Part shown: positions 1-64,000 of the stretch, one piece after another
Numbering within the stretch: position 1 is the stretch's first letter
Layout of the letters: every line of letters starts with the position of its first letter
NCBI GenBank assembly: GCA_946482325.1
Contig: CAMLRA010000006.1
Span: 5,565-69,564 of the forward strand
Source of the DNA: an uncultured Chromatiaceae bacterium
GTDB taxonomy: Bacteria > Pseudomonadota > Gammaproteobacteria > Enterobacterales > Alteromonadaceae
Reading direction: 5' to 3'
Length of the DNA stretch: 64,000 bases
Notes under the pieces: model-generated
What the model saw: only the letters and a program-made list of their open reading frames with translations
Told to the model about the DNA's origin: nothing
Databases searched by the model: none
Position numbers and translations under genes: made by a program

Positions 1-445
1 TTAAGGCGTCAATTTCCGCGTTGTAACTGCGGCCCGCTGCTACACCGATTTTTAGCTCCGGACGTTGTTGCAGCAATGCTGCCAGGTTAATTGGCTGATC
101 AGATAATGGCCGGGTACTGAGCAGTTGTAGCGGCGGATAGACGCTGGTTGGTAGTTTGGCAAAATACAAAAACTGCTCGCGCTCCGGCGTATGGACTTTA
201 TTCAGCGCACAATAATTGCTGTTTTGCCGCAGCAGTTCCCAGGCACGGGCATTGCTCAGGAGCTTCGGTTCTATTTGCAGATCGGGCAGGGCGATTTGTT
301 GTAGTTTGGGCAGAATGCGCGTTTCGACATTTATCCTTTTGTCGTCGCTGAGCGGCATGTGATTTTCCAGCAGCACCATTTGCAGCGGCGCTGCTGTCGC
401 TGCCGCGGCAAATAAACTAAGGGCAAACAAAAAGCGTTGTGTCAC
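1..445 (-). CDS. Periplasmic solute-binding-like protein, TIGR02285-like (partial, C-terminus off window)
   Basis: The frame is open from a GTG at 445 to the window edge, giving 148 codons with no stop. The protein starts with a short hydrophobic signal-like segment (VTQRFLFALSLFAAAATA) followed by a mature region. A stretch with an R-A-W-E-L motif, then N-Y-C and T-P-E-R, is the pattern I associate with TIGR02285-type proteins, which are relatives of family 3 extracellular solute-binding proteins. The ligand is unknown. An AGGA sits 7 nt before the GTG, which supports that start. The next gene downstream in the same direction lies outside the window. The family call is by eye and is moderate; the reality of the gene is well supported by codon structure and signal peptide. 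Confidence 0.6.
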   Translation of the reverse strand, partial: MTQRFLFALSLFAAAATAAPLQMVLLENHMPLSDDKRINVETRILPKLQQIALPDLQIEPKLLSNARAWELLRQNSNYCALNKVHTPEREQFLYFAKLPTSVYPPLQLLSTRPLSDQPINLAALLQQRPELKIGVAAGRSYNAEIDAL

Positions 446-488
446 AGTCGTTCCTGTCGTGCTGCTCTGCATCAAACTGTAACGCAGT

Positions 489-530
489 CAGCGGTTTTTT
501 CGACTGAACTACAGCGAAAAAAAACCGCTG
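489..530. terminator. Long stem-loop between two minus-strand genes
   Basis: CAGCGGTTTTTTCG at 489-502 pairs with CGAAAAAAAACCGCTG at 515-530, leaving a 12-nt loop. It lies just downstream of the M24 peptidase stop and upstream of the next minus-strand gene. The T-tract is inside the stem rather than after it, so this may be a terminator, an attenuating hairpin or a simple inverted repeat. Confidence 0.4.
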
Positions 531-569
531 AACTGGCGCAATTTAGCGGCAAATTGGACAGAAAAACGG

Positions 570-1916
570 TTATTTGCTGCGGATCAAATGCAGCTGCTGT
601 TGTCTGCCATCAAGGTAATGAAACCGCTGGCCATCAAAATACCCATCTTCTTCCAGCATGATGCGAATTTCGTTGCCCCAGGCCGGCAGATCCACCGCCA
701 CATTCAGTTCAATTGAATAGGCCGTATTGGCATAAAGCGGATAATCGCCGCTGCCCGGTGTGCCGTGTTGGTTGTCCCACATGCCGATGGTCGGGCCGGC
801 GGCGTGGCCATGATGACCAATCGGATGGCTGTAGATGGTGGCTTTCAGGCCTTTGTTTTTGGCGTCTTGCAGGCTTTTTGCCAGCAGCGCGTTGCCGCTG
901 AGGCCGGTGTTAAAGTTGCCGGTCAGAATATCCTGTGCCTGATTGCCTTGTCGCAGCGCTTGTTTTAAATAGTCCGGTGCATCGGTTTCGCCCGGCCGCA
1001 ACACATAAGCATGTTGCTGCTGGTCGGAATTCAGCCGCAGGTAAGTCAGACCAAAATCAACATGCAGCAGGTCGCCGGGTTGAATGATACTTTCGGCTGC
1101 GGTGTCGGCTTTTGCCGCAGAGAAAGCTTTAATCTGGTCAAATTTGCCGGAACTCGGCCGCTGAATTGACACTGTCGGATGGAACCAAACCGGCAGACCA
1201 AGCCTGGTACTTTCCTGACGCAGCCACCAGACCACATCTTCAGTGCTGGTTTTGCCCGGTGTCACCACTTCGTTGGAAAAAGCCCGGGCAATCAGCTTGT
1301 GGCCAATGGCGGTCAGATTTTTATACTGCTCAATCTCGGCTGGCAACCTGGTTTCCAGCCAGCCGACCGCCAGTTTTTCGGCGCTGACTAACTTGCCGGA
1401 TAAGTCTGTGCCGAGGTTTTGTTTCAGCAAATCCAGTTCGGTCGCGACCATACCGTCAGCATGACCATAATTGGCAGACTGGTTAATGCCAATACGTTTG
1501 GGATTTTTACTGCGGATAAGCTCGGCCAGTGCCTGCCATTGGTCCGGTTGTTTTTCCACATCCCAGGCTTTTTTAAAGGCGGTACCGACGTCATACCGCG
1601 CCACGGCATACAGTTCCGGCGCCTTGCCTGCGCCCGGATTGACTATCACCAACATGGTGCGGCGGCGCGCAGACAGCCAGGTCGCCGGTAACATGGTTTT
1701 CAGTACCGGGTCTTCATTGTATTCCCGTGAAATCAGCAGCCACATATCGATGTTTTCGCGCTGCATCAGCGGTGGCAGAATTTGTGCCAGCCTTTGCTGT
1801 AACAGTTCGTCAATCCGCTGGGCCTGCTCGCGCTCCGGCAGAACTTCAGGCGCGGCAGTGGTGGCAAATACGGCCGGGCTGAACAGCAGCGCGAGCGCCA
1901 GATAATGTGGTTTCAT
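570..1916 (-). CDS. Exported M24-family metallopeptidase (Xaa-Pro aminopeptidase-like)
   Basis: A 448-residue protein of the pita-bread M24 fold that probably trims peptides in the periplasm. Residues 1-18 (MKPHYLALALLFSPAVFA) form a clear signal peptide, which is why I place the start at the ATG at 1914-1916 (AAGGA about 9 nt upstream) rather than 13 codons further upstream. The expected metal-site positions can be read in order: Asp287 in HVDFG, an Asp in LNSDQQQ, His in SHPIGHHGHAAGP, Glu in SIELNVAV and Glu in IMLEEDGYF. All five ligands therefore look present and an active dinuclear site is likely. Substrate preference (Xaa-Pro aminopeptidase, prolidase or creatinase-like) cannot be decided from sequence. 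It stands alone, with about 200 bp before the next gene. Confidence 0.85.
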   Translation of the reverse strand: MKPHYLALALLFSPAVFATTAAPEVLPEREQAQRIDELLQQRLAQILPPLMQRENIDMWLLISREYNEDPVLKTMLPATWLSARRRTMLVIVNPGAGKAPELYAVARYDVGTAFKKAWDVEKQPDQWQALAELIRSKNPKRIGINQSANYGHADGMVATELDLLKQNLGTDLSGKLVSAEKLAVGWLETRLPAEIEQYKNLTAIGHKLIARAFSNEVVTPGKTSTEDVVWWLRQESTRLGLPVWFHPTVSIQRPSSGKFDQIKAFSAAKADTAAESIIQPGDLLHVDFGLTYLRLNSDQQQHAYVLRPGETDAPDYLKQALRQGNQAQDILTGNFNTGLSGNALLAKSLQDAKNKGLKATIYSHPIGHHGHAAGPTIGMWDNQHGTPGSGDYPLYANTAYSIELNVAVDLPAWGNEIRIMLEEDGYFDGQRFHYLDGRQQQLHLIRSK

Positions 1917-2114
1917 CGTTGATTTCCTTTTGGACAGGCCCGGCTGAGCTGGCAACTATTGGTTGAAATTTATCCTAAAAGAAAAAAACGGGCTGCAACA
2001 GGCGATTGGACCGGATTTGGTGGGAGTTGGTCTTGTCGGCGAGGGTTGAAGTGACGTGCTGAAACCGCGGCAGAGTCGTCAGATGCTGCCGCGGGCGGTG
2101 ATTGCAGGCCTGTG

Positions 2115-2576
2115 TTATGACCAATGAATATGCTTAATTTTCCATTGGCCGCCCTGCAGCTGCAGCACGATAGTTTCCATGCCCTGATGATCGCGTTCCT
2201 TGCCTTTGTACGAGCCTTTGGTATGGCTGCGGGCTATTGAAATGGCGGTATCGCCATTGATGCTGACCTGATGCTCGAGCGTGGTGACCTGCATATTGGC
2301 CAGATAAGCCATATCCGCGGCCATATGGTGTTGCTGATATTCATCCGCACTGCGCTCGACACTACCGCCCTCATAGATAGTGACATCATCGGCCAACAGC
2401 GCGCGCGCCTGCTGTTTGTCGCCGCTTTTCAGCGCCTGATGAAAGCTCAGCACAACCTTGGCGGCGGCTGTGTCTGTGCCTTTGCTGATGGCCGGCGTAT
2501 GCGGCTGATTGCCGTGGGCGGACAGGTTAAAACTGAGCAAAGCCGTCAGCAGCAGTGGAAAGGTGATTTTTATCAT
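2115..2576 (-). CDS. Secreted NTF2-like / DUF4440-SnoaL-type protein
   Basis: A 153-residue protein with a signal peptide (about residues 1-20, ending LSAHG) and a single small alpha+beta domain. The sequence around residues 38-150 (VVLSFHQALKSGD, LADDVTIYEGG, MAYLANMQV, ISIARSHTKGSY, QGGQWKIKHIHWS) has the layout of the cystatin-like NTF2 superfamily group annotated DUF4440/SnoaL. Such proteins are typically small-molecule binding or unknown in function, and no catalytic residues can be assigned here. It is predicted periplasmic. It is divergent from rluF across about 175 bp. The start is the first ATG before the signal peptide; the Shine-Dalgarno sequence is weak (GGGAA). Confidence 0.65.
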   Translation of the reverse strand: MIKITFPLLLTALLSFNLSAHGNQPHTPAISKGTDTAAAKVVLSFHQALKSGDKQQARALLADDVTIYEGGSVERSADEYQQHHMAADMAYLANMQVTTLEHQVSINGDTAISIARSHTKGSYKGKERDHQGMETIVLQLQGGQWKIKHIHWS

Positions 2577-2752
2577 TATGTTCCCATTATTATCGTTAGT
2601 TTGGCTGGAGTTACTGTAACTGTTGTGACTGCATTTGGAAACGCTGACGACGCAGCGGACAAAACGGCTGGGCAGCGTGACAGCTTTACTTGCCCAAAAC
2701 CCCCGCCGGCCTTAAACTTTGCGCACTTTTTTCCCGCCACAGGGCTGCGACT

Positions 2753-3523
2753 TTGACTGACGTTCCTTCTTTATTTCGCCTGAACAAATTTATCAGCGAC
2801 ACCGGCTTTTGCTCGCGCCGTGAGGCGGACAAGCTGATTGAATCGGGCCAGGTCAAAGTGAACGGCCTGGTGGCGGTGGTCGGCACTAAAGTCGCGGCCG
2901 AGGATAAAGTTGAAGTGGCAGGTAAACCGCTGAAAAATAAACCACGCCGGGTTTATCTGGCCTATCACAAACCGGTGGGGATCACTTGTACCACTGAGCT
3001 GCACGTCAAAGGCAATATCGTTGATGCGGTGCAGTATCCGGAGCGGATTTTCCCGATAGGCCGGCTGGATAAAGAATCCGAAGGCTTGATTTTCCTCACC
3101 AATGACGGCGATATCGTCAATAAAATCCTGCGCGCCGGCAATGCGCATGACAAAGAGTATGTCGTCACCGTCGACAAACCTATTCACGACAACTTCCTGA
3201 AAAAAATGGCCGCCGGCGTGCCCATTCTCGACACTGTGACTTTGCCTTGTCAGGTTACGCAGAAATCCCGCCAGACTTTTAATATCGTGCTGCGCCAGGG
3301 CCTGAACCGGCAAATCCGCCGCATGACCGAATACCTCGGTTTTAATGTCACTAAGCTCAAGCGCGTGCGCATCATGAACGTACGCCTGGCTGGTCTCGCG
3401 CCAGGCCAATGGCGCGAACTGACGCCGGCCGAAATGGCCGAGCTTGAGGCTATGTTGCTGACTTCCAGTAAGACTGAAGAAGCTTCGAAGTTGGGCGGCG
3501 GGGCTTATCAATACGAGGAGTGA
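2753..3523 (+). CDS. rluF: 23S rRNA pseudouridine(2604) synthase
   Basis: The 256-residue product matches E. coli RluF along its length as I recall it. An N-terminal S4-like RNA-binding segment (RLNKFISDTGFCSRREAD, about residues 9-26) is followed by the RsuA-family catalytic block FPIGRLDKESEGLIFLTNDG, which carries the catalytic Asp in GRLD. After that come NKILRAGNAHDKEY and GLNRQIRRM. The enzyme converts a uridine in helix 80 of 23S rRNA to pseudouridine. I place the start at TTG 2753, preceded by AGGG at 8 nt, because it puts the same few residues before RLNK as in E. coli. An upstream in-frame TTG at 2691 would add about 21 unrelated residues. The E. coli basic C-terminal tail is absent here. 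Confidence 0.9.
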   Translation: MTDVPSLFRLNKFISDTGFCSRREADKLIESGQVKVNGLVAVVGTKVAAEDKVEVAGKPLKNKPRRVYLAYHKPVGITCTTELHVKGNIVDAVQYPERIFPIGRLDKESEGLIFLTNDGDIVNKILRAGNAHDKEYVVTVDKPIHDNFLKKMAAGVPILDTVTLPCQVTQKSRQTFNIVLRQGLNRQIRRMTEYLGFNVTKLKRVRIMNVRLAGLAPGQWRELTPAEMAELEAMLLTSSKTEEASKLGGGAYQYEE

Positions 3524-3531
3524 CGGGGGAT

Positions 3532-3690
3532 TTTTGCCCTGCGGGCGGCGGTTTCTGTTGTCTTTATCGTTTTTTCCTTGGCCGCTAGTCCGTCTGGCAG
3601 AGAACTCACCGTTAGGTGAACTCTTTGCTAGGCGGTCTCTCCGCACAGGCGAAAACAAAAAATAAACCAAGTACAGCCCACTGGGCGAAA
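3532..3690. repeat. MITE-like palindromic element, copy 1 (~159 bp)
   Basis: A near-complete palindrome between the converging rluF and ykgJ-type genes. Outer arms are TTTTGCCCTG (3532) and an imperfect TGGGCGAAA (to 3690). The central hairpin contains AGAACTCACCGTTAGGTGAA at 3601-3620. A second copy of almost the same length lies at 8606-8765 with this central 20-mer identical. There is no open reading frame inside. The size, symmetry and terminal inverted repeats suggest a non-autonomous MITE or a large REP/BIME-like element. Confidence 0.8.
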
Positions 3691-3716
3691 CAACCGCCTA
3701 ACAGGCAAAACCCAGC

Positions 3717-4313
3717 TTACTCAGCGTCTGCCAGGCCTAAGTAATACTGCTCAAACAGCACTTTTTGCAGCGCTTGTTCCATGGCTTCGTTGATAGGGAA
3801 GTTCATGCCGCCGAGTTCGTAGTCGATCTGGCGAATTTGTTCTTTGCCGTTACGGATCATCGGTGGTGGGTCGGATTCCAGCGCGATCAGTGTGTCCTGA
3901 TAGGCTTGCGGATAGTCTGCTTTAATGTTTTTGCAGACGCTGAGCTGCACTTCGCCTTCGCGGCCATTGTAGCCGGCGGCGCCGAACAGGCGGCAGATGC
4001 CGGGACGTTTTAAGTAGACGCTGCACTGGCCTTGTTTGCCATCTTCCGAGTGGCGACTGTAAAAGAAGCAACCGTCTTTGTCGTGCGCCGCCAGAGCGTC
4101 CAGCGTGCTTTCAGCTTTGCCTTCTTTCACCAGTTCAAATGCCAGTGGCAGCATTTCCAACACTGTGGCTTCAATGCCCGGATGTAAACAACATTCACCA
4201 CAACCGCTGCGACAGAACAGCCCACGATCACGCTGATATTGCGCATAACGCTGGCCAATCTCGTCGAATACCAGTTCGACCTGGTCAGATAAATGTTGTA
4301 ATCGTTGTTGCAT
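3717..4313 (-). CDS. YkgJ-family cysteine-cluster protein
   Basis: A 198-residue cytosolic protein with the cysteine pattern of the YkgJ/UPF0153 family: C-R-S-G-C-G-E-C-C around residues 34-42, then CFFYS, a Cys in GQCSVY, GICRLFG and SVCKNI. These cysteines are thought to bind zinc or an iron-sulfur cluster; the reaction is not established for most members. An ATG at 4313 preceded by GAGGTG 6 nt upstream gives a firm start. The gene converges on rluF with the MITE-like element between their ends. Confidence 0.8.
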   Translation of the reverse strand: MQQRLQHLSDQVELVFDEIGQRYAQYQRDRGLFCRSGCGECCLHPGIEATVLEMLPLAFELVKEGKAESTLDALAAHDKDGCFFYSRHSEDGKQGQCSVYLKRPGICRLFGAAGYNGREGEVQLSVCKNIKADYPQAYQDTLIALESDPPPMIRNGKEQIRQIDYELGGMNFPINEAMEQALQKVLFEQYYLGLADAE

Positions 4314-4426
4314 GGCGGCACCTCAGAATGGGCGCGTATTGTACTGAGCAGCGGCCCACTGCGGCAAGCGTTGTGTTGCGTCGCGAAATCAGTTGGCGGC
4401 AAGACCTGCCCCCTAGTATTTGGCGC

Positions 4427-7303
4427 TTAGCTCTGAATATCGGCCAGTGGTCTGGGTTTGGCGATACCGTAACCCTGGGCGTAATTGACGCCCATCCGCT
4501 TTAACTCCAGCAAAATGTCCTGATTTTCGACAAATTCGGCGATGGTCTGAATGCCCATCGCCGTCGCGACGTCGTGGATGGAGTTGACGATGGCGCGGTC
4601 GTATTTATCTTCCAGCAGGTCCCGCACGAAGTTGCCGTCAATTTTGACAAAATCGACCGGGAAGTTTTTCAGATAACCATAAGAGGAAAAACCGCTGCCG
4701 AAGTCATCCAGTGAAAAATGACAACCTAAGCCTCTGAAATGATGAATAAAATCGAGCGTGTTTTGTAAATTCAGAATGGCCATGCTTTCGGTGATCTCAA
4801 AGCAGATATGCCGGGCCGGAATTTGATATTCATCCAGTAGCCCCTGTACATAAGCTTTGAACAGCGGGTCCACTAATGACGCGCCAGACAAATTAATACT
4901 GGCGAGGCCCAAAGTGGTCAGGTGCTGCGGATGTTGCGCCAGCCAGCGGAAATAACTGCGCAGTACCCAGCGGTCAATTTGTGGCATCAGGCCATAACGT
5001 TCGGCCGAGCTTAAGAAATTCCCCGGTGCGATAATGGTATCGTCGTCACCGACCAGTCGCAGCAGCAGTTCATAATGCGCCAGCGTGTCGCGCTGCTGGA
5101 TAGCCTGAATGGGCTGCAGATAAAGCACAAATTTATCGTGCTCCAGCGCGTGGCGCAGCACCTGCAGCCACTGCACTTCGGACTGATGTTTCTGCAGTTC
5201 CGAGTCGTCGGCATTAAACATGTGAATGCGGTTGCGGCCTTTTTCTTTGGCGACAAAACAGGCGGAGTCGGCTTTTTTCAGTGTTTGTTCGGCGGACAAA
5301 TCTTCCGGTGTGACTTCAGTCAGGCCAATACTGACGCTGATACTGAACAGGCTGTCCTGCCAGAAAAAGCGGAATTCTTTGACTACATCCAGCAGTGAAT
5401 AAGCAATGCTAAAGGCTTCCTGTGCCGTTTTACCCGGTAATAACACGCCAAATTCGTCGCCGCCGATCCGCGCCAACACTCCGGTCTGGCCTAAAGCACG
5501 TTTTAACTGCTCGCTGATCTGCTTCAGCAAAGCATCGCCGGCGGCGTGATCACAGGTGGTATTGACCAGTTTAAACTGGTCAATATCGATAAAAAGCACG
5601 GCACAGCTTTGTTGTTCCAGTTGGCGGCGCTGCCAGGCTTGCTGCGCCAGCACCAGGAAATGGTGGCGGTTGTACAGGCCGGTCAGCGGGTCGTGCGACG
5701 CCAGATACGCCAATTGCTCGTTGGCGACTTTTTGCTCGGTAATATCAATCAGCGAACCATGCACAAAGGCTTCGCCCTGCGCATTACGGCTCAAACGAGC
5801 CGACATCAGTGCCCAGAATGGCGTGCCGTCGGCGCGTAGACCACGCAGTTCAAAACTTTGATTGCTCAGGTGCTGAAGCTGGCGAACCATATGCAGCCGA
5901 TCGTCCGGATTGGCGTAATAACGGCCCATGCCGTGTTTTCTGACATCCACTTCCATCTGGCTCAGTTCCTGATAGCCGAGGATATTCAGCAAAGCGCGGT
6001 TGGCAGACAACAGCTGGCCTTCCAGCGTCGTGCTGAACAAGCCTTCGACGGCATTGTGGTAAATGTCGTAATACTGTTGCAGCGAACGGATAGTGTGTTG
6101 ATGCGCTTCAGCGCTTTGCTGACTGGCATTTTGCAGCCGCTGCGCCAGGCTGTAGCTCATCAGCATCATGCTGCAAATCACAGAGAACACCAGCAGCCAT
6201 TGCCACAGATGTGGCTGGTCCAGATAACCAAATTCTGTCAGCACTAACACGGCGCTGGCGACAAAAAACAACAGCCAGCCAATGGCAAAAGTGCGCGACA
6301 GCGGCAGTCCGCTGAAACCATAACGGATCGCCTGCAGTAGATTGGTCAGCATCACCTGACAGACTACCAATAGCAGAATATCCAGCTGCAAACTGCGTGG
6401 TGCATACAAGGGGGTGAACAACAAGGCTGCGCTTGTTGCAAGGTTTAGCCATAGCAGCCAACGCTGTTGATTACCGGTGACCGCATGCGTTAGCAAGGTC
6501 AGGAACAGCATGCAGGCGCCGCCGGCGACATAAAACAGTGATGGATTCAGTTCCGGATATTCCGGCCACAGCAGGGCAAAACCGGCGCCGTTTAAAATCG
6601 ACACCAACAAACTGAAACTAAAAAAGAACCCGGCAAAGTGGCCATACAGCGGTTCACGTACATTCAGATAAAGCAAGGCGTTATAAAACGCCATCACCAG
6701 CAAAATACCTAAGATCAGTCCGTCTGAGATTTGCCGCAGCAGCAACTGCCGGCCGAATTCCTCGCTGCCAAACAGCTGCAGATTCGACGGGATCACAGCG
6801 CCATCCTGTACTTTGACCAGTAAATCCAGCTCCTGATCTGCTTTAAAATTCAGCGTCACGGCAAAACTGCGCGCCTGCAACATACGTTCGCTGAACGGGA
6901 ATTCTGTACCAGAGCGGTTCAGCAGGCTCAATTCATGGCTTTGCCGGTCATACAGATAAAATTCGACACGGTCGGCATTGATAGATTCATAGTTTAAAAC
7001 AACAGAGCCGGGGCGTTGGCCACCATAATGTAACCGCGCCAGAAACCAGACGGCTTCCGGATAACTGCGCAGTGCCTGATTGGGTTGGTCCAGCGGCACA
7101 AAAGCGTGCAGTCGGGCCGGTTCAAACACGATATCTTCAACACCAATCGCCGGGTCGACCTGTTGGTAGTACAAATTCGGGAACAGATTTTGCTGTTTAA
7201 CCGCCGGGTCAATGCGGATACTTTCAGCATGAAAAGCCAGCGCTGCGGGACTTAGCCAGCCAAGCAACAACAACCAGCAAAATAACCAACAGCGCTGTGT
7301 CAT
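4427..7303 (-). CDS. 7TMR-DISM receptor with PAS, GGDEF and EAL domains
   Basis: A 958-residue inner-membrane c-di-GMP enzyme. Residues 1-23 are a signal peptide. About 30-165 form a periplasmic 7TMR-DISMED2-like beta domain, about 185-385 seven hydrophobic helices (7TMR-DISM_7TM), and about 410-530 a PAS domain. About 540-700 is a GGDEF domain and 715-955 an EAL domain. The cyclase signature GGDEF is intact at 614-618, but the inhibitory RxxD site is replaced (GQTG). The EAL signature reads ELL (745-747), and the other phosphodiesterase residues are present: NLSG, EITES, DDFGSG, K in VKIDG, E in AEFVE and QGYG. Both activities are therefore possible, and the output sign cannot be predicted. 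The periplasmic domain suggests a carbohydrate-like or small-molecule signal. It is monocistronic. Confidence 0.9.
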   Translation of the reverse strand: MTQRCWLFCWLLLLGWLSPAALAFHAESIRIDPAVKQQNLFPNLYYQQVDPAIGVEDIVFEPARLHAFVPLDQPNQALRSYPEAVWFLARLHYGGQRPGSVVLNYESINADRVEFYLYDRQSHELSLLNRSGTEFPFSERMLQARSFAVTLNFKADQELDLLVKVQDGAVIPSNLQLFGSEEFGRQLLLRQISDGLILGILLVMAFYNALLYLNVREPLYGHFAGFFFSFSLLVSILNGAGFALLWPEYPELNPSLFYVAGGACMLFLTLLTHAVTGNQQRWLLWLNLATSAALLFTPLYAPRSLQLDILLLVVCQVMLTNLLQAIRYGFSGLPLSRTFAIGWLLFFVASAVLVLTEFGYLDQPHLWQWLLVFSVICSMMLMSYSLAQRLQNASQQSAEAHQHTIRSLQQYYDIYHNAVEGLFSTTLEGQLLSANRALLNILGYQELSQMEVDVRKHGMGRYYANPDDRLHMVRQLQHLSNQSFELRGLRADGTPFWALMSARLSRNAQGEAFVHGSLIDITEQKVANEQLAYLASHDPLTGLYNRHHFLVLAQQAWQRRQLEQQSCAVLFIDIDQFKLVNTTCDHAAGDALLKQISEQLKRALGQTGVLARIGGDEFGVLLPGKTAQEAFSIAYSLLDVVKEFRFFWQDSLFSISVSIGLTEVTPEDLSAEQTLKKADSACFVAKEKGRNRIHMFNADDSELQKHQSEVQWLQVLRHALEHDKFVLYLQPIQAIQQRDTLAHYELLLRLVGDDDTIIAPGNFLSSAERYGLMPQIDRWVLRSYFRWLAQHPQHLTTLGLASINLSGASLVDPLFKAYVQGLLDEYQIPARHICFEITESMAILNLQNTLDFIHHFRGLGCHFSLDDFGSGFSSYGYLKNFPVDFVKIDGNFVRDLLEDKYDRAIVNSIHDVATAMGIQTIAEFVENQDILLELKRMGVNYAQGYGIAKPRPLADIQS

Positions 7304-7330
7304 GTTCTATTTCCGCTAAGCAAATGAATT

Positions 7331-7666
7331 CTAAACAAGATCTTGAGCCAGCAAGCGATGAAGCTCTGACAGTAGCATATCTGCGGCCTGACTGTCAGTA
7401 TCAATCCAGCAGCTCTCACTGTAGTGCTCGGCATGCAGGTAAAACGGCTGGTCGTTAAAGTAAAAGCGGATCAGCACTAAATCCAGACTACTTTCTGTTT
7501 GAAGCCGGCTAATCGGCGCAAAGTTCTGCAACCATTGCTGTAACAGGGCCAGATCAGAAGCCGGGTCGGGTTGTCGGACAAAGCTCAGTTGCAACTGAGG
7601 GGAGGGTGTATCGGTGGCGTTGATGTGTAACAGTTGCAGCATGCGGGCGTCTGTTTTGTCAGTCAA
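7331..7666 (-). CDS. Small cytosolic protein, DUF3630-like
   Basis: A 111-residue protein with no signal peptide or membrane segment. The second half (LDLVLIRFYFNDQPFYLHAEHYSESCWIDTD split around residues 60-90) resembles what I recall of DUF3630 proteins of Alteromonadales: a short beta-rich segment ending in an S-C-W motif. Function is unknown. The start could instead be the internal Met at codon 9 (MLQLLHIN). It lies 27 bp upstream of the receptor gene on the same strand and could be co-transcribed with it, and it is divergent from the cytochrome gene. The family name is tentative. Confidence 0.5.
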   Translation of the reverse strand: MTDKTDARMLQLLHINATDTPSPQLQLSFVRQPDPASDLALLQQWLQNFAPISRLQTESSLDLVLIRFYFNDQPFYLHAEHYSESCWIDTDSQAADMLLSELHRLLAQDLV

Positions 7667-7746
7667 AGCGCTGATTTTAGCAATTTTCTTGTGTAATCAG
7701 GGCCTTTTGCTTTACTGAAAACGGTCACTTTTTACAGGAGCTGCAG

Positions 7747-8085
7747 ATGCGAACATTGATGTCATTGATCCTAATCGGTTTTTCATTGTCTTTATCAGCA
7801 GAGCCGGTAGATATCAGTCGTGGTCAGGCTAAAGCCGCCATGTGTGTCGCTTGTCACGGCGCCACTGGTATTTCGGTGTTGCCAGATTATCCGAATCTGG
7901 CTGGCCAAAAAGCCGGTTATCTGCAGCAAGCATTAACGGCTTACCGCGACGGCCAGCGTCTCCACCAAATTATGGCGCCGATGGCACAGGGGCTGACCGA
8001 CCAGGAGATTGCGGATATTGCGGCGTTTTTTGCCGCACAACAACCAGCCCCGATCGCAGCGACTGAGGCGGTTGCCGGCAAATAA
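7747..8085 (+). CDS. Small periplasmic class I cytochrome c (c4/c5-like, monoheme)
   Basis: A 112-residue protein with a signal peptide (residues 1-18, FSLSLSA) and one heme-binding CVACH at 33-37. The distal methionine ligand is probably Met79 in IMAPMAQGL. The PNLAGQKAGYLQQAL and LTDQEIADIAAFFAAQ segments are typical of the cytochrome c4/c553 family, here with a single domain. It most likely carries electrons in the periplasm to an oxidase or peroxidase; no partner is encoded next to it. AGGAG lies 7 nt before the ATG. The gene converges on the minus-strand gene ending at 8090, with only 4 bp between the stop codons. Confidence 0.85.
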   Translation: MRTLMSLILIGFSLSLSAEPVDISRGQAKAAMCVACHGATGISVLPDYPNLAGQKAGYLQQALTAYRDGQRLHQIMAPMAQGLTDQEIADIAAFFAAQQPAPIAATEAVAGK

Positions 8086-8089
8086 CGGC

Positions 8090-8443
8090 TTAGCGGCCGT
8101 CTTCGTAACGCAGGGTGCCGGTCAGGCTTTCATAAGTGCCGTCGGTGTACAGCACCAGCACTGAACCGGTGTAAGTCGCCATCGCGGTAGCAGTGAAACT
8201 GCAATAGGATGTGGTTTTAGTTTTGCAGACCGATGGACTTTGCCACAGGTACTGGCTGACCGGTTTGACCGTGTTTTCTACCTTAAATGACGCAGGGGCA
8301 GTGCGCTTGCCCCAGACCATTGCATCACAATCGCCAATCTGGCTTTCGCCGCCTACCGTGCAACGTAAATCAGCAGCAAAGGCTGAAGAGCTCAGTGCGG
8401 AAGCAGATAACATCAGTGCAGATAAGATCAGTAATTTTTTCAT
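8090..8443 (-). CDS. Small secreted cysteine-containing protein, unknown
   Basis: A 117-residue protein starting MKKLLILSALMLSASALS with a textbook signal peptide cleaved near SAFA-AD. The start at 8443 is chosen because of that peptide and an AGGACG about 6 nt upstream; 27 extra codons upstream are open but unlikely. The mature part has four cysteines (RCTVGG, GDCDAM, VCKTKT, YCSFTA), probably forming two disulfides, and a beta-rich C-terminal half (TYTGSVLVLYTDGTYESLTG). I do not recognise the family. About 340 bp with no gene lie upstream, and those contain the second MITE-like copy. Confidence 0.6.
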   Translation of the reverse strand: MKKLLILSALMLSASALSSSAFAADLRCTVGGESQIGDCDAMVWGKRTAPASFKVENTVKPVSQYLWQSPSVCKTKTTSYCSFTATAMATYTGSVLVLYTDGTYESLTGTLRYEDGR

Positions 8444-8605
8444 GAGGACGTCCTGTTTTTTTGATTTTTGCTTGGATGTTTCCGGCAGAGGAAACAGTTC
8501 CAGCATGCAAAAAGCACAAGCCATGGCATAGGGGCGGTTTAGCGATATCAGAAATTTATACGGTTTTTATCAGTGGTTTATCAGAGGCTTAGCGCAGGTT
8601 TGGTA

Positions 8606-8765
8606 TTTTGCCCTGACGGGTTGTGGTTTCTGATTAACCTTTCATTTTTTTCCTGCGCGGTGAGTCTGTCTAGCAAAGAACTCACCGTTAGGTGAAATCT
8701 CTGCTAGACGGTCTTGCCGCAAAGGAAATAACGATTACTAAAACAAAGCCGCCCGCAGGGCAAAA
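8606..8765. repeat. MITE-like palindromic element, copy 2 (160 bp)
   Basis: This copy is the better preserved of the two, with perfect 10-bp ends TTTTGCCCTG and CAGGGCAAAA. Inside, GTCTAGCA (8668-8675) and TGCTAGAC (8702-8709) flank the hairpin AGAACTCACCGTTAGGTGAA (8677-8696), which is identical to copy 1. It lies just downstream of recQ, in the 8444-8784 gap that otherwise holds no gene. Confidence 0.82.
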
Positions 8766-8784
8766 AACCAGCGCAGCCGGACGC

Positions 8785-10623
8785 CTACTGGTCTAGATAC
8801 TCAGCAATCAAATCCAAAAACTCATCACCGTAGCGGCTGAGTTTGGTCTGGCCGACGCCGCTGATGGCGAGGAAATCGCTGCGGCTGGTGGGCATTTGCT
8901 GCGCCATTTCGATTAACGACGCGTCGCTGAACACAACAAAAGGCGCGACGTCGGTGCGTTCGGCGATTTGTTTGCGTAGGGCGCGTAGTTTGCTGAACAG
9001 CAGCCGGTCGTAATCTTGTTTTTGCTGGGCTTTGCCGGCTTTTGGAGAGGTCGGTGCGCTTAAACGTGGAATGGCGAGTTGCAGGCTGGTTTCGCCTTTC
9101 AGTACAGGGCGGGCGGCCGGTAATAACTGCAGTACCGAATGACGGGTGATGTCCTGTTGCAACAAGCCATAGTGAATGAGCTGGCGCAGCACCGACAGCC
9201 AATAATCATGGCTTTTATCTTTGCCGATGCCGTAAGTCGACAGTTTGTCGTGGCCGAGTTCCGTGATTTTCTGACCCTGACTGCCGCGCAGCACATCGAT
9301 AACATGGTGCATGCCAAAGCTCTGGCCAACGCGAAACACGCAGGACAGCGCTTTTTGTGCCAGTTCAGTGCCGTCAAAGCGCTGTGGTGGGTCGAGGCAA
9401 ATATCGCAGTTGCCACAGGCCTGCTGACTGGCTTCGCCGAAGTAATTCAGCAGCACCTGGCGCCGGCAAGTCTGGGCTTCGGCAAAAGCCGCCATCGCAT
9501 TAAAGCGCTGCAGCGTCACTTCAATCCGGCTTTGGTTTTCGTCGGTCTCAATCCATTTGCGCGTGCGCGCCGTGTCGGCCGGGTCGAATAACATAATGGC
9601 TTCGGCGGCAACCCCGTCGCGGCCGGCGCGGCCGGTTTCCTGATAATAAGCTTCGATGGTGCGCGGCAAGTCAAAATGTACGACAAAACGAATATTGGGT
9701 TTATTCACGCCCATGCCAAAAGCAACAGTGGCGACAATCAGCTGCAGCTGGTCGCGTTTAAACTGGTCCTGTACCAGCGCGCGTTGCTCGTTACTGAGGC
9801 CGGCATGATAAGCGCCGACGGCAAAGCCTTTGCCTTTCAGTTGTTCGGCCAATTCGTCGACTTTTTTGCGCGACGAACAATAGACAATACCGCTTTGATT
9901 TTCCTGGCTTTTCAGTAATGTCACCAACTGTTCCAGCGGGCGGAATTTTTCCAGCACTGTGTAGCGGATATTGGGTCGGTCAAAGCTGCTGATACTGATA
10001 AACGGCTGATACAAACCCAGCTGCAGGCGGATATCCTGCTGCGTCGCAGGGTCGGCGGTGGCAGTCAGTGCCAGAATGGGTACTTGCGGGAATTGTTGTT
10101 TCAGTCGTGATAGCGCGATGTAATCCGGGCGGAAATCGTGGCCCCATTGCGACACACAATGCGCTTCGTCGATAGCAAACAGGCTGACGCCAACTTCGCC
10201 AAGCCGCTGTAAGAATTGCTCTTGCAGCAACCGCTCGGGCGCGACATACAGCAGTTTAATCTGACCGTCGCGCAGGCGGCGGAACACGTCCAGCACCTGT
10301 TCACGCGCCAGGCTGCTGTTGACAAAATCAGCAGCAATACCCATCGCCTGCAAACCGTCGACCTGATCTTTCATCAGCGACATCAGTGGCGAGACCACCA
10401 CCGTCACGCCGGGTAACAACAAGGCCGGCAGCTGATAACACATCGATTTACCACCGCCGGTCGGCATCAGCACAAAACAATCGCGGCCGGCCAACACCTG
10501 CTCAATGATCTCCACCTGACCAAAACGAAATTCGCTGTAACCAAAGGTTTGTTTCAGCGTTTGGTGCAACAGGTCTGGAGTGGCGGATGCTTGATGCAAA
10601 GCGGCGGTTACCTTGGTTAGCAA
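8785..10623 (-). CDS. recQ: ATP-dependent DNA helicase RecQ
   Basis: A 612-residue RecQ with the full bacterial architecture. Helicase lobe 1 has Walker A PTGGGKS (54-60) and DEAH (152-155). Lobe 2 contains VATVAFGMGVNKPNIRFV and QETGRAGRDG. A zinc-binding C-rich RQC region follows (CRRQVLLNYFG, then CGNCDIC), and a C-terminal HRDC domain ends near FLAISGVGQTKLSRYGDEF. The enzyme unwinds DNA 3'-5' in recombination and fork repair. The start is uncertain: there is no ATG before the helicase core, and the TTG at 10623 (MLTKV) gives an N-terminus close to E. coli length but has no clear Shine-Dalgarno sequence. The gene is downstream of the GalR-type gene on the same strand (66 bp gap). Confidence 0.93.
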   Translation of the reverse strand: MLTKVTAALHQASATPDLLHQTLKQTFGYSEFRFGQVEIIEQVLAGRDCFVLMPTGGGKSMCYQLPALLLPGVTVVVSPLMSLMKDQVDGLQAMGIAADFVNSSLAREQVLDVFRRLRDGQIKLLYVAPERLLQEQFLQRLGEVGVSLFAIDEAHCVSQWGHDFRPDYIALSRLKQQFPQVPILALTATADPATQQDIRLQLGLYQPFISISSFDRPNIRYTVLEKFRPLEQLVTLLKSQENQSGIVYCSSRKKVDELAEQLKGKGFAVGAYHAGLSNEQRALVQDQFKRDQLQLIVATVAFGMGVNKPNIRFVVHFDLPRTIEAYYQETGRAGRDGVAAEAIMLFDPADTARTRKWIETDENQSRIEVTLQRFNAMAAFAEAQTCRRQVLLNYFGEASQQACGNCDICLDPPQRFDGTELAQKALSCVFRVGQSFGMHHVIDVLRGSQGQKITELGHDKLSTYGIGKDKSHDYWLSVLRQLIHYGLLQQDITRHSVLQLLPAARPVLKGETSLQLAIPRLSAPTSPKAGKAQQKQDYDRLLFSKLRALRKQIAERTDVAPFVVFSDASLIEMAQQMPTSRSDFLAISGVGQTKLSRYGDEFLDLIAEYLDQ

Positions 10624-10689
10624 AAGTCGGCGGTGAAAGAAGGCCGATATTCTACTGATTTCTGCTGGTACTGTCTGCCTTAGTTCGCT

Positions 10690-11721
10690 TCAGGACTGGC
10701 TATTGGAGATCTCTGTGCTGACCGAAGCCACTGAATCCCGTTCTACCAGCTGCGATAAAAACAAATGGGTGCGGTGCGCTGGTTCTGCCGTTGGGTTGCT
10801 GGATAGTTCAATGGCAAGGCGGGCGGCGTAGCTGGCCATTTCTTCGACCGGATAATGCATGGTGGTGAGCTGCGGCCGGCAGGCGCGGGCGACAATCAAG
10901 TCGTCAAAACCCACCACTGACACATCTTCCGGCACGCGTAAGCCCGCCGCAAACAGCGCATGAATAGCACCAACCGCCATTAAGTCGTTGTAGGCCAGCA
11001 GCGCGGTGAAATGCACTTTGCGGGCAAGCAAAGCCTCTACCGCCTGCATACCGCCTTCGATATTGGCGGTGGATTCTTCAATCGCCTCGTCTTTGAGCGT
11101 GATTTGTGCAGCGCTCAGCGTCTGGCGGATGCCTTGCAACCGTGCGCCGGGGTCACGGTTTTGATAAATACTGGTGATGACGGCGAAGTCGCGGTGGTTT
11201 TTCTCCAGCAGCATCTGCGTGGCATAAGCAGCGCCAGCGATGTTATCAAGCCAGACACAACGGTGCGCGATAGCCGGAATATAACGATTCACCAGCACCA
11301 GGCCAGGGATCTCTTCGGCCAGTTTAATTAAGGTTTTTTCGTCGGAATATTCGCTGTGCAGCACTATGGCCTGGCAGTTGTGGTCGCGCAGCGAATTAAT
11401 GGCGTCCAGTTCCGACTGGGTTTCATACATCGAGTTGGCCATCAGCAGCTTGTAGCTTTGTTCGCGGGCGGTTTTTTCGACACCAGCGGCGAGCGTGCCG
11501 AAAAAGGTCATCGCCAGTTTCGGCGTAACCAGACCAATAGTGCTTTTGGTTTTACTGACTAAGGCCTGTGCGTTGCTGTTGGGCCTGTAACCCAGCTCTT
11601 TGATGACTTTTTGCACCCGGGCGCGGCAAGCATCGCCGACCTTGTGATTGCCATTGATGACGCGCGATACGGTCGCAATTGACACGCCGGCGACGCGGGC
11701 GACATCTTTAATATTGGCCAT
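10690..11721 (-). CDS. LacI-family repressor, GalR/GalS-like
   Basis: A 343-residue regulator. The N-terminal helix-turn-helix is I-K-D-V-A-R-V-A-G-V-S-I-A-T-V-S-R-V (about 4-21), followed by the hinge RPNSNAQAL. The periplasmic-binding-like core closely follows E. coli GalR/GalS as I recall them: ANSMYETQSELDAI, AIVLHSEYSD, IPGLVLVNRYIP and AHRCVWLDN, with VVGFDD and LTTMHYP near the end. The effector is probably galactose. It is the last gene of the galactose operon, and its ATG overlaps the permease stop (TGATG), so the repressor is made with the genes it would control. Candidate operators lie upstream of the TonB receptor gene. Confidence 0.88.
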   Translation of the reverse strand: MANIKDVARVAGVSIATVSRVINGNHKVGDACRARVQKVIKELGYRPNSNAQALVSKTKSTIGLVTPKLAMTFFGTLAAGVEKTAREQSYKLLMANSMYETQSELDAINSLRDHNCQAIVLHSEYSDEKTLIKLAEEIPGLVLVNRYIPAIAHRCVWLDNIAGAAYATQMLLEKNHRDFAVITSIYQNRDPGARLQGIRQTLSAAQITLKDEAIEESTANIEGGMQAVEALLARKVHFTALLAYNDLMAVGAIHALFAAGLRVPEDVSVVGFDDLIVARACRPQLTTMHYPVEEMASYAARLAIELSSNPTAEPAHRTHLFLSQLVERDSVASVSTEISNSQS

Positions 11722-13103
11722 CAGCGGTGTTCCTCCAAAAACTGCAGCCGCTGCACGTGCCAGAGCACCAACAGGGCGAAAAAACTACAAAGCACAGTGC
11801 CGCCGCTTAATAACAGCCGCATGGCGTCGAGCACGCCGTTGGCCTGCGCTGCACCGGCGCTGGCGGCAAAACCAAGCGTATTTAAAGCGAGGCCAGACAA
11901 TAACATAGACAGCGCCGCGCTGACACTGACGACCCAATGATGCAATGCCGACACTGCACCATAGGCCGTGCTGCCGGCCGGTTCGGTTTGGGCTAACAAG
12001 GGTGGGATCAGCATCGCCATCGCAGTCCAGGCCGCACTGCACAGCACGGCGTCAAACAGCAGCCAATAAGTCGGTTCGCCTTGATATAACCACCATTTGG
12101 CGCCGCCGCCGATAAGATTCAGCACAAAGACCCAGAGCAACGTGCGTACAGCACCAAAGCGCGCGCTACTCCAGCCAAGCACGGGGACAAAAGCCAGGCC
12201 AGCCAAAGCATAGCCACTGGATAACAAGGCTTTCCACCAGGAACCGGCGACTAAATCGGCCTGATTCATCGCATACACCAGCAGGTAATAATCCAGCGTC
12301 GCGACAAAAGCGCAGCCACAGAGTTGCAGCAGGCATAACAGCAGTAACCAGCGCAGCAGCGGCCGCTGGCGCAGCAGGCTCAGGCTGTCGCGCGCCGCAA
12401 CTGGGGACGGCGTTGCCGGCGTCGCACTGTGGTTTGAATCGTGATTTGAATCGTGATTTGGCTCACGGGCGCGCAACGCCAGAAATAATCCGGGCAGCGC
12501 AATTAACAAAGTGCCGGTCAGGGCGCCGACCCAGCGCACGCCTTGTTGAAAACTGCTGAACAGCGCCAGTTGCGACAAAGGCACCAGCCACTGATAGCCC
12601 AAAGAGCCGAGTTTTTGCACCGCGCTGGCGAGGCCAAACACCGCCGTGCGTTGTTGCGGATCTGGTGTTTGTTCAAATACCAGGCTTGATAAAGGCACCG
12701 CCAATAGCGGCAGCGCCAGAAAAAACAACAACGACAATATTGAGAAGTAACCGAGCTGCCATAGCGGCGGCCAGTCCGCTGGCACCTGCCACATCAGCAC
12801 AAAACTCAGGCTTAAACCCAGCACACCGGCCAGTAAAAACGGCCGGCGCCGGCCAAACCGGCTCTGGCAACGGTCTGATGCACGGCCGACATAACCGCTG
12901 ATACTGCTACCCAGCAGCATAGGGCCGGCGATCGCCAGACTCAGCCAGACCGGGTCCAGCGCCAGCGTCATCTGATAAAACGGCACGGCCAGCACCAGCA
13001 CACTCTGGTTGGCAAAAAACAACGCCAAAAAGCCAGCGGCTAACAAGTAGCGCTGGACCTTTTGGTTTGTGATGGCGTGAGTTGTATTGATGGGGTTTGG
13101 CAA
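11721..13103 (-). CDS. MFS permease, GPH/sugar-transport-like
   Basis: A 460-residue protein with 12 predicted helices in two halves. The first half carries the loop GYVGRASDRCQSRFGRRRPF between helices 2 and 3, typical of MFS sugar permeases near the GPH/sucrose-transporter group. The central cytoplasmic loop contains a short duplicated NHDS-NHDS-NHS stretch encoded by direct DNA repeats. A TTG start at 13103 has GGAG 5 nt upstream and follows the glycosidase stop by 10 bp, so it is in the operon. The operon also has a Na+ symporter for free galactose, so this permease may carry a disaccharide such as a beta-galactoside; that is inference only. Confidence 0.8.
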   Translation of the reverse strand: MPNPINTTHAITNQKVQRYLLAAGFLALFFANQSVLVLAVPFYQMTLALDPVWLSLAIAGPMLLGSSISGYVGRASDRCQSRFGRRRPFLLAGVLGLSLSFVLMWQVPADWPPLWQLGYFSILSLLFFLALPLLAVPLSSLVFEQTPDPQQRTAVFGLASAVQKLGSLGYQWLVPLSQLALFSSFQQGVRWVGALTGTLLIALPGLFLALRAREPNHDSNHDSNHSATPATPSPVAARDSLSLLRQRPLLRWLLLLCLLQLCGCAFVATLDYYLLVYAMNQADLVAGSWWKALLSSGYALAGLAFVPVLGWSSARFGAVRTLLWVFVLNLIGGGAKWWLYQGEPTYWLLFDAVLCSAAWTAMAMLIPPLLAQTEPAGSTAYGAVSALHHWVVSVSAALSMLLSGLALNTLGFAASAGAAQANGVLDAMRLLLSGGTVLCSFFALLVLWHVQRLQFLEEHR

Positions 13104-13113
13104 TCAGGCTCCG

Positions 13114-15678
13114 TTAACGCATTAAACTCACTTCGGCAATTTCCAGCGCATTGTTACCATCGCTTGGCGCCAACAACTGCCACTGCGTGCCTTGCAGCTG
13201 CGACAAATCACCGAGTTGCTGGCCCTGATGCGTAAGCGTTGCCGGCATAAAAGTCGGGTAGGCCTGCGTCAGCAGAGTGGGCGTGGCTTGTAGTGCACTG
13301 AGCGGTATCAGCTGATAACGCCAGTCGGGGCTCGCTTCCAGGTCAATACCAAACGCCAGACCGTCTTGATTCAGCAGCGCAAAACGCACCGGCAGACTAT
13401 CCTGCTGTTTGCGAAGTACGGCCCGCATTTTCACAGCGACCTTAGTGTACCCGGCTAAATCGCGTTGCGTCAGCCCCATCACGGCATGGGTTTCGGTGCG
13501 CAGCAACGCCAAAGGCGGCTGTTGCCAGTCCGGCGTTTTGGCCGGGCGCAGGCGTAATGCCAGGCCTTGCTGACGCTCACCGGCCAGCCATTGCTGAGTG
13601 ACTTGTGCATCTTTTGGATAAAGCAAAGTGGTCTGGTCGAGCCGCGAATCAAACAGCGGCACTGCAGCGCCCGGTTGTTGCAGCAAAGTGCTGAAATGAT
13701 GTTGTGGGCTTTGCGGGAAATCCCAGTCCGACGGCAGCGCTTCGACTGCGCCTGGGAAACTCAGCGCTTTGTTATGTTCTTGTAATACCAGCTGATATTG
13801 CAGTTGGCCGCTTTGTTTCGGCAACTTGAGTTTCGTGCAATAACGCCCCAAATCTTCTGCCTGCATCTGTTGTTCTTGCACCTGACCTTCACCAGCGAGC
13901 CGGTAAAACAAGCTGACTTTCAGACCGGATACCTGAGCGGCAGACAGCCGGGCACAGACCGGCAGCGGCTGGTCGATAGGCCATTGCCGCAGCGGTTGAT
14001 GGACCAGCAGCGCCGGTTTGGCGGTGATTTCCGGCAGTAAAAACGGCCGCGTTGAAGCTGGCGTTGGCATTTGTGCTGGTGCCAGTAACGCCGCAGTTTT
14101 CGCCAACAGATAACGGCCCGGAGTTAAAGTCACTGAGCCGTTTTTCGCTGCCTGCTGAGTGCCATCGGCGCGTTGCAACACAAAGTTTTTGCCAAGGTCA
14201 GCCAGCTGAATCGTCATCTCTCGCGCACTGACCGACAGCCTTACCGCCTCGCGTTTTAAGCTGGAATTCTGGTGTGGGTCGTCCAGCTCAGTCGCATCCG
14301 GATACATTTCCAGCTGCCATAAACCGGCTTGTTGTTGGTCAAGAAAATAAGCGCCACTGCCCTGATATTGCACCAACGGGGAACTGCCGACACCGGCGAT
14401 ATGCCGTAGCTGGTCTGCATGCACAGGCTGATCCGTCGTGCTATGGCTGTGATAAAACCGACTGCCGTTATTAAGCAGCGCCAGACCTGTGGCCGGATCT
14501 AACCGGACATTTAGCGCCGTACCACCAAACTGATTCGATGCCGGATAAACCCCGGTATCCGCGCCGCGTGGCAGGCCACGAAACACTTCACCGGCAATTA
14601 AAAAGCTGATGGCTTTGGCCGGCGTGTATAACAAGTTGAGATAATGCGTGTTGTATTCCGCATTGCTGGCACCAAGCGCCGCCGGGTCGTAAGCAAACTG
14701 CGTGGCCCACTGAAAACCGGCGGTGCGGAAACTGCGCGCCATCGCCGGGTACAACAGCGGCGCTTTGACATCGGCGGCATCAAACTCGTAAATCATTCGC
14801 GCTTTGCCGGCACAGGCCGCGATGTCTTTAAACGGGTTGTGATACTGGGCAACCGAGCCCAGCACATTGCTTTGCAGGCTGCTGTATTTCAGCAAGCCAG
14901 TCGGATACCACTGAAACGACACGCCGTCGATGTTGCTCTCGCACAGCGCTTTGGCAAATTCCGGCCAGTTGCCTTGTTCACTGCTGTTGTAAAACAACGG
15001 CTTAGTCACACCAGCGTCGCGCATCACCTGAATCAGGCCATTGACATAAGCCGTCACAGCGCCGGCGTCGGCGTGTTTCGGTTCGTTAAACAGCTCAAAC
15101 GCCAGAATATTCGGGTCTTTGGCGTAGGGCACACCATCGCGGTTTTTATGTGCCATCAGCTGGGTTAAATAGCGCTGCTGCGCTTTGATCGCATCAGCTT
15201 TTTCGTTCATCTGGTTTTTGCTGTACAGCACGGAAAAACCAGGCTCTTGCGGGTCCGGCGCCGGATAACCGCTGCCCCACCAGCCAATTGGCGTGACGAC
15301 AGCTTTGATGTGGTAGCGTTTGAGTTCTGACAGCAAAAAATCAAACAGCTGCAGATGTTCGTTCTCAAGCAAATTGCCGTCGCGGTCACTGATTAAACGG
15401 TCCCATAAGTGAATACGGTATGCCGTGACTCCTAAACGCGCCAGGTGCGCCACGTCCATTCGGATCATCTCCTCGTGCGACAAACCCATGGCTTTGACCG
15501 AGCGATACCCAAAGGCAAAGGGCAGGCTGTAGTTGGCGCCAAACAGCGCCACTTCTTCAGGGTTGTCATCGGAGCCTGACTGATACCAGATGCCATCTTT
15601 GACATAAGACTCGCTGGCGGTGGCGCTGAGTGACAGCGCCGCCAGTGTCAGCAGGGTTTTGGGCTGGAACCGCATCAT
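13114..15678 (-). CDS. Exported clan GH-A glycoside hydrolase (GH5-like) with long C-terminal beta region
   Basis: An 854-residue secreted enzyme. A signal peptide (residues 1-20) is followed by a TIM-barrel domain to about 390. Acid/base Asn198-Glu199 is in FELFNEP and the likely nucleophile Glu298 is in MIYEFDAAD. Other clan-A landmarks are AYRIHLWD and PIGWWGSGYP. The remaining ~450 residues are beta-rich and unrecognised. The last ~180 (TLLYPKDAQVTQQWLAGE onward) look like a jelly-roll carbohydrate-binding or galactose-binding-like domain. The operon context suggests a beta-galactosidase or galactanase-type activity rather than cellulase, but GH family and substrate are not decidable by eye. 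The start is the ATG at 15678, overlapping the symporter stop (TGATG). Confidence 0.75.
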   Translation of the reverse strand: MMRFQPKTLLTLAALSLSATASESYVKDGIWYQSGSDDNPEEVALFGANYSLPFAFGYRSVKAMGLSHEEMIRMDVAHLARLGVTAYRIHLWDRLISDRDGNLLENEHLQLFDFLLSELKRYHIKAVVTPIGWWGSGYPAPDPQEPGFSVLYSKNQMNEKADAIKAQQRYLTQLMAHKNRDGVPYAKDPNILAFELFNEPKHADAGAVTAYVNGLIQVMRDAGVTKPLFYNSSEQGNWPEFAKALCESNIDGVSFQWYPTGLLKYSSLQSNVLGSVAQYHNPFKDIAACAGKARMIYEFDAADVKAPLLYPAMARSFRTAGFQWATQFAYDPAALGASNAEYNTHYLNLLYTPAKAISFLIAGEVFRGLPRGADTGVYPASNQFGGTALNVRLDPATGLALLNNGSRFYHSHSTTDQPVHADQLRHIAGVGSSPLVQYQGSGAYFLDQQQAGLWQLEMYPDATELDDPHQNSSLKREAVRLSVSAREMTIQLADLGKNFVLQRADGTQQAAKNGSVTLTPGRYLLAKTAALLAPAQMPTPASTRPFLLPEITAKPALLVHQPLRQWPIDQPLPVCARLSAAQVSGLKVSLFYRLAGEGQVQEQQMQAEDLGRYCTKLKLPKQSGQLQYQLVLQEHNKALSFPGAVEALPSDWDFPQSPQHHFSTLLQQPGAAVPLFDSRLDQTTLLYPKDAQVTQQWLAGERQQGLALRLRPAKTPDWQQPPLALLRTETHAVMGLTQRDLAGYTKVAVKMRAVLRKQQDSLPVRFALLNQDGLAFGIDLEASPDWRYQLIPLSALQATPTLLTQAYPTFMPATLTHQGQQLGDLSQLQGTQWQLLAPSDGNNALEIAEVSLMR

Positions 15679-17240
15679 CACCACCACACGCTGTAGAACA
15701 CCACCAGTACCAGCACGACCAGCGCTAAGGACAGGCTAAAGCCTTTGCTGGTGCCAAAGCTGATGTCGTTTAACTCCACCGCACCGGCCTGATTTTTATT
15801 GCCTTGCAGCAGAGACACCACAATAGCCAGGCCCAGACACAGCAGGAACACCAGACCAACCCGGTCCATAAACGGCAGTGCCGGCCAGAACTGATAAAAC
15901 AGGAAGCTGAATACCGCAGAGCCCACCGCGGCCAGCAGCGCCGCATCTGCGGTGGTTTTTTTCCAGAACATACCCATAAAAAACAGCACCACGATGCCTG
16001 GCGTAAAGAAGCCGGTAAATTCCTGAATATATTGGAAGGCCTGGTCAAAATCGCCCAGCAGCGGTTTGGCGGTAAAAAGTGCAATCAGCAGCGACAACAA
16101 ACTGACCGCACGGCCGACCCGCACATAATGCTGCTGGCTTTGCGCCGGTTTGACCTGGGCATACAAATCCATGGTAAAGAGCGTGGCGACTGAGTTGGTC
16201 ATCGACGCCAGACTCGACAAAATCGCCGCGACTAAAGCCGCAAAAATCAGGCCTTTCAGGCCAGACGGCATCAATGCCATCAGCTGTGGATAGGCCTGAT
16301 CCGGCTTGGCTAAATCCGGCAGGATCAGCACAGCAGCAATACCCGGCAGCACCACGATAATCGGCATTAACAGCTTCAGGAAGGCAGCAAAAGCGATACC
16401 TTTTTGCGCTTCGCGTAAGTTCGGCGCAGCCAACGCGCGCTGGATAATATATTGGTTAAAACCCCAGTAACTTAAGTTCATCACCCACATACCGCCGACT
16501 AAAACCGAAATGCCTGGCAGGCTGGCATAATGCGGATTGTCCGGGCTTAAAATCATGTCGAATTTTTCCGGCGCTTTGGCAAGCAGCGTGTCAAAACCAG
16601 CCAGCACACCGGCGCCGGCACCAATCATGTCGAGTGCCAGATACGACATAAACAGGCCACCAAATACCAACAGCACCACTTGCAGAATGTCAGTAAAAGC
16701 CACGGCTTTGAGGCCGCCGTACAGTGAATAGCTGACTGAGAATAACGCCAGTAGCGCCATACTCCAGAACAGGTCAATGCCGGTCAGCGCATTGACTGCC
16801 AGAGCCCCAAGCCACAGCACGGCAGTTAAATTAACAAACACGTACACTGCCAGCCAGAAGATGGCGAGCGTGGTGCGGACGCGGTTATCAAAACGCTGCT
16901 GCAGGAATTGCGGCATCGTATAGATTTGTTTTTTCAGGAAAATCGGCAGGCAGTACTTACCGACTAACATCAGCGTCAGTGCCGCCATCCATTCGTAAGA
17001 CGCGATGCCAAGACCAATGGCATAACCCGAACCGGACATACCGATGATTTGTTCGGCCGAGATATTCGCCGCAATCAACGAGGCGCCAATTGCCCACCAG
17101 GGCAGGCTGTTGCCAGCCAGAAAGTATTCATTAGTGTCTTTCTGATGGCCTTTTTCTTCGCGCGACACCCAGTAGGCGACGAAGAGCAGGCCGAGGATGT
17201 AGACGACAAAAATCGCCATGTCGAGTGTTGATAAAGTCAT
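15678..17240 (-). CDS. Sodium/galactose symporter, SSS family, vSGLT-like
   Basis: The 520-residue protein matches Vibrio parahaemolyticus vSGLT closely as I recall it: AANISAEQIIGMSGSGYAIG, ASYEWMAAL, VGKYCLPIF, YWGFNQYIIQRALAA and PFMDRV. Sugar-site residues equivalent to vSGLT Asn64, Gln69, Glu88 and the Asn/Tyr in WGFNQY are present (Asn59, Gln64 and Glu83 here). About 14 helices are expected. It should import galactose with Na+ across the inner membrane. I place the start at MTLSTLD, since AGGACAGG lies just before the ATG. The gap of 115 bp to galM is the widest inside the distal operon and may hold a weak internal signal, though I see no clear promoter. Confidence 0.9.
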   Translation of the reverse strand: MTLSTLDMAIFVVYILGLLFVAYWVSREEKGHQKDTNEYFLAGNSLPWWAIGASLIAANISAEQIIGMSGSGYAIGLGIASYEWMAALTLMLVGKYCLPIFLKKQIYTMPQFLQQRFDNRVRTTLAIFWLAVYVFVNLTAVLWLGALAVNALTGIDLFWSMALLALFSVSYSLYGGLKAVAFTDILQVVLLVFGGLFMSYLALDMIGAGAGVLAGFDTLLAKAPEKFDMILSPDNPHYASLPGISVLVGGMWVMNLSYWGFNQYIIQRALAAPNLREAQKGIAFAAFLKLLMPIIVVLPGIAAVLILPDLAKPDQAYPQLMALMPSGLKGLIFAALVAAILSSLASMTNSVATLFTMDLYAQVKPAQSQQHYVRVGRAVSLLSLLIALFTAKPLLGDFDQAFQYIQEFTGFFTPGIVVLFFMGMFWKKTTADAALLAAVGSAVFSFLFYQFWPALPFMDRVGLVFLLCLGLAIVVSLLQGNKNQAGAVELNDISFGTSKGFSLSLALVVLVLVVFYSVWW

Positions 17241-17355
17241 AACCTGTCCTGTTCCCTGTGTCTTTGCAGCCACAGCTTTATTGTCTTCGCTCTGTCGCAG
17301 CGTTGCGTCAGCAAGGCTGTTGGGAGCTGGTTTTTATAAACTTCAGCCGGATGCT

Positions 17356-18420
17356 TCAGCTAAAGCGGTAAAAAATCTGTTGTTGATACAGCTCGCCCGG
17401 CCTCAGCACGGCCGACGGAAAATCCGGCCGGTTTGGTGCGTCCGGAAAATTTTGCGCTTCTAAGCAGATGCCCTGATAAGGCGCAAAAGGTGCACCTAAA
17501 TAAGTGCTGACATAAACCTGCAGACCGGGCTGAGTACTACGTAATTCCAGTGTGCGTTGCGCAACACCGCTGCCGTGACTAAGTCTGGCCTGCAAGGGCT
17601 GCGCGTCCTTTGTTGCCTGCACGACAAAACGATTTACAAAGCCAGTCACAAAGCAGTGATCCAGCCCATGCGGCAAATCAGCGCTTTGTCGACACAAAGG
17701 CCCCACCGCCTTTGGCGTGCGAAAATCAAAGGCATGCCCGCTGACAGGACGCACGGCGTCCGGCCGCGGAATACCGTTGGTGTCGACCGCCAGATACTGA
17801 TCGGCCATTAACTCTAACTGATGCGCTGCAAGCGCTTCCACTGTTTGTTGCGGTGCGAGGTTAAAGTAACAGTGATTGGTCATGTTAATGACTGTCTCGG
17901 CGTCGGTAGTTGCCGTGAAACTCAGCTGTAATTCGCCACCTGACCGCCCTTGGCTATCAATAGAATCAACCACCTGCAGGCGCTGGCGGACCGTCAAAGT
18001 GCCAGGGAAACCCTGGTCGCCATTGGGGCTTATCAGTTCCAGCAGCAAGCTGTCGGCGCTGTGCTCCAGGACTGTCCAGACGCGCTGCGCAAAACCTTGC
18101 ACGCCGCCATGCAGACAATGTGGTGGCTGACTGGCACTCAACGGCCAGGTCGCGCCGCTGCTATCGCGATAAGCAGCATTGGCGATGCGGTTGGCATAGC
18201 GGCCAACACTGGCGCCCAGCGCTGCGCTGTCAGTCAGATAAAACTGCGGGTCGGCCTGTGACAACGTCAGCTCCTGGCCGTGCAGTTTGATGCTTTGCAC
18301 GCGAGCGCCATAAGGCAACACTGTGACAGTGAGGCCACCACTACAACTGATGGCGTGTGGCGTCAGCGCTGTTGGTGTCAGCTGCTGCGTCAGGCGCTGC
18401 GCGTCGATCAGCGCGTTCAT
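17356..18420 (-). CDS. galM: Aldose 1-epimerase (mutarotase)
   Basis: The 354-residue protein has GalM landmarks: GRYANRIANA, the catalytic-region His in MTNHCYFNL, PVSGHAFDFR, GLDHCFV and the catalytic Glu in CLEAQNFPDAPN. It interconverts beta- and alpha-D-galactose so that galactokinase can act on the alpha anomer. The ATG overlaps the galK stop by 4 nt (ATGA), which indicates translational coupling. It is cytosolic, with no signal peptide. Confidence 0.92.
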   Translation of the reverse strand: MNALIDAQRLTQQLTPTALTPHAISCSGGLTVTVLPYGARVQSIKLHGQELTLSQADPQFYLTDSAALGASVGRYANRIANAAYRDSSGATWPLSASQPPHCLHGGVQGFAQRVWTVLEHSADSLLLELISPNGDQGFPGTLTVRQRLQVVDSIDSQGRSGGELQLSFTATTDAETVINMTNHCYFNLAPQQTVEALAAHQLELMADQYLAVDTNGIPRPDAVRPVSGHAFDFRTPKAVGPLCRQSADLPHGLDHCFVTGFVNRFVVQATKDAQPLQARLSHGSGVAQRTLELRSTQPGLQVYVSTYLGAPFAPYQGICLEAQNFPDAPNRPDFPSAVLRPGELYQQQIFYRFS

Positions 18421-19589
18421 AAAGCGCGGGCTCCGGCGCTGGCCTGACAGAGGTAAAAAGTCGGCTCAAGCTGATGCGCCGCCGGGTAAACTTTGCTTAA
18501 GTGCTGGCACACAGGTTCAACTAAATCGGCCGGTAACAAGGCCACCACACAACCGCCAAAACCACCGCCGGTCATCCGCACGCCGCCGCGTTCGCCGCAG
18601 ATGGCCGCGACTTCCGCCACCAGAAAATCAATGGCCGGCACTGTGATGGCAAAATCGTCCCGCATCGACTGGTGCGACGCTGCCATCAGCGCGCTTAAGG
18701 TTTTGATATCAGCGTTTTTCAGCGCCACAGCAGCTGCTTCAGTGCGGTTGTTTTCGCTGATGACATGGCGGGCACGGGCATAAATCAGTGGGTCCAGCTG
18801 GCTATTCGCAGCTTCCAATTGTTCCAACGTCACATCACGCAGTGCTTTAACACCAAAGAATTTCGCGGCCGCTTCGCATTGTTCCCGGCGTTCGTTGTAG
18901 GCGCTGTCGACCAGACCGCGTTGGACATTGGAATGAATGATTAAGACCTGTAACGACTCAGGCATCGGCACCGTTTGATAGTCAAGGCTGCGGCAATCCA
19001 GCAGCAACGCCTGACCGGCTAAACCGGCAGCACTGACCAGCTGGTCCATAATGCCGCACTGGCAACCGGCAAACTGATGTTCAGCCTGTTGACCATTCAG
19101 CGCATTGTCGCGCGGCGACAGTGGCGCGCCTGCCAGCGTGCTGAGGCCCAGGCCCAACACCATTTCCAGCGACGCTGACGAACTTAAACCGGCACCTTGC
19201 GGCACATTGCCGCCGACCACCAGCTGACAGCCCGGCAGTGCCAGACCGCGTTGCTGTAAGCCAGCGACGACGCCACGGACATAATGGGCCCAGCGTGGCG
19301 TGTTGACTGGCGTGCTGGCCGGTGTTAGCGGTGCAGTTAAATCAATCACATGCAGCTGTTGATAATCGGCCGCGAAGATTTCAATCTGGTTGGAACCCGG
19401 CACGGCGCGGCTGGCCAGTACCGTTTCAAACTGAATAGCGCAGGGCAGCACAAAACCATCGTTGTAGTCGGTGTGCTCGCCAATCAGGTTGACGCGTCCC
19501 GGCGCACTGAACAGCTGCGTGGCATCGGCGCCAAATTCGCGCTGGAAAATTGTTTTGACCATGTTCTGAAGAACGCCGGACAGACTCAT
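18417..19589 (-). CDS. galK: Galactokinase
   Basis: A 390-residue GHMP kinase. The galactokinase signature G-R-V-N-L-I-G-E-H-T-D-Y-N-D-G (about residues 27-41) is intact. The ATP-binding loop is VPQGAGLSSSASLEM, and the third GHMP motif is VRMTGGGFGGCVVAL near the C-terminus. It phosphorylates alpha-D-galactose at C1. The ATG at 19589 has GGAG 7 nt upstream and overlaps the galT stop by 4 nt. Confidence 0.95.
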   Translation of the reverse strand: MSLSGVLQNMVKTIFQREFGADATQLFSAPGRVNLIGEHTDYNDGFVLPCAIQFETVLASRAVPGSNQIEIFAADYQQLHVIDLTAPLTPASTPVNTPRWAHYVRGVVAGLQQRGLALPGCQLVVGGNVPQGAGLSSSASLEMVLGLGLSTLAGAPLSPRDNALNGQQAEHQFAGCQCGIMDQLVSAAGLAGQALLLDCRSLDYQTVPMPESLQVLIIHSNVQRGLVDSAYNERREQCEAAAKFFGVKALRDVTLEQLEAANSQLDPLIYARARHVISENNRTEAAAVALKNADIKTLSALMAASHQSMRDDFAITVPAIDFLVAEVAAICGERGGVRMTGGGFGGCVVALLPADLVEPVCQHLSKVYPAAHQLEPTFYLCQASAGARAL

Positions 19590-20671
19590 GCTCTGACTCC
19601 TGTTGCTGCCTTTTTATAATGAGTGGCCGGCAGGTCACGTAAGCGTGCTGCGGCTTGTTCCGGGGTCATATCACGCTGGGTTTCGGCCAGCATTTCATAC
19701 CCTACCATAAACTTTTTCACGCTGGCGGAGCGCAGCAGCGGCGGATAAAAATGCGCGTGCAGCTGCCAGTGGGCGGTATCAGTGCCGCTATATGGCGCAC
19801 AGTGCCAGCCCATCGAATAAGGGAAAGAACACTGAAACAGATTGTCGTAACGAATGGTCAGTGCCTGCAGAATTTCCGCGAGGCTCAATTGTTCCGCTTC
19901 AGTCAACTGTTCCAGATGCTGCACGGCGCGTTTGGGTAACAACAGCGTTTCAAACGGCCAGCTGGCCCAATACGGCACCACCACCAGCCAGTCGGCATTG
20001 TCCAACACCAGCCGCGAGCGGTCGGCCAGCTCCAGCTCGGCATAGCGCTGCAAGAGGTTTTTGCCGTGTTTGGTGAAGTACGCCGCCTGCTGTGCGTCTT
20101 CACGCGCCGGCAGCGTCGGAATGCCTTTACTGGCCCAAATCTGACCATGTGGGTGCGGATTGGAGCAGCCGTTGATCGCGCCTTTGTTTTCAAATACCTG
20201 CACCCAGCCGTATTCGCGTGCTAACTCTTGATATTGGCCAATCCAGCATTGGATCACGGCCTGAATGTCGCTGATGGTTAGTTCCGGCAGCGTTTTGCTG
20301 TGATCCGGCGAATAGCAGATCACCCGGCTGCAGCCTTGTTCTGACTGTAATTGCAGCAAATCTTCCTGATTGACTACCGCATCTGGTGTCTGGGTATTCA
20401 GTGCCGCAAAGTCGTTCTGAAATACAAAAGGGCCCTGATACTTTGGGTTATGCGCGCCATTGATCCGCACATTGCCGGGGCACAGATAACAAGTTTCGTC
20501 GTAGGACGGCTGTACGCTGTTGTCGGCCGCTTCCACTTGCCCTTGCCAGGGCCGTTTGGCGCGATGTGGCGATACCAGCACCCAGTCGCCGGTCAGCGGA
20601 TTGAGCCGGCGGTGCGGATGCTCGACTGGATCAAAAACAGGCGGTGTAACGGTGGTATTCATTTCAGACAT
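19586..20671 (-). CDS. galT: Galactose-1-phosphate uridylyltransferase
   Basis: The 361-residue protein has the HIT-superfamily active-site sequence SNPHPHGQIWA, carrying the nucleophilic His, and the zinc-site CYLCPGN. The N-terminal PVEHPHRRLNPLTGDWVLV is nearly the E. coli sequence. The enzyme exchanges UMP between UDP-glucose and galactose-1-phosphate. The start is the ATG at 20671, which has GAGGAA at 8 nt. It overlaps the end of galE by 8 bp, and a later in-frame ATG at 20662 would be too far from that ribosome site. Confidence 0.95.
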   Translation of the reverse strand: MSEMNTTVTPPVFDPVEHPHRRLNPLTGDWVLVSPHRAKRPWQGQVEAADNSVQPSYDETCYLCPGNVRINGAHNPKYQGPFVFQNDFAALNTQTPDAVVNQEDLLQLQSEQGCSRVICYSPDHSKTLPELTISDIQAVIQCWIGQYQELAREYGWVQVFENKGAINGCSNPHPHGQIWASKGIPTLPAREDAQQAAYFTKHGKNLLQRYAELELADRSRLVLDNADWLVVVPYWASWPFETLLLPKRAVQHLEQLTEAEQLSLAEILQALTIRYDNLFQCSFPYSMGWHCAPYSGTDTAHWQLHAHFYPPLLRSASVKKFMVGYEMLAETQRDMTPEQAAARLRDLPATHYKKAATGVRA

Positions 20672-21746
20672 CAGCAATTTCCTCTACAGCAGTGCCCACA
20701 GCTTGATCGGCAGTGCGATAGCCCTGCGGATTTTGTTGTTGCCAGCGCCAGGTGTCGCTGACCATATCGGTTAAATTGAGCCGCGCCTGCCAGCCCAGTT
20801 GTTGCTGCGCTTTGCCGGCATCGGCATAACAGGCGCTGACATCGCCGGGGCGACGTGGCGCAAAATGAAGTGGAATAGGGTGGCCCGACACTTGCCGGAA
20901 CGCTTCGACCATCTCGAGCACTGAATACCCCTGGCCGGTGCCAAGGTTAAACAGGTGCTGGCCGGCTTGGTTGCAGAGCTGTTCCAGCGCTCGGACATGG
21001 CCGTCAGCCAAATCCAGCACATGAATGTAGTCGCGCACGCCGGTGCCGTCCGGCGTTGGGTAGTCGTTGCCAAATACCGTGAGTGCCTCACGCCGGCCGA
21101 CGGCGACCTGGCTGATAAATGGCAATAAGTTGTTCGGAATACCTTGTGGGTCTTCGCCGAGCTGACCCGACGGATGCGCGCCGACCGGGTTGAAGTAGCG
21201 GAGTACTACCGCAGAAAATGCCACATTGGCAGCGCAAAAATCGGCGAGAATGTGTTCCACCATAAACTTGCTGCGGCCATACACACTTTGTGGTCCGGTT
21301 GGCGATTGTTCGGTGAGCGGTAATGACTGCGGGTCGCCATAGACAGTCGCCGATGAGCTGAATACCAGACAGTTCACCTGATACTGCTGCATCACGTTGA
21401 GCAGCGTCACAGTGCCGGCGACATTGTGCTGATAGTATTTCAGCGGTTCGCGCGCCGATTCACCCACTGCTTTTAAACCGGCAAAGTGGATCACCGCATC
21501 AAAGTGTTGTCCGGCTGCAGCGTGTGCCGCAAACACGGCCGCAAGCGCGTCGGCATCACAGATATCGAGCTGGTGAAAATCAAAGCTGCCGGGCATACCC
21601 TGGCTTAAATTGCTGAGCCGCTTTAATACTTCGGGTTGGCTATTGCTGAAATTATCCACCAGCACCAGCTGATGGCCGCGCGCCAGCAGCGCCAGCGCGG
21701 TATGAGAACCGATGTAACCGGCACCGCCGGTCAGCAGGATATTCAT
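20664..21746 (-). CDS. galE: UDP-glucose 4-epimerase
   Basis: A 360-residue extended SDR enzyme, longer than the ~338-residue E. coli protein by a C-terminal tail. NAD is bound by GGAGYIGSH (7-15). The catalytic triad is the Ser in FSSSATVYG and Tyr156-x3-Lys160 in YGRSK. NPVGAHPSG, VRDYIHVLDLADGH and NLGTGQGYSV match the GalE family. It interconverts UDP-galactose and UDP-glucose. The 13-bp gap to the upstream GH2 gene's stop places it in the operon. The C-terminal tail (about 340-360) is not needed for the fold. Confidence 0.95.
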   Translation of the reverse strand: MNILLTGGAGYIGSHTALALLARGHQLVLVDNFSNSQPEVLKRLSNLSQGMPGSFDFHQLDICDADALAAVFAAHAAAGQHFDAVIHFAGLKAVGESAREPLKYYQHNVAGTVTLLNVMQQYQVNCLVFSSSATVYGDPQSLPLTEQSPTGPQSVYGRSKFMVEHILADFCAANVAFSAVVLRYFNPVGAHPSGQLGEDPQGIPNNLLPFISQVAVGRREALTVFGNDYPTPDGTGVRDYIHVLDLADGHVRALEQLCNQAGQHLFNLGTGQGYSVLEMVEAFRQVSGHPIPLHFAPRRPGDVSACYADAGKAQQQLGWQARLNLTDMVSDTWRWQQQNPQGYRTADQAVGTAVEEIADV

Positions 21747-21759
21747 CCGTTGTGCTCCG

Positions 21760-24171
21760 TTAAAATTGAATACTGGCAGCCGGCAGCCCGGCGGCGCTGA
21801 CGGTTAAACGGCCTTTCAGGCCCGCCGCGCCGGTTTTCACCAGCACCACACCAACGCCACGTTCAGTGATTACCGGCTCCGGGTTGACGATATCGAGCTC
21901 TGCACTTTGGAAAGTCAGCGTCATGCCGCTGGAACGCACCGGGTTGCCTTTGTTGTCGACCAGCTGCGCTTTGACAAAAACTTCATCAAAAGCCGCCGGC
22001 GCCGGGCCAGTCTCATCAAGCTGAATTTGAATAGCGGCGGCCGGGCCTGGGGTGTGGACCTGATGTGCAGCCACAACTTTGGCGCCAATCAACGCTTTGG
22101 CTTCGAGTGTGCCCGGCACAAAAGCCGGCAGGCTGAATTCAAATGGTGGTTTGGCGATACGGTCGGACATTGAGTGTTCGCCTGCTTGCCGCGTTGCAGT
22201 GCGGGTGTCGATCAGCTTGCCGTTTAAATACAACGCCACTTGGTCGGCATTACTGAATACCCGCACCTGCGCATTTTGTCCGGCAACAACGCCTTCGCCG
22301 CTCCAGTCGCTGGCGATAAACACCATGGGGCCGGAAGGGTAGAGGGCCGATTTTTCACTGGCCGGCCGCTGGCTTTGGAACAGGTAATAGCTGTATTTCG
22401 GCTGCCGGTAGATGCTCATCAACCCCGAGGCTTCCAGGTCATTGGCGTAGCCGCGGTTGTAGTCAAACATTACCCAATAACCGTCGGCAAAGGCTGGTGT
22501 GCGCAGGTTATCGTTATGGGCTTCCTGCAAATTGCTGGCTTGTTGCAACAGGCGGGTTTCACCGGCCGACAACAGCTGGCGCGAAGTGCGCGCTTCGGCT
22601 TTTAAACCCTGCCACTGATGCTGGGCAAAACCGGCGTCCTGCGCGTAGTACTCCCAATCGCCATATTCTGAGACGATATAAGGCTGAGTCGGTGGCGTGT
22701 AATGTTGCAGCCGGTGCTGGCGGGCCTGCAGATACAAATCAAAGCCCGGCATCCAGCCGGCGGAATAGGCCCAGGGCGCTTCTTGTTTCACGGTCTGGTG
22801 TAGACGCTCGATTAACGCCGGTGCCATTGCGGTTTCATTGAGCGAACACTCAAACGCCAGAATGCTTGGGTGATTGCGGCTGCGGCGAATGAGGTCACGG
22901 CAGTTTTGCGCCATCAAATCAGCAAAAGCCGGGTCCATGGATTGGTATTGCCAGCCGGGAATAGCATCGAGCAGCAATAAACCCAAACGGTCGGCCGCGT
23001 CCATAAAGGCTTTGGACTGTGGATAATGCGACAGCCGGACATAATCAAAACCGGCGGCTTTGATGCGCACAGCGTCACGTTCGTCGGCCAAAGGCCCGAC
23101 GGCATAACCTAAATGCGGGAATTCCTGATGGCGGTTGACGCCACGTAAAAAGGTTTTCTGGCCGTTTAACAGCAGCTGATGCTGGGTATTAAAAGCGATG
23201 GTGCGCAGGCCAATGTTCCGCTGCTGCCGCTCCAGTAACTGCTCACCTTGCCACAGCTCAGTCACCAGCTGATACAGCGCCGGTTGTTGCGGGCTCCACA
23301 GCTGTGGCTGTTGGATAGTCAGCTGTTGCTGCAGCGTCTGTTTTTTGCCGGCCGCCAGGCTGATTTGTGCCTGGGTTTGGCTGACTAATTTGCCGTTTTG
23401 CAGAATGCGCTGACTGAGCCGGGCTGACGCTGTGGTTATCGCTGCCGATTGCAGTTCAGTCGCCACCATCACAGTGGCTGACTCCTGGCTTATTTGCGGG
23501 TAACTGACCGCCACGCTGCCGCCGGCGACAGTGCTACTTAATTGCTCCGAACTGATGTGCAGCGCCGGGCGCAGCGCCAGCGTCACAGGCCGGTACAGGC
23601 CGCCATAAGGGTTAAAATCGAGTTTTTTGAGCGGTTTTAAACCGGTCAGCGCATGGTCGCGGTTATCCAGCCGTACCAGCACTTCGACCTTTTCCGGCCG
23701 CTTGGCTTGTTGCTGCAAATAAGGCGTTAAATCGACACTAAACGGCAGATAACCACCGAGATGCTGGCGTAGATGCAGGCCGTCAACATAGACATCAGCC
23801 ACATTCATCGCGCCGCCGAACTGCAGCCACAGCTGCTGGCCGGCTTGAAGTTGCGATAAATTCAGCGTGGTTTTGTACCACATAGTGCCTTGCCACTGGT
23901 CGTTGACGACCAAAGGTTCACGTTTCGGTGTATGCGGCAGCCGCACCAGCTCCCAGCGAGTGTAGGCAGCCGGTAACTGACCAGCGCCCTGAGCGTCTTT
24001 GCTGAACAACCAGTGATGTACAGTCAGATCGCAGGCCTGGGCTGCAGTTTGCGCCGGACAAGCTGCAACTAACGTGGGAATAGTCTGTTGCGCCACAGTT
24101 TCAGTGGCAAGCGCTTGCCAGCACAGCAAGCTGAGGCCCACGGCTGCAGAGGGAACAAAAAAACGCGTCAT
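21760..24171 (-). CDS. Exported GH2-family beta-galactosidase
   Basis: An 803-residue enzyme with a signal peptide (MTRFFVPSAAVGLSLLCWQALA). An N-terminal sugar-binding beta domain (LWLQFGGAMNVADVYVDGLHL) is followed by an immunoglobulin-like domain. The GH2 TIM barrel contains LRGVNRHQEFP, acid/base Glu446 in ECSLNET and nucleophile Glu502 in SEYGDWE. C-terminal Ig-like domains (about 660-800, with NADQVALYLNGK and LVDNKGNPV) resemble the DUF4982/Big-type regions of this family. It probably releases galactose in the periplasm or at the cell surface. The start is firm, with AAGGA 6 nt before the ATG, even though 51 codons are open upstream. Confidence 0.85.
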   Translation of the reverse strand: MTRFFVPSAAVGLSLLCWQALATETVAQQTIPTLVAACPAQTAAQACDLTVHHWLFSKDAQGAGQLPAAYTRWELVRLPHTPKREPLVVNDQWQGTMWYKTTLNLSQLQAGQQLWLQFGGAMNVADVYVDGLHLRQHLGGYLPFSVDLTPYLQQQAKRPEKVEVLVRLDNRDHALTGLKPLKKLDFNPYGGLYRPVTLALRPALHISSEQLSSTVAGGSVAVSYPQISQESATVMVATELQSAAITTASARLSQRILQNGKLVSQTQAQISLAAGKKQTLQQQLTIQQPQLWSPQQPALYQLVTELWQGEQLLERQQRNIGLRTIAFNTQHQLLLNGQKTFLRGVNRHQEFPHLGYAVGPLADERDAVRIKAAGFDYVRLSHYPQSKAFMDAADRLGLLLLDAIPGWQYQSMDPAFADLMAQNCRDLIRRSRNHPSILAFECSLNETAMAPALIERLHQTVKQEAPWAYSAGWMPGFDLYLQARQHRLQHYTPPTQPYIVSEYGDWEYYAQDAGFAQHQWQGLKAEARTSRQLLSAGETRLLQQASNLQEAHNDNLRTPAFADGYWVMFDYNRGYANDLEASGLMSIYRQPKYSYYLFQSQRPASEKSALYPSGPMVFIASDWSGEGVVAGQNAQVRVFSNADQVALYLNGKLIDTRTATRQAGEHSMSDRIAKPPFEFSLPAFVPGTLEAKALIGAKVVAAHQVHTPGPAAAIQIQLDETGPAPAAFDEVFVKAQLVDNKGNPVRSSGMTLTFQSAELDIVNPEPVITERGVGVVLVKTGAAGLKGRLTVSAAGLPAASIQF
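24105..24120. promoter_or_regulatory. Perfect 16-bp palindrome inside the GH2 signal-peptide codons
   Basis: TGGCAAGCGCTTGCCA is a perfect dyad with the central CG typical of LacI-family operators. It lies about 50 bp inside the GH2 reading frame. It could be an internal operator for the operon's own repressor or a chance result of codon choice. It differs from the AAACGTTT-type sites upstream of the TonB receptor. Confidence 0.25.
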
Positions 24172-24204
24172 GAAAAATCCTTGCACTAAAAAATGATGAA
24201 CTGG

Positions 24205-24246
24205 CTTAAGCCCAGTCGCGTTCGACTTAAGCCCAGTTGCGTTCCA
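24205..24246. repeat. 21-bp tandem duplication spanning the SDR stop codon
   Basis: Two adjacent 21-bp units (24205-24225 and 24226-24246) differ at two positions. The unit encodes the end of the SDR protein, VERNWA-stop. Its copy lies directly beyond the stop and would read VERDWA-stop. This looks like a recent slippage duplication of the gene's 3' end, and it also sets the spacing to the GH2 ribosome site. Confidence 0.85.
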
Positions 24247-24946
24247 CTTGTGGCCGCAGCACCAGCTCATGCCAATGCGCGCTGGCGGGCGCCTGTAACA
24301 TCGCCAGCGCAGCAGCTGCGACATCGTCCGGCGTTAAATATTCAGGCCGCGCCTGAGGCCGGAAGCCGGTATCGACGCCACCGGGAATTAAATGCAGCAC
24401 CCGCACGCCGCTGTCCTGCAGTTCCCGACGCAGCACTTTGCTGTAACTTTCCAGCGCGCTTTTACTGGCGCTGTACGCCGCAACACCGGGATTGGCGAAA
24501 CTGCTGCAAGTGCTCAGCACCTGCAAAATAGTGCCCTGACCACGCGCCAGCATGCCGGGCAACAGGCATTCCTGCAGCAGCAGCGGCACCCGGAAATTCA
24601 GCGCCAGCATTTGCTCTAACGCCGGCCAGTCCGGGCTTTGCGCCGGGGCCCGGCTTAAGTTAGCGCCGGCACAGTTAATCAGGCCATCAACCGGACAAGC
24701 CGCTTCGGCTTGCTGACAAAAGGCAATCAGCGCTGCCGCATCGGTTAAATCAAAAGCGGCGTGATGTACTAGCTGCGATGCCGGCAGCTTTGCCGGTGCC
24801 ACGGCTAATACTTGGGCGCAGGTTTCAGCCAGCTTTGCGGCATCACGGCCGTGCAAACTGAGGCGATAACCGGCTCTGGCCAGTTGCAGTGCCAAGGCAC
24901 GGCCGATACCGCCTGAGGCGCCGGTCAGTAGCAGATGTTCGGCCAT
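24227..24946 (-). CDS. Short-chain dehydrogenase/reductase
   Basis: A 239-residue classical SDR. The nucleotide-binding loop is LTGASGGIGRA (about 6-16), followed by NCAG and the catalytic Ser, Tyr and Lys in STCSSFANPGVAAYSASKSA. It is cytosolic and NAD(P)-dependent, and the substrate is unknown. Its place as second gene of the galactose operon suggests oxidation or reduction of a sugar or sugar-derived aldehyde. AAGGAG lies 6 nt before the ATG at 24946. The last seven codons, including the stop, are tandemly duplicated just downstream. Confidence 0.85.
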   Translation of the reverse strand: MAEHLLLTGASGGIGRALALQLARAGYRLSLHGRDAAKLAETCAQVLAVAPAKLPASQLVHHAAFDLTDAAALIAFCQQAEAACPVDGLINCAGANLSRAPAQSPDWPALEQMLALNFRVPLLLQECLLPGMLARGQGTILQVLSTCSSFANPGVAAYSASKSALESYSKVLRRELQDSGVRVLHLIPGGVDTGFRPQARPEYLTPDDVAAAALAMLQAPASAHWHELVLRPQVERNWA

Positions 24947-25031
24947 CGTGTGCTCCTTGATTGAGTGCGGTCCGGCTTGCGCCAGCATGGATACAACACC
25001 GGCAGACCAAAGCAGCCTGCCGGCTTCAGCG

Positions 25032-27689
25032 TTACATCGAGTAAGAGAAACCAATCAGGAAACGACGGCCCCAGTCGAGGTAGCTGCCAATCCGGCTTGG
25101 GTCATTGTCGAAGTAAGAAGTCGAGGCTTCGTTGGTCAGGTTCTGGCCCTGCAACATCAGCTTCAGCTGGCTGTTCACTTCGTACGACACACTGGCATCC
25201 AACGTGGTTTCTGCGTCTATGCTGTTGATTTCAGACGGTGTCCAGCTGCCGACCCGGGTAAAACCGCTGCGGTAGTTGTAAGACACTTTGGCGTCGAAAC
25301 CGGCTTTGTAGTACCACAGCGTCAGGTTGGCGACGTCTTTGGACAGGCCACCGAGCGGCAGCGGGTTGTCTTTGGGTACAAATTCATAAACGTTGCTGTC
25401 GGTGTAGGAATAGTTGGCGTAGAAACCCAGGCCATCGAACGGTGCCGGCAGGTTTTTAAACGCCTGCTGATACATCATTTCAAAGCCTTTGATTTGACCG
25501 CCATCGCCGTTGACCGGGCCGGTGAAGTCATAAGTCACGCCGTTGAGTGTCAGCTTGTCGGTGCTGCTGCCGATGTGGCTTTGTAAGTCTTTAAAGAAGG
25601 TGGAGACGGTTAAAGCCTGACCTTCCGACAGGTAATATTCGACGCCGATATCCAGCTGGTTCGCCACAAATGGGTCTAACAGCGGGTTACCGCCCGAGCC
25701 GGTTTTGACCGGGCTTTGGGAATCGAGCTGAAAGCCGGTACGCATTTCGACCAGCGGTGGCCGTGCTAAAGCGCGCGACAGGCCAAGGCGCAGTTGGGTT
25801 TCATCGTTCAGCGCAAAGTTCAGGTTCAGTGACGGCAACACTTCGGTGTAGCTGTGGTCGACGCTGACTGGTGAATATTGATTGTCTTTAAACTGATAAC
25901 CGATTGATTCAGAGTCTGTTTTCACCAGACGCACGCCGGCGTTCCCGGTGTAGCTAAAGCCAAACAGTTCGGAATTGAGCCGCACCATGCCGTACACCGC
26001 CTGATTTTTCTCGCTGACAAACCAGCTGTTGATGCGGTCCTGATCGGTTTTGCTGTAGGCCGAGCGGTTGTCGATGCCGCCAAACGCCTGCTGCACTAAA
26101 TCGCCCCAGTTGTTAAAGCCATACATATCCGGCGACTGCAAACCGCCACCTAAGGCATAACGGCGGCCGTAATTACTGACGTTCGGGTTCTTCACCGCCT
26201 GCCACCAGCTTTGTACGTCGTTGTCTTTTTCACGGTCTACGACCCGGCCACCAAAAGACACACTTTCAATCAGTGCATGATCAATCCGGCGCTCAAAGTC
26301 GAGTTTCAGGCTGCTCATTTCGTCAGTCAGGTCACGGTCGCTGTCGACCGTCATGCCGTTCACTTTGTAGTATTCAGGTTTGCTGATGTCCTCGTTGACC
26401 ACCACGCCTAAACGGCCACCGGCAGTGGACCATTGCACGTCGAGCGGAGTAGGGCCTGAATACGTGGAAGTGACGTTGACCCAGCGTGATTTGATGCTGG
26501 CTTCGGAATAACCGAGGTCGGTACTAATGGTCCAGACATCGCCTTCCCAGACTGACTTGAGGCCCGTGCTTAATAGTTCATTGGCCTGGAACCAGGTGGC
26601 GTTGTTGGCCGAATGCGCGCCCCACAGCAGACCGCCGCCGGTCAGCTGCTGGCTGCCATCTGGCTTGGTGCTGATTTGTGGTTTGGCGACTGAGTTGTTG
26701 TAGTTCCAGTTGCTGCCACCGCCCCAGTTGCCCCAGCCGTCAAACCAGAACTGGTCTTCCAGCTCTTCGATATCAAATTCAGAATAAAACAGGTCGTATT
26801 TCAGGTTCAGCTTGTCGCTGGCTTGCCATTCCAGGATGGTCATGGCGCCGGTACGCTGGTTGTCGCCGAGTTTAGTCGCGGTTTTGCCGCCCCATGGCGC
26901 CGCTTCGCGGATGCCGTCACCGTTGACATCGCCCTGATCGGCCGTGTTTTTGTTGTACGCCCAGCTGCTGTTTTCGCGTTGCAGCGACGGCTGGTCCTGA
27001 TAGGTGAGGCCCAGCACCACACCAAATGTCTCGCTCCACTGGTCGACATAACTGAAGCTACCTTTGTGACCGCTGGCGTCAGCGCCATCGATGTCGTGGC
27101 CCAACTGATAGTCCATCAGGTGGCCGGTCACGTTGATCATGCGTTTGTCTTTGGCCAGCGGGCTGACAAAGTTCATATTGACCAGGCCAGAAATACCGCC
27201 TTCGACCTGACTGGCCAGCGGGCTTTTGTACACTTCTACTGAGTTAATCAGTTCGGCCGGGAATTGCTCATAACGCACTTCACGGCTCGGCTCGGCGCTG
27301 ACAATCTCACGGCCCTGCATCGTCGCCATATTCAGCCGTGGGCCCATACCACGAATCGAAATACTGCTGGCGTTGCCGCGGTCGCGTTCTGCTGCCACGC
27401 CCGGCAAGCGGCCTAAAGCGTCGGCGATAGTCACGTCCGGCAGTGAACCCAGGTCATCTGTGGAAACGATTTCCACGACTGAGTCCGCTACTTTTTTCTG
27501 TAATAAGGATTTGCCAAGGGTGGCACCGAAGCCGCGAACTTCGATTTTTTCAATCGCCACTTCGTCTTTTTTTGTTTTATCGGCAGCAGTTGCTGCAGGA
27601 CCTTCCGTTGTCTGCGCCTGGCTGTAAGCGCTGAAAATCGCTGAACTGACCGCAAGTGCCAGCATCGATTGTTGCCACATTGTCTTCAT
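25032..27689 (-). CDS. TonB-dependent receptor (oligosaccharide-type, TIGR01782-like)
   Basis: An 885-residue outer-membrane receptor with a signal peptide ending near SQAQ. The plug domain includes STDDLGSLPDVTIADALGRL, PGVAAERDRGN and SISIRGMGP. A large beta-barrel follows and ends in an aromatic-containing terminal strand (FLIGFSYSM). The plug sequence is typical of the TonB-Xanthomonas-Caulobacter group, which imports plant or algal oligosaccharides. As first gene of the galactose operon it probably takes in galactosides. A short region before the plug (KTKKDEVAIEKIEVRGF) carries the TonB-box-like IEVRG. GGTGGA and AAGG precede the ATG. It is followed after 85 bp by the SDR gene. Confidence 0.92.
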   Translation of the reverse strand: MKTMWQQSMLALAVSSAIFSAYSQAQTTEGPAATAADKTKKDEVAIEKIEVRGFGATLGKSLLQKKVADSVVEIVSTDDLGSLPDVTIADALGRLPGVAAERDRGNASSISIRGMGPRLNMATMQGREIVSAEPSREVRYEQFPAELINSVEVYKSPLASQVEGGISGLVNMNFVSPLAKDKRMINVTGHLMDYQLGHDIDGADASGHKGSFSYVDQWSETFGVVLGLTYQDQPSLQRENSSWAYNKNTADQGDVNGDGIREAAPWGGKTATKLGDNQRTGAMTILEWQASDKLNLKYDLFYSEFDIEELEDQFWFDGWGNWGGGSNWNYNNSVAKPQISTKPDGSQQLTGGGLLWGAHSANNATWFQANELLSTGLKSVWEGDVWTISTDLGYSEASIKSRWVNVTSTYSGPTPLDVQWSTAGGRLGVVVNEDISKPEYYKVNGMTVDSDRDLTDEMSSLKLDFERRIDHALIESVSFGGRVVDREKDNDVQSWWQAVKNPNVSNYGRRYALGGGLQSPDMYGFNNWGDLVQQAFGGIDNRSAYSKTDQDRINSWFVSEKNQAVYGMVRLNSELFGFSYTGNAGVRLVKTDSESIGYQFKDNQYSPVSVDHSYTEVLPSLNLNFALNDETQLRLGLSRALARPPLVEMRTGFQLDSQSPVKTGSGGNPLLDPFVANQLDIGVEYYLSEGQALTVSTFFKDLQSHIGSSTDKLTLNGVTYDFTGPVNGDGGQIKGFEMMYQQAFKNLPAPFDGLGFYANYSYTDSNVYEFVPKDNPLPLGGLSKDVANLTLWYYKAGFDAKVSYNYRSGFTRVGSWTPSEINSIDAETTLDASVSYEVNSQLKLMLQGQNLTNEASTSYFDNDPSRIGSYLDWGRRFLIGFSYSM

Positions 27690-27800
27690 AATCCACCCTT
27701 GTCGTACCGGTTATTGTTGTGTTGCCTGCCTGTTGTCCGGCAGTGCGCAGCGTTGCCCTGAAACCGCTGTCGCTTTTTTCAACAGCAGTTCACCGGCGGA

Positions 27801-27831
27801 TTTATAGCATGAAAGGGAAAACGTTTTCCAA
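27801..27831 (-). promoter_or_regulatory. Promoter with GalR-type operator for the galactose operon
   Basis: On the minus strand, TTGGAA (27826-27831) and TATAAA (27801-27806) could serve as -35 and -10, preceded by TGC as an extended -10. The spacer is about 19 bp. The perfect 14-bp dyad GGAAAACGTTTTCC (27816-27829) fills the spacer and overlaps the -35. Its central AACGTT matches LacI/GalR-family operators. Binding of the operon's own repressor would block RNA polymerase. The 110-bp leader to the TonB receptor ATG has no other feature that I can name. Confidence 0.6.
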
Positions 27832-27891
27832 TAGATTTTCAGTGAGTTTTCATGGATGAATTTAAATAATTGAATTTATTTGAATTAAAGT

Positions 27892-27907
27892 GTGGAAACG
27901 ATTGCTT
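27892..27907. promoter_or_regulatory. Second GalR-type operator candidate
   Basis: GTGGAAACGATTGCTT resembles the E. coli gal operator consensus GTGKAANCGNTTMCAC, with a strong left half and a weaker right half. It lies about 75 bp upstream of the promoter-spanning site (centre to centre), a distance compatible with looping between two repressor dimers. It was read by eye. Confidence 0.45.
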
Positions 27908-27937
27908 TGAAGTGGGTGTTTGGAAAACGCGTAGGTA

Positions 27938-28083
27938 ACGGCAAGCGAAGCCCGCTGGGCGTCACACGCTGGCCACCACGTGGCGTACAATTTGTCGCCG
28001 TACGTTTGAAACCGTTGGACGTCACACGTTGGACGTCACACGTTGGACGTCACACGTTGGACATCAAATGCTGGGCATCGCCC
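27938..28083 (+). repeat. 14-bp tandem-repeat locus 1
   Basis: ACGGCAAGCG leads into 14-bp units of the form GNTGGNCGTCACAC. One unit is at 27954-27967, followed by a variant CTGGCCACCACGTGGCGTACA region (27969-27989). Three identical GTTGGACGTCACAC units sit at 28014-28055 and two decayed units run to 28083. The locus lies in the 27690-28122 gap between the operon promoter and the end of the LysR gene. Related loci occur at 30920, 33171 and 45963. Confidence 0.8.
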
Positions 28084-28122
28084 GTCAGCCAGCTATCTAT
28101 CTGTTTGAAAACGTCAGGTTTA

Positions 28123-28983
28123 TCAATCGCCGACAGCAGCAGTGACAAAATCAACAAAGGCCCGTAGCCGGCGCTGATGACGCAAATCCTGATGAAAACC
28201 GAGCCAAATCTGGCGGGGTGGCGGGGCCGTCGGGAGCGGCAGTTGTTGTAAACCGGCAATTTGCTGCGCCATCCGGACCGGTAACACCGCAAGGCCAAGC
28301 CCGGCGGTGCATAAGCGGGCCTGCGCTTCTCTGCTGTTACTTTGGAAGCAGATGCGTGCGCCGGGAAACTGCTGTTGCAGCCAGGTCACATCCGGTAAGT
28401 CACTGAAATAATTGTCCATGCTGATCAGCTGCAGTGCTTGCGGCGCATCGAGCCGGCGCAGGTCAAAATCCCGACTGGCATAAACGGCATAGTCGAGTTG
28501 CAGCAGCTTGCGCTGCGCGATATCCGGCTCAGCAAATGGCTGCAGCCGGAACACCAAATCCGCTTCGCGCCTGGCGAGGTTAAACAAACGCGAGTCGGTG
28601 ATAAGTTCCAGGCTAACTTGTGGGTGCAAGCGGAGAAAACCGGCGCAGTAGTCGGCCAGCACATAATGGCTGAACCAGTCAAAAGATGAGATCCGCAACG
28701 TACCGCTCAGCTGTGCTTCCTGGCCGGACAGTTGCCGTAGCGCCGTATCCGCAGCTTCGGCCATGCGCCTCGCGACCGGCAACAGCGCCTGACCTGTGTC
28801 CGTCAGCAGAAACCCGGCCGCTGTGCGCTGAAACAATTTTTGCCCCAGCCGTTGTTCCAGGCTCTGGATCCGCCGGCCTAAGGTCGGCTGGGTCAGGCCA
28901 CAAGCCCGCGCGGCCGCCGTTAAGGTGCCGGTGTCAGCCACTGCTAAAAACAACCGCAGATCATCCCAGTCCAGCTGATACAT
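28123..28983 (-). CDS. LysR-family transcriptional regulator
   Basis: A 286-residue LTTR. The N-terminal winged HTH is LRLFLAVADTGTLTAAARACGLTQPTLGRRI (split here around residues 9-40), followed by the linker helix and an effector domain that starts near GTLRISSFDW. Effector and targets are unknown. It is divergent from the quinone-oxidoreductase-like gene, the classic arrangement for an LTTR controlling its neighbour. I prefer the ATG at 28983 (MYQLDWDDL), because an in-frame ATG at 28998 almost abuts the 29000-29020 inverted repeat. Confidence 0.82.
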   Translation of the reverse strand: MYQLDWDDLRLFLAVADTGTLTAAARACGLTQPTLGRRIQSLEQRLGQKLFQRTAAGFLLTDTGQALLPVARRMAEAADTALRQLSGQEAQLSGTLRISSFDWFSHYVLADYCAGFLRLHPQVSLELITDSRLFNLARREADLVFRLQPFAEPDIAQRKLLQLDYAVYASRDFDLRRLDAPQALQLISMDNYFSDLPDVTWLQQQFPGARICFQSNSREAQARLCTAGLGLAVLPVRMAQQIAGLQQLPLPTAPPPRQIWLGFHQDLRHQRRLRAFVDFVTAAVGD

Positions 28984-28999
28984 AGTTCGTTCATTCATT

Positions 29000-29020
29000 T
29001 ATGCATGGATGATATGCATA
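29000..29020. promoter_or_regulatory. Inverted repeat TATGCAT-N7-ATGCATA between LysR and oxidoreductase genes
   Basis: Perfect 7-bp arms with a 7-bp spacer lie in the divergent intergenic region, close to the LysR gene start. The length and placement fit an LTTR autoregulatory site. Two related half-sites (TTTGCATGGC and TACTGCAT) follow at 29040-29061. Confidence 0.45.
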
Positions 29021-29133
29021 TTAGTTGATTTTCATTTTATTTTGCATGGCAAATACTGCATCTATTCCCAATCGGGAATTGCAGTACCACAGCCACCAGC
29101 ACAACTGACACCAGCACCAACGAGGACAACCAG

Positions 29134-30141
29134 ATGAACATGCCAGGCAGAATGCAAGCTTTACAAGTACTTAGCGCTAATGGACCTTTTGTTTTCACTG
29201 ACATGGCCGTGCCGCAACCTGCCGCAGGGCAGGTGCTGATTAAAGTGTTGGCCAGTGGTGTGAATCCGCTGGATTTAAAAATCCGCGCCGGAGCAGCAGC
29301 CCACGCGAAGCAACCATTGCCCGCAGTGTTGGGGCTGGATATGGCCGGGGAAGTGGTCGCGATCGGGCCTGACGTCAGCGGCTTTGAGCTGGCTGACCGC
29401 GTGTATGGCATGACCGGCGGTGTCGCTGGTGAGCAAGGTTCTTTAGCCGAATATCAGCGGGTGGACGCCCGCTTATTGGCCAAGGCGCCCGCCAATATCA
29501 GCCTGCGCCAGGCCGCCGCCATGCCTTTAGTGGTGATCACGGCATGGGAAGGCTTAGTCGACAGAGCCAAAGTCAATGCCGGGCAGAAAGTTTTAGTACA
29601 AGGCGGAGCCGGTGGGGTCGGCCATATTGTGGTGCAACTGGCAAAAGCCTTTGGTGCTGAAGTATTTGCCACCGCTGCCGCCAAAGATGCGGCTTATATT
29701 CGCTCGCTCGGTGCCGTGTTTATCGACTATCAAACCAGCACTGTGGCGCAAATGCTGGCCGAACACACCGACAATCAAGGCTTTGATATTATTTACAATA
29801 CTGTAGGCGGGACCAGCCTGGACCAGGCATTTTCGGCGGTAAAAGCCTATACCGGCCACGTCGTCAGCTGTTTAGGTTGGGGCAGCCACAGTCTGGCCCC
29901 TTTGTCGTTTAAAGCGGCAAGCTACTCCGGCGTTTTTACCTTGTTGCCCTTATTAACCGGCGAAGGGCGCCAGCATCATGGCGAGATCCTGACGCGGGCC
30001 AGTGCGCTGACCGAACAGGGCTTATTAACAGTCCGGCTGGACCCGCAGCAGTTTGATTTTAATCAGATAGAACAGGCTCATGACAAAGTCGCCACTGCGG
30101 CTAACAGTGGAAAAGTGGTGATCAGCATCAGTAACAATTAG
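29134..30141 (+). CDS. Zinc-independent MDR-family NADPH:quinone-oxidoreductase-like enzyme
   Basis: A 335-residue medium-chain dehydrogenase/reductase. The GroES-like N-terminal domain (GVNPLDLKIRAGA, LPAVLGLDMAGEVVAIG) is followed by a Rossmann domain with VLVQGGAGGVGHIVVQLAKA (about residues 150-169). The structural and catalytic zinc cysteines are lacking, which points to the quinone reductase/zeta-crystallin subgroup. It probably reduces quinones or enones with NADPH. GAGGA lies 8 nt before the ATG. It is divergent from the LysR gene and likely controlled by it. Confidence 0.85.
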   Translation: MNMPGRMQALQVLSANGPFVFTDMAVPQPAAGQVLIKVLASGVNPLDLKIRAGAAAHAKQPLPAVLGLDMAGEVVAIGPDVSGFELADRVYGMTGGVAGEQGSLAEYQRVDARLLAKAPANISLRQAAAMPLVVITAWEGLVDRAKVNAGQKVLVQGGAGGVGHIVVQLAKAFGAEVFATAAAKDAAYIRSLGAVFIDYQTSTVAQMLAEHTDNQGFDIIYNTVGGTSLDQAFSAVKAYTGHVVSCLGWGSHSLAPLSFKAASYSGVFTLLPLLTGEGRQHHGEILTRASALTEQGLLTVRLDPQQFDFNQIEQAHDKVATAANSGKVVISISNN

Positions 30142-30286
30142 GTCGTGCCAGAAGCCGGGGATGGGGTCGCCTTACGTATCTGCTTGTCCCCGGTTCAGCG
30201 AAATCGAAAAAATATAGTTTTGATCTCAACAGGAATGAGTTGCGTTTAGTCTGAGGATTTTTTGTGCAACCTCAAAGGAAACGACA

Positions 30287-30775
30287 ATGAAGCTCTCTGT
30301 CCTGTTCAAATCTGCCGTGTTCTCTGCAACTTTGTTAGTCGCTGGTGCTGTTCATGCAGGTAGTGCCAAATCTGATATCGTCGACACCGCTGTTGCCGCC
30401 GGTAGTTTTAATACGCTGGTGACGGCCGTCAAAGCCGCCGAGCTGGTCGACACGTTAAAAGGCGCAGGCCCATTTACTGTATTCGCGCCAAATGATGCGG
30501 CGTTTGCCAAAGTACCGGCCGACACCTTAAAAGGCCTGCTGGCTGACAAAGCCGCGCTGACCAAAGTGCTGACCTACCACGTGGTGCCAGGCAAAGTGAT
30601 GGCGGCAGACGTGGTGAAGTTGTCAACCGCCACCACGGTACAAGGCCAGGCGCTGAAGATTGAAGTCAAAGACGGCAAAGTGTTTGTCGACGGCGCGCAG
30701 GTGATCAGCACCGACATCGAAACTAGCAACGGCGTGATCCATGTGATCGACAGCGTAGTGCTGCCAAAAGGCTAA
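30287..30775 (+). CDS. Secreted fasciclin (FAS1) domain protein
   Basis: A 162-residue protein with a signal peptide (residues 1-24, ending AVHA) and one FAS1 domain. The conserved boxes are visible: [50 protein letters not shown] and a C-terminal [16 protein letters not shown]1 proteins act in adhesion or matrix contacts; the bacterial role is often unclear. AAGGAAACGACA precedes the ATG. A strong rho-independent terminator follows 27 bp after the stop, so the gene is monocistronic. Confidence 0.9.
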
Positions 30776-30801
30776 CCGCCAGTTTTCTTCTAACACCATC
30801 T

Positions 30802-30840
30802 AAAAAGCCCGCCGGCAGCTTGGCTCCCGGCGGGCTTTTT
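30802..30840 (+). terminator. Rho-independent terminator after the fasciclin gene
   Basis: AAAAAGCCCGCCGG (30802-30815) pairs perfectly with CCGGCGGGCTTTTT (30827-30840), with an 11-nt loop and a T-tract at the end. This is a canonical, probably bidirectional terminator. Confidence 0.93.
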
Positions 30841-30919
30841 GTTTTGGAGAATCACTGCTGTGCTCACTCATCGCCCGGCGTGAATCCCCGCTAAAACAGC
30901 AGGTAGCAGTAAGTAAAGT

Positions 30920-30961
30920 GTTGGACATCACATGTTGGACCTCACAGGCGAGGCATCGTGT
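30920..30961 (+). repeat. 14-bp tandem-repeat locus 2
   Basis: Three 14-bp units, GTTGGACATCACAT, GTTGGACCTCACAG and a decayed third (30948-30961), are followed by GGCTTACATTTTG, which resembles the GGCGTACANTTT end seen at loci 1 and 4. The rest of the 30776-31247 gap (about 30962-31247) shows nothing else that I can name. Confidence 0.7.
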
Positions 30962-31247
30962 GGCTTACATTTTGAATTCTTGAAACATCCGTGAACATCC
31001 ACTTTGCGCAGATGAATTTCCAAGGGAAGGTGCGTTGGTGTCAAAGCCACTCAGAGCTATTCAGCGCCCTGGTTCAGTCAGGGGATTTCAGGATGCCGTC
31101 ACTATTGCGATAGTTGATGCGACCTGGTGCTCAGCACGCTGTTTTTGGCGGGGATTTGCTGCAGCGTCGCTAAATCTGTGTTATCCCTAATATTGTTTGA
31201 TTTTTCAGCCATGCCACATCAACCTGCTTGAACTCCGGGTGACTTGA

Positions 31248-33053
31248 ATGACCAATATCCTAAGCGGTAAAACAATCGACCTGATTCTCCTGAGTGCTCT
31301 GGGGATAACGTTGTTATCGGTATGGGGGCTTTATCAAGACAACATCTATCCTGCGTCTTTGTACGCAGACTGCATCTCAACTCTTTTGTTAGTTGGGGCT
31401 TTACTGGCAAGGAATAAGCTGTCGATTGATACCAGACTGGGGATTTTGATTTTTGCCGGTACTATGTCCGGCTTGGCTGCGGCGTTTTACAACCCGCTAT
31501 CCGCAGAAACTATGCTGGTGTTAATCATCTCCGTTGCATTGTCACTGATCAACTGGAACGGAACACGAGCCTTGGTTGCACCGTTGGTCATCTTGTCGGC
31601 GTTTAGTTTGATGACCCTCAGTGCTGTCACAGGTGTTTGGCATTTTCAGTCAAATCACGCCGTTCAACCGCATTCAGTCAGGCTTTGGCTCGTATCATTG
31701 CTTTGTCTGTGGCTTATCGTAGCTGTGTTGTGGCTGACCATCAGTGAGCTGAAAAAGCGTTTGTATGGTCACATCGATCAACTACAACAGATGAACAACA
31801 AGCTGTTTCAAAGTGCCTTTATGGATGCTGCGACCGGCTTGCCGAATCGGCAGTATTTTCAACAACAAGTTGAATCAGCAATGGCAAGCCGCGCTTCGTT
31901 CCGTGTTTTCAGCCTGAAAGTGAATGGCATGAGTCTGGTGAAAGCGTTACATGGGCAGCCTAAATATGAAGAAGGGCTGCGATTGATAGCGGCACAAATT
32001 CATAAGTACAGTGATGGCAACAGCTTTTTGGCCCGCGTCGATGCAGATCAATTTGCGCTGTTAGCAGACAAGCTCAATGAAGCAGACTATTTGCCAGCTT
32101 TAAATCAATTTCAGCAGGCTATGCGGCAAAATCCACAATTGAAACTGCTGGGGTGCAGCCATGCGATGGCCACAACCGTCTGGCCAGATGATTGTCATGA
32201 TTTTATTGGTCTGATGAAAAATCTGGAACTGACATTACATGACAGCGAGAAAGATAACGGAGAGTTGCGGTTTTTTTCAGCTGACCAGGTCCAGCACTTA
32301 AATGAATACAGCCAGTTGCGGGCAATTGTTCACCAAGCTCTTGATGAGAAGTTATTTTACCCGGTTTATCAAAGCAAAATCAGGTGCGATGACCGTGTGG
32401 TTGCAGGTTTTGAAGGATTGGCGCGCCTGCGGCACAAAGAAAATTTTGTCAGCCCGGCCCAATTTATTCCTTTATTGCACGAAGAAGGTTGGATGGAAAG
32501 TTTTGGCCAACGCATGCTCGAAGCCATCATTCAAGATATTCCGACATTGATCACTCACTATGGTACATCGATTAAAGTCTCAGCGAATGTTTCTCCCCCT
32601 TTGTTTTTATCTGTTGATTTTGTGCCTTTTGTAAAGAGTTGCCTGACACGCTACCACGTGCCACCGATGAATCTGGTCATTGAAATTACTGAAGATGTGT
32701 TTGCGACAGATATCAATCGGATCATTCAAAGTTGCCGGGAATTGCAGCAGCTAGGCGTGCACGTCTCCCTCGATGATTTTGGCACTGGCTTTTCATCGCT
32801 GAGTTATTTGCAGCTCATTGAGTTCGATGAAATTAAAATTGACCGTTCCTTTGTGCAGCACATTCTGTCCAGTGTCAAAGGGCAAGTGCTGCTGCAATCG
32901 ATGTGCGCATTGGTGAAGAATCTGGACTGTAAAGTGGTGATAGAAGGGATTGAAGAAATAGCCCAATTTGAAATGGTGCGACCATTGGCAGATGAAATCC
33001 AAGGCTTCTATTTCTCCAAACCGACGCCATTACAACAGCTGTTCAGCGCATAA
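31248..33053 (+). CDS. Membrane GGDEF-EAL protein with degenerate GGDEF (likely c-di-GMP phosphodiesterase)
   Basis: A 601-residue protein. Five or six hydrophobic helices span about residues 8-168, and a short linker helix leads to a GGDEF domain in which the motif is D-A-D-Q-F (265-269), so cyclase activity is unlikely. The EAL domain reads EGL (389-391) and keeps the Asn in VSANVSP, Glu in EITEDV, DDFGTG, the Lys in IKIDRS, Glu in IEGIEE and QGFYF. This fits an active phosphodiesterase with a sensory membrane domain. The base composition is visibly more A+T-rich than neighbouring genes. Tandem-repeat loci flank it on both sides, which may reflect insertion of the gene between repeats or repeat spread into gaps. 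Confidence 0.85.
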   Translation: MTNILSGKTIDLILLSALGITLLSVWGLYQDNIYPASLYADCISTLLLVGALLARNKLSIDTRLGILIFAGTMSGLAAAFYNPLSAETMLVLIISVALSLINWNGTRALVAPLVILSAFSLMTLSAVTGVWHFQSNHAVQPHSVRLWLVSLLCLWLIVAVLWLTISELKKRLYGHIDQLQQMNNKLFQSAFMDAATGLPNRQYFQQQVESAMASRASFRVFSLKVNGMSLVKALHGQPKYEEGLRLIAAQIHKYSDGNSFLARVDADQFALLADKLNEADYLPALNQFQQAMRQNPQLKLLGCSHAMATTVWPDDCHDFIGLMKNLELTLHDSEKDNGELRFFSADQVQHLNEYSQLRAIVHQALDEKLFYPVYQSKIRCDDRVVAGFEGLARLRHKENFVSPAQFIPLLHEEGWMESFGQRMLEAIIQDIPTLITHYGTSIKVSANVSPPLFLSVDFVPFVKSCLTRYHVPPMNLVIEITEDVFATDINRIIQSCRELQQLGVHVSLDDFGTGFSSLSYLQLIEFDEIKIDRSFVQHILSSVKGQVLLQSMCALVKNLDCKVVIEGIEEIAQFEMVRPLADEIQGFYFSKPTPLQQLFSA

Positions 33054-33170
33054 AGCCCTGAGGCAAGGTGCTTTCAAATGGGCACAGTTGCCGGGCTTGT
33101 GATGGAAATGAATGGCAGCTTGGTACCGCCGGTGTCCCACGCTGTAAAAACGTACATCCAAAGTGTAGCT

Positions 33171-33214
33171 ACGGCAAGCGCAGCCCGCTGTGCGTCACAC
33201 GTTGGGCGTCACAC
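33171..33214 (+). repeat. 14-bp tandem-repeat locus 3
   Basis: ACGGCAAGCG-CAGCCC leads into GCTGTGCGTCACAC (33187-33200) and GTTGGGCGTCACAC (33201-33214). The leader and first unit match locus 1 almost base for base over about 30 bp. It lies in the 33054-33399 gap, and the remaining bases of that gap include the probable leader of the next gene. Confidence 0.75.
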
Positions 33215-33399
33215 GTCTACAGGATTTCAGCCGCGCGCCCGGCTGAACACAAAGGATAGCGAAATTGATCATGCGCAATCATTCGACAATTTTTACGAGA
33301 AATGCCGGGAAATAAGCAGCGAATGGCTGCTTTATGCGCGAATTGCAGTTATCGTTATTCAGGTTTACCTTAGATGCATACACAAGGATTGGGTCCGTG

Positions 33400-34389
33400 A
33401 TGAACGCGTGCTGCTCTGGTTCAGCGAGTCCGGAAGATTGTGGCAAAGACTGCGCCGCAGATTGTGCTGCGCTGCAGGATAAGCACAACAGCTATCTGGC
33501 GATCAGTACCATTCTGAATAGTCTGGATGCCCTGGTTTATGTGTCGGATTTACAGACTTACGAACTAATCTATTTGAATGATTACGGCGCGAAGGCGTGG
33601 GGGCCAATCGCCGGCCGCAAGTGTTATCAGGTGCTGCAGGCCGGTCAGGATGCACCTTGTCAGTTCTGCACTAACCATCTGCTGACCGACGCCGCCGGAA
33701 AACCCGCCGGTGTGCATGTCTGGGAATTTCAAAACACCATCAATGGCCGTTGGTATCAGTGCCGCGATCAGGCCATTGTCTGGGTTGATGGCCGCCTGGT
33801 GCGGATTGAAATCGCCACCGATATCACTGAACGCAAAGCCATGGAGCAGCAACTGGCTGCGGCCAAAGCGCTGGCAGAAAAACAGGCCAGTACCGACGAA
33901 CTGACCCAGCTCTACAACCGCCGGGCGTTTTTTGCGTTAAGCCGCCACTTATTCCATCAAGCGCACCGCGCCGGTCAAACCCTTGCCGTGGTGATGTTCG
34001 ACCTGGACCACTTCAAAAGAATCAACGACCAATGGAATCACGCCGCCGGTGACGCCGTGCTGGTAAAAATCTCCGCTTTGGCCCGCAGCATCCTGCGCGG
34101 CTCCGACCTTCTGGCCCGCATCGGCGGCGAAGAATTCGCAATTTTGCTGCCAGATACCGACGAAGCCGCCGCCTTGCAGCTAGTCGAGCGGTTACGCGCC
34201 GGCTTCGAGCACGGCACCGCCAACGACGACATCCAATGCACCGCCAGTTTCGGCATCACCTACCTGTCAGCCTTCCCAGCGGAATTTGACCCGGAAACCT
34301 TATTAGGCACCTTATTACATCAGGCCGACGTGGCGATGATGCAGGCAAAGGCGACGGGGCGGAATCGGGTTTGTGTGTTTGGGCGGTGA
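33400..34389 (+). CDS. PAS-GGDEF diguanylate cyclase
   Basis: A 329-residue soluble protein. The N-terminal tail is rich in cysteine (NACCSGSASPEDCGKDCAAD), followed by a PAS domain with the motif CYQVLQAGQDAPCQFC (about 85-100) and DITERKAMEQQL at its end. A GGDEF domain follows with GGEEF at 242-246 and an intact inhibitory site RGSD (233-236). It is therefore likely an active, product-inhibited cyclase. The cysteine-rich tail and the C-x2-C in the PAS suggest metal or redox sensing, which is inference. The start may be the ATG at 33400 or the adjacent GTG at 33397, which has better spacing from AAGGA. Confidence 0.85.
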   Translation: MNACCSGSASPEDCGKDCAADCAALQDKHNSYLAISTILNSLDALVYVSDLQTYELIYLNDYGAKAWGPIAGRKCYQVLQAGQDAPCQFCTNHLLTDAAGKPAGVHVWEFQNTINGRWYQCRDQAIVWVDGRLVRIEIATDITERKAMEQQLAAAKALAEKQASTDELTQLYNRRAFFALSRHLFHQAHRAGQTLAVVMFDLDHFKRINDQWNHAAGDAVLVKISALARSILRGSDLLARIGGEEFAILLPDTDEAAALQLVERLRAGFEHGTANDDIQCTASFGITYLSAFPAEFDPETLLGTLLHQADVAMMQAKATGRNRVCVFGR

Positions 34390-34515
34390 GGAGACTTTTT
34401 TCTGATTTTTTGTTGATTAAATCCTTAAGTAACACAGTTTCGCTAGCGCATTTTTCTTGCGGATGGCTCGGGATGACGTTGATGGATAGCAGCAAACGGC
34501 ACGGACGATTACACA

Positions 34516-34580
34516 GCAGACACGCCGTGAATACATCCCTGTAGGCTCGTCAGCCGCTATCCCTGCGGCTGACGGTCTGC
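34516..34580. repeat. Palindromic intergenic element with 10-bp perfect hairpin
   Basis: Outer arms GCAGAC (34516) and GTCTGC (34575) enclose CGTCAGCCGC-TATCCCT-GCGGCTGACG (34548-34574). The left half contains CCGTGAATACATCCCTGTAG, a string I recall as recurring between genes in several gammaproteobacteria. The gap from 34390 to 34875 otherwise holds only A+T-rich sequence without a recognisable gene. Confidence 0.6.
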
Positions 34581-34875
34581 TTTAGTAATCGACCGACCGT
34601 TTTGAAGGGGCAGTTGAATCGTAACCTTGAGACATTAACTGAGGTTAGTTACGAACTTATTCTCACTTTGTATTTAATTTACAGGATTGAAGCCGTCAAG
34701 GTATTGAAATTAATGGATTTTTAAACTAAATTTCAGTCTATTGAAAAACTAAAAATAGTCGCTTCTACAAGAAATGAACGGTTTTTTGACGAAATTGATA
34801 GACCGCATATATGGTCTTCGTAATTGCTAACCCAAACCAAGCTAGCAATGTAAACAAATGTACGAGTGATTTTAT

Positions 34876-36090
34876 ATGCAACAAGAAAAAAAAGGTTGGA
34901 CTATTGAGACGTGGATACAGGTTGCAGGTTTAGTTGCTGCTGTTCTCGCTATATTGGTGACTGTGTTTTTCTCCCTTCGTTCAGAGAGAACTAAAGAGGT
35001 TTCAATCAGTCTACTGGCCAAACGCCCGCTGCTTTCCGTTGATTCCACCAACCCTCGAAATGGGTTGGAAGTAAAGCTAAAAGGATCGGTGGTTGCAGCG
35101 CCTTGGCTAGTCTCTATGCGGGTCGAAAACACTGGCGGACTTCCAATTGAGGAACGAGACATAGAGTCTCCATTGCGCCTTTTTTTCCAAGGCGGGAAGC
35201 CAATTAGTGCAGAAGTCCAAACGAGCAGTGACAAGTCCATTTCATTCAATACATCTTTCTCCGATGATTCTGTGATTATTTCGCATAAATTGTTAAATCC
35301 CGGAGACTGGATAGGTATTGACGTGTTATTCGAAGGAGAGCCGAAGTTACCGCCGACTGCATTAGCGCGCATCAGCGGAGTTAATGCCCCGCAACTTATC
35401 CTACCAAAGCTCACAGATAGCGAAAAAATAAGGTTCAATCTGCTTAGTTTGCCGATTCCGTTTATCTACGGAGCTCTAGTCTTGTCCTCTCTCATGGCTG
35501 CGGGGTTGGGTATTGGTGGCGTTGTACTGGTGTACTCATCTCTAAAGACTCTGATTTTCCCCAAGGCAACAAGATTTGACCGTCTTGCTCGAGACGACAT
35601 TTCATTCGTAACTAGTGATATTCAACCTGTAACCACTAAAGGGAAAGTGCTATTTGCAGCAGTCGGGAGTAAACAAGGATATGAACTTATTGCCGATGAT
35701 TCTAAGCTTACCCAAGCTCTAAAAGAGGTTCCTGAAGGGCTATTATCCGCTCTCAGTTTCGATGTTGAGACCGCGGCTGAATTACTACGACAAGAACTAC
35801 GCGAAGGCCTCAAAATAGCAATCGCGGAGAGGCTCTTTTTGAGACTGCCTTCAGGTCGGGATAATCAAGCCATGGAACAAATGTTATCGCTTGAAGTTGG
35901 GAATATGAGCCCGGTAGAGATTGAGGAACGCGGAAGAGCGCTTTATAAGGGGTTCGGCACTGGGGTTGATAGTGGTTTTGAGGAAAAACGTGATTGGTCT
36001 GATATTTTCGCCGGTGTAATGTTGATACTTTTCGGAGCTGCATCGATGGTGGTTGTAGCGGGAGGTTGGCGCTTGATTACAGGACAGTAG
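34876..36090 (+). CDS. Unrecognised membrane protein with three predicted helices
   Basis: A 404-residue protein that I cannot assign to a family. One N-terminal helix (about 14-34) is followed by a beta-rich region (about 45-190, e.g. VSMRVENTGGLPIEERDIES, LNPGDWIGIDVLFEG) that looks like an extracytoplasmic Ig-like fold. A second helix lies at about 197-225, then a charged mostly helical cytosolic region (ETAAELLRQELREGLKIAIA), and a last helix near 380-400. Its A+T-richer composition and less biased codon use contrast with all neighbours. It is flanked on both sides by palindromic non-coding DNA, so horizontal acquisition is likely. The ATG at 34876 lacks a strong Shine-Dalgarno sequence. 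Confidence 0.6.
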   Translation: MQQEKKGWTIETWIQVAGLVAAVLAILVTVFFSLRSERTKEVSISLLAKRPLLSVDSTNPRNGLEVKLKGSVVAAPWLVSMRVENTGGLPIEERDIESPLRLFFQGGKPISAEVQTSSDKSISFNTSFSDDSVIISHKLLNPGDWIGIDVLFEGEPKLPPTALARISGVNAPQLILPKLTDSEKIRFNLLSLPIPFIYGALVLSSLMAAGLGIGGVVLVYSSLKTLIFPKATRFDRLARDDISFVTSDIQPVTTKGKVLFAAVGSKQGYELIADDSKLTQALKEVPEGLLSALSFDVETAAELLRQELREGLKIAIAERLFLRLPSGRDNQAMEQMLSLEVGNMSPVEIEERGRALYKGFGTGVDSGFEEKRDWSDIFAGVMLILFGAASMVVVAGGWRLITGQ

Positions 36091-36322
36091 CGGTTGTTGA
36101 GGTGTCTTTATGTGTACTAGCTCAGACTTGATCTGAAAGTTACCAGTTTGGCTCTACATTTGTACTGACATACTGAGCTTGACCACCTGATTTCAGGTTT
36201 TAAAACGAAATAAGTTCACGCAACTTGAATGTCTGCAAATAAGCAAAGCATAGATTCGCTTGTCTTTTCAGTCGTCGGACTTAACGCCCGTAATTCGCTC
36301 ATAGCTGCCACCCTCAAACCCT

Positions 36323-36418
36323 AACAAAGCCAGCATCGGCATCCACGGAGTGAGCGATCAAGAGTGAGCGCGGGAGGCGCGAACGGGCGAACGCAGTGGT
36401 GGCGGTGTTGGCTTTGCC
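36323..36418. repeat. Large imperfect inverted repeat (~96 bp)
   Basis: AACAAAGCCAGCATCGGC (from 36323) pairs with much of the reverse complement of the arm at 36396-36418 (GGCGGTGTTGGCTTTGCC at its end). The loop contains GAGTGAGCG twice (36348 and 36362) and the G+C-rich GCGCGGGAGGCGCG. There is no coding potential. It may be an end of a mobile element or a structured repeat. Confidence 0.5.
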
Positions 36419-36470
36419 ACTGTGTTGGTTGTTTGTGGTTTTCGCGGCGTATCAGAACGATGAATTTCGG

Positions 36471-36505
36471 GTAGGGGCGGTCGTGCGACGACCGGCCACC
36501 CCTAC
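36471..36505. repeat. 35-bp hairpin GTAGGGG...CCCCTAC
   Basis: GTAGGGGCGGTCGT (36471-36484) pairs with ACGACCGGCCACCCCTAC (36488-36505), apart from a bulge. The arms and the loop GCG resemble the short G-rich intergenic repeats seen in many genomes. Together with the 36323 element it fills the 36091-36649 gap before the metal-efflux operon; the remainder shows only the CusR-like box. Confidence 0.55.
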
Positions 36506-36561
36506 AGTCCCTAACCAGCCACCCCTGCAATCCCCGACATGACAACATTACCAACCCCAAC

Positions 36562-36577
36562 ATGACAACTTTGTCAT
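36562..36577 (+). promoter_or_regulatory. CusR/CopR-type box upstream of the metal-efflux operon
   Basis: ATGACAACTTTGTCAT is a perfect 7-bp dyad with a 2-bp centre. It equals the core of the known CusR/PcoR/CopR box (AAAATGACAANNTTGTCATTTT). It lies 73 bp before the first gene of the operon, a normal activator position. A second CATGACAAC half-site precedes it at 36538. No regulator for it is encoded in this window. Confidence 0.75.
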
Positions 36578-36649
36578 CTTGCTGTCAGGTCGTTGTTGGG
36601 CGGGCTTTGGCACACTGCCAGCATCGGAATTTTTCTGGACTGGGGTTTT

Positions 36650-37252
36650 ATGATGGTTTGGGGTTTGGTCAGGTCTGTGGCGCTGACAATTTGTTTGCTG
36701 GTTGCACCGCAACACGCACTGGCGCATGGCGGTGAAGATCACGGCGATGAAGACAAAGCGGCGTTGACGCTGCCGGCGGAAGGGCAGAGCCGGCGGGCTT
36801 ATGCCAGTTCGGAGTTGTTTGAGCTGGTGCTGGTGGCGCCAGAGGTTTCAGAAAACAACGCCGATACCCACCTGCAAATCTATCTCGATTATTATGCCGA
36901 CAACAGCCCGGTCAAAGACGCAGTGATTGAACTCAGCAGTTCGGCCTTTAGCGGCACCGCCAAAATGCTGCAGCCTGGGTTGTATCAGCTTGATGTCAAA
37001 ACCTTACCGGCCACGAGCCACGCCATCGCGCTGACGATTGAAGCCGGCGATGATATTGATTTGCTCAATACCAAACTCGATTTAACCCCACACAGTAACA
37101 CCGTTGAACATCAACACAGCTGGACTGAATACAGCACGCAGTATGTGATTGGCGTCGGTGCGCTGTTAGTTGGTTTGCTGCTGTGGCGGCTGGCCCGTCA
37201 ACGCAAAGCCGCAGGCAAAACTCCTGGCAAAAAAATGGGGGCAGCAGTATGA
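36650..37252 (+). CDS. Exported membrane-anchored protein of the metal-efflux operon (His-rich N-terminus)
   Basis: A 200-residue protein with a signal peptide ending HALA, then a His/acid-rich start of the mature chain (HGGEDHGDEDK), a beta-rich domain (about 50-155) and one C-terminal helix (YVIGVGALLVGLLLWRLAR). It is predicted periplasmic with a C-terminal anchor. It probably binds or delivers the metal to the efflux complex. The mature N-terminus has the same HGGEDH string as the next gene's product. The start is the ATG pair at 36650/36653, favoured by the signal peptide. The stop overlaps the next ATG (ATGA). Confidence 0.7.
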   Translation: MMVWGLVRSVALTICLLVAPQHALAHGGEDHGDEDKAALTLPAEGQSRRAYASSELFELVLVAPEVSENNADTHLQIYLDYYADNSPVKDAVIELSSSAFSGTAKMLQPGLYQLDVKTLPATSHAIALTIEAGDDIDLLNTKLDLTPHSNTVEHQHSWTEYSTQYVIGVGALLVGLLLWRLARQRKAAGKTPGKKMGAAV

Positions 37253-38424
37253 CCCTGCGAAACATCCTCAGCACACTGGTGCTGTTAGCACTCAGTCAGC
37301 AAATGCTGACCCAACCTGTTCAAGCCCACGGCGGTGAAGACCATTCGCATAGCCCGGCCCCGCTGGCGCAGGCGACCGGCGAGCAGCCGCGCCGCTTAAG
37401 TGACGGCAGTTTATATATCCCCAAATCCGCCCAGCAGTTATGGCAACTGCGCACCCGTCTGGTCAAAGCGGCGCAGCTTCCACAACAAATTGAATTACAG
37501 GGTAAAGTGATAGTTGACCCGGCTTTTGCTGGTTTAGTCGAAGCGGCGCAGCTGGGCGTGTTAAGCGCCGGGCCGGACGGCTGGCCGACGCTGGGGCAAC
37601 CCGTAACATCTGGTCAGGTACTGGCGTATCTACAGCCGGTGGATACCACGCTGGATCGCAGCAATCAGCAGGCGTTATTAGCAGAACTGGACGCGCAGAT
37701 TGCACTCGCCAAAGACCGGGTGCAGCGCTTTAGCACGCTCGGCGCTTTGGTGCCGCGTAACGAACTGACCACAGCGCAGATTGAATTAAAAGGCCTGCAG
37801 GCGCGGCGTAGTTTTGCTGCCAAAGGCACAGGCGCTGGTCTGGCCATAGTGGCACCAGTCACAGGCGTGGTCAGCACAGTGTTTAAACAAAGTGGTCAGG
37901 TGGTGGATAGCCGCGACGCACTGTTTCAAATCATTGACCCGGCACAGCTGCTCGTCGAAGCGCTGGCCTATCCGGCGCTGCCGGCGCACGGCGGTTTGAA
38001 TCTCACTGCCGACAGCCACGCCAGCGCCCGTTTTCCGGCAGCGGCTGAATCGCAGGACAGCCATTCGTTCAGTTTAAGTTTCCGTGGCAAAAGCCTGCAG
38101 CTGCAACAACAAGCGCAGCCGCTGTGGTTCAGCATCGATAACAGCAAGCCTGCCGCGACGCTGGATTTAACCGTCGGCCAGCCGCTGTTAGTCGAAGTCG
38201 CCACCGGCAAACAAATCAATGGCATGACTGTGCCACGCAGTGCGCTGCAAAAACTCGACAACGGTGAAACGGCGGTTTGGGTGCATCAGGCGGCCGAGCG
38301 CTTTATCGCGCAAAAAGTGCGGGTTGAACCTTTTAGTGCCAGCGAAGTGGTGGTGGTCAGCGGCTTACATGACGGCGACCGCGTAGTGGTGCAGGCCGCG
38401 TCGTTACTGGCACAGGTGAGGTAA
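37249..38424 (+). CDS. Heavy-metal RND efflux periplasmic adaptor (CusB/CzcB-like)
   Basis: A 391-residue membrane-fusion protein. A signal peptide ends at VQA, then the mature chain begins HGGEDHSHSPAP. The barrel-sandwich/alpha-hairpin core (LQGKVIVDPAFAGLVEAAQ, VTSGQVLAYLQPVDTTLD, LAELDAQIALAKDRVQRF, IVAPVTGVVSTVFKQSGQVV) and the C-terminal beta-barrel (VPRSALQKLDNGETAVWVHQ) match the HlyD-like adaptor family of CusB and CzcB. It links the inner-membrane pump to an outer-membrane channel. It overlaps the upstream stop and precedes the pump by 2 bp. The Met-rich copper site of CusB is not evident. Confidence 0.88.
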   Translation: MTLRNILSTLVLLALSQQMLTQPVQAHGGEDHSHSPAPLAQATGEQPRRLSDGSLYIPKSAQQLWQLRTRLVKAAQLPQQIELQGKVIVDPAFAGLVEAAQLGVLSAGPDGWPTLGQPVTSGQVLAYLQPVDTTLDRSNQQALLAELDAQIALAKDRVQRFSTLGALVPRNELTTAQIELKGLQARRSFAAKGTGAGLAIVAPVTGVVSTVFKQSGQVVDSRDALFQIIDPAQLLVEALAYPALPAHGGLNLTADSHASARFPAAAESQDSHSFSLSFRGKSLQLQQQAQPLWFSIDNSKPAATLDLTVGQPLLVEVATGKQINGMTVPRSALQKLDNGETAVWVHQAAERFIAQKVRVEPFSASEVVVVSGLHDGDRVVVQAASLLAQVR

Positions 38425-38426
38425 GC

Positions 38427-41400
38427 ATGTTTAATGCGCTGATCCGGCTCTGTTTGCAGCAACGCCTGTTTGTGCTGGGTGCGGCTTTGATCCTGCTGAT
38501 TTACGGCAGTTTCAGCCTGCGCCAGCTGCCGGTCGATGTTTTTCCTGACTTGAATAAACCCACAGTCACTTTGCTCACCGAAGCCGGCGGTATGGCGCCG
38601 GAAGAAGTGGAGCAGCTCGTCAGTTTTCCGCTCGAAACCAGCATGAACGGCATGCCGGGCGTCAGCCGCGTGCGTTCAGTGTCGGGCGTTGGGCTGTCGG
38701 TGCTGTATATCGAATTTGACTGGGGCTCAGATATTTACCGCAACCGCCAGATGGTGGCCGAACGCTTGAGCCTGGCTGGCGAACAGCTGCCAGAAGGCGT
38801 GGTACCGCAGCTTGGGCCTGTGTCGTCGATCATGGGCGAAATTCTGCTGCTGGCCATTCCGGCCGACCCAGACAAAGTCAGCCCGATGCTGGTGCGTGAA
38901 TTTGCTGACTGGGTAGTGCGGCCGCGTTTACTCAGTATTCCCGGCGTGGCGCAGGTCATTCCGATCGGCGGTGAAGTGCGACAATACCGGGTGGAGCCTA
39001 TCGCCGCGCAAATGGCGGCGCTGGGGGTGAGCCTGAATCAAATCGAACAGGCGCTGACCGGTTTTGGCGCCAACAGCAGTGGTGGTTTTTTAGAAGCGCA
39101 GGGCCGCGAGTGGCTGATCCGCAATATTGGCCGCACCACTGATTTAGCGGATTTGCAGCAGCTGGTCGTCACTGTGCAAAACGACCGGCCGGTGCTACTG
39201 AGCCAGCTGGCCAAGGTTGAAGTTGTCGCCGCCACCAAACGCGGCGACGGTGGTTACAAAGGCAAACCGGCGGTGATTTTGTCGGTGCAAAAACAGCCGG
39301 CCGCTGACAGCGTACAGCTGACCAAACAGATTGAAGCGGCGGTGACCGAACTCAGCAAAGGCTTGCCAGAAGGCGTGCAAGCGCCGGTGTTTTTGTTTAA
39401 ACAGGCTGATTTTATTAATAATTCGATTGATAACGTCATCGAAGCGCTGCGCGACGGTGCTGTGATGGTCGCCATTATCCTGTTTATGTTTTTACTCAAT
39501 AGCCGCACCACGGCAATTTCACTGCTGGCGATACCGCTCAGTTTATTAACCGCCGTGTTGGTGTTCCGTTATTTTGGCTTGTCGATCAATACCATGACAC
39601 TCGGTGGCCTGGCCATTGCGCTTGGTGAGCTGGTTGACGACGCCGTGGTCGACGTGGAAAACGTGCTGCGCCGCTTAAAAGAAAATGCGCAAAAAGCCGT
39701 GCCGTTGCCCGTGCTGAAGGTGATTGCCGATGCGTCCGGCGAAGTGCGTAGCGGTGTGGTGTACGCCACCTTGATTGTGGTGCTGGTGTTTGTGCCGCTG
39801 TTTGCGTTATCAGGCATCGAAGGCCGGCTATTCAGCCCGCTTGGTATCGCTTATATCACTTCGATTCTGGCCAGTATGTTGGTGGCGATCACTGTGACGC
39901 CGGTGCTGTGTTATTACCTGCTGCCGGGCCTGACGCAAAAACAGCATGGCGACAGCGCGCTGGTGCGACTGCTGAAAAAACGTGACGAGCAGCTGCTGCG
40001 CTGGTCTTTTGGCCATGTGCGTGGTCTGTTGGCGGTGGCGTTGATCGCGGTGGTGGCAGCAGCCAGTACTGTGCCGCTGTTTGCCCGTAGTTTCCTGCCG
40101 GCTTTTAACGAAGGCACGCTGACCATCAACCTGTTATTGCAGCCGGGCACGGCGCTCAGTGAGTCGAACAAAATCGGCGCGCTGGCCGAGCAGTTATTGC
40201 TGCAGGTGCCGGAAGTGACGCAAGTCGGCCGGCGCACCGGCCGCGCTGAACTGGACGAACATGCCGAAGGCGTGCATTACGGCGAAATTGACGTCGATTT
40301 AAAACCGTCAGAGCGACCGCGTGACGAAGTGTTAGCTGAAATTCGTCGCGTGTTATCGGTATTACCGGGCAGTGTCAGCGTTGGTCAGCCGATCTCGCAC
40401 CGGCTTGATCATTTGTTATCCGGCGTGCGGGCGCAAATTGCGGTGAAAGTGTTTGGTGACGACCTGGCGACGTTACGGGCGCTCGGTGCCAGTTTGCAGG
40501 CCGACCTTGGCAAAGTAGCGGGCGTGACCGACCTCACGCTGGAAAAACAGGTGTTAATCCCGCAGCTGAAAGTGCGCGTCGACTATCAAAAAGCCGCGGC
40601 TTATGGTGTGGCGCCGGGTGAGCTGCTGCATAGCCTGCAGCAACAAATCGACGGCGTGAAGTTAAGCCAGTTGGTCAGCAACGAACGTCGTTTTGATTTG
40701 CTGCTGCGCCTGCCGGACGGTGCGCGGGAGCCGCAGGCGTTAAGTGGTTTACTGATTCAGACACCCAAAGGCGCAGTGCCGCTGGCGCTGCTCGCCGAAG
40801 TAGTGGAATCAGACGGCCCGAACCAAATCAGCCGCGAAAATGGCCGGCGGCGTATTGTTTTATCGGCAAATGTCGAAGGCCGTGATTTAAGCCATGCCGT
40901 CACCGATATCCGCGCTGTGCTGGCGGCCGCCAACCTGCCGGAAGGGTATTTCACTGTGCTGGAAGGTCAGTTCCAGGCGCAGGAAGAGGCTTCATCGCTG
41001 ATTGCGCTGTTGTCGTTAGGTTCATTGCTGGCGATGTTGCTGGTGCTGTACAGCCGCTATCAGTCGTTGCGGCTCACCTTGATTATCATGGCGAACATTC
41101 CGCTGGCGCTGATTGGCAGTGTGCTGGCGCTGTGGCTCAGTGGTCAGCCGCTGTCGGTGGCGACCTTAGTTGGGTTTATCACGCTGGCCGGCATCGCGAC
41201 GCGTAACGGCATCTTAAAAATCAGCCATTACATCAACTTATGCCGCTTTGAGGGCGAAGTGTTTGGTCAGGCGATGATTATCCGCGGCTCCCTGGAGCGT
41301 TTAACGCCGGTACTGATGACGGCGCTGGTGGCGGCTTTTGCGCTGTTGCCGTTGTTATTTTCTGCGGACGCGCCGGGCAAAGAAATTCTGCATCCGGTGG

Positions 41401-41534
41401 CGGTGGTGATTTTTGGCGGTCTGGTCAGTTCGACTATTCTCGACACTGTCCTGACGCCGCTGATGTTTTGGTTATGGGGCCGTGAGCCGCTCGAGCGCTT
41501 GCTGGCCAATACGGATAAATCTGAAGTCTATTGA
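38427..41534 (+). CDS. Heavy-metal efflux RND pump (CusA/CzcA family)
   Basis: A 1035-residue RND transporter with 12 helices and two large periplasmic loops. Landmarks are LPVDVFPDLNKPTVT near the N-terminus, the helix-4 proton-relay motif E-L-V-D-D-A-V-V-D-V-E-N (401-412) with Asp404, Asp405 and Asp409, and GIATRNGILKISHY in the second half. Full length is typical of the HME subfamily. The metal is not decidable: the Met triad of CusA is not obvious, and the double Asp resembles divalent-cation pumps. The CusR-type box upstream suggests copper or silver control. No outer-membrane factor gene accompanies it. Confidence 0.93.
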   Translation: MFNALIRLCLQQRLFVLGAALILLIYGSFSLRQLPVDVFPDLNKPTVTLLTEAGGMAPEEVEQLVSFPLETSMNGMPGVSRVRSVSGVGLSVLYIEFDWGSDIYRNRQMVAERLSLAGEQLPEGVVPQLGPVSSIMGEILLLAIPADPDKVSPMLVREFADWVVRPRLLSIPGVAQVIPIGGEVRQYRVEPIAAQMAALGVSLNQIEQALTGFGANSSGGFLEAQGREWLIRNIGRTTDLADLQQLVVTVQNDRPVLLSQLAKVEVVAATKRGDGGYKGKPAVILSVQKQPAADSVQLTKQIEAAVTELSKGLPEGVQAPVFLFKQADFINNSIDNVIEALRDGAVMVAIILFMFLLNSRTTAISLLAIPLSLLTAVLVFRYFGLSINTMTLGGLAIALGELVDDAVVDVENVLRRLKENAQKAVPLPVLKVIADASGEVRSGVVYATLIVVLVFVPLFALSGIEGRLFSPLGIAYITSILASMLVAITVTPVLCYYLLPGLTQKQHGDSALVRLLKKRDEQLLRWSFGHVRGLLAVALIAVVAAASTVPLFARSFLPAFNEGTLTINLLLQPGTALSESNKIGALAEQLLLQVPEVTQVGRRTGRAELDEHAEGVHYGEIDVDLKPSERPRDEVLAEIRRVLSVLPGSVSVGQPISHRLDHLLSGVRAQIAVKVFGDDLATLRALGASLQADLGKVAGVTDLTLEKQVLIPQLKVRVDYQKAAAYGVAPGELLHSLQQQIDGVKLSQLVSNERRFDLLLRLPDGAREPQALSGLLIQTPKGAVPLALLAEVVESDGPNQISRENGRRRIVLSANVEGRDLSHAVTDIRAVLAAANLPEGYFTVLEGQFQAQEEASSLIALLSLGSLLAMLLVLYSRYQSLRLTLIIMANIPLALIGSVLALWLSGQPLSVATLVGFITLAGIATRNGILKISHYINLCRFEGEVFGQAMIIRGSLERLTPVLMTALVAAFALLPLLFSADAPGKEILHPVAVVIFGGLVSSTILDTVLTPLMFWLWGREPLERLLANTDKSEVY

Positions 41535-41548
41535 TAAAGAAGGAATCA

Positions 41549-42058
41549 ATGATGTTAAAGCCATTAGTAAAAACGCTGCTGTTGGCCGCTGGCCTGCTGA
41601 GTACTGCCGCTTTTGCCCACACCGACGAGTACTTAGATACTGTGGTGGGCCCAAACGGTGGCCAGCTGCGGATGGCCGGGGCTTATCACTTTGAGCTGGT
41701 GCTGGCCAAAGACGCCAAAGCCGGTGCGCCGAGCCCGGTGAAGCTGTATTTACTCGATCACGGTAATAACCCGCAGCCAGCCAAAGACGCCAAAGCCACA
41801 GTGCTGATAGTGTCGGGCAAAGCCAAGGCCAAAACAGAGCTGACGCCTCAAGGCGAAAACCTGTTAGCCGGCAGCGCGGCTTACACAGCGGCAGAAGATT
41901 TAAAAGCCGTGGTCAATATCAGCATCAAAACTGAACATGGTGAAATCACCGAACAAGCGATGTTCACGCCGTTTAAACCAGTGCCGGCCAAAGCGGAAGC
42001 TGAGCATGAGCACGGCCATGAGCATACCCACGAAGAAGAAAAAGGCCATAAACATTAA
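41549..42058 (+). CDS. Periplasmic His-rich metal-binding protein of the efflux operon
   Basis: A 169-residue protein with a signal peptide ending AAFA, a central beta domain that starts HTDEYLDTVVGPNGGQL, and a C-terminal tail E-H-E-H-G-H-E-H-T-H-E-E-E-K-G-H-K-H. It probably chelates metal in the periplasm and may hand it to the adaptor. AGGA lies 4 nt before the ATG at 41549 and 7 nt before the one at 41552, so either is possible. It follows the pump by 14 bp. A hairpin at 42074 may end the operon. Confidence 0.75.
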   Translation: MMLKPLVKTLLLAAGLLSTAAFAHTDEYLDTVVGPNGGQLRMAGAYHFELVLAKDAKAGAPSPVKLYLLDHGNNPQPAKDAKATVLIVSGKAKAKTELTPQGENLLAGSAAYTAAEDLKAVVNISIKTEHGEITEQAMFTPFKPVPAKAEAEHEHGHEHTHEEEKGHKH

Positions 42059-42073
42059 TTGTTTGCGTTGGTG

Positions 42074-42094
42074 AAGCTGTTATCGGAACAGCTT
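42074..42094 (+). terminator. Hairpin after the metal-efflux operon
   Basis: AAGCTGTT (42074-42081) and AACAGCTT (42087-42094) form a perfect 8-bp stem with a 5-nt loop. There is no T-tract after it, so it is a weak terminator candidate or a stabilising 3' hairpin. Confidence 0.4.
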
Positions 42095-42162
42095 TGCCAG
42101 TGCTGGTGGTTTTGTTTTATGCTCAGTGCTGGAATTTTCAGCAGGTAGCGTGGGTTGCATTG

Positions 42163-42978
42163 ATGCGTGCAGTCAAACTGTGGTGCAGACTGGGGGTGCT
42201 GCTGGTGTTTACTGCACTGGCCCAGGTAGTGACGCCTGAGGTGGTTCAGGCCGCAGAACTTAGTCAATTGCCGGTACGTATCGCTGCTGAAGACAACTGG
42301 CCACCCTTTTCTGACGAAAACGGCAAAGGCTTGTCGTCACAATTGGTCAGCGCCGCGTTCGCCCGCAGCGGTTACCGCATTGAAACTGTTGCTGTGCCTT
42401 ATGCCCGCGCCTTGCACTATACCGCCCACGGCAAAACCGAAGCCTGCTGGAATGTGACGCGTCAGGCCAACACAGCCCGCGATTATCTGTTGCACCAACA
42501 GCCGCTGTTTCAGGCGGCTTCTTCGTTTTATTTTCATGGTCTTGCCAAAAACTATCGTTCAGTCGCCGAAATCCCGGACGGCACTGTGGTCGGCGTGATT
42601 TTGGGTTATGAATATGGTGACTTATTCGAGCAGCACAAAAAGCGCTTTCAGCTGGTAGAAGTGTCAACTCATCCGCAGCTGATTTCGTTATTGCAGCACG
42701 ACAAAGTAGAGCTGGCGATTTTTTTTGATGAAGTGTTGGCTTATTACCTGGCACAACCGCCGCTGCGGCAAGTTCGCTTACAAAAAGGCCAGTTGAATCA
42801 TGTCAGCGATATTTATGTTGCCTTCAGCCGCGTTTCAGCGCGAAGCCAGCAACTGGCCGATGCGCTCGATGCCGGGCTAACCGAACTGCGCCGATCCGGC
42901 GATTATCAGCGCATTTTGAGACAATTTAAACAACAGCAACGCCCGGCTGCAGCAACAGCCAGCAGTAGCGCTGACTAA
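42163..42978 (+). CDS. Family 3 extracellular solute-binding protein
   Basis: A 271-residue periplasmic protein. Its signal peptide (MRAVKLWCRLGVLLVFTALA...VVQA) justifies the ATG at 42163 over an upstream open stretch of 23 codons. The mature chain starts with the SBP_bac_3 hallmark VRIAAEDNWPPFSDENGKGLSSQLV and continues with VPYARALHY and GDYQRILRQF. Such proteins bind amino acids or similar small molecules. No ABC permease or ATPase is next to it, so it may act alone as a sensor-type binding protein. It is not clearly part of the metal operon. Confidence 0.8.
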   Translation: MRAVKLWCRLGVLLVFTALAQVVTPEVVQAAELSQLPVRIAAEDNWPPFSDENGKGLSSQLVSAAFARSGYRIETVAVPYARALHYTAHGKTEACWNVTRQANTARDYLLHQQPLFQAASSFYFHGLAKNYRSVAEIPDGTVVGVILGYEYGDLFEQHKKRFQLVEVSTHPQLISLLQHDKVELAIFFDEVLAYYLAQPPLRQVRLQKGQLNHVSDIYVAFSRVSARSQQLADALDAGLTELRRSGDYQRILRQFKQQQRPAAATASSSAD

Positions 42979-43105
42979 GCAAAATAATCCAGCGCACGAC
43001 ACTGGACGGAACAGTGTGGTTCAGTTGCGATAAAGCTATCAACTTGTTTACTGGCTGTTATTATGTGCATCTACTTCCTGTGATGCCTGCCTGCCGGAGA
43101 CTGTA

Positions 43106-43954
43106 ATGAAGCTGAAATGTGCTGCCCTGTTCCCAAGTATCCTGTTATTAACTGCCTGCCAGTCCACCCCTGAAGAAGATATGCCGTTGCCGACCGGATT
43201 TGCCGAGCAGGCGCAGCTTATGCCGTTAAAACGCCCGGTGCTGACTTTTTCCGACGATGCCTGGCATCAGCAAATTGGCACTTATCAGCTGAATAATATG
43301 GATTTGTCCGGCAAATCGATGCAAAAAGTCAGCAGTGGCACCGAATGGCAAACCACAGCGCGTGGCGGTTTATTGTTTCAGCTGATTTTCCATGACAACG
43401 TCAATGTCGCCGGGGAAATCGTCAACAAATACAACAGCAAAGCTGAGCAAACTTTCAGTTTTGATATTCAGGCGCCCGGCACTGCCACAGTGCACAGCGA
43501 ATGTCAGATTCTGGTGTTTGGTCACGGCGAAGAGACGACTGACAATGGCGTGAACAGCTACAACTGGCAAACGTCAGAGCAGGAATTAAGTTACCTCGGT
43601 TGCCGCCTGACACAGGACGGGCAAGTGTCGCAGCTGGTGGTCGAAGACAAAGCCGGTGCTGCGCCGGTGTACCGGCTGCATCAGGGCAGCCGCCTGCTGG
43701 ATCTGACGCCGGTAACAGCTGCGCCGGAGCTGGCGAAATACAACAGTTTCTTTCAGAGCGGCGAAACGGGTTTTCTGTTAAAGGACGGGGCTTTGCAGCA
43801 AGCCGCTTTGCAGTTAAGCCATGACCAGTCACGCTTGTGGCTGAAAAAAGATCTGCCGGCGAATGCACAGGCCTGGTACATCGCTGCATTATTCAGCCTG
43901 CAGATGTATCACTGGCAAGATACACAATGGCAATTTGACCAGCCACAACATTAA
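43106..43954 (+). CDS. Lipoprotein of unknown function
   Basis: A 282-residue protein with a lipobox LLTAC giving an acylated Cys18. The mature chain is beta-rich (WHQQIGTYQLNNMDLSG, LLFQLIFHDNVNVAGEIV, TFSFDIQAPGTATVHSECQI). I do not recognise the family. Two cysteines (in HSECQIL and LGCRLT) could form a disulfide. GGAG lies 6 nt before the ATG. The stop shares the bases TTAA with the stop of the converging transporter gene, so the two genes end on top of each other. Confidence 0.7.
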   Translation: MKLKCAALFPSILLLTACQSTPEEDMPLPTGFAEQAQLMPLKRPVLTFSDDAWHQQIGTYQLNNMDLSGKSMQKVSSGTEWQTTARGGLLFQLIFHDNVNVAGEIVNKYNSKAEQTFSFDIQAPGTATVHSECQILVFGHGEETTDNGVNSYNWQTSEQELSYLGCRLTQDGQVSQLVVEDKAGAAPVYRLHQGSRLLDLTPVTAAPELAKYNSFFQSGETGFLLKDGALQQAALQLSHDQSRLWLKKDLPANAQAWYIAALFSLQMYHWQDTQWQFDQPQH

Positions 43955-44958
43955 GCGGCGGTTTGTGCTGCAGGCCGCCAGACTTTGCCCAATTGCCACA
44001 GATAACGGCTCAGCACATAACCGCAGACGGTCAGTGCCACGGCAAACTCCAGTTGCGCCAGCAGTTGTTGCCAGGTGGCCAGTTGCTGCAGCAATGCTGA
44101 AGTTTGCAGCGCCAGATGGGCAGACAATTTCAGCAGGGCGGTGGCGCTAATCACCAGCGGGAAAGTACAGGCGGCGAAGGCCGGATTAAAGCTGCCGCGC
44201 AGCAGCTGCGGCAGTTGCCACCAGACCCGTAATGTCAGCAGCAGCGCGACCGCGCTCAGGCTCAGTAATAAGCTGACCGGCAACACGGCCGCGAGTGGCA
44301 GACACAGCAAGCCAGTTAACGTCAGGCTGCCGGGTGCCGCCAGAATCGCCAGCAAAGGCCGTTGTGGCAGAGGTAAAGGTGTGCCACGCCGTAAGCGGTA
44401 TAACATCAGCGGCAACATCAACAGGTAAGCCAGCAGACCGGCGCCGGCCAGCAGCTGCAACAGCCACAACGGCGCGCTGACGGGCGCTGTCAGCACTGCC
44501 ACGACAAAACCAATTGGCGGAATAAACCAGGCCGGTACTAAATCAGTCAGCGCAAACTGTCTCAGACGGTGACGGATAAAACCAGTCAGTAACGTCAGAT
44601 GCCCGGCCAGCGCCAGCCACCAGCACAAGCTGGCCAGCGTTGGGTTAAATGACTGCCAGGCTGCAGTTTGCACCAGCGTCGCCATGCAGATCACCGGCAG
44701 CAGACTGCCCGCCACCGGATGCGCCAGCTCTTGCAACAACAGCTGCGGAGCGCGCAAAAACTTCAGTAGCACCGCCAGTAATAGCGGCAATGCCAGTAGC
44801 GCTGCGGCTTGCTGCAATCTGCCGTCTTGGGCAAAGAGCTGATCGGCACACCAGCCGAGGCTGGCGAGGCCGAGCGCTAAACCTGCTGCTGCTGTCGGGA
44901 CGCGTTTTAATGACAGACGCTGGAACAGCAGGTGGCAAAGAAGATTAAACTGGCGCAT
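43951..44958 (-). CDS. TDT-family membrane transporter (TehA/SLAC1-like)
   Basis: A 335-residue protein with about 10 hydrophobic helices. Landmarks are VPTAAAGLALGLASLG, LAHPVAGSLLPVICMATLVQ, LVPAWFIPPIGFVVAV and the near-C-terminal SFNPAFAACTFPLVISATA. These match the tellurite-resistance/dicarboxylate transporter family, whose TehA-like members form anion channels. The substrate is unknown. It is divergent from a LysR gene, which likely regulates it. Confidence 0.8.
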   Translation of the reverse strand: MRQFNLLCHLLFQRLSLKRVPTAAAGLALGLASLGWCADQLFAQDGRLQQAAALLALPLLLAVLLKFLRAPQLLLQELAHPVAGSLLPVICMATLVQTAAWQSFNPTLASLCWWLALAGHLTLLTGFIRHRLRQFALTDLVPAWFIPPIGFVVAVLTAPVSAPLWLLQLLAGAGLLAYLLMLPLMLYRLRRGTPLPLPQRPLLAILAAPGSLTLTGLLCLPLAAVLPVSLLLSLSAVALLLTLRVWWQLPQLLRGSFNPAFAACTFPLVISATALLKLSAHLALQTSALLQQLATWQQLLAQLEFAVALTVCGYVLSRYLWQLGKVWRPAAQTAA

Positions 44959-45055
44959 TGGGTTACCTCAAAAGTGGTAGCAATGGCGCTAGCTTAGGTT
45001 GCTTTAGATGTTTAGAATATCGATATAAATTTAACTAATCATTTAGAAAAACTAT

Positions 45056-45949
45056 ATGAATATCAGTTTTCGTCAGCTTAAAGCTTTTGTCGCTGTGGCG
45101 CGGCTGGGGAATTTAGGCGCCGCCGCCGACCAGCTGTGCCTGACGCGCGGCGCTATTTCGCAGGCGTTAAAAGAGCTGGAGACTCAGCTCGGTACACCGC
45201 TGTTTGACCGCGCGCATCCGCATTTGCTGCTGAACAGTGAAGGGGCTTTGTTGTTACCGCTGGCGGATGAAATGCTGACGCGACTGGATGATATCGGTGC
45301 GTTGTTTGCGCACAGTGGCGACAGCGCCGGCAAAGCGCTGTTGCGCATCGGTGCCAGTCAGACTATCGGTAATTATCTGTTGCCAACTTTGCTGGCAGGT
45401 TTGGGGCCGCAGTGGCAGCTCAGCGTGTTTATTGCCAACAGTCAGCAGTTGGCGGCACGGCTGCTGGCGTTTGAGCTGGACCTGGCACTGATCGAAGGCG
45501 AAGTCACCCATCCACAGTTGCATAGTGAAACCTGGCAGCAGGATCAGATGATCTTAGTGGCAAGCCCGGCACACCCGCTGGCGAAATCGGTCGCCGCAAC
45601 CGGAAAAGTGCTCAGTGCTGCCGATTTAGCCGGCCAATATTGGGTGCTGCGCGAGCCGGCATCAGGCAGCCGCGAGCAGTTTGATAAATATCTGCGGCCG
45701 CAGCTGACCAACCCCGGCACTGTGCTGGAACTCAATACGTTAGAAGCGGTGCTGAGCACAGTGCAACAAGGACTGGGCCTTACGCTGGTGTCGGAACTCG
45801 CCGCATGTGACCGACTTGCCAGTGGTTCGCTGCGAATGTTGCCGTTTGCGCAAGCAATGCCGCGTCAGCTGCATTTATGCTGGCACCGTGACAAATATCT
45901 GTCCGCGGCCAGCCAGCGCTTTATCCGGTTTTGCCGGATGGGGTTGTGA
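45056..45949 (+). CDS. LysR-family transcriptional regulator
   Basis: A 297-residue LTTR. The HTH is FRQLKAFVAVARLGNLGAAADQLCLTRGAISQALKELE (split across residues 6-43). A typical effector domain follows (LRIGASQTIGNYLLPTLLAG, VHPQ-like SETWQQDQMILVASPAHPL). It is divergent from the TDT transporter with a ~97 bp gap that contains the palindrome ATATCGATAT (45017-45026). Autoregulation with control of the transporter is the likely role. Its 3' end is followed at once by tandem-repeat locus 4. Confidence 0.85.
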   Translation: MNISFRQLKAFVAVARLGNLGAAADQLCLTRGAISQALKELETQLGTPLFDRAHPHLLLNSEGALLLPLADEMLTRLDDIGALFAHSGDSAGKALLRIGASQTIGNYLLPTLLAGLGPQWQLSVFIANSQQLAARLLAFELDLALIEGEVTHPQLHSETWQQDQMILVASPAHPLAKSVAATGKVLSAADLAGQYWVLREPASGSREQFDKYLRPQLTNPGTVLELNTLEAVLSTVQQGLGLTLVSELAACDRLASGSLRMLPFAQAMPRQLHLCWHRDKYLSAASQRFIRFCRMGL

Positions 45950-45962
45950 TGATTGCGGGAAA

Positions 45963-46026
45963 TGTACGCCACGTGGTGACCATCGTGTGACGACCATCGT
46001 GTGACGACCATCGTGTGACGACCAGC
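45963..46026 (-). repeat. 14-bp tandem-repeat locus 4
   Basis: Read on the minus strand, three units of form GNTGGTCGTCACAC (46026 down to 45985) are followed by GATGGTCACCACGT and GGCGTACATTT. The unit and the CACCACGT-GGCGTACA end are the same as at locus 1, which fixes the relation and the orientation. It sits between the converging LysR and Omp85-like genes. Confidence 0.8.
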
Positions 46027-46028
46027 AA

Positions 46029-47924
46029 TCAGAATCTGTTACTGACTTTCAGCTCAATCTCCCAGCTGTCGACGCCGGGCGCACTCGTCATTGGGGTCGA
46101 CAAATCGATGTGCACCACGTGGTTGTTGCTGGATTTGGACGAATAAATCCGCATGCCAACGCCGACACTGCCGAGCCAGCGGTCGGTCAGGTTTTGCCGT
46201 AATAGGTCGCTGTTGCTACGGTAGATGGCATCCATGGGCGGCGGCGGAGCCATCGGTGTCAGCATATCCAGGCCCGGTGGCAGCGCGAAGCGCGCCGCGA
46301 TGGCTGCCGGATTCAGTTGTGCCGGGTCAGCGACAGTACCGCCATTAACTCGGCCGAGGTCGGCAAAAGCGACAAAACCAACATCAAGCATTTTGTACAG
46401 GTTGATACGCGGATACCAGCGCAGCTCGCTGGTCAGCACCGTTTTACTGATGCCGTGCTGATACTGCAGTGGATAACCGCGCAGCCCGCTGTCACCGCCG
46501 AGTTCCAGCGGCAGGTCGGCAAAATTGCGGTTACGCCGCGTCAGTTCGGCTTTGTTATACCAGGTAAAATCGCGATTGAGCTGATAAAAATCTTCCGCCT
46601 GAAAGCGCCATTCGCGTAAATCACCGCCTTGCAGGCCATCGATGAAATCAACACCGCCTTCGAGTAACACCAGATGCTGGCGATCGCCAAAACCTTTGCT
46701 GCTGTGACCAATCAGCCGGTACCCCAGTGACGTGTCCGCCTGCAGTTTACTGCTTTGTACGCCGGCTTTCAGACTATGGTGCCAGCCGAGATTCACATCC
46801 TCGGCGCGGTCAATAAACAGGATGTCCTGCAACACCCGGTAATCATGCTGTTTGTATTCAACACCGACCCAGGGATAAGCCCAGCTGCGGTCTTGTGGTA
46901 ACGCCAGCGTGGGTTGGCCGGGCATTAACAGCTGCGACGCCGGTGCAAAACGCCAGTCTTCACTGAGTATGCCGGCCAACAGCCGGGTCGAGGCGTGGTC
47001 CTGATAAGACCACAACATGCCGGCGCTGAGGTCGATGCGGCGGTGATCAGTTTCAAAGATATTTTCCAGCGCGCCGTTATGAAATACCTGGGTTTGTTGC
47101 AGGTCGCTCAGCCATTCCGTGCGGTACATCCAGCGACTGTCGTCCTGATAAAACGGCTTTTCCAGTTGCAGCTGCTGTACATGACCGTCGTCATTGTTGG
47201 TCCATTCAGCGGTCAGGTAGCTGTGAGCAAACCAGTCGTCACCGGCTGAGTCAGTGACCAGCGACAGCGGCATCTCCAGTTTAAATTCGTAGCCGCTGCG
47301 CTGGGCGTCACTTTGGTATTTCACTGAGGTGCGCACCCCGAAACCGAGGAAATTATCTTCTTTAAAACCAAATGCATACTTGTTCTGGCCGCCACTGCGG
47401 CCGAGACCAAAAGAAGGCAGCAAGCTCCAGTTGTCTGACGTTTCCACCACCACGTCATAACTTTGGTCGGCGTTGCAGGTCGGGCTTAACCGCACTTTGG
47501 CATCATGCAGATATGATTTGTTGCGCAGCAAGCGTTCGGCTTCCGCCAGATCGCTGACGCTGATTTCCTCGCCGCTGGCAAAAGGTAATTCGCGTTTGAC
47601 TGTGTCGGGACGGGTGGTGACGTGCGCCCAGTTAGCAAAATGGTGCAGCCAAATGGCATCAGCATCTTCGACAAAAATCGGCTCAGTGCGAATGTGGATT
47701 TGGCCGACGCGGATGCGGCGGTCATCGGGAGTGGTTGCTGCCGCGTCTTTGTTGTCTTTGCTGCGGGCTGGTTTTTTATGGAGCCAGTCACAGAACAATT
47801 CACTGGAGACTGGCTCCACTTGTTGTGGGGTTTCGCCGGCAACAGCGCCGCCTGAGACGAACAGCAAAGGGGCCATTGCGCTGCAAAGTGCACAATGCAA
47901 CACCGATAAACGCAGGGACTGCAT
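46029..47924 (-). CDS. Omp85-superfamily outer-membrane protein (BamA/TamA-like, one POTRA)
   Basis: A 631-residue protein with a signal peptide and one POTRA-like region (about 65-160, GQIHIRTEPIFVEDADAIW through ERLLRNKSYLHDAKV). A 16-stranded barrel follows (FGLGRSGGQNKYAFGFKEDN, SVGVGMRIYSSKSSNNHVVH) and ends in a C-terminal Phe (KVSNRF), as in the bacterial surface antigen family. The role is unknown; many are outer-membrane insertases or scaffolds. It is the third gene of the PAP2-EptA operon, with GGAGG just before the ATG inside the end of the upstream gene. It may help place or accommodate modified lipid A, which is inference. Confidence 0.8.
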   Translation of the reverse strand: MQSLRLSVLHCALCSAMAPLLFVSGGAVAGETPQQVEPVSSELFCDWLHKKPARSKDNKDAAATTPDDRRIRVGQIHIRTEPIFVEDADAIWLHHFANWAHVTTRPDTVKRELPFASGEEISVSDLAEAERLLRNKSYLHDAKVRLSPTCNADQSYDVVVETSDNWSLLPSFGLGRSGGQNKYAFGFKEDNFLGFGVRTSVKYQSDAQRSGYEFKLEMPLSLVTDSAGDDWFAHSYLTAEWTNNDDGHVQQLQLEKPFYQDDSRWMYRTEWLSDLQQTQVFHNGALENIFETDHRRIDLSAGMLWSYQDHASTRLLAGILSEDWRFAPASQLLMPGQPTLALPQDRSWAYPWVGVEYKQHDYRVLQDILFIDRAEDVNLGWHHSLKAGVQSSKLQADTSLGYRLIGHSSKGFGDRQHLVLLEGGVDFIDGLQGGDLREWRFQAEDFYQLNRDFTWYNKAELTRRNRNFADLPLELGGDSGLRGYPLQYQHGISKTVLTSELRWYPRINLYKMLDVGFVAFADLGRVNGGTVADPAQLNPAAIAARFALPPGLDMLTPMAPPPPMDAIYRSNSDLLRQNLTDRWLGSVGVGMRIYSSKSSNNHVVHIDLSTPMTSAPGVDSWEIELKVSNRF

Positions 47925-47926
47925 AC

Positions 47927-49609
47927 TTACCTCCTGCTGCAGGCAGCAAACAGATTCAGTTCGGGCCGGAAGTCGGTACTTGCACGGCTAAACAATACCG
48001 GCAAGCTATGAAATAAATGGTCGTGGCTAAGCGTCTGTTTTTGCTGCTTCTTCAGACAATCATAACTCAGCCGCGGGCCGTTTGCTGCCCCATGTTCTGA
48101 CCCAAAATGCTGAGCAAAACTTTGTGACATCCACCAAATCAACGGGACGCCGGTTTGTGCTTTGGGAGCCATCCAATACGGCAGACCATGCAGGTACACG
48201 CCGTTTTCACCGAGCGATTCGCCGTGATCAGAAACATACATCATGGCGCTGTCCGGTATTTGCTGCAGCTGCCCAATGACACTGGCAACTAAGTTGTCGG
48301 TCGCCAGCAAGCTGTTGTCATAAGCATTGATAATATGTTGTGGTGGGCAGTGATTCAGTTCTTTGTCGGTGCATTCCGGGCCAAATACTTTTTGCTGCAC
48401 TGTACTTCTGCGGAAATATTCCGGGCCGTGGCTGCCAAGCTGGTGCAGCACAATAATCCGGTCTTTGCCTGTCGGCTGTGCCAGTTCGCGCTGCAGTGCC
48501 TGTAGCAGGATGGCGTCGGTGCAACCTTCGGCCTGGCATTCGGGTAATTCAAATAACATCTCGTGTTTGACCCGGTCACAAACGCCTTTGCAGCCGGAAT
48601 TATTGTCATACCAGCTAACGTCCACACCGCTGCTTTGCAGAATATCCAGCACATTGCTGCTGTTTTTGGCGGTGGTTTCGTCATAGTGCTCGCGGCCCAT
48701 CCAGGAGAACATACAAGGCACTGAATGCGCGGTGGCGGTGCCACAGGAACTGACCTGACTGAAGCTAATGACCGGTAACTGGCTTAACCGCGGATTAGTC
48801 GGCCGGCTGTAACCATTCAGTTGAAAATGGTCAGCGCGGGCGGTTTCACCAAGCACCAACACCAGGGTTCTGGGGGCTGCTGTGGGGGCCAGATTGCGTA
48901 CATCAGTACCAAGCACCTGAAAAGTGGGCGGAAAATGCGCCGCAATTTGTTGTTTGGTCACAGAAATACTGGCCGACAGCGGGCTGATGGGCAAGGCGAA
49001 GAACTTTACGTCGCGGTAGTTACGGAAAAAGCTGGCAAGTTCTGCATATTGCGTTGCGGCCACAGCGCCGATGCCGCTTAACAGCAATAGCAGCGTCAGC
49101 AACCACTGGGCGGCACCACGACGCCAGGATTGGCTTTTAAACACAATTTTTAAGTTGAGCCAGCCAAGCAGCACTAGCCAGCCGGCAGTGGTAACAATTA
49201 AATCCGGATTGAGCAAACCGCTGGCTTCGGCAACGTCAGTTTCCAGCACGTTTTGCAACATTGACCGGTCAATCACAGTGCCAAAGTGGCTGATAAAATA
49301 ATGGCTGATGGCTGCGATGAGAAACAATCCAGACAGCAAACCCCGTTGCAGTCGTGGTAAACCCGGCAGGCTCAGCAATACAAACACCAGACTATTCAGT
49401 AACCACAAAACCAGCAGCAGAACTGCCTGCAGGCCATACTGCCCCGGGATTTTTTGCTGCACTTGCGCCAGAAAGGGGGCGCAAAAAAGCACAGTGCTGA
49501 GTGCAGCCAGTAGCAGCGCATAGACGCGTGGTTGCAGGGTAAAACGCGCGGTTTTGCTTAAGAAAAAACTTTGGGTGCGTTGTAGCCAACTGATAGCTAA
49601 ACCTGTCAT
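47927..49609 (-). CDS. Phosphoethanolamine transferase (EptA-like)
   Basis: A 560-residue inner-membrane protein with five N-terminal helices (about 15-200) and a periplasmic alkaline-phosphatase-like domain. Metal and nucleophile regions are visible: LVLGETARADHFQLNGY, SCGTATAHSVPCMFS carrying the catalytic Thr (291/293), VSWYDNNSGCKGVCDRV, HQLGSHGP and YVSDHGESLGENGVYLHG. Paired cysteines match the EptA/MCR group. It transfers phosphoethanolamine from phosphatidylethanolamine to lipid A, which lowers binding of polymyxin and cationic peptides. The start at 49609 overlaps the PAP2 stop (ATGA) and has AAGGA 8 nt upstream. Control by PmrA is suggested by the upstream box. Confidence 0.92.
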   Translation of the reverse strand: MTGLAISWLQRTQSFFLSKTARFTLQPRVYALLLAALSTVLFCAPFLAQVQQKIPGQYGLQAVLLLVLWLLNSLVFVLLSLPGLPRLQRGLLSGLFLIAAISHYFISHFGTVIDRSMLQNVLETDVAEASGLLNPDLIVTTAGWLVLLGWLNLKIVFKSQSWRRGAAQWLLTLLLLLSGIGAVAATQYAELASFFRNYRDVKFFALPISPLSASISVTKQQIAAHFPPTFQVLGTDVRNLAPTAAPRTLVLVLGETARADHFQLNGYSRPTNPRLSQLPVISFSQVSSCGTATAHSVPCMFSWMGREHYDETTAKNSSNVLDILQSSGVDVSWYDNNSGCKGVCDRVKHEMLFELPECQAEGCTDAILLQALQRELAQPTGKDRIIVLHQLGSHGPEYFRRSTVQQKVFGPECTDKELNHCPPQHIINAYDNSLLATDNLVASVIGQLQQIPDSAMMYVSDHGESLGENGVYLHGLPYWMAPKAQTGVPLIWWMSQSFAQHFGSEHGAANGPRLSYDCLKKQQKQTLSHDHLFHSLPVLFSRASTDFRPELNLFAACSRR

Positions 49610-50397
49610 GACAAGGTTCCTTGTCTTGTGATGGCTGTATGACCCGGTGACAGCATGAGTTTGATTTTGTCGCGCAGCAGAGGCCAATAAGCGCACAGGC
49701 ACGCCATGCTCCAACACCACAACGCACTGGCGATGTCGTGCGAGATAAAATGGGCGCCGCGCAATTGCTGTACCAATCCAAGAATCAATCCGAGTGAAAT
49801 GCTAAAAATCAGCGCAGGACGAGCCAGTCGTGGATACAGTTGTAAGCAAAAGAAGTACAAACCGAGCCAGGCGAAACCGATGCTGGCATGGCCGGCCGGA
49901 AAACAAGCGTTGGGCGCGCGGTTAGCAGGCCAGCTGCTGAACAGACCGGTAAATTGCTGAGTACCACCAAAGGCTTGTAGATCCCAGGGGCAATCCATCG
50001 GCAAGCTGTGTTTCATCAGCGCCACACCAGCCAGACTGAGCGTCAGGCTCAGTAATAAACGGCCATGCGCCTGCTGGTGGCTGCGCGTCCAGCTGCTTGC
50101 CTGGTGAGGGACTGCCACGCCACGCACCCGGCGATATTGCTGCAGACAAAGCCTAAGCAAAAAATGCAGCAACAAAGCGGCGATAAGCCATTGATTTAAT
50201 GTGCGTGCGCCCTGGTGCATCACATCTTCGGTCAGCCAATGATGCTGCAAAGCCCAGCTCTGGCCTTGCAACTGATACCAAAACGCGCTGAGCGCAAAAT
50301 CAAGGTCCAAGCCGTAAAACAGACTAAACAGCACGGTCAGCGCCAGTAAAGGGCGCAGCAACAGTTGTTTGACAGATGGAAAGGCTGACAGCGACAC
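49606..50397 (-). CDS. PAP2-family phosphatase (LpxE-like lipid A phosphatase candidate)
   Basis: A 263-residue membrane protein with about six helices. The PAP2 signatures are CPWDLQAFGG preceded by a Lys (K-x6), NACFPAGHASIGFAWLG, and RGAHFISHDIAS with the catalytic His. Such enzymes dephosphorylate lipid A or undecaprenyl pyrophosphate. A PAP2 gene directly upstream of an EptA gene recalls the LpxE-EptA pair of Helicobacter pylori, where removal of the 1-phosphate precedes addition of phosphoethanolamine. The start is the GTG at 50397 with GGAG 6 nt upstream. The reading frame starts 50 bp below a PmrA-type box. Confidence 0.8.
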   Translation of the reverse strand: MSLSAFPSVKQLLLRPLLALTVLFSLFYGLDLDFALSAFWYQLQGQSWALQHHWLTEDVMHQGARTLNQWLIAALLLHFLLRLCLQQYRRVRGVAVPHQASSWTRSHQQAHGRLLLSLTLSLAGVALMKHSLPMDCPWDLQAFGGTQQFTGLFSSWPANRAPNACFPAGHASIGFAWLGLYFFCLQLYPRLARPALIFSISLGLILGLVQQLRGAHFISHDIASALWCWSMACLCAYWPLLRDKIKLMLSPGHTAITRQGTLS

Positions 50398-50447
50398 ACA
50401 ATACTCCAACAGACAGCAGGCTATTGCACGCAGCCTAGTGGGGTAGT

Positions 50448-50464
50448 CTTAAAGTAAACTTAAG
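50448..50464 (-). promoter_or_regulatory. PmrA-box match upstream of the lipid A modification operon
   Basis: On the minus strand the sequence reads CTTAAG-TTTAC-TTTAAG, a perfect fit to the PmrA box YTTAAK-N5-YTTAAK. It ends 50 bp before the GTG start of the PAP2 gene and would overlap the -35 region of its promoter. The orientation agrees with the operon. The expected target, phosphoethanolamine transferase, is the next gene. No pmrAB pair lies in the window. Confidence 0.75.
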
Positions 50465-50617
50465 TAAACAAATTATCTGCGGTGGTGCAGCACAGGGCGA
50501 GAAAGCCGGTGTTGAAAGTTTATTTTGCAGGTGAATGTCAGAAGGTCAGTGTTAAAGGTCGGTGGCGCTTTGCTGACCGACCCTACGAAATACAGAAGCT
50601 GGGTGATGCCGGCCGCG

Positions 50618-51445
50618 TTAGCGGATTTTCTTTTGCTGTGCTTGGACATGCAGCATCAGGTTTAAAAAAGTATCAGTCCAGTATTCATCTTGATGACTGA
50701 CCAGGAACTGCAGCAACTCGGCATGTGCTGCCGCAGAGATTTGCAGATGGTCACCGCCGATGCCATGGAAAGTGAAATTGACCATAGTGCCTTTAGCGCC
50801 TGCGGCTTTGACCCAAGCGATCAGTTGCGCGCCTGTCACATCACTCGGTGCTATCACCGGCACGGCGTGGATATTCAGCCGCTGCATATCCGCCACTACA
50901 CCACCGACCGTGGTTTTCATTGCGACAAAATCCTCAGTTAACAGCGGTAAATACGGCGTGCCAGCAGCCAGTTGATCGGTGCAGGGCGCGGTGAAAGTGC
51001 GTTGGGTGTGGCCGTCGATCGCCTGTAAAAAGGCGTTACCCAAGCGGATTTCGGCCACTAACCGTGCTGCCGGAGTTTGGTCTAAATCGCGGTCGGGGCT
51101 TACCCAATCCCGGTTCGGCAGTGATTTTGCGCATTGATGAAACAGCGAATGATTCCCCAGTTCATGGCCCTGCGCTGCAGCCGCGCGCCAGTCGGCCAGG
51201 CGACTTTGAATGGTATTTGCCGACAGCGGCAGATAAAAACTGCCTTTAAGACCTGCCGCATTTAATTGCGGGATGGCGGTATCGAGCTGGCTTGGCAGCG
51301 CATCGTCATACGCCAGGCTCACTGCCGCTTTGGCGCCATTGGGCCAGCTGAAGCTGGTGTTTGCGTTGGCTGTCGAAAGCAGCAGACTGGTTGTGGTAAA
51401 AACCACGGAGAGCAAGAACCGGCGCATAGTGGGTAAAACAGACAT
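50618..51445 (-). CDS. Secreted polysaccharide deacetylase-family protein
   Basis: A 275-residue NodB-homology protein with a signal peptide ending TANA. Metal-site motifs are the Asp pair in VSLAYDDALPSQLD and the His-x3-His in GHELGNHSLFHQC. TAPCTDQLAAG and FTFHGIGGDHLQISAAA complete the fold. It probably acts on a polysaccharide or chitin-like substrate in the periplasm or outside the cell. AAGGA 8 nt before the ATG at 51445 decides the start; an earlier ATG at 51466 has no ribosome site. It is divergent from the TPR protein across 230 bp, which likely holds both promoters. Confidence 0.85.
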   Translation of the reverse strand: MSVLPTMRRFLLSVVFTTTSLLLSTANANTSFSWPNGAKAAVSLAYDDALPSQLDTAIPQLNAAGLKGSFYLPLSANTIQSRLADWRAAAAQGHELGNHSLFHQCAKSLPNRDWVSPDRDLDQTPAARLVAEIRLGNAFLQAIDGHTQRTFTAPCTDQLAAGTPYLPLLTEDFVAMKTTVGGVVADMQRLNIHAVPVIAPSDVTGAQLIAWVKAAGAKGTMVNFTFHGIGGDHLQISAAAHAELLQFLVSHQDEYWTDTFLNLMLHVQAQQKKIR

Positions 51446-51675
51446 TGCAGCATTCCTTGGTTGCATGACTTGGCAGAGGGCGTGATTAACTTAACTGAAT
51501 CTTGCCGGGCCGCCAACCTGCGGTATGGTGTTGGCTGCTGTTGACCTGAGTGTTGTGTTGGCCGGTCGGTGCCTGCAGTCAAATCCTGTAACGAAAAACC
51601 CGCCGTCGCGCTCGCTGTGCATGCTAAGTTAAGCCTTCAGGTACTTGAGAGTGCTGACACCAGTGGAGTCTGAAC

Positions 51676-53028
51676 GTGAAAATTGGCTGGTTTTCCTGTG
51701 GTATCGCGTTGCTCTGTGTCATGTCCGGTGCGACGACTGGCTATGCACAGGAATACCCGCGTGAGCTGAAGTTTGCGCCGGTCGAACGGCAGATCTGGCA
51801 GCTGACGATGCAGCGGCCGCTTGCGCCAACGCCAAACATTCCCGAAAGTCTTCAGCAGCTTCCCGCAGCAGAAACGCCGGCCTGGTGGTGGCTGCAACGC
51901 TGCCGTTTTGCCCTGCAAACCGGCGACAAAACCACGCTGGACAGTGCCCGCGCTGCGTTAAAACAACTGGAAAATCAAAATGCTGCCAATGAGTTTGCCG
52001 GCAGCGCCGCCGGTTACAAATGCCAGCAACTGAGTAAATTCAGTGCCGGCGAGTCAATGGACACCCGACAACTGAGTTTTCTCGCCTATCACAGCCTGTC
52101 CGAGCGCGATGCGCCGGCGCTGCATGCCTGGATTGGGCTTGATTATGCCCGCGATGCGCTGCAAAGCGGTTTTTATGACAGTGCCGCCAATGCCATTGGC
52201 TTGGTGCTGAGTATTGCCCGGCGTAATCAGTTGCCACAGCTCGAAGCCGACAGTCTGGTGGTGCAGGCTGAGATCCAGCATGCAGCAGGTCAGGTACCGG
52301 AAGCCTTGCGCACGATCAATCAGGCATTACCGCTGCAAACTGACCCACGCCAGCTGCAGCGCTTACAGCTGACGCAGGCGGAGCTTCTGCTGACCACAGG
52401 GCGCCAGCAGGAAGCGCAGGCCTTATATCAAACGCTGTGGCAACAACGATTTTTACCAGCCGGGATGGCGTTGTTGGCGCTGTATTTACAGCAAAGGCCC
52501 GCAGATACAGCGCCGGATTGGCTGCTGCAACTAAGCAACGAACTGCAACAGCAGGCGGCACATAGTGGCGACCGCGAATCGATAGCCTTAAGCCGGTTAC
52601 GCCACGCGATGGTGTTGCTGGTCAGCGGTCAACCAGCGCAGGCGCAGCTGCAGTTTGACGATGCCAGCGGCTGGCTGCTGCAGCACCGGCTGGCTTTGTA
52701 TGTACCTGAACTGCAACGCTGGGCGCAGCTGCTGGCAAAACATGGTCAACCACAGGCTGCTTTTGACGCGCTGCTGCAAAATCTGCGCTTGCAACGTCAG
52801 TTAGACGCGGACGAACACAACACTCAGGCGCAGCTTAGCAGCACGTTGTTAATTGCCGAGCAGCGCAGCCGCGAGTTGAAACTGGTGGAGCTACAGCAAC
52901 AATTACAGCGAAGCCGGGAAGCGACAGAGACTCACGCTGCACAAATCTGGTGGTTGAGTCTGTTCGCGGCTGCACTGGCGGCTTTGTTATTGTTGTTACT
53001 CTGGCATCTGGTCAGGCGACGGGGTTGA
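51676..53028 (+). CDS. TPR-repeat periplasmic protein with C-terminal membrane helix; sensor without output domain
   Basis: A 450-residue protein with a signal peptide (to TGYA), about six TPR-like helical pairs (residues 95-340), a coiled coil (about 395-418, LKLVELQQQLQRSREATET) and a single helix (IWWLSLFAAALAALLLLLLWHLV) followed by RRRG and the stop. This is the exact layout of TPR sensor histidine kinases or diguanylate cyclases up to the membrane, with the cytosolic enzyme domain missing. In-frame DNA beyond the stop does not encode one. The start is a GTG with GGAG 7 nt upstream. Its end overlaps the converging methyltransferase segment by 33 bp, so the output part may have been lost by deletion. 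Confidence 0.75.
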   Translation: MKIGWFSCGIALLCVMSGATTGYAQEYPRELKFAPVERQIWQLTMQRPLAPTPNIPESLQQLPAAETPAWWWLQRCRFALQTGDKTTLDSARAALKQLENQNAANEFAGSAAGYKCQQLSKFSAGESMDTRQLSFLAYHSLSERDAPALHAWIGLDYARDALQSGFYDSAANAIGLVLSIARRNQLPQLEADSLVVQAEIQHAAGQVPEALRTINQALPLQTDPRQLQRLQLTQAELLLTTGRQQEAQALYQTLWQQRFLPAGMALLALYLQQRPADTAPDWLLQLSNELQQQAAHSGDRESIALSRLRHAMVLLVSGQPAQAQLQFDDASGWLLQHRLALYVPELQRWAQLLAKHGQPQAAFDALLQNLRLQRQLDADEHNTQAQLSSTLLIAEQRSRELKLVELQQQLQRSREATETHAAQIWWLSLFAAALAALLLLLLWHLVRRRG

Positions 53029-53532
53029 TTCCTCAGTCCTGTCGCACCGCACAGTGGCAAAATAAAAATTGCCGCCGTCATCCTGATACTGCGCCTGCGC
53101 CTGCGCCTGCGCCTGCAGCTGCAACCCGGCCTGTTGCAGTAGTTGCTGATAAGTCGCAGCGCCGAGCGACACCGACTCTAAACCGGTCAATACATCGATC
53201 CAACGACAAGCCTGCGCCGGTGTACTAAAAAGCCATAGTCCACCCGGGGCCAAAGCAGCGGCGACTTTGCGAAACAACTGGCGCTGGGATGCTTCCGGCA
53301 ATAAAAACAACACCCCGATACAAAGCACGCCGGCAAAGGGGCGCTGAAAAAAAGCCGACTCTTCCAGCTTTTCACAAGCAACAGTGGCCTGCGGCAACAG
53401 CTGCTGATAAGCCGCCGCTAACGTCGGCGACGCATCAACGCCATACAATTGAAATCCACGCTCAGCCAGCGCTTTACCTAACGGCAAGCCGCTGCCACAG
53501 CCAAGGTCCAGCACCGCAAGCCTTGCGCCCAC
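52996..53532 (-). pseudogene. Class I SAM methyltransferase segment, split by frameshift from GrpB part
   Basis: This frame encodes LAVLDLGCGSGLPLGKALAERG, the SAM-binding motif I, then GVDASP and the later motifs FAGVLCIGVLFLLPE and LAPGGLWLFST, so the methyltransferase core is complete. The normal N-terminal helix that should precede motif I (YETHAAEFRHWREQSSIGVA) is encoded in the other frame at the end of the GrpB reading frame. A one-base slip near 53525 would join the two as WAQ-R-LAVLDLG. A GTG at 53532 could restart translation without that helix. The C-terminus includes a QA-repeat stretch encoded by hexamer repeats. Confidence 0.75.
53089..53124. repeat. Hexamer microsatellite (CTGCGC)4 within the methyltransferase segment
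   Basis: Four perfect CTGCGC units are followed by CTGCAG and CTGCAA. On the coding strand they encode alternating Gln-Ala. A hexamer change keeps the reading frame, so length variation would only alter the linker length. Confidence 0.9.
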
Positions 53533-54155
53533 TGCAACACAGTCGCCACGCCGATTGACGATTGCTCGCGCCAGTGGCGAAACTCTGCGGCGTGAGTTTC
53601 ATAGCCGTTGGCGGGGTCAGTTGCCTGCAGCGCCTGTTGCAACAGTTGCGTGACAAAGTGGTCTTTGCCGGCCTGATAACTGTGAGTGTCACTGGGGAAT
53701 TGCCGGGCAAGTCGCTGTTTGAGTGCTGAGTATTCTGCGGCAGCGCCTGGGTTTTGCCGCAAGTAGTCACGTAGCGTCAGATGCTGGCCGACCTGCGGTG
53801 CGCCACGAACAAAAACGTGTAAATGATGACTGCGCTGGTTACTGCCTGGCGCTGTATTTCTATAAAAATAACGTCGCCCGCTGATGCCGTTTTCGCCTTT
53901 GGCGATATACCCCAGGCTGGCTAAAGCGGCAGCTTTGGTATCAAATTCGCTTAAATCAGTGACTTCTAACAGCAGATCTATAATGGGTTTGGCAGCAAGG
54001 CCGGGCACTGCAGTGCTGCCGATATGATGCAGCGCCAGTGCAGTCGTGCCAAGAGCCGCGAGAATGCTGGCTTGTTCAGTGGCAAAAACTGCAGGCCAGT
54101 GAGTTTGATAAGGAATCACCATCACGCTGCGCTTTGGCTCTGACTTGTTTTGCAT
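53478..54155 (-). CDS. GrpB-family protein (fused in sequence to the methyltransferase, frame broken)
   Basis: The 225-residue reading frame contains a complete GrpB/UPF0157 nucleotidyltransferase-like domain: VMVIPYQTHWPAVFATEQ, LHHIGSTAVPGLAAKPIIDLL, YFYRNT, HHLHVFVRG, YQAGKDHFVTQLLQQAL. The last ~45 residues are not GrpB: from NGYETHAAEFRHW they are the beginning of a SAM methyltransferase domain, after which the frame runs into nonsense (GLRCWTLAVAAACR). The parent gene was probably a GrpB-methyltransferase fusion, or two coupled genes now joined by a frameshift. GrpB biochemistry is poorly known. The start at 54155 has GGGG 7 nt upstream and follows ampR by 2 bp. Confidence 0.8.
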   Translation of the reverse strand: MQNKSEPKRSVMVIPYQTHWPAVFATEQASILAALGTTALALHHIGSTAVPGLAAKPIIDLLLEVTDLSEFDTKAAALASLGYIAKGENGISGRRYFYRNTAPGSNQRSHHLHVFVRGAPQVGQHLTLRDYLRQNPGAAAEYSALKQRLARQFPSDTHSYQAGKDHFVTQLLQQALQATDPANGYETHAAEFRHWREQSSIGVATVLQWAQGLRCWTLAVAAACR

Positions 54156-54157
54156 GT

Positions 54158-55066
54158 TTAAGCCCCGTTGTTGCTGATCTGATGCTCGGTGCTTGCTACC
54201 AGTTCGCTGCACAGCCACTGCGCAAATTCGCGCATGGCGCTGGTTTCTGCTTTGGATTGCAGACGGGTCAGCCAATAACTGCCGAAGCTGATTTCCTGCT
54301 GAAATGGCCGCACGATAGCGCCTGTTTGCAGCAAATGGCTGAACATTCTGGCCGGTGCTATTGCAATACCGAGACCGGTTTTTGCAGCTTCGAGCATAGT
54401 GACACTGGAATCAAACACAATAACCGGATGGGTTGGCGGTAATTGCGTGCCGCCGGCTTGTTGTAGCCAGGCGGTCCATTCGTCGCGCCGGTACGAGCGC
54501 AGCAATGTGTAGTTTAAAAGGTCCGCCGGTTGCTGTAGCTGTGCAGCGATGTCCGGTGTGCAGAGTGGTGTCAGCGGGCTGTCGCACAGATACTGTGCAG
54601 CAGTGCCGTGCCAGGCGCCGTCGCCAAACCGGATGGCAAAATCCAGGCCTTCGGCGGCGATATCAACACGATTGTTGTTGGTGGAAATTTGCAGCTCAAT
54701 GTGCGGAAATTTCTGATAAAACGCCTGCAGGCGCGGCAGTAAAAAACCGATGGCAAAAGTGCCAACCACACCAATTTTCAGTTTTTCCTGCACCTTACGA
54801 CCCGCAAAATAATCTAACAGCTGGGCGATACGATCAAAAGACTCATGAAGGACCGGCAGCAGCGTTTCACCTTCCGGCGTCAGCGCCAGCCCGCGGGGTA
54901 TGCGCAAAAACAGCGGGCAATGCAGTTGATCTTCCAGCAGTTTTACCTGTTGGCTCACTGCCGAATGCGTCACATTCAGCTCGATAGCGGCATGAGTGAA
55001 ACTTAAATGCCGGGCGGCAGCTTCAAAAGCGCGCAGTGATTTCAGTGGGATATAACGACGGGTCAT
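54158..55066 (-). CDS. ampR: LysR-type regulator of beta-lactamase, AmpR
   Basis: The 302-residue protein follows enterobacterial and Pseudomonas AmpR closely as I recall them: IPLKSLRAFEAAARHLSFTH, AAIELNVTHSAVSQQVK, QEKLKIGVVGTFAIGFLLP, LQISTNNNRVDIAAEGLDF, GDGAWHGTAAQYLC and LLRSYRRDEWTAWLQQAGG. AmpR senses muropeptides and UDP-MurNAc-pentapeptide and switches ampC. The divergent ampC neighbour 221 bp away confirms the call. The start is the ATG at 55066 (AGGT 6 nt upstream), not the one 10 codons earlier. It is co-transcribed with the GrpB gene (2 bp gap). Confidence 0.93.
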   Translation of the reverse strand: MTRRYIPLKSLRAFEAAARHLSFTHAAIELNVTHSAVSQQVKLLEDQLHCPLFLRIPRGLALTPEGETLLPVLHESFDRIAQLLDYFAGRKVQEKLKIGVVGTFAIGFLLPRLQAFYQKFPHIELQISTNNNRVDIAAEGLDFAIRFGDGAWHGTAAQYLCDSPLTPLCTPDIAAQLQQPADLLNYTLLRSYRRDEWTAWLQQAGGTQLPPTHPVIVFDSSVTMLEAAKTGLGIAIAPARMFSHLLQTGAIVRPFQQEISFGSYWLTRLQSKAETSAMREFAQWLCSELVASTEHQISNNGA

Positions 55067-55287
55067 GCAGCTACCTGTTGGTTTATCGACACCCAATCAA
55101 CCTGAAGATTCGGGTTGGCGGCGAGCGAAGTCAGCAACCCCGAATATTCAGGGAATTCGGGTGTGTAAGTTTTTCTAACAGCTGATATGTAAATTAACCG
55201 TTTGTCCGGCGAAGTCAACTGGCGCAAGCTAAGGATAGTGCGGGCCCGGCACTTCATTTCAACCCATTCAACCGCAAAGGAAATTAT
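55067..55287. promoter_or_regulatory. ampR-ampC divergent control region
   Basis: The 221-bp gap must hold both promoters and the AmpR site. The segment GTAAATTAACCGTTTGTC (55189-55206) resembles what I recall of the AmpR-protected sequence in enterobacteria, and TTGTCC there could be the ampC -35. I cannot define the exact binding dyad or -10 by eye. Confidence 0.4.
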
Positions 55288-56436
55288 ATGCATTTCAATA
55301 AAACTCTGTTGGCGCTGACCTCTGTACTCTGTTGGGCCGGCCCGGCTCTGGCGCAAACGATTGAAAACGAAGCCGCACTGAAAACCGCAGTCAGTCAGCA
55401 AGTGTCATCCCTGATGCAACAACAGCAAATCCCCGGCATGGCCGTGGCGGTACTGTGGCAGGGCAAAACGTTTTTTTACAGCTTTGGGCAAGCAGATGTC
55501 GCAGCAAAAAAACCGGTTACACCAGATACCTTGTTTGAGCTCGGTTCTATCAGCAAAACCTTTGCCGGTGTGATTGGCGCTATGGCGTTGGAACGGGGTG
55601 ACATCAAGCTGAATGACCCTGTTGCCAAGCACTGGCCGGCTTTGACCGGCAAACAATGGCAGGCGATTAACATGCAACATCTGGCGACTTACACAGCCGG
55701 TGGCCTGCCGCTGTTTATGCCGGACCACGTCACCGATAAAGCCAGTCTGTTGAACTATTACCAGCAGTGGCAACCGGAATATGCGCCGGGCATGCAGCGG
55801 GTCTACGCCAACAGCAGCATTGGTTTATTCGCTCATCTGGCAGTTGCTGCCGGGGGCAAAGGTTATGCCGAAGTCTTTCGCAAACTGACTACAGACTTGC
55901 AGATACCCAATACTTATCTGCAGGTGCCAGAAGCAGCTCAGGCGCAATATGCCTGGGGTTATAAAGAAGGCAAACCGGTGCGGATTGGCACTGGGGTGTT
56001 GCTGGATGAAGCGGGCGGGGTGAAGGCGAGCGTGCGCGATTTAGCAACCTGGCTTAAAGCCAACCTGCAACCAGAAAAAGTGACAGATCCATTGTTGCGG
56101 GCAGGTATCGCGAAGGCGCAGCAACGTTATGCTAAATCTGAACAAATGTATCAGGGCCTCGGCTGGGAAATGCTGGATTATCCGGTGTCACTGGCGGCAT
56201 TAAAGGCAATGACAGCCGCTGAATTTGTTGATGGCAGTGCTGCAACGGTATTGGCTCCGCCCGCGCCGGCAGTGACCAACAGCTGGGTGCATAAAACCGG
56301 CGCCACCGGCGGTTTTGGGGCTTACGCTGCTTTTATCCCGTCGCGTCAGGTGGGTATTGTGCTGCTGGCCAACCAGCGTTATCCAAATGCGCTGCGGGTG
56401 GAAGTGGCGCACAAGGTGCTGGAAAACCTGAAATAG
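55288..56436 (+). CDS. ampC: Class C beta-lactamase (AmpC)
   Basis: The 382-residue protein has a signal peptide (to LAQ) and the class C active-site triad: Ser87-x2-Lys90 (SISK), Tyr173-x-Asn175 (YANS) and Lys336-Thr-Gly (HKTGATGG). Length, ELGSISKTFAGVIGAMALERGDI and PGMQRVYANSSIGLF are typical of chromosomal AmpC enzymes. It hydrolyses cephalosporins in the periplasm. The adjacent AmpR indicates inducible expression. AAGGAAATTAT precedes the ATG. A hairpin lies 24 bp after the stop. Confidence 0.95.
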   Translation: MHFNKTLLALTSVLCWAGPALAQTIENEAALKTAVSQQVSSLMQQQQIPGMAVAVLWQGKTFFYSFGQADVAAKKPVTPDTLFELGSISKTFAGVIGAMALERGDIKLNDPVAKHWPALTGKQWQAINMQHLATYTAGGLPLFMPDHVTDKASLLNYYQQWQPEYAPGMQRVYANSSIGLFAHLAVAAGGKGYAEVFRKLTTDLQIPNTYLQVPEAAQAQYAWGYKEGKPVRIGTGVLLDEAGGVKASVRDLATWLKANLQPEKVTDPLLRAGIAKAQQRYAKSEQMYQGLGWEMLDYPVSLAALKAMTAAEFVDGSAATVLAPPAPAVTNSWVHKTGATGGFGAYAAFIPSRQVGIVLLANQRYPNALRVEVAHKVLENLK

Positions 56437-56459
56437 TCTTTTTATACCAAGAGCTGGTC

Positions 56460-56489
56460 TGCCGCGGTCTGTGTCACAGTGCCGCGGCA
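56460..56489 (+). terminator. Hairpin after ampC
   Basis: TGCCGCGG (56460-56467) and CCGCGGCA (56482-56489) form a strong G+C-rich stem with a 14-nt loop. There is no T-tract, so it may be a weak or Rho-assisted terminator. Confidence 0.4.
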
Positions 56490-56555
56490 AAGTGACGGCC
56501 CAAGTGGCAACTGTTAGACTGCCGGCCATTGAATACCCGCTTCAGGAGCTGTGTG

Positions 56556-57485
56556 GTGACTGTATCTATGACGTTAGACGAAATTTTATTGCGCTTAAGT
56601 ACCGAACAGCAGGTCGCGGCAGATTCTGAACAGCTGTTGTTCCCGGCGGAGGCTTTAGTGGCCGCAAAAAGCCACTGGGCGGAATTCTGGCCACATATCG
56701 CCGCGCTGATGCAGCGGATGCAGGCAGATGAAGAGCTGTCAGATGACGAATATCAGCTGCTGTTTTACGGCGTGATGCTGTTAGCTGACGTGGCGGATTT
56801 GTCGCAGGCGCCGGTTTTTATGCAATGGGTGGACACCACAGACGGCCTGGGCTCAGACCTCGAATACACCCTCGGCGATGCCATGACCGAAGATCTGGCA
56901 ACTATGTTGTTTGTGCTGTCGGCCGGGCAGTCTTTACCGCTGCAGCAACTGCTGCTGAGTGAAAAAGCCGGTATTTACGTCAAAGCCGCGGCGCTTGCGG
57001 CTTTATTTGCCCAGCAGGAACTGGCAGAGCAACAAGGCCAGGCACCCGACACCGCAGCACTTATTCCGCTATTGCAACAAGTGATTGATGTCGCTTCCCG
57101 CCACGGCCAGAAATTTGTGCTGGGCGAACTGGCGATCTGGTGTATCAGTTTTGGCCTGCAACAACTCAAACCGGCGTTTGAGCTGCTGCTGCGGCAGAAC
57201 AGAATTGATACAAAAGTGATTAGCACCAGAGAAATCAGCCGCTGGCAGCTGGCAAACAGTGAAAAACCGCTGGCATCTGGCCTGGTGCGCCCAAGCTTTG
57301 ATGTGATGTCATTGCAGCATTGGCTGGCATTTCAGCCAGACAGCACAGCGACAACAGCTGAGCCTCTGACTGAGGTCAGCGCTGGTTTGCCGGAAAACGC
57401 AACGAGCACTAAAGCGCTGACCGGTCGTAACGATGCCTGCCCTTGTGGCAGCGGTAAAAAATACAAAAAATGCTGTCTGAACTGA
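56556..57485 (+). CDS. DUF1186-like protein with C-terminal SEC-C metal-binding motif
   Basis: A 309-residue soluble, mostly helical protein. Residues 1-240 (e.g. LTMDEILLRL-like start, DLEYTLGDAMTEDLATMLF, HGQKFVLGELAIWCISFGLQQLKPAFELLLR) resemble DUF1186, an alpha-solenoid domain. The last residues RNDACPCGSGKKYKKCCLN are the SEC-C zinc-binding motif (C-x-C-x8-C-C) as in the SecA tail. The role is unknown; SEC-C domains often mediate contacts with the ribosome or SecB. Translation probably starts at the GTG at 56556 (AGGAG 7 nt upstream), although a TTG at 56529 is also in frame. Confidence 0.75.
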   Translation: MTVSMTLDEILLRLSTEQQVAADSEQLLFPAEALVAAKSHWAEFWPHIAALMQRMQADEELSDDEYQLLFYGVMLLADVADLSQAPVFMQWVDTTDGLGSDLEYTLGDAMTEDLATMLFVLSAGQSLPLQQLLLSEKAGIYVKAAALAALFAQQELAEQQGQAPDTAALIPLLQQVIDVASRHGQKFVLGELAIWCISFGLQQLKPAFELLLRQNRIDTKVISTREISRWQLANSEKPLASGLVRPSFDVMSLQHWLAFQPDSTATTAEPLTEVSAGLPENATSTKALTGRNDACPCGSGKKYKKCCLN

Positions 57486-57534
57486 TCTCCGGTTCAGTCG
57501 GCCAGGGGTGATCACGACCAAAGGTCAACACGCC

Positions 57535-58320
57535 CTAAAGCGTTTTAGCTACAACGTCGGCGGTTTGTGTTGTGATCAGTGCCGCCTGATGCCGCTCCCA
57601 TTTTTTCACCAGCCAGAAATAGCTGATAGCTGCCACGCTCAGGATGATCGCTTTTTCTTGCAAACTAATACCGTTTCGGATCAAGGCGTTAAACATCATG
57701 ATTTGAATGATCAGATGGAAACAGGCGCAGGCCAGAATGGATTTGGTTGCAGCGGCCACCTGACCAATGCCCCAACTGCCCAGAATCATCATGCCGAGGA
57801 AAAACAGGTTATCGCCAAGACTGGCACCGGTTAAAAAAGTCAGATGCCACAGATACCAGCAACAACCAATGACCAGATATTTCAGATTGTCAGTGAGCGG
57901 TGCCAGCTCCGTTTGCAGGTAACCACGCCAGCCGTATTCTTCCATGATGCAGTACAGCAAAGTCCCGCAGGCTGCTATCAGGCCGTACAGATGCGGGTTC
58001 ATCCCATAGCTGTTGTTTACGCCAAAGCCCGCAAGTAAAACCAGCGCAATCGCGACCATGCTGAGCGGGATCCACGGCAGATTGCCAAACAACTGCATCG
58101 GCAGTGGGCCCCGGCGGCGCAGCGCCCGCCGCGCGATCAAGGCGGCCAGTAAAATCCCTGCGCCTTCGGCGATCACTGAAAGCAATATCGCCAACCAGTC
58201 AGGCAAAGCAGTGAGAGCGGCTTTGTGGCCCAACAGGTCAAAGCGGAAGATATTCGCCAGTGCCGTGGCGAGCAGCATAAACACCGCGATGCGGCGCCAA
58301 CTAATCTGTGATTGATGCAA
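57535..58320 (-). CDS. CPBP-family intramembrane metalloprotease (CAAX/Abi-like)
   Basis: A 261-residue protein with about 7-8 helices. The CPBP motifs are present: EEYGWRGYLQTEL (E-E-x3-R), WYLWHLTFL (the His of motif 2) and ACFHLIIQIMMFN (motif 3). These carry the zinc ligands of the Rce1/Abi fold. Bacterial members act in bacteriocin immunity or membrane protein processing. The start is a TTG at 58320 with AGGA 7 nt upstream. It converges on the DUF1186 gene. Confidence 0.85.
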   Translation of the reverse strand: MHQSQISWRRIAVFMLLATALANIFRFDLLGHKAALTALPDWLAILLSVIAEGAGILLAALIARRALRRRGPLPMQLFGNLPWIPLSMVAIALVLLAGFGVNNSYGMNPHLYGLIAACGTLLYCIMEEYGWRGYLQTELAPLTDNLKYLVIGCCWYLWHLTFLTGASLGDNLFFLGMMILGSWGIGQVAAATKSILACACFHLIIQIMMFNALIRNGISLQEKAIILSVAAISYFWLVKKWERHQAALITTQTADVVAKTL

Positions 58321-58521
58321 AGCAAATTCCTATTATTACCAGCATGGTGGTTGACGTTTTTTCGACAGATAAGTGGTTATTTTTAGAGCGGTTTACTCAA
58401 TGGAACCAGTCAGAAAGTGTAAGGATTTGCAACAAATGCGGAGGCATCGGCAGCGGCGTTTGGCTCTTTGCAGCAGTCTTGATGATATAGTGCCAATCCC
58501 GGCTGTTAACGGCAAAACCCG

Positions 58522-58995
58522 ATGAAAAAAATCGCAGTGTTTGTGGACGTACAAAACATCTATTACACCTGCCGCCAGGCTTATGGCCGGCAGTTCAACT
58601 ACCGCAGGTTTTGGCAGCAATTACAGCAGCAGGGCGATATTGTGCTGGCCACCGCTTATGCCATCGAGCGTGCTGACGATCAGCAGCGCAAGTTTCAGGA
58701 CGCGCTGCGGCATATCGGTTTTCAGGTGAAGTTAAAGCCGTTTATTCAGCGCAGTGATGGCAGTGCCAAAGGCGACTGGGATGTCGGTATCACCATCGAC
58801 GTGCTGCAACAGGCTGAACAAGTCGATGAAATTGTGCTGCTGTCCGGAGATGGTGATTTTGATTTGCTGCTGCAGGCGGTGCGCCAGCGTTTTGCCTGCC
58901 GCAGTATTGTCTATGGTGTACCGGGTTTGACTGCGCACGCGCTGATGAATAGCGCGGATCTCTATGAAAAGATTGATGAAAATTTATTGTGTTAA
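58522..58995 (+). CDS. NYN-domain (LabA/DUF88-type) putative ribonuclease
   Basis: A 157-residue single-domain protein of the PIN-like NYN fold. Its conserved acidic residues are visible: VFVDVQNIYY, KGDWDVGITIDV and VLLSGDGDFDLLL. YGVPGLTAHALMNSAD closes the domain. NYN proteins are Mg-dependent RNases or RNA-binding factors, and the cellular role here is unknown. Only weak ribosome-site similarity precedes the ATG, and the call rests on the strong motif set. Confidence 0.88.
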   Translation: MKKIAVFVDVQNIYYTCRQAYGRQFNYRRFWQQLQQQGDIVLATAYAIERADDQQRKFQDALRHIGFQVKLKPFIQRSDGSAKGDWDVGITIDVLQQAEQVDEIVLLSGDGDFDLLLQAVRQRFACRSIVYGVPGLTAHALMNSADLYEKIDENLLC

Positions 58996-59089
58996 GTAAA
59001 CAATCAGGCCCCTGCCGCAGGCTCTGGTGATACAGCTGGCTGTTTGCTGCGTATTGCTGTGTAACTTTCTAAGCAGATTCGAGAACCCA

Positions 59090-59614
59090 ATGAAACTGTT
59101 ATCACTCAAAGCGCCGCTGTTGGCAGCAAGCTTGTTACTGGCCAGCTGCACCGGCATTCCGGAAGGCCTAGCACCGGTACAACCTTTTGAACTGAATCGT
59201 TATTTAGGCGAGTGGCATGAAATCGCCCGGCTGGATCATTCGTTTGAGCGTGGTTTGACCCAAGTCACAGCCAATTACAGCCTGAACCCGGACGGCAGCG
59301 TTAAAGTACTGAACCGCGGTTTTTCGGCTGAAAACAACGAATGGGAAGAGGCGGAGGGTCTGGCCAAAATGAACGGCCCGGCCGACCAGGGCCGGTTAAA
59401 AGTATCGTTTTTCGGGCCATTTTATGGCGCCTATAACATTGTGAAATTAGCGCCGGATTACAGCATGGCGCTGATTGTCGGGCCAGACCTGACCTACGCC
59501 TGGCTGCTGGCGCGAAGCCCCAACCCGGATAAAACCCAGTGTCAGGCCTTTTATGCTGAGGCGGCGCGGATTGGCATCAAGCCGGACAGCTGGATCCGGT
59601 TAAGTCCCTGTTAA
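59090..59614 (+). CDS. blc: Outer-membrane lipocalin (Blc-like)
   Basis: A 174-residue lipoprotein with the lipobox LLASC and the lipocalin motif RYLGEWHEIARLDHSFERGL (about 34-53). ANYSLNPDGSVKVLNRG and TYAWLLARSPNP also match Blc. It binds lysophospholipids or fatty acids at the outer membrane. The start is the ATG at 59090, chosen because the upstream 21 open codons do not resemble a signal sequence and the ribosome site GAGAA lies 7 nt before it. It converges on the GST gene. Confidence 0.9.
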   Translation: MKLLSLKAPLLAASLLLASCTGIPEGLAPVQPFELNRYLGEWHEIARLDHSFERGLTQVTANYSLNPDGSVKVLNRGFSAENNEWEEAEGLAKMNGPADQGRLKVSFFGPFYGAYNIVKLAPDYSMALIVGPDLTYAWLLARSPNPDKTQCQAFYAEAARIGIKPDSWIRLSPC

Positions 59615-59636
59615 CAGCGGGGCGCCGGCTGAAGCG

Positions 59637-60260
59637 TCAGGCGACGCCGTTAAAACAGAACTGCTGCGCGGCCGGGCGTTTCTCGAGTAACGCCTGATAG
59701 GCCATCAGGTGTGGCAAAGCCGCGCGCTCAGCGATGGGCGTTTGTAACCAGCGGTTCAGCGATAACCCGAGCACAATATCTGCAAGCGTAAAATCTGCCC
59801 CACAGATATAAGCGCCGCTTTGCGCCAGCGTGTTGTCCAGAATGTGTAGTTTGTGCTGCCATTGCTGCGTGCTTTGGGCAATGGCTACCGGGTCGGTGAA
59901 ATCCGCATGTTGGCGCACCAGCGCCATAAAGGCATACCGCCAGGCCGGGTTTAATTCACAAGCTTGCCAGTCCATCCATTGTTCTACTTTGGCCATTTGC
60001 TGCAGATCTCCGCCTAATAACGTCGGATGGCTATGTTTTCTCGCCAGATAACGGCAAATACTGTTGGATTCCCACAGCACAAAATCGCCGTCGACCAGCA
60101 CCGGTACTAAAGCATTCGGGTTGAGCTGGCGGAACTCCGCCGTATCTATGGGCGCAAAACCGCTGCCGCAGGGGATGAGGTCGGTCTCGATGTTCAGCTC
60201 GGCCAGAGTCCATAACACTTTGCGCACGTTAATGGAGCTGGGTTTGCCGTACAGTTGCAT
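59637..60260 (-). CDS. Glutathione S-transferase
   Basis: A 207-residue GST. The thioredoxin-like N-terminal domain (MQLYGKPSSINVRKVLWTL, with Ser9/Ser10 in the usual catalytic place; LNPNALVPVLVDGDFVLWES with the cis-Pro and the Glu-Ser glutathione site) is followed by an all-helical C-terminal domain (CGADFTLADIVLGLSLNRW). It conjugates or reduces electrophiles with glutathione. GAGGA lies 6 nt before the ATG. It is monocistronic. Confidence 0.9.
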   Translation of the reverse strand: MQLYGKPSSINVRKVLWTLAELNIETDLIPCGSGFAPIDTAEFRQLNPNALVPVLVDGDFVLWESNSICRYLARKHSHPTLLGGDLQQMAKVEQWMDWQACELNPAWRYAFMALVRQHADFTDPVAIAQSTQQWQHKLHILDNTLAQSGAYICGADFTLADIVLGLSLNRWLQTPIAERAALPHLMAYQALLEKRPAAQQFCFNGVA

Positions 60261-60429
60261 CGCAGATCCTCAGGCCGCTATGGCCAGTGTGGTTCATGTT
60301 ATTCAGAAAATTGCCCTGGCGGCTCAGCACTACTATCCGGCCGCCGGATGGCGCGTGGTTTTATCATAATAACTGGCACCGCGCAGATAAACCGTGTTGC
60401 GGTAACAGGGTGTTTCCTGAAGCTGCCGC

Positions 60430-61548
60430 TTATTCGCTGAAGACCGTCATGGCGATTTGCATCTGATAGGCTTCTGCCTGCGTGCCCTCGCCGGCATTGC
60501 TGGCGATCAACAGTGCATTTTGCGTATCCGGCTGCAATGTCACCACGGCCTGCCAATAGCCGTTGGAACCGGCATGCATTAATAAACGCACCGGCCGTTG
60601 TTGCGGAAAGTCGGTGCGTACACCCCAGCCCAATGCTGCGCCGGAATCGCCCTGTACCTGATGCAAATACTGGTAACTGGCTTGTTGCAGTAATTTGCCC
60701 CGGCCTTGTTCGCCCTGCATCTGGTCGATGACAAAGGAGGCCCAGTCTTGCATCGTCATATACATATCGCCGGCCGGGATCATCACTTTCGGATTACTGG
60801 CATGCTCGCCCCGGATCGGTTTACCGTCTTTATGGCCGGTATTGGCATTGGCCGGTGTCGGACCAAATCCAACCTGCATGCCCAAAGGTGCAAACATCAG
60901 CTCGGTGATCAGCTGCTCAAAAGGTTTTCCGCTCAGGCGCTCGGCAATAGCGCCACACAAAATGGTCCCGCTGTTGGAATAATTGGCTTGCTGGCGGGCC
61001 GGCGCGATCGGCGCCTGCGTTAACACTTTAGCGGCATACAACTGGCGCAGCGTCATCACGTCGGTTTTATCGCTGTATGTCGACTCCAGCCAGGTTTCAT
61101 CGGCATTGGCGGCGAGACCGGCACGGTGCGACAGCAGGTCGGTGATAGTCAGTTGCCGGTAGGCAGGATGCATCCGCGGTGCCAGTTCAGGCAGTAAGCT
61201 GGCCAGGGTGTCGTCCCAACGTAGTTTACCCAGTTCCACCAGCCGGGCCATCAAGGTGGCAGTCATGGCTTTGCCGTTGGAGCCAATATGCCAGACATCG
61301 GCCGCGCTGACCGGCTGCGCCGGTTGCTCGCCGGCGGCCCGCACGCCTTGTTGCAGTTGCTGCACAATCTGGCCATTTTTTATCAGTACTATCGCCGTGG
61401 CCGGGATCGCCGGATCTGCGCTGACTTCCTGTAAAAGCTTTGCCAAATCAGCAGCTTGTGCCGGCATAACCGATGCAGCGATACACAGCAGGCTACTGCA
61501 CAGCACACGGCCCCAACGCGGGCCTGGTAGACAAAGGGTTCTTTGCAT
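60430..61548 (-). CDS. Exported serine hydrolase of the beta-lactamase/DD-peptidase superfamily
   Basis: A 372-residue protein with a signal peptide (to PAQA). Active-site motifs are Ser-x2-Lys in HIGSNGKAMTATLM, Tyr-x-Asn in QANYSNSGTIL and HAGSNGYWQ in the KTG position. It is related to class C enzymes but lacks AmpC hallmarks, so esterase or DD-peptidase-like activity is more likely than beta-lactam hydrolysis. The start is the ATG at 61548 (AAGGA 8 nt upstream). It is divergent from the DUF2975 gene across an 18-bp palindrome. Confidence 0.85.
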   Translation of the reverse strand: MQRTLCLPGPRWGRVLCSSLLCIAASVMPAQAADLAKLLQEVSADPAIPATAIVLIKNGQIVQQLQQGVRAAGEQPAQPVSAADVWHIGSNGKAMTATLMARLVELGKLRWDDTLASLLPELAPRMHPAYRQLTITDLLSHRAGLAANADETWLESTYSDKTDVMTLRQLYAAKVLTQAPIAPARQQANYSNSGTILCGAIAERLSGKPFEQLITELMFAPLGMQVGFGPTPANANTGHKDGKPIRGEHASNPKVMIPAGDMYMTMQDWASFVIDQMQGEQGRGKLLQQASYQYLHQVQGDSGAALGWGVRTDFPQQRPVRLLMHAGSNGYWQAVVTLQPDTQNALLIASNAGEGTQAEAYQMQIAMTVFSE

Positions 61549-61581
61549 TTGAATATCCTTCTGATAAGCTGAATGATTAAA

Positions 61582-61599
61582 ACAGTAAAAATTTACTGT
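61582..61599. promoter_or_regulatory. 18-bp palindrome in a divergent promoter region
   Basis: ACAGTAAA-AA-TTTACTGT has perfect 8-bp arms. It lies between the serine hydrolase gene and the DUF2975/XRE operon, beside A+T-rich -10-like sequence (TATTAT and TATAC at 61610-61625). The XRE-family regulator two genes away is a natural candidate ligand, but that is inference. Confidence 0.5.
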
Positions 61600-61660
61600 A
61601 AAACGATAAAATATTATCTTTATACATTCAACTAATCTTTTTGCAGCTGAGGGTAAAGCC

Positions 61661-62194
61661 ATGAATCGGCCGGAAATATTTCGTCTGCTGCTGGCGGGCG
61701 CTTTTTGTGTGTATGCACTGGCGGCAGTGATGGTCTGGTGGTTACCGCCTGACTGGTTGTTGGCCAGCAGTGCGGTGTATCAGCTGCAGCTTGGCGCGCA
61801 GGGCGTCGATGCCGCCAATCTGACTATGTTGCAGCGTTTCAATGGCATGCTGGCGGCCTTGCCGTCGTTGGCTGCGCTGTGGCTGGCATGGCGGCGGCTG
61901 ACCGCTTTATTGCGTGGCTTTGCGCAAGGGCAAGGCTTTACGCCGGCTGCCGCGCTGCTGTATCGCAAGTTTTGCGGCTGGTTATGCGCCGGGTTGGTTC
62001 TGGCGCTGCTGGAAGGGATATGGCGTTCGCTGGCTGATTTCATGCTGCTGCCCGGCACCACACCGCTGACTTTGACACTGCAGATCAGTGGCGGCGATTT
62101 GCTGGCGATTGGTGTGGCCGCATTGTTTTATCTGCTGCATCACCTGATGCAACAAGGGCAGCAACTTCAGCAGGAAAACAGCGAGTTTATCTGA
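61661..62194 (+). CDS. DUF2975-family membrane protein
   Basis: A 177-residue protein with four helices and the DUF2975 layout: an N-terminal helix, a loop with LTMLQRFNGMLAALPSLAALWL, F-A-Q-G-Q-G-F-T-P with the following segment LYRKFCGWLCAGLVL, and a last helix pair. These proteins pair with a small XRE regulator, as here. The ATG has GAGGG about 7 nt upstream and the stop overlaps the XRE start (TGATG). The function of the pair is unknown. Confidence 0.85.
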   Translation: MNRPEIFRLLLAGAFCVYALAAVMVWWLPPDWLLASSAVYQLQLGAQGVDAANLTMLQRFNGMLAALPSLAALWLAWRRLTALLRGFAQGQGFTPAAALLYRKFCGWLCAGLVLALLEGIWRSLADFMLLPGTTPLTLTLQISGGDLLAIGVAALFYLLHHLMQQGQQLQQENSEFI

Positions 62195-62412
62195 TGGCAA
62201 TTATCGTAAGACTGGATCTAATGCTGGCGGCGCGTAAACAAAAATCCCGTGCCCTGGCGGAATATGTCGGCATCACAGAACAGAATTTGTCGCTGCTCAA
62301 ATCGGGCAAGGTCAAAGGGATCCGCTTTGATACGCTGGATAAAATCTGCGAGTTCCTGCAGTGTCAGCCGGGAGATTTGCTGGAATTTGTGCCGGACGAA
62401 CCGCAAGACTAA
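62194..62412 (+). CDS. XRE-family regulator (YozG-like) paired with DUF2975
   Basis: A 72-residue Cro/C1-type HTH protein: LMLAARKQKSRALAEYVGIT, EQNLSLLKSGKVKGIRF, DTLDKICEFLQCQPGDLLEF. The start overlaps the stop of the DUF2975 gene by one base. The two form a conserved pair in many bacteria. It may bind the 18-bp palindrome at 61582 and so control the pair and the divergent hydrolase gene. Confidence 0.88.
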   Translation: MAIIVRLDLMLAARKQKSRALAEYVGITEQNLSLLKSGKVKGIRFDTLDKICEFLQCQPGDLLEFVPDEPQD

Positions 62413-62630
62413 CGCCTGTTGCTGGCCCGCCGCTTTAATCATTCACAGAGAATCAGCCGGGCCAGCCGGCTGCGTGTCCGGAACTTTGGTTTCAAACATT
62501 GGCTTAAAACACTGCTGTTGCACGGTAGCCGGGCCGGAACATCAATTGAAACACTTTAAAAATCAGTTTTTAACGGCGCCAGTTAACATATCCTGCGGAA
62601 TTCTCGCCGTATTTCAAAAGAGTTTTGACC

Positions 62631-63566
62631 ATGGATAATCTTACACATTCGCTTGTCGGCGCGCTTGCCGGGCAAATGGGACTCAAACGTAAAACCGGGT
62701 TGGCGTTGCCGACGCTGATCATTGCCGCGAATCTGCCTGATATTGATGCATTCGCCACTTTATTGAGTGGTCATCAGCATTTAGCGCTGCGGCGCGGACT
62801 GACTCACGGGCCGATCGCGATACTGCTCCTGCCTTTGTTGCTGTGGGGCCTGATGCTGTGGTTTGATCACTTGCAAACCCGCAGGGGCAAACGCCCTGAC
62901 ACGCGCTTACCAATAGATAAGGCTTGGTTACTGGCCCTCGCATACATCGGCTGTCTGACACATCCACTGCTGGATTGGCTCAACAGTTATGGCGTCCGGC
63001 TGCTCGAACCCTTTTCTTCCACCTGGTTTTACGGCGACTCGATTTTTATCATCGATATCTGGATCTTGTTGGTCATCAGTGTCGGGCTGTACTTTTCGTA
63101 TCGTCGCGAGCAGCGTCAGGCCCGCAACTGGGCGGCCCCTGCAGTTGGGAGTGCAGCATTGCTGCTGTGTTATCTGGCAGCGAATGCTGTGATCACCGCC
63201 CGCGCCGAGCAATTAACCGCACGCGCCGTTGAGCAGCGCTTTGGGATGACGCCAAGTCTGGTGGTGGCTAATCCGGTCCCGGTCGAATTCTGGAAACGCG
63301 AGATGTTATGGCGGGATAACACTCATTATGGCCGTGCGATTTATCAGGTGCCTGATACAGTCCGGGTTGATGAGCAATTTGCTGCGCATCAGGTGACGGT
63401 GAGTGCTGCCGCCAATGCCGCAAGCAAAGATGAAAACGCTAAAGCATTTCTGTTCTGGTCGAGAATGCCAGTGATCAGTAGTCACCCCAACGGGCAGGAA
63501 ATCAACGACCAAAGGTTTTTAAATCCGTTGATGAAAGAACGTTTTACGGTGCAAGTATCGAAATGA
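62631..63566 (+). CDS. YdjM-family membrane-bound metal-dependent hydrolase
   Basis: A 311-residue inner-membrane protein: MDNLTHSLVGALAGQMG with the metal-site His, LIIAANLPDIDAFATLL, RRGLTHGPIAILLLPLLLW, then GCLTHPLLDWLNSYG, with further helices near 135-185. These His/Asp motifs define the DUF457/YdjM family. The substrate is unknown. The C-terminal 120 residues form a soluble domain. The start is the ATG at 62631; the in-frame TTG two codons earlier is unlikely. Confidence 0.85.
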   Translation: MDNLTHSLVGALAGQMGLKRKTGLALPTLIIAANLPDIDAFATLLSGHQHLALRRGLTHGPIAILLLPLLLWGLMLWFDHLQTRRGKRPDTRLPIDKAWLLALAYIGCLTHPLLDWLNSYGVRLLEPFSSTWFYGDSIFIIDIWILLVISVGLYFSYRREQRQARNWAAPAVGSAALLLCYLAANAVITARAEQLTARAVEQRFGMTPSLVVANPVPVEFWKREMLWRDNTHYGRAIYQVPDTVRVDEQFAAHQVTVSAAANAASKDENAKAFLFWSRMPVISSHPNGQEINDQRFLNPLMKERFTVQVSK

Positions 63567-63783
63567 TGGCGGGGTGATTCTGCTTGCTGATTTTCCAGTT
63601 TTCGCCGCCAACCACTACGTTATTTGCCAGATCTGCTTTGACGTCATTTGCGGTCACAGTGACCATACAACAGCTCCCCAATGGCGGAGTTGCCACTATG
63701 TAACGAGCCGCACGAAACGGTTAATTCGATGAAATCGTGCGATTCATCCGCTAAGTCAATAGTGCTGAAACCAAGGAGAGTTT

Positions 63784-64000
63784 ATGCTGCGCGGACTGAA
63801 CCACATCACTATTGCTGTCAGTGACTTAGACAGTTCTTTGCGTTTTTATATCGACATCCTTGGCATGCAGGGCCGTGTACGCTGGGATCGTGGCGCTTAT
63901 CTCAGTCTGGGAGATCTCTGGTTTTGTCTGTCCGTTGATAGTGCCGCGCCGGCGCAGGATTATTCGCATATTGCCTTTGATATTGCTGAGGATGATTTTT
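63784..64000 (+). CDS. fosA: FosA-family fosfomycin glutathione transferase (partial, C-terminus off window)
   Basis: The first 72 codons read MLRGLNHITIAVSDLDSSLRF, then YIDILGMQG, RWDRGAYLSLGDLWFCLSVD and HIAFDIAEDDF. They align with FosA (MLQGLNHLTLAVSDL, WDSGAYLSCGALWLCLS, YTHYAFSVAEEEF as I recall it). The metal ligands His7 and the His in SHIAF are present. The enzyme adds glutathione to fosfomycin. AAGGAG lies 6 nt before the ATG. The last third of the gene, including the third metal ligand Glu, is outside the window. Confidence 0.88.
   Translation, partial: MLRGLNHITIAVSDLDSSLRFYIDILGMQGRVRWDRGAYLSLGDLWFCLSVDSAAPAQDYSHIAFDIAEDDF

Follow-up and report, generated by a model that had tools for sequence, protein, structure and literature searches.

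The window analysed here, a stretch of 64,000 nucleotides whose source is a Rheinheimera near R. texasensis, carries a perfect PmrA-type box in front of a PAP2-eptA-Omp85 operon. Judged from its sequence context, this box is very probably the activator part of the operon's promoter, and we predict that a regulator of the PmrA/QseB family binds it and activates transcription. The window supplies a well-supported further case of a PmrA box associated with eptA, now in Rheinheimera, and PmrA/QseB-type control of lipid A modification would thereby extend to a non-enteric genus, with a precise promoter geometry. The same promoter code also stands before a poorly understood operon headed by a gene of the thermostable hemolysin family, which suggests that this operon is part of the same envelope response; this second lead deserves more attention than the original box finding. 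The relevant features of the window are the following:

50557..50582, minus strand: inverted repeat GGTCGGTNAGCAAAGCGCCACCGACC, between the upstream deacetylase gene and the box, single copy in the window
50459..50464, minus strand: half-site 1, CTTAAG (whole box letter-identical in genomes G001, G002 and G003)
50448..50453, minus strand: half-site 2, TTTAAG, after the 5-bp spacer TTTAC (5-bp spacing enriched)
50432..50437, minus strand: -10-like hexamer TAGGCT, beginning exactly 10 bp after the box
49606..50397, minus strand: PAP2 phosphatase gene, first in the operon (Pfam PAP2, 2.8e-11; GTG start at 50397-50395)
47927..49609, minus strand: eptA-type phosphoethanolamine--lipid A transferase gene (Pfam EptA_B_N and Sulfatase; NF028537)
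46029..47924, minus strand: Omp85-like gene (BamA model below cut-off; assigned through predicted structure and fold search)

The box, CTTAAG-TTTAC-TTTAAG (CTTAAGTTTACTTTAAG), spans 50448-50464 on the minus strand and consists of two YTTAAK half-sites arranged head to tail and 5 bp apart, as defines a PmrA box; in a motif scan it was the sole perfect match in the window. The initial annotation had described a YTTAAK-N5-YTTAAK motif free of mismatches and situated 50 bp before the first gene, and both points stand, the distance from the box to the in-frame GTG being exactly 50 bases. A GTG also occupies the corresponding position in R. texasensis (L001) and in the related locus L002. Both of these loci likewise possess the inverted repeat, with one base changed, which is probably a terminator or a repeat; an Rfam scan of the window returned no match at gathering thresholds.

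The three genes behind the box are tightly packed on a common strand, with the eptA ATG overlapping the PAP2 stop (ATGA), and the described PAP2-EptA-Omp85 operon is confirmed. The EptA protein scores 522.2 bits against NF028537 (cut-off 500). The same protein scores below the cut-off of the equivalog EptA model (431.8, cut-off 660). The first gene product matches the general Pfam PAP2 family and remains below the cut-off of the lipid A phosphatase model NF028538 (PAP2_lipid_A; 78.4, cut-off 275). The third gene product resembles BamA and TamA in its predicted fold: a structure model with a mean pLDDT of 83.8 matches these Omp85 proteins with E values down to 4e-14 and TM scores of 0.29-0.43 among the matches listed, and the model reads as a putative beta-barrel preceded by a short N-terminal part with a single POTRA-like domain. 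It differs from BamA and TamA in that shorter N-terminal part, in yielding no Pfam match and in scoring 34.8 against the BamA model TIGR03303 (cut-off 297). Relative to R. texasensis (DSM 17496), EptA is 88% identical over the best segment and the Omp85-like protein 95% identical.

By itself the loose motif is weak evidence, and the case rests on conservation and promoter geometry. With chance estimated from 300 Markov simulations of the window, YTTAAK-N5-YTTAAK arose at a mean of 0.11 per simulated window (at least one match in 28 of 300), and its genome-wide counts in three relatives were not above those of a reversed control (12 vs 15, 10 vs 15 and 10 vs 10); the loose consensus was therefore rejected as evidence. 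These two observations are what speaks for a chance match without regulatory role, an explanation that cross-species conservation, spacing and -10 geometry render very improbable. The strict form YTTAAG-N5-YTTAAG arose at a mean of 0.027 per simulated window (5 of 300), and none of the 300 simulated windows contained a strict box with TANNNT at +10. The concern raised at the outset, that the motif might be equally frequent at random sites, thus applies to the loose consensus, which is no commoner than its control, whereas the strict form passes.

Spacing provides a second line of evidence. When CTTAAG-Nx-YTTAAG was searched with x from 1 to 9 in 11 genomes picked for their EptA relatives, 38 places were found at x=5, whereas the other eight spacings gave 8.4 on average and never more than 11; these counts are not independent, since the genomes are related. 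The excess at x=5 was seen in three Rheinheimera (14 vs 0.75) and in five Arsukibacterium-type genomes (16 vs 4.0), with weak enrichment in three Pseudoalteromonas/Thalassotalea genomes taken singly as a group (8 vs 3.6). The full promoter pattern YTTAAG-N5-YTTAAG-N10-TANNNT matched 62 times in 22 genomes of the genus, at least once in every one, against 0 in the reversed control; in this total, sites matching on both strands count twice and the genomes are related.

An alignment of the window with R. texasensis and L002 displays a conserved box region amid diverged flanks. Elsewhere in the genus, outside G001-G003, eptA was located at 22 places; two partial ones were set aside, and 19 of the 20 evaluated have a PAP2-eptA pair whose PAP2 ORF lies 35-72 bp behind the box. 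The sole exception, L289, has eptA without PAP2. Of these 19 boxes, 18 are followed by TANNNT at a distance of 10 bp, and an Omp85 gene lies behind eptA in 8 of the 20. In G003, a MAG, the box (L076, C136:2365; L077) adjoins a transposase-like ORF and is on a different contig from pap2, through either a leader insertion or an assembly effect.

A wider set comprised 78 eptA loci, 75 of them with the ORF (all except L110, L118 and L121): 64 derive from 148 genomes sampled evenly across the order (E to 1e-100), and the other 11 were EptA-relative loci. A perfect N5 box on either strand between -400 and +150 of eptA was present at 19 of the 75, with at most one locus for each other spacing from 0 to 11; with one mismatch allowed the numbers rose to 32 for N5 and at most 9 for other spacings, and 43 loci of the wider order had no box near eptA even then. 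Three of these 43 are the Rheinheimera loci L001-L003, scored as misses since the box there stands before PAP2 or, in G003, on another contig. Of 29 eptA boxes within 120 bp, 16 have TA...T at an offset of 10 bp, other offsets reaching at most 3.

The boxed genes of neighbouring species include an LTA-synthase-like transferase and dgkA, and within the genus the LTA-synthase-like gene is boxed at 13 of the 15 loci displaying it; the remaining two are truncated where the stretch ends. As an order-wide target, LTA-synthase-like genes were rejected: of 39 places, 30 were scored, and 4 of these 30 were boxed at up to one mismatch. Omp85 was likewise rejected as a general target, with 0 boxes within 1500 bp at 13 Omp85 loci away from eptA, which came from 13 genomes out of 33 that gave a match. 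An Omp85 gene near eptA was found in only two genomes of the order-wide draw (G001 and G083), a count from which contig ends may hide more.

None of the window's ORFs, whose starts were inspected by eye, was recognised as a regulator gene. Relatives contain two candidates, here designated RR-A and RR-B, and from these relatives we infer that such regulators occur in the window's strain. RR-B (C5:882914 in R. texasensis) is found in all 22 genus genomes at 79-100% identity. RR-A (C5:497523 in R. texasensis) has boxes in the region before its gene, and the genes divergent from it resemble, by eye, an RND-type efflux cluster; its orthologues, 58-63% identical to an Arsukibacterium protein, occur in 11 of the 22 genomes. 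E. coli PmrA and QseB fall together with RR-A and RR-B in one clade supported at 97/92, the inner order of which is weak. RR-B groups with E. coli QseB (support 81/82), and RR-A with the regulator of an Arsukibacterium dgkA-PAP2-eptA-RR-HK locus that itself has boxes; in three of five cases the box before eptA deviates at a single base. RstA is disfavoured as the regulator, as both candidates fall in the PmrA/QseB clade, away from E. coli RstA. Among solved structures the closest relatives of RR-A are the BasR/PmrA chains 8jo2 and 4s04, the nearest being 8jo2_H, E. coli BasR.

The residues N188, H193, H195 and N196 of PmrA are implicated in base contacts or specificity by PMC3973317. RR-A retains all four, with K153 replaced by R and T187 by S; RR-B has Ser instead of H195, and in G001, where 16 others were found, the 13 OmpR-family regulators put to the comparison all lack at least one of the four. 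These residues bear on a possible but less likely explanation in which RR-B alone, a QseB-like regulator encoded in the thermostable-hemolysin operon, controls the box with no dedicated PmrA. Its presence throughout the genus and its grouping with QseB agree with this, as do six genomes without an RR-A orthologue in which eptA is boxed all the same (G162, G165, G166, G168, G172 and G173), RR-B being the sole match at E 1e-40 in G162, G168, G172 and G173. In such genomes either RR-B can be sufficient, at least in some of them, or RR-A was missed in incomplete assemblies. Against control by RR-B alone, RR-A keeps the PmrA specificity residues, occurs in each of the three close relatives and is confined to genomes with eptA (11 of 17 vs 0 of 5; Fisher two-sided 0.035, for related genomes); an additional regulator, 40% identical to RR-B, exists in G165 and G166; and the QseB consensus, as quoted in PMC10729948, is unlike the box. 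With control by a PmrA/QseB-family regulator as the preferred reading, the question of which of the two acts becomes testable.

Another explanation follows the enteric model, with a true PmrA orthologue that would switch the operon on in response to polymyxin, Fe3+ or low Mg2+. The classic target gene and the box accord with it, and among NCBIfam models PmrA (NF007928) ranks first for both regulators, yet at 209.6 for RR-A and 245.3 for RR-B, below the cut-off of 330. We consider this explanation unlikely, because the tree leaves PmrA/QseB orthology undivided and because of the properties of the associated kinases. HK-A and HK-B both score higher with the QseC than with the PmrB model (206.5 vs 148.3 and 208.1 vs 182.7, all below cut-off), and HK-B scores equally with a heavy-metal sensor model. 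From hydropathy, the hydrophobic stretches lie about 166 residues apart in HK-A and 125 in HK-B, against 54 in PmrB and 148 in QseC, so that the periplasmic part of both kinases, roughly 100-150 residues, is longer than that of PmrB. The iron motif of PmrB is ExxE, of which HK-B has none, HK-A one, the Arsukibacterium kinase three and QseC one; since QseC also has it, the motif decides nothing.

The initial annotation had gone further than the operon, to polymyxin-responsive lipid A remodelling under PmrA in a non-enteric gammaproteobacterium. What survives of this is the PmrA-type box before PAP2-eptA-Omp85 and the kind of regulator: all 22 genus genomes have a PmrA/QseB-type regulator, and the conserved box, the 5-bp spacing and the fixed -10 agree with control of this type. 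Its identity as PmrA does not carry over, given the sub-threshold scores and the undivided tree, nor does the polymyxin, Fe3+ or low Mg2+ signal; the kinases fit QseC better than PmrB, and a polymyxin response is accordingly not established.

For control by a PmrA/QseB-family regulator, the sequence suggests the following course. Phosphorylated RR-B, which is genus-wide, and/or RR-A where present would bind the half-sites as a head-to-tail dimer, matching the PmrA binding mode of two half-sites in head-to-tail orientation 5 bp apart (PMC3973317). If the hexamer is set at -12 to -7, the box would reach from roughly -39 to -23, substituting for the -35 element, in which case the activator dimer would touch sigma region 4. 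The regulator would then recruit sigma-70 RNA polymerase to TAGGCT, with transcription expected to start near 50425. EptA would add phosphoethanolamine to lipid A as its presumed substrate, the PAP2 enzyme would probably remove phosphate from lipid A, or from a lipid related to it, and the outer membrane would be where the Omp85 protein acts. DgkA recycles the diacylglycerol that EptA sets free (PMC12064563).

Comparison with known systems places the Rheinheimera promoter between established types. It shares with the E. coli and Salmonella PmrA (BasR) promoter of eptA/pmrCAB the box consensus, as quoted in PMC10729948 and with half-sites given in PMC3973317, the 5-bp spacing and eptA as a target; E. 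coli eptA has CTTAAGGTTGGCTTAAT upstream. It differs from the enteric system in that eptA is joined with PAP2 and Omp85 genes in a window without a recognised regulator gene, in that the kinases of relatives are more QseC-like, and in the second regulator of the genus. QseBC (PreAB) is similar in its response regulator and histidine kinase; the E. coli qseB-ygiW intergenic region (L060, 1677-1829) contains a PmrA-type box with one mismatch, and in Salmonella the targets of PreA and PmrA are reported to overlap (PMC2653508). It differs from the Rheinheimera system in the QseB consensus noted above and in the location of RR-B inside the thermostable-hemolysin operon. Vibrio dgkA-eptA under RstAB or CarRS, as described in PMC12064563, offers a parallel in two-component control of eptA together with dgkA, whereas RR-A and RR-B sit in the PmrA/QseB clade and not with E. 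coli RstA, in a tree built without CarR. Within the literature searched, no papers were found that join any two of PmrA box, eptA and Rheinheimera.

The most constant association of the box lies elsewhere. In R. texasensis, RR-B belongs to a gene row headed by a box of the same type, in the order thermostable hemolysin family protein (PF12261), AMP-ligase, haem-oxygenase-like enzyme, SDR, TPR-like protein, response regulator, histidine kinase, cupredoxin and others. PF12261 occurs in 31 of the 148 genomes drawn from the order. At the thermostable-hemolysin loci (L057, L162-L191 and L222-L241), an N5 box with up to one mismatch precedes the gene in 28 of the 30 scored (of 32 places) and a perfect one in 16 of 30; other spacings reach at most 4 with one mismatch and at most 1 when perfect. 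For 22 of these 28 boxed loci, the ATG furthest upstream follows the start of the box by 58-68 bp. Among boxes within 120 bp, TANNNT follows at an offset of 10 bp in 19 of 28, other offsets reaching at most 4. When 23 boxed loci were viewed more widely, some stretches ended early and the first gene was visible in 21, 15 of which have a PmrA/QseB-type regulator within the row. The coupling of the box to the thermostable-hemolysin operon is tighter than that to eptA. As far as our searches reach, this coupling is undescribed: in the literature searched no paper mentions "thermostable hemolysin" together with "PmrA", and the titles and abstract starts of the matches listed gave no link between them.

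On balance, and with modest conviction, we favour the interpretation that YTTAAG-N5-YTTAAG-N10-TANNNT is an ancestral, order-wide PmrA/QseB-type code defining a regulon. Its most constant target would be not eptA but the self-regulating operon for the thermostable hemolysin family protein, AMP-ligase, haem-oxygenase-like oxidase, SDR, TPR protein, regulator and QseC-like kinase, and that operon would make a lipid-like product tied to envelope defence. To this core Rheinheimera would have added EptA, PAP2, the LTA-synthase-like transferase, DgkA and, through the eptA operon, Omp85.

Boxes were also observed at a few additional places. In the Arsukibacterium-type loci L063, L006 and L009 they stand beside a VIT-family transporter gene as well, and in L063 also beside a second RR-A-type regulator. 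The full box and -10 pattern precedes unnamed genes at several places, for example on G165:C1, G168:C55 and G166:C33; such matches at L300, L301, L312 and L323 mark possible further members of the regulon.
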